A stretch of DNA of 34,915 nt from Sedimenticola sp. (GTDB lineage: Bacteria; Pseudomonadota; Gammaproteobacteria; Chromatiales; Chromatiaceae), in assembly GCA_026983675.1 (NCBI GenBank), contig JALSTP010000185.1, forward strand, positions 1 through 34,915. Direction: 5' to 3'. The notes beneath the pieces are model-generated. The model was not told the origin of the DNA, did no database searches, and worked only from the letters and a program-made list of their open reading frames with translations. Both the position numbers and the translations under genes were made by a program. Shown in pieces: positions 1-34,915 of this stretch (positions are counted from its first letter, which is position 1; each line of letters begins with the position of its first letter).

Positions 1-60
1 ATCGTCGCGAGCATGGTGGGAAAGCGAGGCCAGTTTTTCTCGATTTTGAGGCGCATAGTG
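1..60 (-). repeat. Partial copy of the MITE-like repeat, cut by the window edge
   Basis: These 60 bases match the reverse complement of 944-1003 at 59 of 60 positions (only base 18 differs). The copy at 815-1024 continues past this block on both sides. Here similarity stops abruptly after base 60, and the other side lies outside the window. This is therefore a truncated or rearranged second copy in opposite orientation, so that dcd sits between inverted copies. No protein is encoded in it that I can recognise. Confidence 0.85.
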
Positions 61-150
61 AGCGTCGGAAAACCTTTCCGCATAAAGTATCGTTCGCGGG
101 GTATGGCCTTTCGTAATTCGCTGGTTGCCGGTACGGATTTTTGCTTCTGG

Positions 151-180
151 CTGACAGGCGTGCCGTTCCGAGTGTACACT
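151..180 (+). promoter_or_regulatory. Probable sigma70 promoter of dcd
   Basis: CTGACA (151-156, 5 of 6 to the -35 consensus) is followed after 18 bases by TACACT (175-180, 4 of 6 to the -10). The -10 lies inside a perfect 12-base palindrome, GAGTGTACACTC (170-181), which could bind a dimeric regulator or be chance. Transcription would start near 187, about 23 bases before the dcd ATG. The rest of 61-209 shows no gene. Confidence 0.45.
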
Positions 181-209
181 CTCGGCGCCGGGCTACCAGG
201 AATTGAGAG

Positions 210-776
210 ATGTCCATTAAATCCGACAGGTGGATCCGCCGCATGGCGGAGCGCCACGCCATGATCGAACCCTTCGAGCCGCGTCAGGTGCGGGAGGGGG
301 GGGACGGGCGGGTGATCTCTTTTGGGACATCCAGTTATGGATACGATATCCGTTGTGCGGACGAGTTCAAGATCTTCACCAACATCAACTCGGCAGTTGT
401 GGATCCCAAGAACTTCGATGCCAATAGTTTTGTGGATTTCAAGGGCGATGTCTGTATTATCCCGCCCAATTCGTTTGCCCTGGCGCGGACGGTGGAGTAC
501 TTGCGTATTCCTCGCAATGTGCTGACCGTCTGTCTGGGTAAATCGACCTATGCCCGTTGCGGCATCATCGTCAATGTCACGCCGCTGGAGCCGGAGTGGG
601 AGGGTCATGTGACCCTGGAGTTTTCGAACACCACGCCATTGCCGGCCAAGATCTATGCCAACGAAGGGGTGGCGCAGATCCTCTTCTTCGAATCGGACGA
701 GGTGTGCGAGACCTCCTACGGAGACCGGGGTGGCAAGTACCAGGGGCAGAAAGGCGTGACGCTGCCGAAGCCCTGA
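210..776 (+). CDS. dcd: dCTP deaminase
   Basis: Deaminates dCTP to dUTP, the main route to dUMP and hence dTMP in many Gram-negative bacteria; cytosolic, trimeric in the family. The 188-residue product has the family length and reads as Dcd from end to end: SSYGYD near residue 40, the nucleotide-binding block GKSTYARCG near 111-119 (Ser and Arg used in catalysis), [12 protein letters not shown] with the catalytic Glu near 138, and the C-terminal [14 protein letters not shown] lid. The ATG at 210 has AGGA eight bases upstream and a promoter-like element at 151-180. The gene stops at 776, one base before a large palindrome, and faces the purM-purN-DUF3108 operon. A monofunctional Dcd is expected rather than the bifunctional archaeal Dcd-Dut type; this is well supported. 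Confidence 0.97.
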
Positions 777-820
777 GACTCCTGGCCCGGATTATTCATG
801 AATAATCCGGGCCAGGAGTC
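777..820. repeat. Perfect 44-base palindrome directly after dcd
   Basis: Two perfect 22-base arms meet at a central TCATGA. The arms begin GACTCCTGGCCCGG. No T-run follows on either side, so this is not a standard intrinsic terminator, although the RNA would fold strongly. The outer six bases GACTCC are also the tip of the terminal inverted repeat of the adjoining element (815-1024). The inner 18 bases CCCGGATTATTCATGAAT (786-803) recur exactly at 34868-34885. It looks like a mobile-repeat end rather than a gene-specific signal. Confidence 0.9.
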
Positions 821-1024
821 TGTCGGATTTAGGATTAATCTACTCGGTAACTGCTCCATGCGTTGCTCTACCTCCTGCATCCATGCAGTCGTGCGCGGGT
901 GGGAAAGCGGTCCATTTTTCCTCGATTTTTCGTTGCGTAGGCCCACTATGCGCCTCAAAATCGAGAAAAACTGGCCTCGCTTTCCAACCATGCTCGCGAC
1001 GATCACCTAAACCCGACAGACTCC
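815..1024. mobile_element. MITE-like element with 19-base terminal inverted repeats
   Basis: The left end GGAGTCTGTCGGATTTAGG (815-833) matches the reverse complement of the right end (1006-1024) at 18 of 19 bases. Inside, 902-943 and 944-985 form a second, imperfect inverted repeat built on GGAAAGCG...CTCGATTTT, so the RNA or single strand would fold into a long hairpin. No open frame of known type is present. The right end supplies the TAG stop of the DUF3108 gene (1024-1026), and the left end merges with the palindrome at 777-820. The intergenic space between two convergent genes is therefore made up entirely of repeat. No target-site duplication is evident. The copy at 1-60 supports dispersal. 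Confidence 0.75.
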
Positions 1025-1746
1025 TAGTTCAGCGGGCGGCCCTTCAGCTTTTTGAGGGCCATTGCCACGTTCTTGTCATGACGATAGATGCGCACCGGCA
1101 GGTAGCCTGCTTCGGGTGCCAGCCAGAAGGTATAGTTCGGCTTCTCGCCTTCTTTTGCCCGGATGATCTTGAGGGCCTTGAAGCGTCCTGCCGGGGTCTT
1201 CACCGTCTCTTTGCCCAGCAATTCGAAGTGGTAGTGGTCGCTGCTGTGCCCGTCCGCCACTTCCAGGTCGAGCTGGCGGGCGCCACAGGCGAAGGCGCGC
1301 ATCACTTCGAGTTGGTAGGCGATTCCGTCCTGCAGTCCCTGCTGTAGCGGGTGTTGCCAGGATTTGCCGTCGCTCTCGCCGCGGGCCTGTGAGCGGGTCC
1401 AGTCGAATTCTATCCGTTCCTGACGGGGGTCGCTGCTGTTGCGTATGAACAGATAGCGTTCCGGCAGAACCCCGGTGGGGGTCAGACGCCCTTCGCTCTC
1501 TTCCTGGGTATGGCCCTTGGTGAACCAGCGGGCGATGCCGACGGGCCGCGTGATGGCGGAGTAACGGTAATGCCCCTGTGCGGGTTTGTCGAGAGTCAGA
1601 GTGGTTTCGCCCACCGTCAGGTTACTGCGGCCGATGGCGTACAGCGCCTTGAACGGGGACCATTGTAACGATGGGTTGGCGTCTCCCAATCGGGGCAGAC
1701 TAATGGCGAGCAGGGTCAGCAGTACAAAAGCGGGTCCTGTTCTCAT
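1024..1746 (-). CDS. DUF3108 domain protein, exported
   Basis: I read this as a DUF3108 family protein; the molecular function is unknown. The roughly 240-residue product has an N-terminal signal peptide (hydrophobic stretch about residues 6-20 ending near GDA), so it probably acts in the periplasm or envelope. The mature part is a beta-rich single domain with the family-style ending in which a Phe-Trp-Leu-Ala strand precedes YLPVRI and a charged tail. It lies immediately downstream of purN: the purN TGA overlaps the GTG/ATG start (GTGATG at 1749-1744), giving translational coupling, and the ATG at 1746 is used here. DUF3108 genes beside purN-purM recur in gammaproteobacteria. Its TAG stop lies within the terminal repeat of the adjoining MITE-like element, so the original C-terminus may have been altered by insertion. 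Confidence 0.8.
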   Translation of the reverse strand: MRTGPAFVLLTLLAISLPRLGDANPSLQWSPFKALYAIGRSNLTVGETTLTLDKPAQGHYRYSAITRPVGIARWFTKGHTQEESEGRLTPTGVLPERYLFIRNSSDPRQERIEFDWTRSQARGESDGKSWQHPLQQGLQDGIAYQLEVMRAFACGARQLDLEVADGHSSDHYHFELLGKETVKTPAGRFKALKIIRAKEGEKPNYTFWLAPEAGYLPVRIYRHDKNVAMALKKLKGRPLN

Positions 1747-2411
1747 CACTGTTCAGGCAACTCCTTGGCATCAAAGACAAGGGGTTGGAGTCGTTTTTTA
1801 CCGTCGAGTTCAATGCCATCGTCGCCGAGTTGCAAGCGTCCCCGCGCAAACCAGTCCACCACCAGGGGGTAGAGGCGGTGTTCCTGCGCCAGTACCCGGG
1901 CGGCCAGTTGTTCCGCGCTGTCATCCGTTTTCACGGGGACGCGCACCTGGGCAACGACGGGGCCGCCATCCAGCTCCTCGGTGACGAAATGAACGCTGGC
2001 GCCATGCACCGCGTCCCCGGCCTCCAGCGCGCGCCGGTGGGTGTGGAGGCCGCGATGCCTTGGCAACAGGGAGGGGTGAATGTTAAGCAGCCGGCCGTGG
2101 TAGTGTTGGACGAAGGCCGGGGTCAGGATGCGCATGAAGCCGGCCAGCACCACCAGGGCTGGCCCATAATGGTCGATGTGCGCCATCAGTGCCTCGTCGT
2201 AGGCGTCGCGGTCGGGATATGCGCGATGGTCGACCACAGCGGTGGGGATGCCGGCTTTTTTTGCGCGTTCGAGCCCATAGGCGTCCGCCTCGTTGCTGAT
2301 GACGGCGCGGATCTCGATGGGCAGATCGCGTTGGGAACGGTCGATGAGCGACTGGAGGTTGCTGCCGCCCCCGGAGATCAACACCACCACCGGCAGCCGC
2401 GTCTCAGCCAT
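1746..2411 (-). CDS. purN: Phosphoribosylglycinamide formyltransferase
   Basis: Transfers a formyl group from 10-formyl-THF to GAR in step 3 of purine synthesis. The 221-residue product opens with [19 protein letters not shown], the phosphate-binding loop of the family, and has the catalytic region around [16 protein letters not shown] and [19 protein letters not shown] with the expected Asn-His-Asp residues. The open frame runs about 380 bases further upstream, but the ATG at 2411 matches the family N-terminus and overlaps the purM stop (ATGGCTGA, 2411-2404), so the extension is purM read out of frame. It is the second gene of a purM-purN-DUF3108 operon. Confidence 0.97.
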
Positions 2412-3477
2412 GGCGGTTTCCCTTGATGGATACGGCGGGCGTCGCCGCGCTGGAGGGACGGATCTCGCCGAGGATCCAGGCCTGCTCGCCGGCTTCATCA
2501 AGCAGGCGGAGGGTGGCGTCTGCATCTTCCCGCGCGACGCAGACCACCATGCCGACGCCGCAATTGAAGGTGCGCAGCATCTCCTTCTCCGCCACATTGC
2601 CCTGTTGTTGCAGCCAGTCGAACAGGGCGGGGCGGCGCCAGCTTGTGGCATCGATGACCGCCTGCGTCCCCTTGGGCAGCACCCGCGGCAGGTTCTCCGG
2701 CAGCCCTCCGCCGGTGATGTGGGCGAGGGCGTGCACCTCCACCTGCGCCAGCAGGCGCAGAAGTGGTTTGACGTAGATGCGGGTGGGGGCAAGCAGCGCC
2801 TCGCCGAGTGGCATGCCGTCGATGGGCCGTTCGAGGTCCGCGTCGCTCACCTCCAGGATCCGACGGATCAGGGAGTAGCCATTGGAGTGCGGACCGGAGG
2901 AGGCGAGGCCGATGAGGACGTCGCCCGGCCGCACGTTGGCCGGATCGAGCAGTTGCGCTTTCTCCACGATGCCCACGCAGAAGCCGGCCAGGTCATAGTC
3001 CCCATCACCGTACATGCCCGGCATCTCCGCCGTTTCACCGCCGGTGAGCGCGGCGCCCGCAAGCTCGCAGCCGCGGGCGATACCCGTGACCACCGCGGTG
3101 GCGACCTCGATATCCAGCCGGCCGGTGGCGTAATAATCGAGAAAGAACAGTGGCTCGGCCCCGGCCACCACGATGTCGTTCACGCACATGGCCACCAGAT
3201 CGATGCCGATGGTGTCGTGCCTGCCCAGCATCAGCGCCAGCTTCAGCTTGGTGCCCACGCCGTCGGTGCCAGAGACCAGCACCGGCTGGCGGAAGCGTTC
3301 CAGCGGCAGCTCGAACAGCGCCCCGAAGCCCCCCAGGCCGGAAAGCACGCCCGGCCGGAAGGTGCGTTTGACGATGGGTTTGATGCGTTCGACAAGGGCG
3401 TTGCCCGCGTCGATATCGACCCCGGCGTCACGATAACTGAGTGTTGCAGGGGGGAGGGAATTGTCGTCTTGCGCCAC
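2404..3477 (-). CDS. purM: Phosphoribosylformylglycinamidine cyclo-ligase (AIR synthetase)
   Basis: Closes FGAM to AIR with ATP in purine synthesis. The 357-residue product contains [12 protein letters not shown] near the N-terminus, the Gly-rich [12 protein letters not shown] and [22 protein letters not shown] blocks, [11 protein letters not shown], and [12 protein letters not shown], all diagnostic for PurM. The start chosen is the GTG at 3477, which has GGGAG six bases upstream. The frame continues to 3528, but a TACAAT -10-like hexamer on this strand at 3516-3511 lies inside that extension, so the longer form would not be transcribed. First gene of the operon; divergent from the DUF2066 gene. 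Confidence 0.96.
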
Positions 3478-3510
3478 GAAGGACTCCCGCGGGTTGAACC
3501 TGAGGCCGGA

Positions 3511-3540
3511 ATTGTAGCGGAGTGGCACGAGAAATGTTAC
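3511..3540 (-). promoter_or_regulatory. Probable purM promoter
   Basis: Reading the minus strand, GTAACA (3540-3535, 4 of 6) is followed after 18 bases by TACAAT (3516-3511, 5 of 6). The start would fall near 3504, giving a leader of about 27 bases before the GTG at 3477. It shares a short divergent region with the promoter at 3557-3585. No PurR-type operator was recognised. Confidence 0.45.
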
Positions 3541-3556
3541 TCGCGCCTGATATCCT

Positions 3557-3585
3557 TAGACAGTCCGCGGGGGAGGCGATAGAAT
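3557..3585 (+). promoter_or_regulatory. Probable promoter of the DUF2066 gene
   Basis: TAGACA (3557-3562) and TAGAAT (3580-3585) each match consensus at 5 of 6 positions and are separated by exactly 17 bases. Transcription would start about 25 bases ahead of the ATG at 3616. Confidence 0.6.
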
Positions 3586-3615
3586 TTTGTCACTCAACCT
3601 CAAGCGGAAACGAAC

Positions 3616-4779
3616 ATGCAGGTCGGCACTCCCTTTCGTGTCCTTGTCAGGGCTCCCCTTTTCGGCTGGCTGTGCGGGATGCTGTTGTTTGCGCCTTTGA
3701 TGCTCCGGGCGGCCCCTTCGGCCCGTCTCTACGAGGCGGAGGTTCCGGCCAGCGGTCAGGATGCCACGGCCCGAAACAAGGCGATTCGCGCTGCCCTGCA
3801 ACAGGTGCTGGTCAAGGTCTCGGGCAATCGGAAGATCCTGCGGAGGCCAGGGATTGCGCGTGAACTCGACAAGGCCTCCCGTCTGGTGCAACAGTATCGC
3901 TTCCGCGTCATGGGTGCGGGCGAGGGGGCGGCGACCCGGCTGAATGCCCGTTTCGATGCGGATGCGATCAACCGCCTGTTGCGACGCCATCACCTGCCGG
4001 TCTGGGGGACGCGGCCGGCGGTGCTTGCCTGGTTGGCGGTGGACCGGGAAGGGCGGCGGCGTTTCCTCTCGCGTGAGCGTTTTCCGCGCGTCTATGCCAG
4101 CATGAAGCAGACGGCGCGGAAACGGGGTCTGACTCTTTTGTTCCCGCTGCTCGACCTGCAGGACCGCCGGGCGCTCAAGGCGACCGACCTTTGGGATGGA
4201 TTCGGAAAAAATATACGTACGGCCTCGCAACGTTATGTGCCGGATGTGATTCTCACCGGTCGGCTGGAGGACCAGGGCGGCGCATGGCGGGGGCAATGGA
4301 GCCTGTTGCAGCAGAGTGGCGCCCAGCATTGGGAGACACGCGCCAAAACGGCCGCTGCTGTCGTGGAGGCGGGGATGGATAATGCGGTGGACCGGTTGGC
4401 GCAGCGGTATGCGCCCATTCTGGCCGACGAGGCGGGCGACGAGGTCCTGATGCGCGTGATCGGCCTCGATTCCCTGCCGCGCTATGTGCGCGTGAGCCGC
4501 TATCTGCAGGCGCTGGATCTCGTGGATCAGGTGGGTCTGCAGCGGGTGGCGCCGACGGACGTGGTGTTTGCCCTGCGCAGCCGCGGCGGTGAGGAGGCGC
4601 TAGCGCGGGCGATCGCCATCGGTGGACTGCTGGTCCCCGAACCGGTTGCCGAGATGTCTTCCGCCGGGGCCGATGTGCCGTCGGAGGCGGAGGAGGGGGG
4701 GGCATCCGGCGAGGAGGACGCGGGGGTTACCACCACACCGCTTGCCCAGGCGCCCACCCTCAACTACCGGTTGCGCTGA
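3616..4779 (+). CDS. DUF2066 domain protein, exported
   Basis: Unknown function. The 387-residue product has a basic N-terminus and a hydrophobic segment (about residues 14-31, ending RAAPS) that reads as a signal peptide. The following block (LYEAEVPASGQDATARNKAIRAALQQVLVKVSGN) is the characteristic opening of DUF2066 proteins. The C-terminal 60 residues are low-complexity, rich in Glu, Gly and Ala, and probably disordered. Orthologues lie between purM and hda in pseudomonads, and here the same neighbourhood (purM, this gene, a phosphatidyltransferase, hda) is kept. It is divergent from purM with its own promoter at 3557-3585 and is followed after 13 bases by the phosphatidyltransferase gene. 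Confidence 0.85.
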   Translation: MQVGTPFRVLVRAPLFGWLCGMLLFAPLMLRAAPSARLYEAEVPASGQDATARNKAIRAALQQVLVKVSGNRKILRRPGIARELDKASRLVQQYRFRVMGAGEGAATRLNARFDADAINRLLRRHHLPVWGTRPAVLAWLAVDREGRRRFLSRERFPRVYASMKQTARKRGLTLLFPLLDLQDRRALKATDLWDGFGKNIRTASQRYVPDVILTGRLEDQGGAWRGQWSLLQQSGAQHWETRAKTAAAVVEAGMDNAVDRLAQRYAPILADEAGDEVLMRVIGLDSLPRYVRVSRYLQALDLVDQVGLQRVAPTDVVFALRSRGGEEALARAIAIGGLLVPEPVAEMSSAGADVPSEAEEGGASGEEDAGVTTTPLAQAPTLNYRLR

Positions 4780-4792
4780 GGACCGTCTGGCG

Positions 4793-5359
4793 ATGCGAAT
4801 ACGCGCGCGCGACATCCCGAATATCATCAGTTTTCTGCGCATTCTGCTCACCATTCCGGTGGTGGATCTGTTGCTGGATCAGCAGTTCGGCAATGCCCTG
4901 ATCGTATTTGCCATCGCCGGTTTCTCCGATGGACTGGACGGTTTTCTGGCCAAACACTTTGGCTGGCAGAGCCGCCTGGGCGGTCTGCTCGATCCGCTTG
5001 CCGACAAGGCGCTGTTGCTGGCCTCCTTTCTCGTTCTGGGCAGCATGGGGTTGATCCCGGTATGGTTGGTGAGCCTGGTGATTCTGCGGGATCTGATCAT
5101 CATGGGCGGCGCGTTGCTGTACCATTTCGAGGTGGAGGATCTGGAGGCGCAGCCCAGCTTGATCAGCAAGGTCAACACCCTGTTCCAGATCCTGACGGTC
5201 CTGATGGTGGTGGCCAGCGCCGGCCCCTGGCCCATGCCGGACGGGGTGATCGAATCGCTGGTGGGGATCACCGCCTTTACCACGATCGCCAGCGGTGTGA
5301 ACTATGTCTGGGTCTGGTGGCATCGGGCGGTGCAGAAGGGTTGGCACCAGGATGACTGA
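4793..5359 (+). CDS. CDP-alcohol phosphatidyltransferase family protein
   Basis: Integral membrane enzyme of the family that joins a CDP-diacylglycerol-type donor to an alcohol. The 188-residue product carries the metal-binding signature DG-(x)2-DGFLAK-(x)n-G-(x)3-D-(x)3-D, seen as DGLDGFLAKHFGW followed by GGLLDPLADK, with Lys in place of the usual Arg of the AR pair. About five or six hydrophobic segments fit the six-helix fold. It may be PgsA-like or cardiolipin-synthase-like; the substrate cannot be told from sequence alone, and a separate clear pssA lies at 26226. The ATG at 4793 has GAGGA upstream and avoids an overlap with DUF2066. It ends back to back with hda, the two stops sharing TGATCA at 5357-5362. 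Confidence 0.88.
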   Translation: MRIRARDIPNIISFLRILLTIPVVDLLLDQQFGNALIVFAIAGFSDGLDGFLAKHFGWQSRLGGLLDPLADKALLLASFLVLGSMGLIPVWLVSLVILRDLIIMGGALLYHFEVEDLEAQPSLISKVNTLFQILTVLMVVASAGPWPMPDGVIESLVGITAFTTIASGVNYVWVWWHRAVQKGWHQDD

Positions 5360-6088
5360 TCAAGTGCCGGTGGGGTCCTGTGTTTCGTTGGCCAATACCT
5401 CGCGGAGAAACGGGATCGTGAGCCGTCGCTTGGCGGCCAGGGAGGCGTGGTCGAGGCGTTGGAGCAACGCGACCAGGGCGCCGACACCGCGTTGGCTGCG
5501 ATACAACAGATAGCGGGCGCTGTCCGGTTCCAGCACCAGGCCGCGCCGATTGGCGAGGTGAATCAACAGGGGCAGCCGCTGGGTGTCATCGAGCGGCCTC
5601 AGCCGGTAGACGGGGCCCCATCCAAGGCGGGAGCGGAGATCGGCCAGGTCCAGTGAGAGGTGGTGTGGGTTGGTGTCCGCAGCGGCGAGCAGATGGCCGC
5701 CTCCATCCCGAACCCGGTTGAATAGATGGAAGATCGCCTCCTCCCAGCGGCGGTCTCCGCAAATCGCCTGGATGTCGTCCAGGCACACCAGTGACGTGTG
5801 TTCCAGCCGGTCCAGCATCTCCGGTTGAAACTGATCTGCCTGGCCCAGAGGGACATAGGCGGCGGGGCCGAAGCGTTCCGATGCCGTCCGGCAGGCGGCC
5901 TGCAGTAGATGGCTCTTGCCGGTTTCCGGCGCACCCCAGAGAAACAGGAACGGCTCCCCCTGGTGCCTGGCCAGCCGCCGTACCTGCGCCACCGTCTCCA
6001 CATTCGGGCCGGCGAAGTAGCTGTCGAAATCCAGTTCCGGGAGGAGTTGGAGGCCAAGGGGGAGCTGGGAAAACGCGGAATCGGCCAT
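5360..6088 (-). CDS. hda: DnaA regulatory inactivator Hda
   Basis: DnaA-homologous AAA+ protein that, with the DNA-loaded beta clamp, stimulates hydrolysis of DnaA-bound ATP and so limits re-initiation. The 242-residue product starts with a clamp-binding peptide (SQLPLGLQL, residues 7-15), then has Walker A GAPETGKSH (about 53-61), Walker B LVCLDDIQ (about 100-107) and a box VII/sensor II-like region with RGVGALVALLQRLD near 210. It is the last gene of arsC-wrbA-hda; only four bases separate it from wrbA. An arsC-like gene next to hda is also the E. coli arrangement (yfgD-hda). Confidence 0.93.
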   Translation of the reverse strand: MADSAFSQLPLGLQLLPELDFDSYFAGPNVETVAQVRRLARHQGEPFLFLWGAPETGKSHLLQAACRTASERFGPAAYVPLGQADQFQPEMLDRLEHTSLVCLDDIQAICGDRRWEEAIFHLFNRVRDGGGHLLAAADTNPHHLSLDLADLRSRLGWGPVYRLRPLDDTQRLPLLIHLANRRGLVLEPDSARYLLYRSQRGVGALVALLQRLDHASLAAKRRLTIPFLREVLANETQDPTGT

Positions 6089-6092
6089 AGAT

Positions 6093-7032
<940 letters not shown>

Positions 7033-7123
7033 GAGCGGCCTCCTGTTGGCGAAGACATCATTCTACCCCGGATTGGGGTTTGCCGGGAGAGACGTCCAGG
7101 GAAAAAATGGAGATAATGGCGCG

Positions 7124-8365
7124 ATGCGCTTACCCGGCCCGCATACCCTGTGGAATTTTCTTGCCCTGTTGTGGCACCGTTTCGTGCGTGACGAGGCGTT
7201 GGAAAACGCAGCCGCGCTCTCCTATACCACCTTGCTGTCGCTGGTACCGCTGATGACGGTGACGCTGGCCATTTTTTCCGCATTTCCCATTTCGGACCGG
7301 GTCAGTCAGGAGATTCAGGACTTCGTGTTCCATAACTTCGTTCCCACCTCCGGCGAGGTGGTGCAGAACTATCTCCAGCAGTTTTCAGCCAAGGCGTCAC
7401 GCCTGACCGGTATCGGCAGTGCCTTCCTGCTGGTGGTGGCGTTGTTGTTGATGGCCAACATCGACCGGTCCATCAACAGCATCTGGCATGTCAAGAAAAA
7501 GCGCAGCCCGCTCAATACCTTCATGGTGTACTGGGCGATCCTTTCCCTTGGCCCCATTCTGATGGGCATCAGCGTGGCGTTGACTTCTTATATCGTATCG
7601 CTGCCTTTCTTCGCTGGCGCGGCGGAGGCGGAGATGGTTCGGTCCACGCTGCTTGCGGTGTTGCCGCTCCTGGTCTCCATCCTCGCCTTCACGCTGCTCT
7701 ACCTGGTAGTGCCCAACCGGCGGGTTCCGGTGTGGCACGCCATTGCGGGAGGAGGGTTGGCAGGGGTTTTGTTCGAGGTGGCAAAGCGGGGTTTTGCGCT
7801 GTATGTCACCTACTTCCCCACCTATGAAGCGATCTACGGCGCCATGGCCATGGTGCCCATTTTTCTCATCTGGCTCTATCTCTCCTGGTCGGTGACCCTG
7901 TTGGGCGCCGAATTCACCTACTGTCTCGGGATCTACCGTGACGACTGGCGGGTCACCCATGCGGAGAAAGGGGCCAATCTCATCCATGCCTACCAGCTCA
8001 TGTCGGCCCTTTGGCGGGCCCAACGGGGGGGCGGACCCCTTGCCTTGCCGGTCCTGGCGCGCGCCGTTCCCGGGGTGCCGGAAGACATGCTGGAGGACCT
8101 GTTGTATCAACTGGAGGATGCCCAGGTCCTGATTCGAACCTATGACGGCAAGTGGGCGCTGGCGCGTGACATGTCGGAGTTTCGTCTGGTGGATCTCTAC
8201 CGGTCCGCGCCCTTCGTTCTGCCACGGGGCGCCTTTTTGGAGAGGATCCGTCGTCAGGAGGGCGCGCTCGCCCGCATTCTGGTGGAGGCGGACGACACCC
8301 TTCAGTCGATCATGAAGGTGCCGCTGGAGACACTTTTTCGGCAGGAACAGTCTGCGGAGGGGTAG
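7124..8365 (+). CDS. YihY/BrkB (UPF0761) family inner membrane protein
   Basis: Polytopic inner-membrane protein of unknown activity. The older label ribonuclease BN for this family is an error in the literature lineage and should not be used. The 413-residue product has the diagnostic N-terminal AAALSYTTLLSLVPL, about six hydrophobic segments through residue 280 (including VVALLLMANIDRSINSIWHV and IPIFLIWLYLSWSVTLLGAEF-type stretches), and a hydrophilic C-terminal region of about 130 residues. The frame is open from 7031, but the ATG at 7124 is preferred because it starts just before the first conserved block; GGAG lies 11 bases upstream, which is a little far. Divergent from arsC. Confidence 0.88.
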   Translation: MRLPGPHTLWNFLALLWHRFVRDEALENAAALSYTTLLSLVPLMTVTLAIFSAFPISDRVSQEIQDFVFHNFVPTSGEVVQNYLQQFSAKASRLTGIGSAFLLVVALLLMANIDRSINSIWHVKKKRSPLNTFMVYWAILSLGPILMGISVALTSYIVSLPFFAGAAEAEMVRSTLLAVLPLLVSILAFTLLYLVVPNRRVPVWHAIAGGGLAGVLFEVAKRGFALYVTYFPTYEAIYGAMAMVPIFLIWLYLSWSVTLLGAEFTYCLGIYRDDWRVTHAEKGANLIHAYQLMSALWRAQRGGGPLALPVLARAVPGVPEDMLEDLLYQLEDAQVLIRTYDGKWALARDMSEFRLVDLYRSAPFVLPRGAFLERIRRQEGALARILVEADDTLQSIMKVPLETLFRQEQSAEG

Positions 8366-8437
8366 GCGCAGGTTGAACCGACAGATCTGCGGGCCTGTCT
8401 ATTGATTCAGAGTCGTTACTTAAGGTTGGGGGATGTG

Positions 8438-8932
8438 ATGAACAGACGCATATACACGCTGGCCGGTTTTCTTGCACTGGCGGTACTGCTGGCGGGGCAG
8501 GTGCGGGCCGAACCGGTGAATTTCACACTGAAAGGGATCGATGGCAAGACCTACCGCCTTTCCGACTATCGGGGAAAGTGGGTGGTGGTGAACTATTGGG
8601 CGACCTGGTGTCCGCCGTGCCGGTTCGAACTCCCTGAACTGGAGATCTTCTACAATAATCACAAGGACAAGGATGCCGTGGTGATCGGTGTGAGCATGGA
8701 GAACAGCAGCGACAAGCAGTTGAAGGATTTCGTGGAAGAGCAATTCCTGAGCTATCCCATCGTGCGCACCAAGCCGGCGCCGAGGACCGAGTTGGGCACC
8801 GTCCCCGGTTTGCCGACCTCCTACATCGTTTCGCCCAAAGGCGAAGTGGTGGCGCGTCAAGTGGGACCGGTGACGGCGGATGCGTTGGAAAAGTACATTG
8901 CCCGGAAGCGGGCGGAGGTGAAAGAAAAATGA
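8438..8932 (+). CDS. TlpA-like periplasmic thioredoxin
   Basis: Predicted exported thiol-disulfide oxidoreductase. The 164-residue product has a signal peptide (residues 1-22, ending VRAE) followed by a TlpA/ResA-type redoxin domain: FTLKGIDGKTYRLSDYRGKWVVVNYWATWCPPCRFELPEL with the WCPPC active site, and the cis-Pro region VPGLPTSYIV. The ATG at 8438 is chosen because a GGGGGA Shine-Dalgarno lies six bases upstream and the signal peptide begins there; the frame is open from 8402. It overlaps the next gene by four bases (ATGA), so the two thioredoxin-fold proteins are co-translated and may form a reducing pair. Confidence 0.9.
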   Translation: MNRRIYTLAGFLALAVLLAGQVRAEPVNFTLKGIDGKTYRLSDYRGKWVVVNYWATWCPPCRFELPELEIFYNNHKDKDAVVIGVSMENSSDKQLKDFVEEQFLSYPIVRTKPAPRTELGTVPGLPTSYIVSPKGEVVARQVGPVTADALEKYIARKRAEVKEK

Positions 8933-9465
8933 TCTGGCGTCTGATGCGTCCTGCGGCGTTGGCCGGGTTGCTGGCGGTGTCCACAGCAGTGCCCGCCGCC
9001 CCGGCGGATGACTTTTTCGATCAGACCCTGGGCGATTTTCAGGATGAGTTGGAGACCGCCCGCGAAGAGGGCAAGCAGGGTATCCTCATCATGTTCGAAA
9101 CGGATGACTGCCCCTTCTGCCACCGGATGCGGAAGACGGTGCTCAACCGGCCCGAGGTGCAGGCGTTTTTCAAGAAACACTTCCGCATCTTTTCGCTCGA
9201 TATCGAGGGCGATGTGGAGATCACCGATTTCAAAGGGCGCACCCTGCGGGAAAAGGATTTCGCCTTCAAGGAATTTCGCGTAAGGGCCACCCCGGTGTTC
9301 GGCTTTTTCGATCTCAGCGGTAATATGCAGGTGCGTTACACCGGTGCCACCAGTGGCAAGGACGAGTTCATGTGGCTGGGCGACTATGTCGTGCAAAAGG
9401 CATACAAGCAGATGAGCTTCAGCCGTTACAGACGCCAGCGCAAGCAGATGGGTGAGCGGCGCTGA
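8929..9465 (+). CDS. SoxW-like exported thioredoxin-fold protein
   Basis: The 178-residue product has a signal peptide (about residues 1-24, VPAAPA) and a thioredoxin-2/SoxW-type domain: ILIMFETDDCPFCHRMRKTVL with a CPFC active site, and a cis-Pro segment RATPVFGFFD. SoxW-type proteins supply reductant to periplasmic targets such as the Sox system or apocytochromes. No sox or ccm gene is visible here, so the partner is unknown. Its ATG overlaps the stop of the TlpA-like gene (8929-8932) and the TolC-like gene begins three bases after its stop, which suggests one operon. The very basic C-terminal end (RYRRQRKQMGERR) is unusual for a soluble periplasmic protein. Confidence 0.85.
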   Translation: MIWRLMRPAALAGLLAVSTAVPAAPADDFFDQTLGDFQDELETAREEGKQGILIMFETDDCPFCHRMRKTVLNRPEVQAFFKKHFRIFSLDIEGDVEITDFKGRTLREKDFAFKEFRVRATPVFGFFDLSGNMQVRYTGATSGKDEFMWLGDYVVQKAYKQMSFSRYRRQRKQMGERR

Positions 9466-9467
9466 GA

Positions 9468-10781
9468 ATGGGGCGGGCGAGGGGTTGTCTGCTGCTGGCC
9501 TGGGTTTTTGCGACCCCGTTGTATGCGAAAGAACAGGCCGTCGCCGAGCCCCTGCCCGAGCCGCTGACCCTGGAGGCGGCGCTGGCGTTGGCGGATGGAG
9601 ACCATCCCGACATGATGCGGGCCCGGGGACGTCTCCAGGCCGCGCGCGCCGCACGGGCCGAGGTGGATGCCGAAAGCGGGGTCTACCTGGGCATGGAGCT
9701 GGCGGCGCGCGTTATCGAGCCTTCGGACGCTTCCGCTTTTCAGCAGCACAACGACAGCTTTGCGCGTCTCTATGTTCGCAAACGGCTCTACGACTTTGGC
9801 CGCACGCAATGGCGCCGCGAGGCGGGCGATGCCGAGATCCAGGCCAGGCAATGGGCGCTGATCGATGCGCGCCAGCAGCGCCGTATCGAGGTGATGTCAC
9901 GTTTCTTCGACGTACACCTCGCTGACCTCGAGAACGCGAGGGATACCGAAGCGGTGGCCGTCGCCTATGTGCGGCTCGACAAGGCGCGTGCGCGGCACCG
10001 GTTGAAGCAGCTTTCCGACGTGGCCTTGTCGAAACTGGAGGCGGATTATCAGACCGCATTGCGCCGGCAGCGCGTCAGCGAGGCGCGGCAACGTACCCGG
10101 AGGGCGCAGCTCGCGGTGGCGCTGAATCGCCCCGACTCGCTGCCGGCGGAACTCGAATGGCCGGCACTGCCCGATGTGGAGCGCGTACCGGAGGCTTTGG
10201 ACGCCCTGGTGGAGGCGGCGCTCGCGGGCAATCCCCGTCTGAAATCCCTGCGCGCGGCGCGGGATGCGGAGATGCGCCGGGTCCATGCCGCCCGGGCAGA
10301 CAGGTACCCGGTGTTGCGCGGCGAACTCGAGGCGGCGGACTACAACCGTCCGAGCGGGGGGCGGGCCCCGCTGGCCGCCAGCCTCGCTCTGGACGTTCCG
10401 TTCTATGATGGGGGACAGGCCGTTGCCGAAGTCACCCGTCACCAGGCGCTGGTCCAACAACGCCGGGCGGAGCTGGCGGCGGCGGAGCTGGATCTACGCC
10501 AACAGGTGCTGGAGTTGTGGAGCGAGATCAACACACTGCGGGCGCGCAAGACAGAGCTGGAGGCGGTGGGCGAGTACCGGGAACTCGTCCTTGACCGCAG
10601 TCGGGCGCTCTATGAAATGGAGGTCACGTCGGACCTTGGGGATGCCCAGGTGCGTATCTCTGATCAACATCTGCAGCGCGCGGAGAACGGGTTCAAACTG
10701 GCCCTGGACTGGGCCCGCCTGGACGCCCTGGCGGGGCGGCCGATCACTGCGGCGGGGCGCGAGACAGGGAGGGGGGAGTGA
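9468..10781 (+). CDS. TolC-family outer membrane efflux protein
   Basis: Predicted outer-membrane channel of an export system. The 437-residue product has a short signal peptide (about 1-20, ATPLYAKE), then two repeats of long Ala/Arg/Glu-rich coiled-coil helices with the TolC-family phrase LTLEAALALADGDHPDM near residue 33, VRKRLYDFGRTQWRREAGDAEI near 105 and LDVPFYDGGQAVAEVTRHQALVQQRRAEL in the second repeat. The length is typical. It lies directly behind the two thioredoxin genes and overlaps the adaptor gene, but no inner-membrane pump (RND, MFS or ABC) is encoded before acylphosphatase, so the transporter must be elsewhere or the pair works differently. Confidence 0.88.
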   Translation: MGRARGCLLLAWVFATPLYAKEQAVAEPLPEPLTLEAALALADGDHPDMMRARGRLQAARAARAEVDAESGVYLGMELAARVIEPSDASAFQQHNDSFARLYVRKRLYDFGRTQWRREAGDAEIQARQWALIDARQQRRIEVMSRFFDVHLADLENARDTEAVAVAYVRLDKARARHRLKQLSDVALSKLEADYQTALRRQRVSEARQRTRRAQLAVALNRPDSLPAELEWPALPDVERVPEALDALVEAALAGNPRLKSLRAARDAEMRRVHAARADRYPVLRGELEAADYNRPSGGRAPLAASLALDVPFYDGGQAVAEVTRHQALVQQRRAELAAAELDLRQQVLELWSEINTLRARKTELEAVGEYRELVLDRSRALYEMEVTSDLGDAQVRISDQHLQRAENGFKLALDWARLDALAGRPITAAGRETGRGE

Positions 10782-11554
10782 TGGGGCGGCGATTCGGGTT
10801 TCTGTGGCTGGTGGCGGTGTGCACCGCCGGGCCGGCGCGCGCCGTGGACCTTCCCGCGGAGCTGGACTGGTCGCGCCGGGCGGCGCTGGCCGTGCCGGTG
10901 ACCGGCGTGGTGCGCGAGGTGGCGGTGCGGCCGGGCCAGCGGGTGGCCAAAGGGGATCTCTTGGTGGCGCTCGACGATCGCCTGCCGGTGGCGCGCCTGG
11001 CGCAGGCCGAGGCGGCCCTGCGTCAGGCCCGGAACGACCGTGCCGAGGCCCGGCGTGAGCTGGACCGGGCACTGAAGATGTTCGAGCAGACTCTGCTTTC
11101 GGAGCATGAACGGCAGGAGGCCGAAATCGCCGCCGCCGCAGCGGAGGCGGCCTATCAGCGCGCCCATCTTGCACTGACCGCCGCGCAGTTGATGCTGGAA
11201 TACAGCCACTTGCGTGCCCCCTTTGCGGGGATCGTGGTGGAGGTGCGAGTGCTGGCGGGAGAGACTGTCGTTTCGGCGCTGAAGGCCTCGCCGCTGGTGA
11301 TTCTGGCGGATGACCAGCAGATGGTGGCGGTTGCCCGGGTGACGGCGGAGCAGGCGCGCCGGTGGCCGGTGGGGACATCCGCGCGCGTGACGGTGGGGGG
11401 CGAATGGTACGATGGCAAGGTGATCCAGGCGGGGCTGGAACCGCTGGCGGGGGACGCGAAACCGCCTCACTATGCCCTGAGCGTGGTGTTCCAGCGCCCG
11501 GCAGAGCGGGATCTGAGGGCCGGTGAAGCGGGGGAGGTGCATATTGGCGAATAG
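10781..11554 (+). CDS. HlyD/RND-type periplasmic adaptor, short form
   Basis: Predicted membrane fusion protein linking a pump to the TolC-like channel just upstream. The 257-residue product has a signal peptide (about 1-22, GPARAV), a biotinyl-lipoyl half-motif VTGVVREVAVRPGQRVAKGDLLVALDD, an Ala/Arg/Glu-rich hairpin (about 70-125), the second lipoyl half YSHLRAPFAGIVVEVRVLAGETV, and a beta-barrel domain. It is shorter than typical RND adaptors (350-400 residues), so the last membrane-proximal domain is reduced. The start is the ATG at 10781, which overlaps the TolC stop; a GTG at 10778 in the same frame is equally possible. GGGGGGAG lies just upstream. Confidence 0.85.
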   Translation: MGRRFGFLWLVAVCTAGPARAVDLPAELDWSRRAALAVPVTGVVREVAVRPGQRVAKGDLLVALDDRLPVARLAQAEAALRQARNDRAEARRELDRALKMFEQTLLSEHERQEAEIAAAAAEAAYQRAHLALTAAQLMLEYSHLRAPFAGIVVEVRVLAGETVVSALKASPLVILADDQQMVAVARVTAEQARRWPVGTSARVTVGGEWYDGKVIQAGLEPLAGDAKPPHYALSVVFQRPAERDLRAGEAGEVHIGE

Positions 11555-11837
11555 CGCGGATACGGACGGCGACATTTGCATGCGCTGCCATGTGGCCGGA
11601 CGGGTTCAGGGGGTGTTCTTCCGCGCCTCCACCCGCCAACAGGCGCGCACCCTCGGCCTCACCGGACATGCACGTAATCTCGCGGACGGAGGGGTCGAGG
11701 TATTGGTCTGTGGCGATCCCGCAGCGGTGCGGGAGCTGATGACCTGGCTGCGTGTTGGTCCCGATCTGGCGCAGGTCTCCACCGTCACCTGCGAGCCGAC
11801 GCCCTATGTGAAGCTCTCCGGCTTCACCATTGGCTGA
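11544..11837 (+). CDS. Acylphosphatase
   Basis: Hydrolyses carboxyl-phosphate bonds such as acetyl phosphate or carbamoyl phosphate; small cytosolic enzyme. The core (RCHVAGRVQGVFFRASTRQQARTLGLTG) contains the family phosphate loop with its catalytic Arg (VQGVFFR; the usual GFR is FFR here), and HARNLADGGVEVLVCG contains the catalytic Asn. I choose the TTG at 11544, giving 97 residues, because GGAGG (11533-11537) lies six bases ahead. An ATG at 11580 would give 85 residues but has no ribosome site. With the TTG the gene overlaps the adaptor gene by 11 bases, implying coupled translation. Confidence 0.9.
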   Translation: MANSADTDGDICMRCHVAGRVQGVFFRASTRQQARTLGLTGHARNLADGGVEVLVCGDPAAVRELMTWLRVGPDLAQVSTVTCEPTPYVKLSGFTIG

Positions 11838-11851
11838 ACTCGCGTCGTTCC

Positions 11852-12568
11852 GTGAAGTTGCCGCCCCTGACGACTGGCCGTATTCTGCGGCGCTACAAGC
11901 GTTTTCTGGCGGACATCGAGCTGGAGGAGGGGCGGGTAGTGGTGGCCCATTGTCCCAACACCGGGACCATGATCAGTTGTTGGGCGCCCGGCATACCGGT
12001 GCAGATCAGTCACAGCGACAATCCCAGGCGCAAGCTGGAATGGACCCTGGAACGGGTGGATATGGGGCGTGGCTGGATCGGGGTCAACACCCATCGCACC
12101 AATGCGGTGATAGAAGAGGGGGTGAGAGAGGGGGCGATTCCGGCCCTTGCAGGCTACGCGTGCCTGCGCCGCGAGGCCACCTTCGACCTGCCCGGCCATC
12201 CCCGCTCGCGTTTCGATCTGCTGTTGTCGGACAGGTCGCGGGGCGAGGCGGTGGTGGAGGTCAAGAATGCCACCCTCCTGGATGAGGAGGTGATCCGCTT
12301 TCCGGACGCAGTCACGGTGCGTGGACGCAAGCATCTGGATGCCTTGGCTGAACTCAAGGACACGGGCCGCCGCGCCGTGATGTTGTTTGCGGTCAACCGG
12401 CCGGAGGGCCGGGTCTTTGCCCCGGCCTGGTCATTGGATCCCGTCTATTCCCGAAGGCTGGTGGAGGTCGCCGCGGAAGGGGTGGAGGTGCTGGCGGTGC
12501 GTGTCGTCCACACGGATGACGCCATGTATGCAAAGGGCGTGGTGGAAGTCGATTTGTCGGGTCAGTAA
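11852..12568 (+). CDS. sfsA: Sugar fermentation stimulation protein homologue SfsA
   Basis: SfsA family protein; it has a nuclease-like fold and DNA binding has been reported in E. coli, but the physiological role is unsettled. The 238-residue product matches the family along its length: RYKRFLADIEL near residue 14, HCPNTGTMISCWAPG near 33-47, SRFDLLLSD and VEVKNATL (the Asp and Glu-Val-Lys of the nuclease-like site), FPDAVTVRGRKHL, and AVMLFAVNRPEGRVFAPA. The start is a GTG at 11852, 14 bases after acylphosphatase, with no clear Shine-Dalgarno, so it may depend on coupling. It converges on cpdA with a seven-base overlap. Confidence 0.94.
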   Translation: MKLPPLTTGRILRRYKRFLADIELEEGRVVVAHCPNTGTMISCWAPGIPVQISHSDNPRRKLEWTLERVDMGRGWIGVNTHRTNAVIEEGVREGAIPALAGYACLRREATFDLPGHPRSRFDLLLSDRSRGEAVVEVKNATLLDEEVIRFPDAVTVRGRKHLDALAELKDTGRRAVMLFAVNRPEGRVFAPAWSLDPVYSRRLVEVAAEGVEVLAVRVVHTDDAMYAKGVVEVDLSGQ

Positions 12569-13416
12569 CCTGGGGATTCCATGTCGATGCCGCTGGTATA
12601 GGCGTCCACCCGCCGTATGCCCGTCGTGATCGCGCCATCCGCGTACAGCTCCAGCCAGCGGTATCCGGGCGGGGTATCGTCGAGGGTGAAAACATCGCTT
12701 TGGGGTTTGAACTGTACACAGGTGGAGGGGGAGCCGATCAGCCGGACCCCCTTGCGTTGCTGTTCGAAGGGTTGGTGGATATGGCCCCAGAGGACGCCTT
12801 TTACCTGAGGATTTGCGTCGATGATGGCGAAAAATGGAGCCGGATTGTCCAATGTCATGGTGTCGATCCAGGCGCTGCCGACAGGAACAGGCTGATGGTG
12901 CATGCACACCAATGTGGGCCGTTGCCGGTGGCTGGCAAGATAATGGCGCAAGTGTTCCAGTTCGCCGTCGGCCAGATGGCCCGTCTCGGAGCCTGGCACG
13001 GTAGAGTCAAGAAATACCAGCGACCAGTCGCCATGTTCCAGGGCGCGAAGGGTCCGGATCTGTCCCTCGTCCATGAGGTTTTTGAGGGTCGCGGCCGAAT
13101 CATGATTGCCTGGCAGGCAATAGACCGGAAGGTCGATCTTTTTCAGGGCATCGCGCAGTAGACGGTAGCCCGCCTCGCTGCCATCGTGTGTCAGGTCGCC
13201 AGTGGCAACCACCAGGTCGGCATTGTCCTCACGTGCCTGCACCATGGCAAGCACCCGTTCGCAACTGTCGAGGGTGTTCAGGCCAAGGAGTTCGCCGGCG
13301 GGATCGGCGTAAATATGGGTGTCGGTGATCTGCAACAGGCGGAGGATGGGGCCTGTCGATGGGGGGCGCCGGGATGCGGGTGCGCCCCGGCCGGTCGAAA
13401 CAGAGCGGTTGTCCAT
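12562..13416 (-). CDS. cpdA: CpdA-type 3',5'-cyclic-AMP phosphodiesterase
   Basis: Class III metallophosphoesterase expected to hydrolyse cAMP to AMP and so damp CRP signalling. The 284-residue product has the dimetal motifs in order: LLQITDTHIY (DxH), VVATGDLTHDG (GDxxHD-type), LPGNHD, MHHQPVPVGSAWID and GVLWGHIHQ. The 25 residues before the first motif are Arg/Pro/Ser rich and poorly conserved-looking, so the true start may be a little later, although ATG at 13416 is the only clear one. A conserved CRP-like site was not recognised upstream. Its 3' end overlaps sfsA by seven bases. Confidence 0.92.
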   Translation of the reverse strand: MDNRSVSTGRGAPASRRPPSTGPILRLLQITDTHIYADPAGELLGLNTLDSCERVLAMVQAREDNADLVVATGDLTHDGSEAGYRLLRDALKKIDLPVYCLPGNHDSAATLKNLMDEGQIRTLRALEHGDWSLVFLDSTVPGSETGHLADGELEHLRHYLASHRQRPTLVCMHHQPVPVGSAWIDTMTLDNPAPFFAIIDANPQVKGVLWGHIHQPFEQQRKGVRLIGSPSTCVQFKPQSDVFTLDDTPPGYRWLELYADGAITTGIRRVDAYTSGIDMESPGY

Positions 13417-13672
13417 ATGCTAATCTGGTCTTTATGGCCTGTGGATGTCCGGAAAATCCCTATTCCGGCACAGCTTGGACAGGAAGTTTATTCTTTGCTG
13501 TGGATTAAACCACGACACGAAAGAAAAATTAACCGGATTCTTTGAGATTTCTTAACAACATGTCGAAAAAAGTGTTATTCAGTGGCCTTGTTAAATCAAC
13601 CCGGCAACGATATGTATCGTTGCCGGGTTGATAAAGCAATGGGGGTATCGCCGATGCCGAGGTTCGAACCAC
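13417..13672. other. Divergent intergenic region, cpdA to oxyR
   Basis: Noncoding, and noticeably more AT-rich than the surrounding sequence between about 13480 and 13596. It must hold promoters for both flanking genes, but no hexamer pair stood out. A perfect palindrome lies at 13595-13632. No ORF worth calling is present. Confidence 0.6.
13595..13632. promoter_or_regulatory. Perfect 18-base-arm palindrome before oxyR
   Basis: The left arm ATCAACCCGGCAACGATA (13595-13612) and its exact complement (13615-13632) are separated by two bases. It ends 40 bases before the oxyR ATG. There is no T-run on either side, which argues against an intrinsic terminator. It could be an operator, a cruciform-forming site or an RNA hairpin in the oxyR leader; the spacing does not match an OxyR box. 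No other copy was found in the window. Confidence 0.7.
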
Positions 13673-14602
13673 ATGACGTTGAATGAGTTGCGCTACATCG
13701 TTGCAGTGGCGCGTGAACGCCATTTCGGCCATGCGGCGGCCGCCTGTTTCGTCAGTCAGCCCACCTTGAGCGTAGCGGTGAAGAAGCTGGAGGATGAACT
13801 GGGGGTAAGCCTCTTCGAGCGGGGCGCCGGCGAGGTGACGGTGACCCCTGTCGGTGAAAAGATCATCGCCCAGGCGCAGCGGGTCCTGGAAGAGGCCGGT
13901 GTCATCAAGAGTCTCGCCAGCCACGGCAAGAATCCCCTCGAAGGGCCGTTGCGGCTCGGCGCCATCTATACCATCGGGCCCTATCTGTTGCCCAACCTGA
14001 TCCCCGTTGTGGCCGAGCGCGCGCCCGGCATGCCGCTGGTGGTGGAGGAGAATTACACGGCGGTATTGAGTGAACAACTCAAACAGGGCGATCTGGATGT
14101 GATCATCATTTCCCTTCCTTTCGAAGAGCCGGGCATCGTCACCCGCCCCCTGTACGATGAACCCTTCGTCGTGTTGCTGCCCGCCGCCCATCCCTGGACC
14201 CAGAAGAAGAGTGTCGATCTGGCGGAGCTGGCCGACGAGAATGTGTTGCTGTTGGGCGAGGGACACTGTTTCCGCGATCAGGTGCTGCAAGCCTGTCCGG
14301 TGTGCCTCAAGCCCTCGGCGTCGGAGGACAACAGCATGCAGCGGGCGCTCCAGGGCAGCTCCCTGGAGACCATCCGCTACATGGTGGCCAGCGGGGTGGG
14401 GCTGACTATTCTGCCGTGCTCCGCCGCGGGCGCACAACGGTTTTCGGAACGGCTCATTTCCGTGCGCCGTATCAAGGGGCGTCCTCCCCGCCGCCGGGTC
14501 GCACTGGCCTGGCGCAAGAGCTTTACCCGGCCGGAGGCCGTGGAACTCCTCGCCGCAGCCATCAGGGACAGCGGATTGACGTGTGTGCAGGCGGTCAAAT
14601 AG
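13673..14602 (+). CDS. oxyR: Hydrogen peroxide sensor OxyR (LysR family)
   Basis: Peroxide-responsive LysR-type activator. The 309-residue product has the N-terminal winged helix (LNELRYIVAVARERHFGHAAAACFVSQPTLSVAVKKLEDELG) and an effector domain with GEGHCFRDQVLQACP. Counting from the ATG at 13673, the redox cysteines fall at residues 199 and 208, the same numbers as in E. coli OxyR, with an extra Cys at 211. This supports both the start and a real H2O2-sensing function. GAGG lies ten bases upstream. It is transcribed toward the rubrerythrin cluster, whose promoter carries an OxyR-like box at 14697-14733. Confidence 0.95.
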   Translation: MTLNELRYIVAVARERHFGHAAAACFVSQPTLSVAVKKLEDELGVSLFERGAGEVTVTPVGEKIIAQAQRVLEEAGVIKSLASHGKNPLEGPLRLGAIYTIGPYLLPNLIPVVAERAPGMPLVVEENYTAVLSEQLKQGDLDVIIISLPFEEPGIVTRPLYDEPFVVLLPAAHPWTQKKSVDLAELADENVLLLGEGHCFRDQVLQACPVCLKPSASEDNSMQRALQGSSLETIRYMVASGVGLTILPCSAAGAQRFSERLISVRRIKGRPPRRRVALAWRKSFTRPEAVELLAAAIRDSGLTCVQAVK

Positions 14603-14696
14603 CCGGCCTGAAAAAGGCTGAAGTCCCCCCGTTCATGGGTGTCGGTAAAAGGCGGGATCACACTGTGGAAGCCCTCGTCTGCATCATTGTCATTCG

Positions 14697-14733
14697 ATAG
14701 TTTATTTCAATTCCACTGATTGGAATAAACAAT
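14697..14733 (+). promoter_or_regulatory. Putative OxyR binding site upstream of rubrerythrin
   Basis: The sequence reads ATAG-N7-CAAT-N7-ATTG-N7-CAAT, with tetramers at 14697, 14708, 14719 and 14730. This is the exact spacing of the OxyR consensus (ATAG-N7-CTAT-N7-ATAG-N7-CTAT), with 13 of 16 tetramer bases matching. It also forms a 12-base inverted repeat (14700-14711 with 14719-14730, one mismatch). It ends two bases before the -35 of the promoter at 14735-14762, the position expected of an OxyR-activated site. The oxyR gene itself is immediately upstream. Confidence 0.7.
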
Positions 14734-14734
14734 T

Positions 14735-14762
14735 TTGTCGATTGGGATTTCCCGGCTATAGT
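14735..14762 (+). promoter_or_regulatory. Probable promoter of the rubrerythrin operon
   Basis: TTGTCG (14735-14740, 4 of 6) is followed after 16 bases by TATAGT (14757-14762, 5 of 6). Transcription would begin near 14769, giving a leader of about 60 bases that ends with a perfect AGGAGG (14815-14820). The weak -35 beside an OxyR-like box suits an activated promoter. Confidence 0.6.
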
Positions 14763-14829
14763 TCCCCTGTCATGGCCGGAAATTCCGGCGTATTTCGATG
14801 ACAACCCACAACTCAGGAGGAAAAGCAAT

Positions 14830-15249
14830 ATGTCTCTGAAAGGCAGCAAAACCGAACAGAATCTGAAAGACGCATTTGCGGGTGAGTCCCAGGCCAACCG
14901 GCGCTACCTCTACTTCGCCGCAAAGGCGGACGTGGAGGGGTACAACGATGTGGCGGCGGTGTTCCGTTCCACCGCGGAAGGCGAGACAGGGCACGCGCAC
15001 GGGCATCTGGAGTATCTGGAAGAGGTGGGTGACCCGGCCACCGGCCTGCCCATCGGCGGTACCGCCGACAATCTGAAGGCGGCCATCGCTGGCGAGACCC
15101 ATGAGTACACCGATATGTATCCGGGCATGGCCAAGGCCGCCCGTGATGAGGGTTTCGATGAGATCGCCGATTGGTTCGAGACGCTGGCCAAGGCGGAGCG
15201 GTCTCACGCCAACCGTTTCCAAAAGGCCCTGGACAGCCTCGATAGCTGA
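14830..15249 (+). CDS. Rubrerythrin, diiron domain only
   Basis: Non-haem diiron peroxidase that reduces H2O2 to water. The 139-residue product is a four-helix ferritin-like domain with the expected ligands: Glu19 ([10 protein letters not shown]), Glu52-x-x-His55 (ETGH), Glu89/Glu92 ([12 protein letters not shown]) and Glu123-x-x-His126 (ERSH). The C-terminal rubredoxin domain of classical rubrerythrins is absent, so electrons must come from a separate carrier; the Fe-S protein encoded next is a candidate. The ATG at 14830 has AGGAGG nine bases ahead. It is the first gene of a putative OxyR-controlled operon and is followed by a strong hairpin (15247-15283). Confidence 0.95.
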
Positions 15250-15283
15250 TCCCGTTCGGGACGGGCGGGATCATCCGCCCGTC
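15247..15283 (+). promoter_or_regulatory. Overlapping alternative hairpins after the rubrerythrin gene
   Basis: Two stems share bases and exclude each other: TGATCCCG (15247-15254) with CGGGATCA (15266-15273), and GACGGGCGG (15260-15268) with CCGCCCGTC (15275-15283, nine perfect pairs, six-base loop). No T-run follows. This may stabilise the 3' end of a processed rubrerythrin message or partly attenuate read-through into the Fe-S gene. Confidence 0.5.
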
Positions 15284-15330
15284 TCACCCCATATTGACGA
15301 GTTTCGTTGGACAAAGAAGAGGACAAGATC

Positions 15331-16665
15331 ATGGCGGGTGAAGAACACCGTGAAGGAAGCCTGGAGGCGCCTACACGGCATCCCATCGACTGGCAGAACC
15401 CCGACTACTATGACGAGCAGAAGGTGCTTTCGGAGATGGAGCGGGTGTTCGATGTCTGTCATGGTTGCCGCCGTTGTGTGAGCCTGTGTCATGCCTTCCC
15501 GACCCTCTTCGACCTGGTCGACGAGTCGGAGACCATGGAAGTGGACGGGGTGGCCAAGGAGGACTACTGGAAGGTGGTGGACCACTGTTATCTGTGCGAT
15601 CTCTGCTTCCTCACCAAATGCCCCTATGTGCCGCCGCATGAATGGGATATCGACTTTCCCCACCTCATGTTGCAAGCCAAGGCGGCGAGGTTCAAGAAAG
15701 ATGGGGCCTCGCTGCGCGACAAGGTGCTGAGCAGTACCGACACGGTGGGCAGGCTGGCGGGCATCCCGGTGATCAGCGGTATCGTCAACACCATGAACCG
15801 CAACAAGATGTTCCGCGGTGCCCTGGAGGATGAATTCGGCGTGCACCACGATGCGGTGCTGCCCAAGTATTACAGTCATCCGTTGCGTAGCCGCATCGGG
15901 CGCAAGGTGGTCGACAAGGCCGAAGCGGCCGGCGCCACCACCGGCAAGGTGGCCCTGTTCGCCACCTGCTACATCAATCGGAACGAGCCAGGCAGTGGCG
16001 AGGACCTGGTGGCGGTGCTGGAGCACAACGGCATTCCGGTGACGGCATTGCCCGAGGAGCGGTGCTGCGGCATGCCCAAACTGGAGTTGGGTGATATGGA
16101 AGCCGTTGCCAGGGCGAAGGAAGTCAATATCCCGGTGATGGCGCGTATGGTGGATGCCGGCTGGGACCTGATGGCGCCCATTCCGTCCTGTGTGCTGATG
16201 TTCAAGCAGGAACTGCCCCTCATGTTCCCGGACGATGCCGAGGTGGCCAAGGTGCAGAAGGCGATCTACGATCCCTTCGAATATCTCATGCTGCGCCACA
16301 AGCATGGAAAGTTGAATACGGATTTCAGAAATCCGCTGGGCAAGGTGGCCTATCACGTGGCCTGTCACCAGCGGGTGCAGCGGATCGGCATGAAGACGCG
16401 CGATGTGCTGCAACTGGTGCCCGATACCGAGGTGATGGCCATCGAGCGCTGTTCGGGACACGATGGCACCTATGCGGTGAAGAAGGAGTTTCACGAGATC
16501 TCCATGAAGCTGGTCCGCCCGGTGGCCAAGCGGGTGCAGCAGGCCGATGCGGATCACGTGACCAGCGACTGCGTCATGGCCGGCCATCATATCGCCCATG
16601 CGGTGGCCGATGGACGGGATTCGGTCCACCCGATGACCCTGTTGCGCAAGGCGTACGGTATCTGA
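15331..16665 (+). CDS. Heterodisulfide-reductase/GlpC-like Fe-S protein
   Basis: Predicted electron-transfer protein with two N-terminal [4Fe-4S] motifs, CHGCRRCVSLCHAFP and CYLCDLCFLTKCPYVPP, followed by CCG-type domain remnants: FATCYINRNEPG with ERCCGMPKLELGD, and ACHQRVQRIG with ERCSGHDGT, where the second CCG is CSG. The 444-residue product has no membrane helix or signal peptide, so it is probably cytosolic. Co-transcription with a rubrerythrin that lacks its rubredoxin domain suggests it feeds electrons to the diiron centre; that is inference. The ATG at 15331 has AGAGGA about eight bases upstream; a TTG at 15307 is an in-frame alternative with no obvious site. Confidence 0.85.
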   Translation: MAGEEHREGSLEAPTRHPIDWQNPDYYDEQKVLSEMERVFDVCHGCRRCVSLCHAFPTLFDLVDESETMEVDGVAKEDYWKVVDHCYLCDLCFLTKCPYVPPHEWDIDFPHLMLQAKAARFKKDGASLRDKVLSSTDTVGRLAGIPVISGIVNTMNRNKMFRGALEDEFGVHHDAVLPKYYSHPLRSRIGRKVVDKAEAAGATTGKVALFATCYINRNEPGSGEDLVAVLEHNGIPVTALPEERCCGMPKLELGDMEAVARAKEVNIPVMARMVDAGWDLMAPIPSCVLMFKQELPLMFPDDAEVAKVQKAIYDPFEYLMLRHKHGKLNTDFRNPLGKVAYHVACHQRVQRIGMKTRDVLQLVPDTEVMAIERCSGHDGTYAVKKEFHEISMKLVRPVAKRVQQADADHVTSDCVMAGHHIAHAVADGRDSVHPMTLLRKAYGI

Positions 16666-16680
16666 CAGAGGAGAATCACT

Positions 16681-16968
16681 ATGGCAAACGAAGGCTATCA
16701 CGAACCCATCGAGTCCCTGCGCGCAGAGACGCGCGACATGCACAAGGCCATCGTCTCGCTGATGGAGGAGCTGGAAGCGGTGGACTGGTACAACCAGCGT
16801 ATGGATGCCTGTAGCGACGATGAGCTGCGCGCGATCCTAAAACACAACCGTGACGAGGAAAAGGAGCATGCGTCGATGATCCTGGAATGGATTCGCCGCC
16901 AGGACCCGGTGTTCGACAAGGAATTGCGGGACTATCTCTTCACCGACAAACCGATTGCCCACGATTGA
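16681..16968 (+). CDS. Encapsulated-ferritin (EncFtn) family protein without a targeting tail
   Basis: The 95-residue product closely resembles the ferritin-like domain of EncFtn, the iron-oxidising cargo of encapsulin nanocompartments: HEPIESL, HKAIVSLMEELEAVDWYNQRMDA and AILKHNRDEEKEHASMILEWIRR. By alignment from memory with the Rhodospirillum rubrum protein, the ferroxidase residues Glu32, Trp38, Glu62 and His65 correspond to Glu30, Trp36, Glu60 and His63, all present. The protein ends at DKPIAHD, so the C-terminal encapsulin-localisation peptide of cargo EncFtn is missing, and no encapsulin gene is nearby. A GAGGAGAA-type site precedes the ATG. It lies 15 bases after the Fe-S gene and seven before the DUF3501 start. 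Confidence 0.82.
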   Translation: MANEGYHEPIESLRAETRDMHKAIVSLMEELEAVDWYNQRMDACSDDELRAILKHNRDEEKEHASMILEWIRRQDPVFDKELRDYLFTDKPIAHD

Positions 16969-16975
16969 GGTCACA

Positions 16976-17566
16976 ATGAACATGAGCAAGCTGACACGAG
17001 ACGATCTCTATTCACTGGAGAAATACGCCGAAGTGCGGCCTGATTTCCGCGCCCGGGTTATGGCCCACAAGAAGAATCGCAAGTTGCCCCTCGGGCCCAA
17101 CGCGACTCTCTATTTCGAGGATGCGCTCACCATGCAGTATCAGATCCAGGAGATGCTGCGCATCGAACGCATCTTCGAGGCGGCAGGCATACAGGAGGAA
17201 CTGGACGCCTACAATCCGCTGATTCCCGACGGCAGCAACTGGAAGGCCACCTTCATGCTGGAATACACCGACGTGGATGAACGCCGCGCGGCTCTGGAGC
17301 AGTTGATCGGTATCGAGGACAAGGTGTGGGTACAGGTCGCCGATTTCGGCAAGGTCTACGCCATTGCCGATGAAGACATGGAGCGCGAGGATGAGGCCAA
17401 GACCTCCACTGTCCACTTCATGCGATTCGAACTGACCCCCGAGATGGCGCGGGCGGTGAAGGAAGGAGGGTCCGTAAGCGCGGGCATCGACCACCCCGCC
17501 TTTACCATCGCCGTGGAACCCATCCCTGCGACGGTGCGGGACGCGCTCGCGGCCGATCTGGCGTAA
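16976..17566 (+). CDS. DUF3501 family protein
   Basis: Unknown function. The 196-residue product carries the DUF3501 features: a basic N-terminal block (LTRDDLYSLEKYAEVRPDFRARVMAHKKNRKLPLGPNATLYFED), QYQIQEMLRIERIF, the acidic LDAYNPLIPDGSNWKATFMLEY, and a C-terminal VHFMRFEL strand. No transmembrane segment or Cys cluster is present. DUF3501 genes commonly accompany rubrerythrin and a CCG-type Fe-S gene in proteobacteria, so it is likely part of the same peroxide or iron response. The ATG at 16976 has GAGG five bases upstream; a second ATG at 16982 is possible. It converges on fabA with nine bases between stops. Confidence 0.82.
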   Translation: MNMSKLTRDDLYSLEKYAEVRPDFRARVMAHKKNRKLPLGPNATLYFEDALTMQYQIQEMLRIERIFEAAGIQEELDAYNPLIPDGSNWKATFMLEYTDVDERRAALEQLIGIEDKVWVQVADFGKVYAIADEDMEREDEAKTSTVHFMRFELTPEMARAVKEGGSVSAGIDHPAFTIAVEPIPATVRDALAADLA

Positions 17567-17575
17567 CGGCGGGGA

Positions 17576-18091
17576 TCAGAATCCCTCGGTGGAGATGAAC
17601 AGGCCGACGCGAAGATCCTTGGCGGTATAGATGGTGCGGCCATCCACTTCCATGCGGCCGTCGGCGACGCCGAGCACCAGTTTGCGGCTGATCACCCGCT
17701 TCATGTCGATATGATAGGTGACGCGGTCGGCGGTGGGCAGCACCTGCCCACTGAACTTGACCTCGCCCACGCCCAGCGCACGCCCATGACCGGGGTTGCC
17801 CAACCAGGCAAGGAAGAAGCCCACCGATTGCCACATGGCATCGAGACCGAGGCAGCCGGGCATCACCGGGTCGCCGGGGAAGTGGCACTCGAAGAACCAC
17901 AGCTTCGGGTCGATATCGAGTTCGGCGACGATCTCCCCCTTGCCATACTCGCCGCCCACGTCAGCGATGTGGGTGATCCGATCCATCATCAGCATGTTGG
18001 GGACCGGCAGTTGAGCATTGCCTGGACCGAACATCTCGCCGTAGCCGCATTTGAGAAGTTCGTCTTTATCGAAGGAAGAAGGTCTGCTCAC
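17576..18091 (-). CDS. fabA: 3-hydroxydecanoyl-ACP dehydratase/isomerase FabA
   Basis: Dehydrates 3-hydroxydecanoyl-ACP and isomerises trans-2 to cis-3-decenoyl-ACP, the branch point to anaerobic-type unsaturated fatty acids. The 171-residue product matches FabA throughout: [25 protein letters not shown] at the N-terminus, the active site [23 protein letters not shown] with catalytic His and Asp, and VKFSGQVLP. The start is the GTG at 18091, which gives the family length; the upstream frame is open but unlike FabA. The usual partner fabB is not next to it. A TGATACAAT extended -10 at 18242-18234 implies a 5' leader of roughly 135 bases. Confidence 0.95.
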
Positions 18092-18233
18092 ATTGTTCAC
18101 CGGTTGCCACTCTAGTTGATGTATGGGGAGACGCAAGCGTCCGATCAGAAGCGAATAACGTGCCCACTGGAGATTTCCTGCTTCCGGGGAGACACAAGAC
18201 AAGACCGCTCCATCCATCGGGCGGCCGCGGCAG

Positions 18234-18242
18234 ATTGTATCA
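18234..18242 (-). promoter_or_regulatory. Probable extended -10 promoter of fabA
   Basis: The minus strand reads TGATACAAT, an extended -10 (TGn) with TACAAT (5 of 6). No good -35 lies at 16-18 bases, as expected for extended -10 promoters. Nothing resembling a characterised FabR or FadR operator was identified in 18092-18265. Confidence 0.4.
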
Positions 18243-18265
18243 GCTTTTCGTTCCTCAAGGGGGAT

Positions 18266-18361
18266 TCAAACTAAAATACCCGCAAGTTCGTCGGCCTCCT
18301 CCTGGACATCCATCAGTATCTCCAGGCGCTTTTCCGGCGTCAGCCTGCGGAAGGCAGGCAT
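18266..18361 (-). CDS. Possible 31-residue small ORF downstream of proS
   Basis: An ATG-started 31-codon frame lies 29 bases after the proS stop on the same strand. The peptide (starting MPAFRRLTPEKRLEILM and ending ADELAGILV) is strongly amphipathic and helical-looking, and acidic in its second half, unlike the Arg/Pro/Ser-rich shadows common in this high-GC sequence. There is no convincing Shine-Dalgarno, so it may depend on proS translation or may be a degraded gene end. I do not recognise the family. Apart from this and the fabA promoter, 18092-18390 shows nothing else. Confidence 0.3.
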   Translation of the reverse strand: MPAFRRLTPEKRLEILMDVQEEADELAGILV

Positions 18362-18390
18362 GCGGCCGGGCCGTGGCGATGCCCTCGGCG

Positions 18391-20118
18391 TCAGCTGGCC
18401 TCTGCAAAGACCGCCTGACGGATGAAGGAGACGATCTCGTCCAAAGGGATGAAACGGTTCTCGTGCTCGCCGCGGGCGCGGTACTCCACCTTGCCCTCAT
18501 CCAGGCTGCGCTCGCCGACCACGATGCGATGAGGCAGACCGATCAGCTCCATGTCGGCGAACATGAAGCCGGGGCGCACGTCACGGTCATCGAGCAGCAC
18601 CTCCAGCCCTGCCGCCTCCAGTGCGTCGTGCAACTGCTCCACCGCCTCCCTCACCCGATGGGACTTGTTCATCTTCATCGGCAGCAAAGCGACGTGGAAG
18701 GGGGCGAGGGCAGATGGCCAGAGGATGCCCTTGTCGTCATGGTGTTGTTCGATGGCGGCGGCCACCACCCGTGATACGCCGATGCCATAGCAGCCCATGG
18801 TCATCACCTGGGCGCGGCCCTTCTCGTCCAGCACAGTGGCGTTCATCGCCTCGCTGTACTTGCGGCCGAGCTGGAAGATGTGGCCCACCTCGATGCCACG
18901 GGCGATGGTGAGGGTGCCCCTGCCGTCCGGACTGGGATCGCCCTCCTGGACGCTGCGCAGGTCGGCCACCGGCGGCAACGGCAGATCGCGCTCCCAGTTG
19001 ACGCCGAACCAGTGTTGACCGTCCTCGTTGGCGCCGCAGGTGAAATCGGCAATCAGCGCCGCGGCACGGTCGACGATGGCGGGGAAGGGGAGTTTCATCG
19101 GGCCCAGCGAGCCCGGGCCAGCGCCCACCGCGGCGCGGATCTCCTCCTCGGTGGCGAAACGCAACGGGCGGGCCACCTCGGGCAGTTTTTCCGCCTTGAC
19201 CTCGTTCAGCTCGTGATCGCCACGCAGCAGCAAGGCGATGAGGTCGCTCTCCACGGCGTCGGAGGCGGCCACCACCAGGGTCTTGAGGGTGCGCTCCACC
19301 GGCTGGCCGAACTGTTCCACCAACTCGTCGATGGTGCGGGCCTTGGGGGTGTCTACCCGCCGCAGCGTCTCGGTGGGGGCGGGGCGCTGCCCGGGGGGGG
19401 CGACCGCCTCGGCCAGCTCCACGTTGGCGGCGTAGTCGCTCTCCGTCGAGAAGGCGATGGCGTCTTCGCCGGAGTCGGCCAGCACATGGAACTCGTGGGA
19501 GGCGTTGCCGCCGATGCTGCCGGTGTCCGCCTGGACCGCGCGGAAGTCGAGCCCGCAGCGGCTGAAGATGCGGGAATAGGTAGCATGCATCCGGTCGTAG
19601 GTTGCCTGCAGGGACTCCTCGTCGAGATGGAAGGAGTAGGCGTCCTTCATGATGAACTCGCGCGCGCGCATGACACCGAAGCGGGGTCGGATCTCGTCGC
19701 GGAACTTGGTCTGGATCTGGTAAAAATTCACTGGCAACTGCTTGTAGCTGCGCAGTTCGTTACGCGCCAGATCGGTGATGATCTCTTCGTGGGTGGGGCC
19801 GAGGCAGAACGCGCGGCCGTGGCGGTCCTTGAAACGCAGCAACTCGGGTCCGTACTGTTCCCAGCGTCCCGACTCCTGCCACAGCTCTGCCGGTTGGACC
19901 ACCGGCATCAACAGTTCCAGGGCGCCGGCGCGATCCATCTCCTCGCGCACGATGGCTTCCACCTTGCGCAGCACCCGCAGTCCCAACGGCAGCCAGGTAT
20001 AGAGGCCGGCGGCGAGCTTGCGGATCAGGCCGGCACGCAGCATCAACTGGTGGCTGGCGATCTCGGCATCGGCGGGGGTCTCTTTGACGGTTTGCAGGGG
20101 AAACTGGGATGTGCGCAT
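18391..20118 (-). CDS. proS: Prolyl-tRNA synthetase, bacterial type
   Basis: Class II aminoacyl-tRNA synthetase charging tRNA-Pro. The 575-residue product has the bacterial layout: N-terminal catalytic core with motif 1 ([22 protein letters not shown]), motif 2 ([26 protein letters not shown]), an inserted YbaK-like editing domain (about residues 225-385, TFTEELVEQF-like to [10 protein letters not shown]), motif 3 ([20 protein letters not shown]) and the C-terminal anticodon-binding domain ([28 protein letters not shown]). The ATG at 20118 fits. A TAGAAT hexamer (20163-20158, minus strand) could be its -10, though no -35 matches. It lies downstream of the tautomerase gene, separated by a GC-rich hairpin. 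Confidence 0.97.
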
Positions 20119-20169
20119 GGTCTTCCGGTGGCTGAGTGGTGGATCACAAGGGCCGCCATTCTAGCCGGA

Positions 20170-20216
20170 AAACAGGCCCCCGCGCACCCTTCGCTTGGAT
20201 TTGTCGCGTGCGGGGG
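20170..20216 (-). terminator. Possible intrinsic terminator between tautomerase and proS
   Basis: On the minus strand a GC-rich stem (CCCCCGCACGCG near 20216-20205 paired imperfectly with TGCGCGGGGG near 20186-20177) is followed by CCTGTTTT. The loop is long (about 18 bases) and the T-run short, so it may be weak or partial. A proS -10-like TAGAAT follows immediately, consistent with a transcription-unit boundary. Confidence 0.35.
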
Positions 20217-20244
20217 TGGCAGGGCGCCCCGCGCCCGCTGGCGC

Positions 20245-20601
20245 TTAAAAAGTCCCGCCGTTCCAACCCCACATATGACGCTCGGCGTTGCTGAACTCGA
20301 TGTAGATGCGGTCCTGCGGAATACCGGTCAGCTCGTTGACGAGGGCGCAAAGCGCGGCGGAGATCTCCGCGGTGCGCGCCTCCGGCAGGCCGATGCTCTT
20401 CAGCTCCAGATAGGCGAGCGGCGAGGCATCGCCGCCAAACAGCATGTGATCGTTGGGCTCGTAGCTCACCATGACATAGCGTTCGGGTTTGCCCAGGATC
20501 TCGGCCACCTTCTGCGAAGCGGCGCGTAGCAGATTGGATATCTTGTTGGAGGCGGGGCGCCCGCCCGGTTGCCAGTTGGTCTGTATCTTGAGTGTGGGCA
20601 T
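20245..20601 (-). CDS. MIF-like tautomerase superfamily protein
   Basis: The 118-residue product resembles macrophage migration inhibitory factor/phenylpyruvate tautomerase rather than the short 4-oxalocrotonate type. It begins Met-Pro, so the catalytic N-terminal proline would be exposed after Met removal. It has LGKPERYVMVSYEPNDHMLFGG with the Lys equivalent to MIF Lys32, the AYLELKSIGLPEARTAEISAALCALV helix, RIYIEFSNAERHMWGWNGGTF at the C-terminus, and the full MIF length. The bacterial substrate is unknown. The ATG at 20601 follows the DUF4124 stop by nine bases, so the two genes are co-transcribed. Confidence 0.88.
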   Translation of the reverse strand: MPTLKIQTNWQPGGRPASNKISNLLRAASQKVAEILGKPERYVMVSYEPNDHMLFGGDASPLAYLELKSIGLPEARTAEISAALCALVNELTGIPQDRIYIEFSNAERHMWGWNGGTF

Positions 20602-20610
20602 GGGGTTCCT

Positions 20611-21063
20611 CTATTCGTTGCAATATTTTTCGATCTGTTTCTGCGCCGTCTCGATCATCTTCTGTCGCTCCTCGCCGCTGAGGCGCCGGTAGTTCCCTTT
20701 GGGGTCCTTGTAGAGGCGGCGCACGTCGATCTGGAGGTTCTTGAGGTTGGCGCGGGCGCTCTCACAGTTCTGCCGGCGGAGGGACCGCGCCTTCTCGGCC
20801 TTGTCTTTCTTTTTGCGCCGCAGTTCCCGGTCCTCGGCCCGATCGCGGAGAAATTGCTGCTGGCGTTCGAGCCGGCGGCGGGCCTCGTCGGGCGATGTGG
20901 AGGGGGGCGGCGGCGCCTTGATCGCCTTGGCCTGGCCTGAGGGCGGCGGGGTTTGGGAGTAGACGGTCACGCCGTTCGCGTCGATCCAGCGGTACGTCGT
21001 GGCATTCGCAATGCCCGCCAAAGCAAGAAACAACAGACCGGTTGGAAGGGAGATATATCGCAC
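20611..21063 (-). CDS. DUF4124 domain protein, exported
   Basis: Unknown function. The 150-residue product has a signal peptide (about 1-19, ending GIANA) followed at once by the DUF4124 hallmark TYRWIDANGVTVYSQTPPP, then a Lys/Arg/Glu-rich helical region (about 50-115) likely to be a coiled coil, and a short C-terminal part ending QIEKYCNE. Cys residues near 97 and the C-terminus could pair in the periplasm. The GTG at 21063 has AAGGA seven bases upstream, and the promoter at 21128-21101 excludes the longer open frame. First gene of a unit with the tautomerase. Confidence 0.82.
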   Translation of the reverse strand: MRYISLPTGLLFLALAGIANATTYRWIDANGVTVYSQTPPPSGQAKAIKAPPPPSTSPDEARRRLERQQQFLRDRAEDRELRRKKKDKAEKARSLRRQNCESARANLKNLQIDVRRLYKDPKGNYRRLSGEERQKMIETAQKQIEKYCNE

Positions 21064-21100
21064 CGTGATGTCCTTTGTAGTGATGGTCGTAAACAGGTGC

Positions 21101-21128
21101 ATTATGGGGTTAGCGGGGGGGATGGCAA
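21101..21128 (-). promoter_or_regulatory. Probable promoter of the DUF4124-tautomerase unit
   Basis: The minus strand reads TTGCCA (21128-21123, 5 of 6), 16 bases, CATAAT (21106-21101, 5 of 6). The start near 21094 gives a leader of about 30 bases to the GTG at 21063. Confidence 0.55.
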
Positions 21129-21302
21129 GTGCTGTCCACGCGCCAGTGGCGATTTTGCACAAAAGTAGGCTGAAATGCAGGGTTTATCCGGAATTTGCCT
21201 TGACCCAGCTGGCTCTTATCGGGTACGTTGCAAAGTTTTCAGTCACAGAATCAATCTCCTTTGGCCGATTTTCGGCGCGGGGGACCAGCGGAGGTCGCGA
21301 GC

Positions 21303-23021
21303 GTGGAATTGAGTGGTGCCGAAATCGTCGTTCAGTGTTTGAAGGACGCGGGCGTCGAGTATGTCTTCGGTTATCCCGGCGGGGCCGTGTTGCACATCTA
21401 CGACGCTATTTTCAAACAGGAGGACGTGCGGCACATCCTGGTGCGCCACGAACAGGGCGCGGCCCATGCCGCGGACGGCTATGCCCGCGCCACGGGCAAG
21501 CCGGGGGTGGTGTTGGTGACCTCGGGGCCGGGTGCGACCAACGCGGTGACGGGCATCGCCACCGCATATATGGACTCCATTCCCATGGTGGTGCTCACCG
21601 GCCAAGTGCCTACGCCCTTCATCGGTTCCGACGCCTTCCAGGAGGTGGATACGGTGGGCATCACCCGCCCCTGTGTGAAGCACAACTTCCTGGTCAAGGA
21701 CGTGCACGATCTGGCGGAGACCATGGCCAAGGCGTTCTACATCGCCACCAGCGGCAGGCCCGGGCCGGTGGTGGTGGATATTCCCAAGGACGTGACCGAT
21801 CCCAACATCAAGATCCCGTACAGTTACCCAAAGCGGATCAAGATGCGTTCCTACAATCCGGTGACCAAGGGCCATCCCGGCCAGATCAAGCGTGCGGTGG
21901 ATGTGATCCTGAACGCCGAGCGGCCGGTGGTCTATGCCGGCGGCGGGGTGATCCTGGACGACGCCTCGAAATACCTCATCGAGCTGGCGAAGCTGACCAA
22001 CATGCCGGTGACCCACACCCTGATGGGACTGGGCGCCTTTCCCGCCAGTGACCGCCAGTTCATCGGCATGCTGGGCATGCATGGCACCTATGAGGCCAAC
22101 ATGTCCATGCATGAGGCGGATGTGCTGGTGGCGGTGGGCGCTCGTTTCGACGATCGCGTCACGGGCAAGATCGAGCAGTTCTGCCCGGATGCCACCATCA
22201 TCCACATCGACATCGACCCCTCGTCCATCTCCAAGAACGTGCGTGTGGACATCCCCATTGTGGGACCGGTGCGGGCAGTGCTGCGCGACATGGTGAAGGT
22301 GGTCGAGGGACACAAGAAGAAACCGAAGAAGGACGCCCTGAAGGCGTGGTGGGCGCGTATCGATGGGTGGCGCGCGGTCAACTGTCTGAAGTACGACCGT
22401 AACAGCGCCCTGATAAAACCCCAGTATGCGGTGGAGACCTTGCACAAGGTGACGAAAGGCGACGCCTATGTCTGTTCCGATGTGGGGCAGCACCAGATGT
22501 TTGCCGCCCAGTTCTATGGCTTCGACAAGCCGCGCCGCTGGATCAACTCTGGCGGACTTGGCACCATGGGCTTTGGTCTGCCAGCGGCGATGGGGGTCAA
22601 GATCGCCCACCCCAAGGCGGAGGTGGCGCTGGTCACCGGCGAGGCCAGTATCCAGATGTGCATCCAGGAGTTGGCGACCTGCAAGCAGCACGATCTGCCG
22701 GTCAAGATCATGCTGCTCAACAACGGCTACATGGGCATGGTGCGCCAGTGGCAGGAGTTTTTCTACGACAGCCGTTATTCCCACTCCTATGTGGACGCCC
22801 TGCCGGATTTCGTGCATCTTGCAGAGAGCTTCGGCCATGTGGGTATGAAGATCGAGAAGCCGGGCGACCTGGAAGGGGCGATGAAAGAGGCCTTTGGCAT
22901 GAAGGACCGGTTGGTGTTCATGGATGTGATCGTGGACCCGGCCGAGAACGTCTACCCGATGATCGAGGCGGGCAAGGGGCATCATGAGATGTACCTGCCG
23001 CCGGACAGCGAGCTGGTTTGA
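21303..23021 (+). CDS. ilvB: Acetolactate synthase, large (catalytic) subunit
   Basis: ThDP-dependent enzyme making acetolactate or acetohydroxybutyrate, the first common step to valine, isoleucine and leucine. The 572-residue product starts [30 protein letters not shown], with catalytic Glu50 in [16 protein letters not shown], a central FAD/Rossmann-like domain, and the ThDP block [12 protein letters not shown]...[16 protein letters not shown]. The GDG of the classical ThDP motif reads GEA here. The start is the GTG at 21303, preceded by GGAGG at 21290-21294; a longer frame begins at 21228. Naming as ilvB or ilvI is a matter of usage. A TTGACC at 21200-21205 may be the -35, but its -10 is poor. 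Two bases separate its stop from ilvH. Confidence 0.96.
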
Positions 23022-23023
23022 TC

Positions 23024-23515
23024 ATGAGACACATTATTTCGATCCTGATGGAGAACGAGGCGGGCGCGCTGTCACGGGTGGCGGGGCTGTTCAGCGCGCG
23101 CGGTTACAATATCGAGACCCTCACCGTGGCCCCCACCGAAGACCCCTCGCTGTCGCGTCTGACCCTGGTGACGCGCGGCAGCGACGATATCATCGAGCAG
23201 ATCAAAAAGCAGCTCAACAAGCTCATCGACGTGGTGAAGCTGCTGGATCTCTCCGAGGGGCCGCACGTGGAGCGTGAGATGATGCTGATCAAGGTGAAGG
23301 CGGAGAAGACCGGGCGCGAAGAGGCCAAGCGCATGGCCGACATCTTCCGCGCCAATATCATCGACGTGACGGATGTGAGCTATGTCATCGAGCTGACCGG
23401 CTCCAGCCGGAAGCTCGATGCCTTCATCAGCGCCATCGACGAGGCCAATATCGTCGAGGTGGTGCGCTCCGGACCCACCGGCATCGCACGCGGCGCCAAG
23501 GGCCTGACCCTGTAG
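23024..23515 (+). CDS. ilvH: Acetolactate synthase, small regulatory subunit
   Basis: Binds the large subunit, raises its activity and confers valine feedback inhibition. The 163-residue product has the N-terminal ACT domain (MRHIISILMENEAGALSRVAGLFSARGYNIETLTV, including the Gly/Asn region of the valine site) and the C-terminal half ending GPTGIARGAKGLTL. The length equals that of E. coli IlvH. The ATG at 23024 lies two bases after the ilvB stop, the normal ilvBH arrangement; a TTG at 23018 in frame is less likely. Confidence 0.96.
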   Translation: MRHIISILMENEAGALSRVAGLFSARGYNIETLTVAPTEDPSLSRLTLVTRGSDDIIEQIKKQLNKLIDVVKLLDLSEGPHVEREMMLIKVKAEKTGREEAKRMADIFRANIIDVTDVSYVIELTGSSRKLDAFISAIDEANIVEVVRSGPTGIARGAKGLTL

Positions 23516-24592
<1,077 letters not shown>

Positions 24593-24622
24593 GTATTCGG
24601 CCAAAGCGGAATACACAAGGAT

Positions 24623-26155
24623 ATGCGTGAGCCCGAGAATGCCGCAGAGGCATTGACCAGGATAGAGGCCCTGCTCGGGGATACGGCCCGAAAACGGCGG
24701 CTCTTCGTCGACTTCGACGGTACCCTGCTGTTATCCAATTCCACAGAGGAATTTCTGGGCCGGGCGAAGCCGGCCTTCCTGGCGGTATTGATACTCAAGG
24801 CCCTGGCCCTGTTGCGGCCCTGGGTCCTGTTGTCGCGCGAGCGGGGCTATTTCGTCTGGCGGGATGCCATCAGGGTGTGGACCGTCTTGTTGCTGATGCC
24901 CTGGACGCTGATCCTGTTCAGACGCGAGGCATCGGCCATCTTCGAGCGGTATCTCAACCGTGATCTCGCCGCTGTACTGCAGCGGTCGCATGGGCACGAG
25001 ATCGTGATCCTCAGCTTCGGTTTCGGCTTCGTCATCCGCCGGCTCATCGCCGACACGCCCTTTGCCGATGCCACGGTGGTCGCCAGTTCTCTCTGGCGCC
25101 CGACGCGCCTGCGCAAACAGGGCAAGCAGGCACGCCTTCACGAAGGGGGCATCGAGGTGGATGCCCGGAGAGACCTCATTATCACCGACTCGGCCGAGGA
25201 CGACGCCGACCTGCTCGGCACACTGGACAACGCCTTCTATGTGCGCTGGCCGGGCGAGAAGAGGGAAGGGGCCCATGCGGGAGTCTACCTGCCGTTCTAT
25301 TACCTCGCCAACATCAAGCGCTCGCCCGAATTCTTCATCAAATCGACCTTGCTCGAAGAATATCCGATCTTCATCCTGGCGTTTCTGCTCTATCAGCCCT
25401 TTCACTGGGAGATCATGGTCAGCGGCTCGTTGCTGTTCATGGCCTTGCTGATCATCTACGAGATCGGCTACCACGAAAACGACCATATCGGCTACCGCTA
25501 CGAGAAGGCCCCCAAGCTGACGGAGGCGTTTCACCGCCAGAAGACCTATCGCGTGGAACCCTATGCCTGGTATTGGTTTCTGGGGATCACGATACTCGCC
25601 ATTCTGGTGCTCGATCCGCAGCACATCACCACCTCGCTTGCACGCATCGGCATGCCGGAACATCATGCGGGGATCTACGGAGAGGCCGTGTTGGTCGGCT
25701 TCTGGCTGATCATGGCGTCGTTGACGCGGTTGACCTTTTTCGTCTTCAATCATGTGCCCCTGGTATGGCGCATCTTCATCTTCTTCCCGTTGCATCTGTT
25801 CAAGTATTTTTCCATGCTGGCCATCTTTTCGATTCCGGCAGCCGGTTTTGCGCTGTTGAGCGCGCAGGTGATCCGCACCTGGTCGGTCTACGCCATCCGG
25901 CGGTGTGGCGGGGATACGGAGTACATCGTCAGTCAGCTCGTCCGCCTGATGTTCCTGCTCTTTCTGCTCATACTGTTCGCCATTCTGACATCGTTCGGAG
26001 AGGTCTTTGCCGCCTGGCAGACATGGGTGATCGTGGCATGGTGTGTGCTCCGGGCGGTTCCTGAAACGGGCCGCAAGCTGTTACACCGTGATGTGCTTGC
26101 CGAATTCGTGCCCTGGTCCAAAGGGAAGGATATTCTCAAGTATCCTGGTGCGTAG
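24623..26155 (+). CDS. HAD-like phosphatase fused to a polytopic membrane domain
   Basis: Family not recognised. The 510-residue product has an N-terminal HAD hydrolase part: motif I FVDFDGTLL (Asp30, Asp32), motif II EIVILSFGFG (Ser131), a basic stretch with candidate motif III Lys/Arg (about 162-171) and motif IV ITDSAEDDADLL (Asp189, Asp193/194). Two hydrophobic segments (about 50-70 and 85-100) occupy the cap position. Residues from about 235 to 490 form perhaps seven or eight membrane helices, with a conserved-looking polar stretch YEIGYHENDHIGYRYEKAP (Asn286, Asp287). HAD-UbiA fusions exist, but the UbiA NDxxDxxxD signature is absent. It lies between ilvC and pssA, 30 bases after ilvC. 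The catalytic residues appear complete, so it is probably active. Confidence 0.7.
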   Translation: MREPENAAEALTRIEALLGDTARKRRLFVDFDGTLLLSNSTEEFLGRAKPAFLAVLILKALALLRPWVLLSRERGYFVWRDAIRVWTVLLLMPWTLILFRREASAIFERYLNRDLAAVLQRSHGHEIVILSFGFGFVIRRLIADTPFADATVVASSLWRPTRLRKQGKQARLHEGGIEVDARRDLIITDSAEDDADLLGTLDNAFYVRWPGEKREGAHAGVYLPFYYLANIKRSPEFFIKSTLLEEYPIFILAFLLYQPFHWEIMVSGSLLFMALLIIYEIGYHENDHIGYRYEKAPKLTEAFHRQKTYRVEPYAWYWFLGITILAILVLDPQHITTSLARIGMPEHHAGIYGEAVLVGFWLIMASLTRLTFFVFNHVPLVWRIFIFFPLHLFKYFSMLAIFSIPAAGFALLSAQVIRTWSVYAIRRCGGDTEYIVSQLVRLMFLLFLLILFAILTSFGEVFAAWQTWVIVAWCVLRAVPETGRKLLHRDVLAEFVPWSKGKDILKYPGA

Positions 26156-26179
26156 GGGTTCGGAAGCTTCGCATGGGTA

Positions 26180-26185
26180 TATAAT
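26180..26185 (+). promoter_or_regulatory. Candidate -10 element for pssA
   Basis: A perfect TATAAT hexamer lies within TATATAAT, 40 bases before the pssA ATG. No good -35 is seen at 16-18 bases, so its strength is uncertain. It would allow pssA expression independent of the ilv genes. Confidence 0.4.
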
Positions 26186-26225
26186 CGCGAGTTCCCGTAT
26201 TTCAAACCTGAGACCCAGTCCACCC

Positions 26226-26999
26226 ATGGATTCCACGGACGACAGACCCAAACCCCGACGCGGTATCTATCTGCTGCCGAACCTGTTCACCACCGCCACC
26301 CTGTTTGCCGGGTTCTATGCCATCCTGGCGGCGATCAAGGGGCATTTCGAGCCAGCCGCCATCGCGATCTTCGTGGCCATGCTGATGGACGGCATCGACG
26401 GGCGCGTGGCCCGGTTGACGAATACCCAGACGGCCTTCGGCGCAGAATACGACAGCCTCTCCGATCTGGTCGCCTTCGGGCTGGCGCCGGCGCTGGTCGT
26501 CTACCTCTGGGCGCTGGGGGATCTGGGCAAGATCGGCTGGCTGGCGGCATTCATCTATACGGCGGGCACGGCGTTGCGGCTGGCCCGCTTCAATACCCAG
26601 TTGGGGATCGCGGACAAACGCTATTTTCAGGGTTTGCCCAGCCCTTCCGCGGCGGCGATCATGGGGGGCGGAGTGTGGATCGGTGCGACCTGGGGTATCA
26701 GCGGCGAGGACGTGAAGTGGCTCGCTTGCCTGGTGTCGATAGTGGTCGGCCTGCTGATGGTCAGCAACTTCCGCTACAACAGCTTCAAGGAGATCAATTT
26801 TCATGGCCGGGTGCCGTTCGTGTTCGCCGTGGTGGTGATGCTGTTGTTTGCCGTGGTGTTCTGGCATCCCCCCTTGATCCTGTTCGCCATCTTCTCGGGT
26901 TATGCCGTTTCCGGTCCCGTGCTGACTGTGGTGCAGCTGCGCCAGCGCCGGGCCGAGCGCCGCGCGGCGAAGCGGGGCGGGGGCGTGGAAGGCAGATGA
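26226..26999 (+). CDS. pssA: CDP-diacylglycerol-serine O-phosphatidyltransferase
   Basis: Makes phosphatidylserine, precursor of phosphatidylethanolamine, at the inner membrane. The 257-residue product begins RRGIYLLPNLFTTATLFAGFYAI, typical of the Bacillus/pseudomonad-type PssA, and has the full CDP-alcohol signature DGIDGRVARLTNTQTAFGAEYDSLSD (DG-x2-DG-x-AR-x8-G-x3-D-x3-D). Six or more hydrophobic segments follow, and the C-terminal tail is basic. It is distinct from the phospholipase-D-like E. coli PssA. The ATG at 26226 is the first with a family-like N-terminus; the frame is open from 26043. Neighbours ilvC and leuA match the order in pseudomonads and related bacteria. Confidence 0.92.
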   Translation: MDSTDDRPKPRRGIYLLPNLFTTATLFAGFYAILAAIKGHFEPAAIAIFVAMLMDGIDGRVARLTNTQTAFGAEYDSLSDLVAFGLAPALVVYLWALGDLGKIGWLAAFIYTAGTALRLARFNTQLGIADKRYFQGLPSPSAAAIMGGGVWIGATWGISGEDVKWLACLVSIVVGLLMVSNFRYNSFKEINFHGRVPFVFAVVVMLLFAVVFWHPPLILFAIFSGYAVSGPVLTVVQLRQRRAERRAAKRGGGVEGR

Positions 27000-27009
27000 A
27001 GCACAGGGG

Positions 27010-27038
27010 TTGGAAAACGGATTTGGGTGGGCTATAGT
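27010..27038 (+). promoter_or_regulatory. Probable leuA operon promoter
   Basis: TTGGAA (27010-27015, 4 of 6) and TATAGT (27033-27038, 5 of 6) are separated by exactly 17 bases. The pair begins 11 bases after the pssA stop. Transcription would start near 27045, about 260 bases before leuA, leaving room for the leader described at 27067-27183. Confidence 0.6.
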
Positions 27039-27066
27039 TTCCGCAGCTGCGACCGATTCAATTGTT

Positions 27067-27183
27067 ATGGCACCCATGAACGCACATCGATCGATCTCCC
27101 GCACCCGGCCTGCCGGGGTCGCGGCGGTGCGTCCATATGCCCCCCTCCTTGCTCCGCTTGCCTTGCTGCGACTGCTGCCCTGA
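27067..27183 (+). CDS. Putative leucine-rich leader peptide of leuA
   Basis: A 38-codon frame starts about 22 bases after the predicted transcription start and ends 125 bases before leuA. Its last 13 codons read PLLAPLALLRLLP, seven of them Leu (CTC, CTT, CTT, TTG and three CTG), directly before the stop, the layout of an attenuator leader peptide whose translation senses charged tRNA-Leu. Small hairpins follow (27205-27218; 27264-27293), but no GC stem with a T-run was found, so classical intrinsic termination is not demonstrated. There is no strong Shine-Dalgarno; an ATG at 27076 is an alternative start. The longer antisense frame here is taken as a shadow. Confidence 0.55.
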   Translation: MAPMNAHRSISRTRPAGVAAVRPYAPLLAPLALLRLLP

Positions 27184-27263
27184 CGGGCAAACGATAGACA
27201 AAACGCCCCGGCGGGGGCCAGACGGCACGCAACAACTTCCAATCTTTCCCCGGATTACATAAA

Positions 27264-27293
27264 GTCCGCCAGGCATACATGCAACGGGCGGAC
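27264..27293 (+). promoter_or_regulatory. Hairpin immediately before the leuA ribosome site
   Basis: GTCCGCC (27264-27270) pairs perfectly with GGCGGAC (27287-27293), with an inner GCAT/ATGC stem. It ends three bases before GGAG (27297-27300), the leuA Shine-Dalgarno. It could couple the leader peptide to leuA translation or act as part of an antitermination structure. Confidence 0.45.
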
Positions 27294-27307
27294 GCTGGAG
27301 CAACCCT

Positions 27308-28858
27308 ATGAGCAACGCGGACAAACTGATTATTTTCGACACCACCTTGCGCGACGGTGAGCAGAGCCCCGGCGCCTCCATGACCAAGGAAGAGAAGGTG
27401 CGTATCGCCAAGGCGCTGGAGAAATTGCGCGTGGATGTGATCGAAGCCGGCTTCCCCATCGCCAGCCCGGGCGACTTCGAGGCGGTGGAGGCGGTGGCCA
27501 ACACGGTGACGGACTCCACGGTGTGCGGCCTTGCGCGGGCGCTGGACAAGGACATCGACCGCGCCGGCGAGGCGCTCAAGGGGGCCCGCAGCGGTCGTAT
27601 TCATACCTTCATCGCCACCTCGCCCATCCACATGGAGCGCAAGCTGCGCATGACACCGGATCAGGTGGTTGAACAGGCGGTGCGGGCGGTGACGCGTGCC
27701 CGCCAGTACACCGACGACGTGGAGTTCTCCGCCGAGGACGCAGGCCGTTCGGAGATCGATTTTCTCTGTCGCATCTTCGAGGCCGTGATCGACGCCGGTG
27801 CCCGCACCCTCAATGTACCGGACACGGTGGGCTACGCCATGCCGCACCAGTTTGGTCAGATGATCGCCGCCCTGCGTGAGCGTATCCCGAACTCGGACAA
27901 GGCGGTCTTCTCCGTGCATTGCCACAATGACCTGGGTCTCGCCGTGGCCAACTCCCTGGCGGCGGTGCGCAATGGCGCCCGGCAGGTGGAGTGCACCATC
28001 AACGGCCTCGGTGAGCGGGCCGGCAATGCCGCCCTCGAGGAGGTGGTAATGGCGGTGCGCACCCGTCCCGATATCTTCCCCTGTGAGACGCGGCTCGATA
28101 CCACCCAGATCGTCAACTGCTCCCGGCTGGTCTCCAACATCACCGGTTTCCCGGTGCAGCCCAACAAGGCCATCGTCGGCGCCAATGCCTTCGCCCACGA
28201 GTCCGGCATTCATCAGGACGGTGTCCTCAAGAGCCGGGAGACCTACGAAATCATGCGCGCCGAGGATGTGGGCTGGACCCATAACCGTATGGTGCTCGGC
28301 AAGCACTCGGGCCGCAACGCCTTCCGCGCCCGGCTCAAGGAACTGGGGGTGGTGTTTGACTCCGAGGAGGAACTGAACGAGGCCTTTGCCCGCTTCAAGG
28401 AGCTGGCGGACAAGAAGCACGAGATCTTCGATGCGGACCTTCAGGCCATTGTCACCGACACCAACATCGCGCAGGAGAACGAGCGGGTGAAACTGGTTTC
28501 CCTGCGGGTCTGTTCCGAGACCGGCGAGACCCCCAAGGCGGATGTGGTGCTCACCGTGGACGGGGAAGAGGAGCCCGGCAGCGCCATCGGTGGCGGGCCG
28601 GTGGATGCCGCCTTCAAGGCCATCGAATCCATCGTCAACACCGGGGCCCAGCTCCAGCTCTACTCGGTGAACAACATCACGAGCGGTACCGACGCCCAGG
28701 GCGAAGTGACCGTGCGGCTGGAAAAGGAGGGGCGGATCGTCAATGGTCAGGGCGCGGACACCGATATCGTCATTGCCTCTGCCAAGGCCTACATCAACGC
28801 CTGCAACAAGATCCTGCAACCCCGAACGCGGGCCCATCCACAGAAGGCGGACGTCTGA
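27308..28858 (+). CDS. leuA: 2-isopropylmalate synthase
   Basis: Condenses acetyl-CoA with 2-oxoisovalerate, the first committed step of leucine synthesis. The 516-residue product has the TIM-barrel start [19 protein letters not shown] (catalytic Arg and metal-binding Asp), [42 protein letters not shown] (metal His pair), [15 protein letters not shown] and [17 protein letters not shown]. The C-terminal LeuA dimer regulatory domain (about 390-500) carries leucine feedback inhibition. The ATG at 27308 has GGAG seven bases upstream. leuBCD are not in the window. Expression is probably leader-controlled (27067-27183). Confidence 0.97.
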
Positions 28859-28882
28859 GACCGGGCGGGGCGGAGGAGGCCG

Positions 28883-29629
28883 GTGCAAGACGAGCGGCGC
28901 AATGCATACCTGGATGCCATGGGCATCACCCGCTGGCGGCGGCGGGCGGTGGTATCTGCCGATGCCGACCCCCGGCCATCGGCGTCCCCACCAGCACCTG
29001 TGGACACGTCGGGGGTCCCTCCAGCGCCGGAGGCCGTGGAACCGGCAGTGGCGGCGGACGATGTGTCCACCCTCGACTGGGATGCCCTGCGCCAGCGGGT
29101 GGCGGCTTGTACTGCCTGTCCCTTGCACGAGACCCGTACCCACACCGTATTCGGCGTCGGCGATCCCGAGGCCGACCTGATGGTGATTGGCGAGGCGCCG
29201 GGCGCCGATGAGGACCGCCAGGGCGAGCCCTTCGTGGGCCGGGCGGGGCAACTGCTCAACGAAATGCTGCGCGCCATCGGCCTGAGGCGGGAGCAGGTGT
29301 TCATTGCCAATATCCTCAAGTGCCGTCCGCCGGGCAACCGCGACCCCCGGCCGGAGGAGGTGGCGCGGTGCATGCCTTACCTGCGGCGGCAGATCGAACT
29401 GATCCGACCGCGGTTGCTGCTCTCCGTGGGGCGTATCTCGGCGCAAAATCTGTTGCAGACGGATACCCCGGTGGGGCGGTTGCGGGGACGGGTGCACCGC
29501 TTCGGCGAGACAGGTATCCCGCTGGTGGTCACCTACCACCCGGCCTACCTGCTACGGTCGCCGGAGCAGAAGGCCAAGGCATGGGACGATCTACAGCTCG
29601 TCCTGCGGACCCTGGGAGGCGTGCGATGA
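28883..29629 (+). CDS. Family 4 (Fe-S) uracil-DNA glycosylase
   Basis: Removes uracil from DNA. The 248-residue product has a Pro/Ala-rich, probably disordered linker (about 25-60) and then the family 4 UDG domain: CTACPL and later Cys residues (KCRPPGNRDP, RCMPYL) as [4Fe-4S] ligands, the catalytic motif GEAPGADEDRQGEPFVGRAGQLL, and the second motif YHPAYLLR. The N-terminal extension, YLDAMGITRWRRR, is common in proteobacterial members. The GTG at 28883 has GGAGG six bases upstream. The 3' end overlaps rimI (ATGA). Confidence 0.9.
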   Translation: MQDERRNAYLDAMGITRWRRRAVVSADADPRPSASPPAPVDTSGVPPAPEAVEPAVAADDVSTLDWDALRQRVAACTACPLHETRTHTVFGVGDPEADLMVIGEAPGADEDRQGEPFVGRAGQLLNEMLRAIGLRREQVFIANILKCRPPGNRDPRPEEVARCMPYLRRQIELIRPRLLLSVGRISAQNLLQTDTPVGRLRGRVHRFGETGIPLVVTYHPAYLLRSPEQKAKAWDDLQLVLRTLGGVR

Positions 29630-30093
29630 GCGCCATTCTGCGGGAACCAATGTGGCGTCTGCGGCCGATGACGCAGAAGGATGTGGGGGCGGTGCATGCC
29701 CTGGAGCAGCGGGCCTACGCATTCCCCTGGAGCGAGGGGATCTTTCGTGATTGTCTGCGGGCGGGATACTGCTGCTGGGTGTTGGATCTGGAGCGGGAGG
29801 TGATCGGCTACGGTGTGTTGTCGGTGGCCGCCGGGGAGTCGCACTTGCTCAATCTCTGCGTGGACCCGGCGCGGCAGGGCAATGGCCTTGGCCGACGCCT
29901 GCTGAAGCGCATGATCGAACTGGCCCGATATCACGATGCCACCACCCTCTTCCTGGAGGTGCGTGTCTCCAACCGGGTCGCCATCCACCTCTACGAGAGC
30001 GTGGGCTTCAACGAGGTGGGCGTGCGACACCGTTACTATCCCGCCCGCGACGGTCTGCGCGAGGACGCCCTGATCATGGCCCTCACGCTATAG
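29626..30093 (+). CDS. rimI: Ribosomal-protein-alanine N-acetyltransferase RimI
   Basis: GNAT-fold enzyme expected to acetylate the N-terminal Ala of ribosomal protein S18. The 155-residue product has the conserved opening RPMTQKDVGAVHALEQRAYAFPWSEGIFRDCLRAGY, the acetyl-CoA loop VDPARQGNGLGRRLLKRM (Q-x-x-G-x-G/A type), FLEVRVSNRVAIHLYESVGFNEVGVRHRYYPA and the catalytic-type Glu and Tyr of RimI. The ATG at 29626 overlaps the glycosylase stop and has GGAGG seven bases upstream. A short gap and a separate promoter lead to prfC. Confidence 0.93.
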   Translation: MSAILREPMWRLRPMTQKDVGAVHALEQRAYAFPWSEGIFRDCLRAGYCCWVLDLEREVIGYGVLSVAAGESHLLNLCVDPARQGNGLGRRLLKRMIELARYHDATTLFLEVRVSNRVAIHLYESVGFNEVGVRHRYYPARDGLREDALIMALTL

Positions 30094-30177
30094 GCCGAAA
30101 TGCCGCCCCGTCGCGGCAGAGGGCCGCCGCGATCGGCGTTTCGAGTGGTCAGGGAAACGTCATCGTGCGCCCGGAAG

Positions 30178-30186
30178 TGGTATAAT
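30178..30186 (+). promoter_or_regulatory. Extended -10 promoter of prfC
   Basis: TGGTATAAT combines a TGn extension with a perfect TATAAT (30181-30186). No strong -35 is present, as usual for this type. Transcription would start near 30193, about 20 bases before the prfC ATG at 30214. Confidence 0.6.
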
Positions 30187-30213
30187 TGCGCTTTTTCCCG
30201 TCTCCAGAGCACC

Positions 30214-31797
30214 ATGTCCTCCACACTCCAGCAGCAACGCCAGCGCCGGCGCACCTTCGCGATCATCTCCCATCCGGACGCCGGCAAGACCACGCTCACC
30301 GAAAAGCTGCTGCTGTTTGGTGGCGCGATCCAGATGGCCGGCACCGTGAAAGGACGCAAGGCAGCGCGCCACGCCACCTCCGATTGGATGGAGCTGGAAA
30401 AACAGCGCGGTATCTCCGTCACCTCCTCGGTGATGCAGTTTCCGTACGGCGATGCCGTTGTCAATCTGCTCGACACGCCTGGCCACGAGGATTTCTCCGA
30501 AGACACCTACCGCACCCTCACCGCAGTGGACTCGGCGCTGATGGTGATCGACGTGGCCAAGGGCGTGGAGGCGCGCACCATCAAGCTGATGGAGGTGTGC
30601 CGCCTGCGCGATACGCCGATCCTCACCTTCGTCAACAAGCTCGATCGGGAAGGGCGTGAGGCCATCGAAATTCTGGACGAGATCGAGACCGTGCTCGGCA
30701 TCGCCTGCGCGCCGGTCACTTGGCCCATCGGTATGGGCAAACGCTTCAAGGGGGTATTCGACCTGCGCACCCAGCGCACCCACCTCTTCTCCCCCACCCA
30801 CGGCGGCAAGGTCCAGGAGGGGGAGGTGATCGAGGGTCTCGACAACCCCCGCCTGGATGAGGTGATCGGCGATCAGGCCGAGGAACTCCGGGCCGAGATC
30901 GAATTGGTGGAGGGGGCCAGCCACCCGTTGGATATCGACGCCTATCTGCGCGGTGACCAGACCCCGGTCTTCTTTGGCTCGGCGATCAACAACTTTGGCG
31001 TCAGGGAACTGCTCGACGCCTTCGTGGAGTACGCCCCTCCGCCACGACCCCGCGCCACTGACCAGCGCCTGGTGGAACCCGACGAGGAGAAGTTCACCGG
31101 CTTCGTTTTCAAGATCCAGGCCAACATGGACCCCGCCCACCGGGACCGCATCGCCTTCCTGAGGGTCTGCTCCGGCGCCTACAAAAAGGGCATGAAGATG
31201 CGCCATGTGCGCATCGGCAAGACGGTGCAGGTGAGCAACGCCATCACCTTCCAGGCCGATGCGCGGCGCCATGTGGAGGCGGCCTGGCCGGGGGATATCA
31301 TCGGCCTCCACAACCACGGCACCATCCAGATCGGCGACACCTTTACCGAGGGCGAAGTGCTGAAGTATCAGGGCATCCCCTATTTTGCCCCCGAGCTGTT
31401 CCGCCGCGTGGTGCTCAAGGACCCCCTGCGCATGAAGGCGTTGCAGAAGGGGGTGCTCCAGCTCTGCGAGGAAGGGGCCACCCAGGTGTTCCGGCCACTG
31501 AAGAACAACGACCTGATCCTGGGCGCCGTGGGTGTGCTCCAGTTCGACGTGGCGGCCCACCGGCTGAAGGACGAATACGGTGTCGAGGCCCTCGTCGAGC
31601 CGGTGCAGGTGGCCACCGCGCGCTGGGTCGTCTGTGACGATGAAAGGGAACTCCAGCGCTTTCGCGACAAGGCGCACGAGCATCTCGCTATGGATGGTGA
31701 CGACCAGTTGGTCTACCTCGCCCCCACCCGGGTCAACCTCGACCTCACCCTGGAGCGCTGGCCGGAGATCCGTTTTCTTGCCACCCGGGAACTGTGA
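30214..31797 (+). CDS. prfC: Peptide chain release factor 3
   Basis: Translational GTPase that recycles RF1/RF2 from the ribosome. The 527-residue product has the G1 loop [15 protein letters not shown], the switch I region [15 protein letters not shown]3 [17 protein letters not shown]4 NKLDRE, then domains II and III with RF3-type blocks ([69 protein letters not shown]). The length matches E. coli RF3 (529). The frame is open from 30100, but the promoter at 30178-30186 and the family N-terminus fix the ATG at 30214. Confidence 0.97.
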
Positions 31798-31851
31798 ATC
31801 CTGGGGGCTCGCGGTTGATCGTCTGTTCTACCCTGATAGGAGGAGAATCCA

Positions 31852-32094
31852 TTGGAAACCGAAAACATCGAAGCCCTGATCCGCGCCGGCCTGCCTGGCG
31901 CGGAAGTGAAGGTAACCGGCGACGGCCGTCATTTCGAGGCCGTGGTGGTGAGTGACGCCTTCGCTGGCAAGTCCCTGATCCAGAAGCACCGGATGGTGAT
32001 GGAGACGGTCAAGGCGCAGATCGCCAGCGACGAACTGCACGCCCTCTCCATCAAGGCCTTCACGCCAGAAGAATGGGCCGCCGGGCAGGGTTGA
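31852..32094 (+). CDS. BolA/IbaG family protein
   Basis: Small BolA-fold protein likely to work with a monothiol glutaredoxin in Fe-S handling. The 80-residue product shows the family pattern, with VKVTGDGRHFEAVVVSDAFAGKSLIQKHRMVMETVKAQIASDELHALSIKAFTPEEW giving the beta-alpha-alpha-beta core and the conserved His in HRMV. It is closer to IbaG/YrbA than to BolA itself. The start is a TTG at 31852, supported by TAGGAGGAG ending about six bases ahead; no ATG fits. The following 96 bases to the next gene hold no clear signal. Confidence 0.87.
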   Translation: METENIEALIRAGLPGAEVKVTGDGRHFEAVVVSDAFAGKSLIQKHRMVMETVKAQIASDELHALSIKAFTPEEWAAGQG

Positions 32095-32190
32095 CGCCGT
32101 GCCCTTGCAATCCCGCCTGCCGCCTCCATACTCAGTAACAGGCAATAACAACGCGGCGCGGCGGCGCCCATGGGTATCAGGAGGTGCGTG

Positions 32191-32412
32191 ATGTTCTTGA
32201 AGCGGAAATCCACCGGCGATCTGGTCGAAGTGCTGAGTCTCAAAGACCTGTTCAATCCCATGCATCCACAGATCGTGGGGCGCTACAACAAGGGGGAGGA
32301 GTTGCAGGACCCCGAAAAGTTCGACAAGGCCGACCTCGAATTCCTCTCCGGCGAACCCCTGCCGCGCTGTTGGCTGGACGTTCATTATCGGGACGACGAA
32401 CTGCATCGATAA
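32191..32412 (+). CDS. Conserved-looking small protein, function unknown
   Basis: A 73-residue soluble acidic protein (starting MFLKRKSTGDLVEVLSL) with a compact, well-ordered composition and a distinctive middle and end: VGRYNKGEELQDPEKFDKADLEF and SGEPLPRCWLDVHYR. I have an impression of similar small proteins in other sulfur-oxidising gammaproteobacteria but cannot name a family. A strong AGGAGG (32179-32184) lies six bases before the ATG at 32191, so translation is well supported; the frame is open from 32170. A seven-base stem (32426-32432 with 32458-32464) without a T-run follows the stop. Confidence 0.7.
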   Translation: MFLKRKSTGDLVEVLSLKDLFNPMHPQIVGRYNKGEELQDPEKFDKADLEFLSGEPLPRCWLDVHYRDDELHR

Positions 32413-32574
32413 CCCCTGTCCACGAGGAGAGGCCCCTGGATGCGGTCTGGATAGTTACCTCTCCATGATGCGGAGGCGTGTGTCTCGATCCACTTGGTCC
32501 GATGCCGTGAGAGGGCCAAGGGCAGCCGAACCCGATGTTCATTCCCAAATCGTATGAGAAGGGTGGGCTCAGGC

Positions 32575-32603
32575 TTGACTTTTAGCATGTGATGGGATGT
32601 ATT
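32575..32603 (+). promoter_or_regulatory. Probable promoter of the first GH16 gene
   Basis: TTGACT (32575-32580, 5 of 6) is followed after 17 bases by TGTATT (32598-32603, 4 of 6). Transcription would start near 32610, leaving a leader of about 78 bases. The rest of 32413-32574 shows only the stem noted after the preceding gene. Confidence 0.5.
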
Positions 32604-32612
32604 CTACCCATT

Positions 32613-32667
32613 TGTGCAAGTGGTAAATCAGGCCGTCGCAAAGGGACGCAAGGACCGGTGTTGGCGG
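32613..32667 (+). ncRNA. Possible structured leader (GEMM/c-di-GMP-I-like motif), weak
   Basis: The leader contains GGTAAATC (32624-32631) and, further on, GGGACGCAAGGACCGG (32643-32658). These resemble the GGCAAACC and GGGACGCAAAGCC core segments of the c-di-GMP-I (GEMM) riboswitch. However, the GNRA-capped helix expected between them is poor: only CGTC/GACG can pair around GCAAAGG, and the downstream tetraloop-receptor arm is not evident. It could be a diverged or different RNA element. The position, between promoter and ribosome site of an exported glycosidase gene, suits a regulatory leader. Confidence 0.22.
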
Positions 32668-32687
32668 CAGGAACAGGAGTGATGACG

Positions 32688-33602
32688 ATGTTCGGTGGAT
32701 TGAGGATTGGATATGCGTTGCTGCTGCCTCTGGCGGTATTGGCCATGGGGAGCGCCCAGGCGGCGACGGTCTTGTTCGAAGAAGACTTCAATGGTAACGC
32801 ACTGGATACCCAATGGGGTTCGCAGCCGGGTACGTGGAACAGTAATTCCACTGTCGTCAATGCAAACAGTAAATGGGTGTTGGCGAATTGGACGGATGCA
32901 GGTTTCAAGGATGTCGTATGGCAGCGGGGCCATGCGACCCTGAGTGATGGCAAGCTGAACATCAATCTCAATAAGGCGGGAGATGGCAATGCTCCGTGCC
33001 CGAATGGATGTAGCGACAAGCGCTACGCCAGCGCCCAGCTCATCACCCGTGAGAGATTCGGGAACAATACGCGGGTGGAGGTGCGGATGAAGACGGCCGA
33101 AGGGCAGCAGGGGGGCGGCGGTCTGATCTCCTCGACATTTCGTTATCTGGATAGCCCCCATGACGAGATGGATATCGAGTTTCTATGGAAATCGGACGGG
33201 AAGATCCATGTGGGCTATTTTGCCGATGGCCAATCCAGGCATGAGAATATCGATCTTGGATTCAACGCCTCCGAGGGGTTCCACACCTACGCCTTCGAAA
33301 CCGTTGGGCCGATGCTCCGCTGGTATGTGGACGGGCAGAACGTGCAAGAGATGACCGCTCCCAAGACCTTGGAAGCCGGGCAGGTCCGGCTCGATCTGTG
33401 GACGCCCAAGGCAGGAACGGGCGTGGCAAACTGGGCGGGCACTTTCACCGGCGATCATACCACCGCGCAATACGACTGGATCAAGATCAGCGCCGTGCCT
33501 CTGCCGTCGGCCATCTGGCTGTTCGGCGGCGTGCTGGGGATGTGGGCGGCGGGCCGCCGTGTGCTCAGCGGCGGCCTGAGGCCGGTGACTCAGGCCGGCT
33601 GA
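32688..33602 (+). CDS. Family 16 glycoside hydrolase with VPLP sorting tail (copy 1)
   Basis: Predicted exported beta-glucanase-like enzyme. The 304-residue product has a signal peptide (1-25, SAQA), a jelly-roll domain with catalytic HDEMDIEFLW (nucleophile Glu160, Asp162, acid/base Glu164; the E-x-D-x-E form without the laminarinase bulge, as in lichenases and relatives), GFHTYAFETVGPMLRWYVDGQNV, and a C-terminal VPLPSAIWLFGGVLGMWAAGRR (270-291). That tail, a VPLP motif, a hydrophobic helix and an Arg pair, is an exosortase-type (PEP-CTERM/VPLPA) sorting signal. A CPNGC pair sits near residue 105. ATG 32688 is chosen with AGGAG eight bases upstream; ATG 32682 is too close. The substrate is unknown. 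Confidence 0.88.
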   Translation: MFGGLRIGYALLLPLAVLAMGSAQAATVLFEEDFNGNALDTQWGSQPGTWNSNSTVVNANSKWVLANWTDAGFKDVVWQRGHATLSDGKLNINLNKAGDGNAPCPNGCSDKRYASAQLITRERFGNNTRVEVRMKTAEGQQGGGGLISSTFRYLDSPHDEMDIEFLWKSDGKIHVGYFADGQSRHENIDLGFNASEGFHTYAFETVGPMLRWYVDGQNVQEMTAPKTLEAGQVRLDLWTPKAGTGVANWAGTFTGDHTTAQYDWIKISAVPLPSAIWLFGGVLGMWAAGRRVLSGGLRPVTQAG

Positions 33603-33689
33603 ATCGGCGCGACGGGACTGCCGTTCCGTCTCTCTGGACGAACGGCCAGCCACCGTCTCTTCTCTCCTCCCTCTCATCATCGAATGCGC

Positions 33690-33729
33690 AGCGGTCCCGG
33701 GTCCAGCCGAGGACCGCTTGGTTTTCTTT
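33690..33729 (+). terminator. Intrinsic terminator after the first GH16 gene
   Basis: AGCGGTCC (33690-33697) and GGACCGCT (33711-33718) form a perfect eight-base stem with a 13-base loop, followed by TTGGTTTTCTTT. It separates the two GH16 genes, so the second needs its own promoter. Between 33730 and 33875 I see no convincing hexamer pair and no gene. Confidence 0.75.
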
Positions 33730-33875
33730 GTCTTCGGACACCCGAAATGGCGGCCGCGGATCGCAGGCGCCGTGTCAATGTGTGTCGGTGGCGGGCGTGA
33801 GGTTGTTTTTTCTGTCTTCGCTCCGTAGCATGCCGAATTTTCAAATCGGGAGATCGGATCTTGGATGGATACGTC

Positions 33876-34826
33876 ATGAAGAATCGGTATGCCGGGGGTG
33901 TCCCTTTGTTGCGCGCGCTCACCTTGATCCTGGCGTCGGTGGTTGTGCCTGTCACATGGGCGAGCCCGGTTTTCTACGAGGAATTCGACGGCGAAGTGCT
34001 CGATACCCATATCCACGCCGGCGATCCGGACTATTACAATCCCAACAGCAGGTGGATCGTCGGCAACTGGCTGGGCGCGGGTTTCAAGGCCGTCGATTGG
34101 CAGCCGGGACACGTCTCTGTGGGGAACGGCACCCTGAAGCTGGTCCTGGACCGCACGGGGGACGACGGCCGCTCCTGCCCTGATGGATGCGCCCGGGATG
34201 GCGGCTCCAGGGCGTTTGCCGGGGGGCATCTTCTGACACGCGAACGCTTCGGCACCGGGGTTCGGGTGGCGGTGCGGATGAAAGCGCCCGCGGGCGATGG
34301 ACTCGTCACCGGCGCGTTCAGGTACGCGAACGCTTCGGGTGATGAAGTGGATTTCGAATTTCTCGGCAAGGATCCCGGAACAGTGCAACTGAACTATTTC
34401 ATCGGCGGACAGGGCGTCGTCGAGCACGAGCGCTACATTACGCGACGAAACAGTACGCGTGACGATAGCAACGCGGTCAAAATCCTGGCCGAGGACTACC
34501 GGTTCACCGATTTCCATACCTACGCTTTCGAAGCCGTGGATTCCGTTCTCCGTTGGTACATCGACGGGCAGCAGGTCCACCAAGTGGATGTGGGACAGGT
34601 GCTGGATGAGGGCCAGGTCCGGCTCGAACTGTGGTCGCCGGTCGAGGGCAGCCCTACCGACACATATTGGGCGGGACATTTCGAGGGTCAGCGGGCGGTG
34701 GCCGAGTACGATTGGGTCAGGATCACCGCCGTCCCGCTGCCGCCTGCGTGGCTCCTTTTCGGTGGCGCCATGCCGCTCCTGTTGCGGAATCGCCGGGGCA
34801 AAGGGGGAACGCGCGACAAACGTTGA
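33876..34826 (+). CDS. Family 16 glycoside hydrolase with VPLP sorting tail (copy 2)
   Basis: A diverged tandem relative of the preceding gene. The 316-residue product has a signal peptide (1-29, VTWA), the catalytic GDEVDFEFLG (Glu157, Asp159, Glu161), FHTYAFEAVDSVLRWYIDGQQV, and the tail VPLPPAWLLFGGAMPLLLRNRR (from residue 286). It shares with copy 1 the phrases NSRW/NSKW, NW-x3-GFK, LLTRERFG/LITRERFG and a CPDGC pair, but carries an insertion before the catalytic region (RDGGSRAFAGG) and another after it (VEHERYITRRN). The ATG at 33876 fits the signal peptide, although its ribosome site is weak; a TTG at 33861 is possible. Probably surface-anchored or secreted; substrate unknown. Confidence 0.87.
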   Translation: MKNRYAGGVPLLRALTLILASVVVPVTWASPVFYEEFDGEVLDTHIHAGDPDYYNPNSRWIVGNWLGAGFKAVDWQPGHVSVGNGTLKLVLDRTGDDGRSCPDGCARDGGSRAFAGGHLLTRERFGTGVRVAVRMKAPAGDGLVTGAFRYANASGDEVDFEFLGKDPGTVQLNYFIGGQGVVEHERYITRRNSTRDDSNAVKILAEDYRFTDFHTYAFEAVDSVLRWYIDGQQVHQVDVGQVLDEGQVRLELWSPVEGSPTDTYWAGHFEGQRAVAEYDWVRITAVPLPPAWLLFGGAMPLLLRNRRGKGGTRDKR

Positions 34827-34867
34827 CGTTATGACTGACCTTTTCGGGGTAGAATCCCCATATCTAG

Positions 34868-34885
34868 CCCGGATTATTCATGAAT
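34868..34885 (+). repeat. 18-base repeat shared with the palindrome after dcd
   Basis: CCCGGATTATTCATGAAT is identical to 786-803, half of the palindrome near the other end of the window. It lies 42 bases after the second GH16 gene and runs toward the window edge, so it may be the tip of a mobile element whose body is outside. GGGG-TAGAAT-CCCC just upstream (34846-34859) can form a four-base stem. Confidence 0.7.
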
Positions 34886-34915
34886 CGCCGCGATGATTGC
34901 ACAGAGGATTGTCCA

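What the first reader, a model, noticed from the sequence alone, without database searches (positions are those of the whole stretch)
16681..16968. EncFtn-family ferritin without shell or targeting peptide, inside a rubrerythrin operon
The ferroxidase residues of encapsulated ferritin appear intact, but the protein ends at 95 residues with no localisation tail, and no encapsulin gene is present. EncFtn alone can oxidise iron but stores little without its shell. Here it may work as a free decamer that removes Fe(II) while rubrerythrin removes H2O2, limiting Fenton chemistry. This is a candidate for a distinct, shell-free peroxide/iron module.
Basis: partly seen in the sequence, partly recalled or inferred. 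Interest (0 to 1): 0.72.

Follow-up and report, generated by a model that had tools for sequence, protein, structure and literature searches.

The report
Shell-free ring ferritin in peroxide operon
This gene encodes a small ring-forming iron-oxidising protein of a kind usually described as cargo of a protein shell, but here it has no shell and sits in a peroxide-defence operon, and a genome survey shows that its whole tailless lineage mostly lives without shells, a point that a recent review left open.

Summary
Window 16681-16968 (+) encodes a 95-aa EncFtn-like protein (PF22277 146.6 bits) with every ferroxidase, entry-site and exit-site residue intact. It has no targeting peptide, and its 99.8%-complete genome has no family-1 or family-2 encapsulin. 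It lies in a tight operon rbr-rfo-encFtn-duf3501, preceded by oxyR and an OxyR-like box.

The protein class is known: Nitrosomonas europaea NE0167 (PDB 3K6C, 71/95 identical), called 'Non-EncFtn' (PMC5012862) or 's-FLP' (PMC11202242). The rbr-rfo-duf3501 cassette is known too (PMC5114695). I found no paper on their union, nor an answer to the review's question whether s-FLPs are encapsulated through a putative LFTDKPIAHE peptide.

Across 274 genomes of the class, tailed EncFtn and encapsulin coincide exactly (14/14 versus 0/260), while 62 of 66 genomes with the short form have no encapsulin. Short forms are essentially one clade; about a third are in this cassette.

Most likely function: a free ferroxidase ring that removes Fe(II) while rubrerythrin removes H2O2. 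The coupling is inferred, not shown.

The parts
13673..14602 (+). oxyR-like LysR regulator, 309 aa, with the OxyR redox pair (C199/C208 spacing, GHCFRDQVLQAC)
   Evidence: NCBIfam best match NF008361 OxyR 247 bits, below its equivalog cut-off of 329; cysteine peptide read
14697..14733 (.). OxyR-box-like palindrome ATAG-N7-CAAT-N7-ATTG-N7-CAAT, 13/16 to the E. coli-type consensus
   Evidence: only match of 12/16 or more in the 34.9-kb window (both strands report the same site); 0 of 3000 shuffles of the intergenic stretch as good
14735..14762 (+). sigma-70-like promoter TTGTCG-16-TATAGT directly after the OxyR-like box
   Evidence: consensus scan, 2 found against 1.5 expected, so supported mainly by its position
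14830..15249 (+). rbr: aerobic-type rubrerythrin, 139 aa, no rubredoxin domain
   Evidence: PF02915 106 bits; A2 profile best PDB hits 9onm, 4di0, 8fuh
15331..16665 (+). [quoted passage not shown]
   Evidence: PF02754 49.7 bits; NF008369 224.9 bits, below cut-off; name RFO from PMC5114695
16681..16968 (+). encFtn: short (tailless) EncFtn-like protein, 95 aa; the finding
   Evidence: PF22277 146.6 bits; 71/95 identical to NE0167; AlphaFold model best Foldseek match 3k6c
16765..16776 (+). E29, E30, (L31), E32: entry-site glutamates and ferroxidase glutamate
   Evidence: column alignment to R. rubrum E31/E32/E34
16855..16869 (+). E59, E60, (K61), E62, H63: bridging glutamate and histidine of the ferroxidase centre plus exit-site glutamates
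   Evidence: column alignment to R. rubrum E61/E62/E64/H65
16945..16965 (+). C-terminus DKPIAHD, in the place where encapsulin cargo carries a 26-46 aa tail ending in a targeting peptide
   Evidence: tail comparison; listed as a putative uncharacterised TP in PMC11202242
16976..17566 (+). duf3501: 196 aa, last gene of the operon; 7 bases lie between the encFtn stop and its ATG
   Evidence: PF12007 253.8 bits; only structural relative 3FJV, uncharacterised
17576..18217 (-). fabA-like gene, convergent; marks the end of the operon
   Evidence: PF07977 164.7 bits

Best explanation
A member of the tailless EncFtn lineage (Non-EncFtn / s-FLP) that works free in the cytosol and has here been recruited into the OxyR-type rubrerythrin cassette rbr-rfo-duf3501. 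On peroxide stress OxyR would switch on the four-gene operon. Rubrerythrin reduces H2O2, probably with electrons relayed by the Fe-S protein RFO in place of the missing rubredoxin. The EncFtn subunits pair up on Fe(II), close into an open ring of ten and oxidise the Fe(II) that peroxide sets free, holding a few tens of ions as a short-term buffer, since an open ring cannot store a mineral. Removing Fe(II) and H2O2 together starves the Fenton reaction. Shown by sequence: protein family, intact catalytic residues, no tail, no shell in the genome, operon and OxyR-like site. Inferred from relatives: ring of ten and ferroxidase activity. Hypothetical: OxyR control, functional coupling with rubrerythrin, and whether O2 or H2O2 is the oxidant.
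For: Family and residues. Ring: 71/95 identity to NE0167, whose entry 3K6C holds 10 chains, and model match; s-FLP decamer stated in PMC11202242. Ferroxidase without mineralisation for R. rubrum EncFtn: PMC5012862. Shell-free; class survey in which encapsulin goes exactly with tailed EncFtn (14/14 versus 0/260, Fisher 9e-24) and not with short EncFtn (4/66 versus 10/208, p 0.75). Four genomes hold both types; the tailed copy is the one beside encapsulin. Peroxide link: oxyR adjacent, OxyR-like box, recurrent rbr-rfo-encFtn-duf3501 order in most of 29 distinct operons, and short EncFtn and DUF3501 co-occur in genomes (47 of 66 versus 72 of 208, p 2e-7).
Against: 45 of 66 short-form genomes have the gene away from this cassette, and most cassettes lack it (23 of 30 top DUF3501 loci; same-family genome G254 included), so neither needs the other. 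Standalone copies show no OxyR-like or Fur-like box beyond chance. OxyR-like sites are significant in only about a third of the cassette promoters. The OxyR match is under the NCBIfam cut-off. No biochemistry of any short EncFtn was found.
Confidence: 0.62

Rival explanations
1. It is encapsulin cargo after all: the conserved C-terminus LFTDKPIAH(E/D) is an undescribed targeting peptide and the protein is packed in a shell.
For: PMC11202242 lists LFTD(E/N)KPIAHE as a putative, uncharacterised TP; the motif is kept in 44 of 66 short proteins; TIGR04535 names the family encapsulin-associated.
Against: No encapsulin in the own genome nor in 62 of 66 genomes with the short form; where an encapsulin exists, a tailed paralogue sits beside it. 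A wholly unknown shell is not excluded.
Confidence: 0.05
2. It is an iron donor: the ring supplies iron to the di-iron centre of rubrerythrin or to the Fe-S clusters of RFO during repair, rather than detoxifying iron.
For: Both neighbours are iron enzymes and the genes are tightly spaced; the own genome has no other ferritin-like protein of PF00210 type except rubrerythrin.
Against: Most cassettes lack encFtn and most encFtn genes lie elsewhere, so rubrerythrin can be loaded without it.
Confidence: 0.2
3. It is a general-purpose free ferroxidase that has landed in this operon by chance rearrangement and shares only its promoter.
For: Operon and standalone copies are mixed on the tree, with at least 5 changes forced by well-supported branches; no conserved neighbour was seen for standalone copies.
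Against: 20 of 47 genomes with both genes have them adjacent, where random placement in about 3 Mb would give far less than one, and the slot between rfo and duf3501 recurs.
Confidence: 0.13

Closest known systems
Non-EncFtn / s-FLP: Nitrosomonas europaea NE0167, PDB 3K6C
   Same: 95 aa, 71/95 identical over the whole length, same C-terminus (KPIAH), same metal ligands; falls in the same clade
   Different: NE0167 has Leu where the window protein has the family's usual Trp36; no operon context reported in the papers found
Encapsulated ferritin EncFtn of Rhodospirillum rubrum (Rru_A0973, 5DA5) and Haliangium ochraceum (5N5F)
   Same: Same fold and, for R. rubrum, the same ferroxidase, entry and exit residues
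   Different: They carry a long tail with a targeting peptide and are packed by encapsulin; the window protein has neither tail nor shell
Aerobic-type rubrerythrin cassette RBR-RFO-DUF3501 (Cardenas et al. 2016, PMC5114695)
   Same: Rubrerythrin without rubredoxin, CCG-type Fe-S oxidoreductase and DUF3501 on one strand
   Different: An EncFtn gene is inserted between rfo and duf3501; the passages read do not name it (the Figure 3 legend shows unnamed hypothetical genes)
Dps and bacterioferritin
   Same: Ferroxidase that lowers Fe(II) during peroxide stress (established knowledge)
   Different: They are closed cages that store mineral; the own genome has none of them (PF00210 found only rubrerythrin)

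Membership tests
EncFtn-like family (PF22277) | Score over the curated cut-off | tested here: met
   146.6 bits against 27
EncFtn-like family (PF22277) | Ferroxidase ligands E32, E62, H65 and Y39 (R. rubrum numbering) | tested here: met
   all identical; 65/65 short relatives too
EncFtn-like family (PF22277) | Ring of ten subunits | not testable with these tools
   only inferred from 75% identity to 3K6C with 10 chains
Encapsulin cargo (FLP-TP) | C-terminal tail with targeting peptide such as TVGSLK | tested here: not met
   7 residues after YLFT, no motif
Encapsulin cargo (FLP-TP) | Encapsulin shell gene in the genome | tested here: not met
   PF04454 none, PF19307 below cut-off; genome 99.8% complete
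Non-EncFtn / s-FLP (3K6C class) | Short EncFtn without targeting peptide, in the clade of NE0167 | tested here: met
   66-row clade with support 95/88 that holds the window protein and NE0167 and no tailed row
Aerobic-type RBR-RFO-DUF3501 cassette | Three genes co-located, rubrerythrin without rubredoxin domain | tested here: met
OxyR regulon | OxyR orthologue with C199/C208 pair | tested here: inconclusive
   cysteines present; best family OxyR at 247 bits but below the cut-off of 329
OxyR regulon | OxyR box upstream of the operon promoter | tested here: inconclusive
   13/16 consensus match, unique in the window; binding not testable here

The most novel reading that the evidence does not exclude
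The tailless EncFtn lineage is a separate, shell-free iron-oxidising system in its own right, more common in this class than the encapsulin-packed form, and in this operon a ring ferroxidase and a rubrerythrin act as a coupled, OxyR-induced unit that removes both Fenton reactants, perhaps by passing the H2O2 made by iron oxidation straight to rubrerythrin.
Probability: 0.4. Interest if true: 0.7.

Novelty: new variant of a known kind. Interest (0 to 1): 0.5.

Why it matters
NCBI's family model names these proteins encapsulin-associated, and a 2024 review proposes an encapsulin-targeting role for their C-terminus. The survey indicates that most have no shell to go to, which turns 'what does an open ferroxidase ring do without a shell?' into a testable question. 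The oxyR-rbr-rfo-encFtn-duf3501 operon offers a concrete system: its genes are few, three have solved relatives (3K6C, 4DI0, 3FJV), and the predicted inducer is H2O2.

Tried and rejected
Replacement of cage ferritins: the own genome has no PF00210 protein except rubrerythrin, but across the class short EncFtn shows no significant link with lack of ferritin (p 1.0 at E 1e-15, p 0.06 at 1e-22). Conserved partner of standalone copies: neighbour clustering gave mostly antisense shadows of encFtn and clade-specific genes. Fur control of standalone copies: no excess. Function of DUF3501 from fold: the model (pLDDT 89) matches only the uncharacterised 3FJV. Family-2 encapsulin as shell: best 10.8 bits, a chance match. 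A paper on a rubrerythrin cluster in Acidihalobacter (PMC7760498) was searched for an EncFtn mention; none found.

Full report
OBSERVATION. The 95-codon ORF at 16681-16968 (+) is real: it starts with ATG after an AGAGGAG (16667-16673), with 15 bases between it and the rfo stop, and 7 bases separate its stop from the duf3501 ATG. It matches Pfam EncFtn-like at 1.8e-43 and passes the cut-off of TIGR04535. The best solved relative is NE0167 of Nitrosomonas europaea, PDB 3K6C, also 95 aa, 71/95 identical, deposited with 10 chains. An AlphaFold model made from 23 relatives (pLDDT 87) has 3K6C and then R. rubrum EncFtn as best fold matches.

FERROXIDASE RESIDUES. R. rubrum E32, Y39, E62, H65 (centre), E31 and E34 (entry) and H57, E61, E64 (exit), as assigned in PMC5012862, are E30, Y37, E60, H63, E29, E32, H55, E59 and E62 here. 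All are invariant in the 65 short relatives compared and in 15 tailed ones.

NO TAIL, NO SHELL. After YLFT the protein has seven residues, DKPIAHD. The own genome (3.08 Mb, 232 contigs, 99.8% complete) has no Linocin_M18/encapsulin match, no family-2 SrpI-like match above cut-off, and this is its only EncFtn.

CLASS-WIDE TEST. In 274 genomes of the same class, EncFtn-like proteins occur in 79 and encapsulin in 14. I read the DNA around 80 of the hits; three fragmentary or marginal hits (G002, G027, G087) were left out. The tails fall in two groups: 66 proteins with 6-15 residues after the last helix motif (one of them with 34, lysine- and proline-rich, without a targeting peptide), and 15 tailed ones, 14 with a TVGSL-type motif, all in encapsulin-bearing genomes and with the encapsulin gene beside or fused to them. 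The set of genomes with tailed EncFtn is identical to the set with encapsulin: 14 of 14, and 0 of 260 others (Fisher 9e-24). Short EncFtn is independent of encapsulin: 4 of 66 genomes against 10 of 208 (p 0.75). In the four genomes with both types (G014, G196, G236, G247) the tailed paralogue is the one with the encapsulin. Genomes are related, so the p-values overstate independence, but the split is complete. In a phylum sample of 299 genomes EncFtn was in 19 and encapsulin in 5.

TREE. On the core domain alone (tails removed) 66 rows, all short and including the window and NE0167, form one group (95/88). One short protein, L154 of G202, falls among tailed ones and may be an independent tail loss. 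Rubrerythrin-operon and standalone copies are mixed within the short group; well-supported branches force at least 5 changes. With 88 columns many forks are unresolved.

OPERON. The order oxyR - rbr - rfo - encFtn - duf3501 ends at a convergent fabA-like gene. Among 161 EncFtn loci read (156 distinct), 32 (29 distinct) lie with rubrerythrin and/or DUF3501; the order rbr-rfo-encFtn-duf3501 is the rule and rbr-rfo-duf3501-encFtn the main variant. In the class sample 47 of 66 short-form genomes also have DUF3501, against 72 of 208 others (p 2e-7), and in 20 of the 47 the two genes are adjacent. Yet 23 of the 30 best DUF3501 loci have rfo and duf3501 without encFtn, including a genome of the window's own family (L053). 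So encFtn is an optional, repeatedly used fourth gene. The three-gene cassette was described by Cardenas et al. 2016 (PMC5114695); the passages I read mention no EncFtn.

PEROXIDE CONTROL. The gene before rbr is a LysR regulator whose best family is OxyR (247 bits, below the strict cut-off) and which has the C199/C208 pair in the right place. Between it and rbr, 14697-14733 reads ATAG-N7-CAAT-N7-ATTG-N7-CAAT, 13 of 16 to the OxyR consensus (the consensus is from established knowledge), the only such site in the window, immediately before a -35/-10-like pair. About a third of the other cassette promoters have a site that shuffling rarely gives; promoters of 107 standalone encFtn genes show no excess. 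This points to peroxide control of the cassette rather than of EncFtn in general.

MECHANISM. R. rubrum EncFtn without shell oxidises iron, binds up to 48 ions per decamer, but does not mineralise and aggregates on iron addition (PMC5012862). With identical ligands the window protein should act likewise: a free ferroxidase that lowers Fe(II) for a short time while rubrerythrin removes H2O2. If O2 is the oxidant, any H2O2 formed has a consumer next door; if H2O2 is the oxidant, as in Dps, one reaction removes both reactants. The data do not choose between these, and iron donation to rubrerythrin remains possible.

WHAT IS KNOWN. The short class is known as Non-EncFtn (PMC5012862) and s-FLP (PMC11202242). 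That review leaves open whether s-FLPs are encapsulated and lists LFTD(E/N)KPIAHE as a putative, uncharacterised targeting peptide. My survey speaks against this for most members. I found no paper that joins short EncFtn with the rubrerythrin cassette or OxyR; subscription journals are largely outside the library searched.

Noticed in passing
window genome G000 (L241, L242): No bacterioferritin, ferritin or Dps: PF00210 hits only the rubrerythrin of this operon; two PF00141 peroxidases exist elsewhere in the genome.
   Followed up: partly
L159, 5483-6958 (-), genome G196: A 492-aa ORF joins an EncFtn domain to an encapsulin that lacks about its first 115 positions; a real fusion, a deletion, or an assembly artefact.
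   Followed up: no
L128, 5899-6267 (-), genome G074: Short-clade EncFtn with a 34-residue lysine/alanine/proline-rich tail and no targeting peptide.
   Followed up: no
L109, genome G181: rbr and encFtn adjacent without rfo or duf3501; this rubrerythrin is strongly diverged.
   Followed up: no
short EncFtn proteins of the rubrerythrin operons: 13 of 21 operon copies but only 9 of 45 standalone copies depart from the KPIAH ending (p 0.002), often with a 13-residue ending such as DKPIAALEQHQKS.
   Followed up: partly
L157 and L158, genome G247: Two copies of an encapsulin plus tailed EncFtn locus about 3.2 Mb apart with identical EncFtn, besides a short EncFtn in the rubrerythrin cassette.
   Followed up: no
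window 16976-17566 (+): DUF3501 is highly conserved (66 invariant columns in 11 proteins) and its model matches only the uncharacterised 3FJV, so its fold has no functional relative in the PDB.
   Followed up: partly
window 15271-16743 (-): A 490-aa open frame antisense to rfo, probably a by-product of codon composition; no evidence of being a gene.
   Followed up: no
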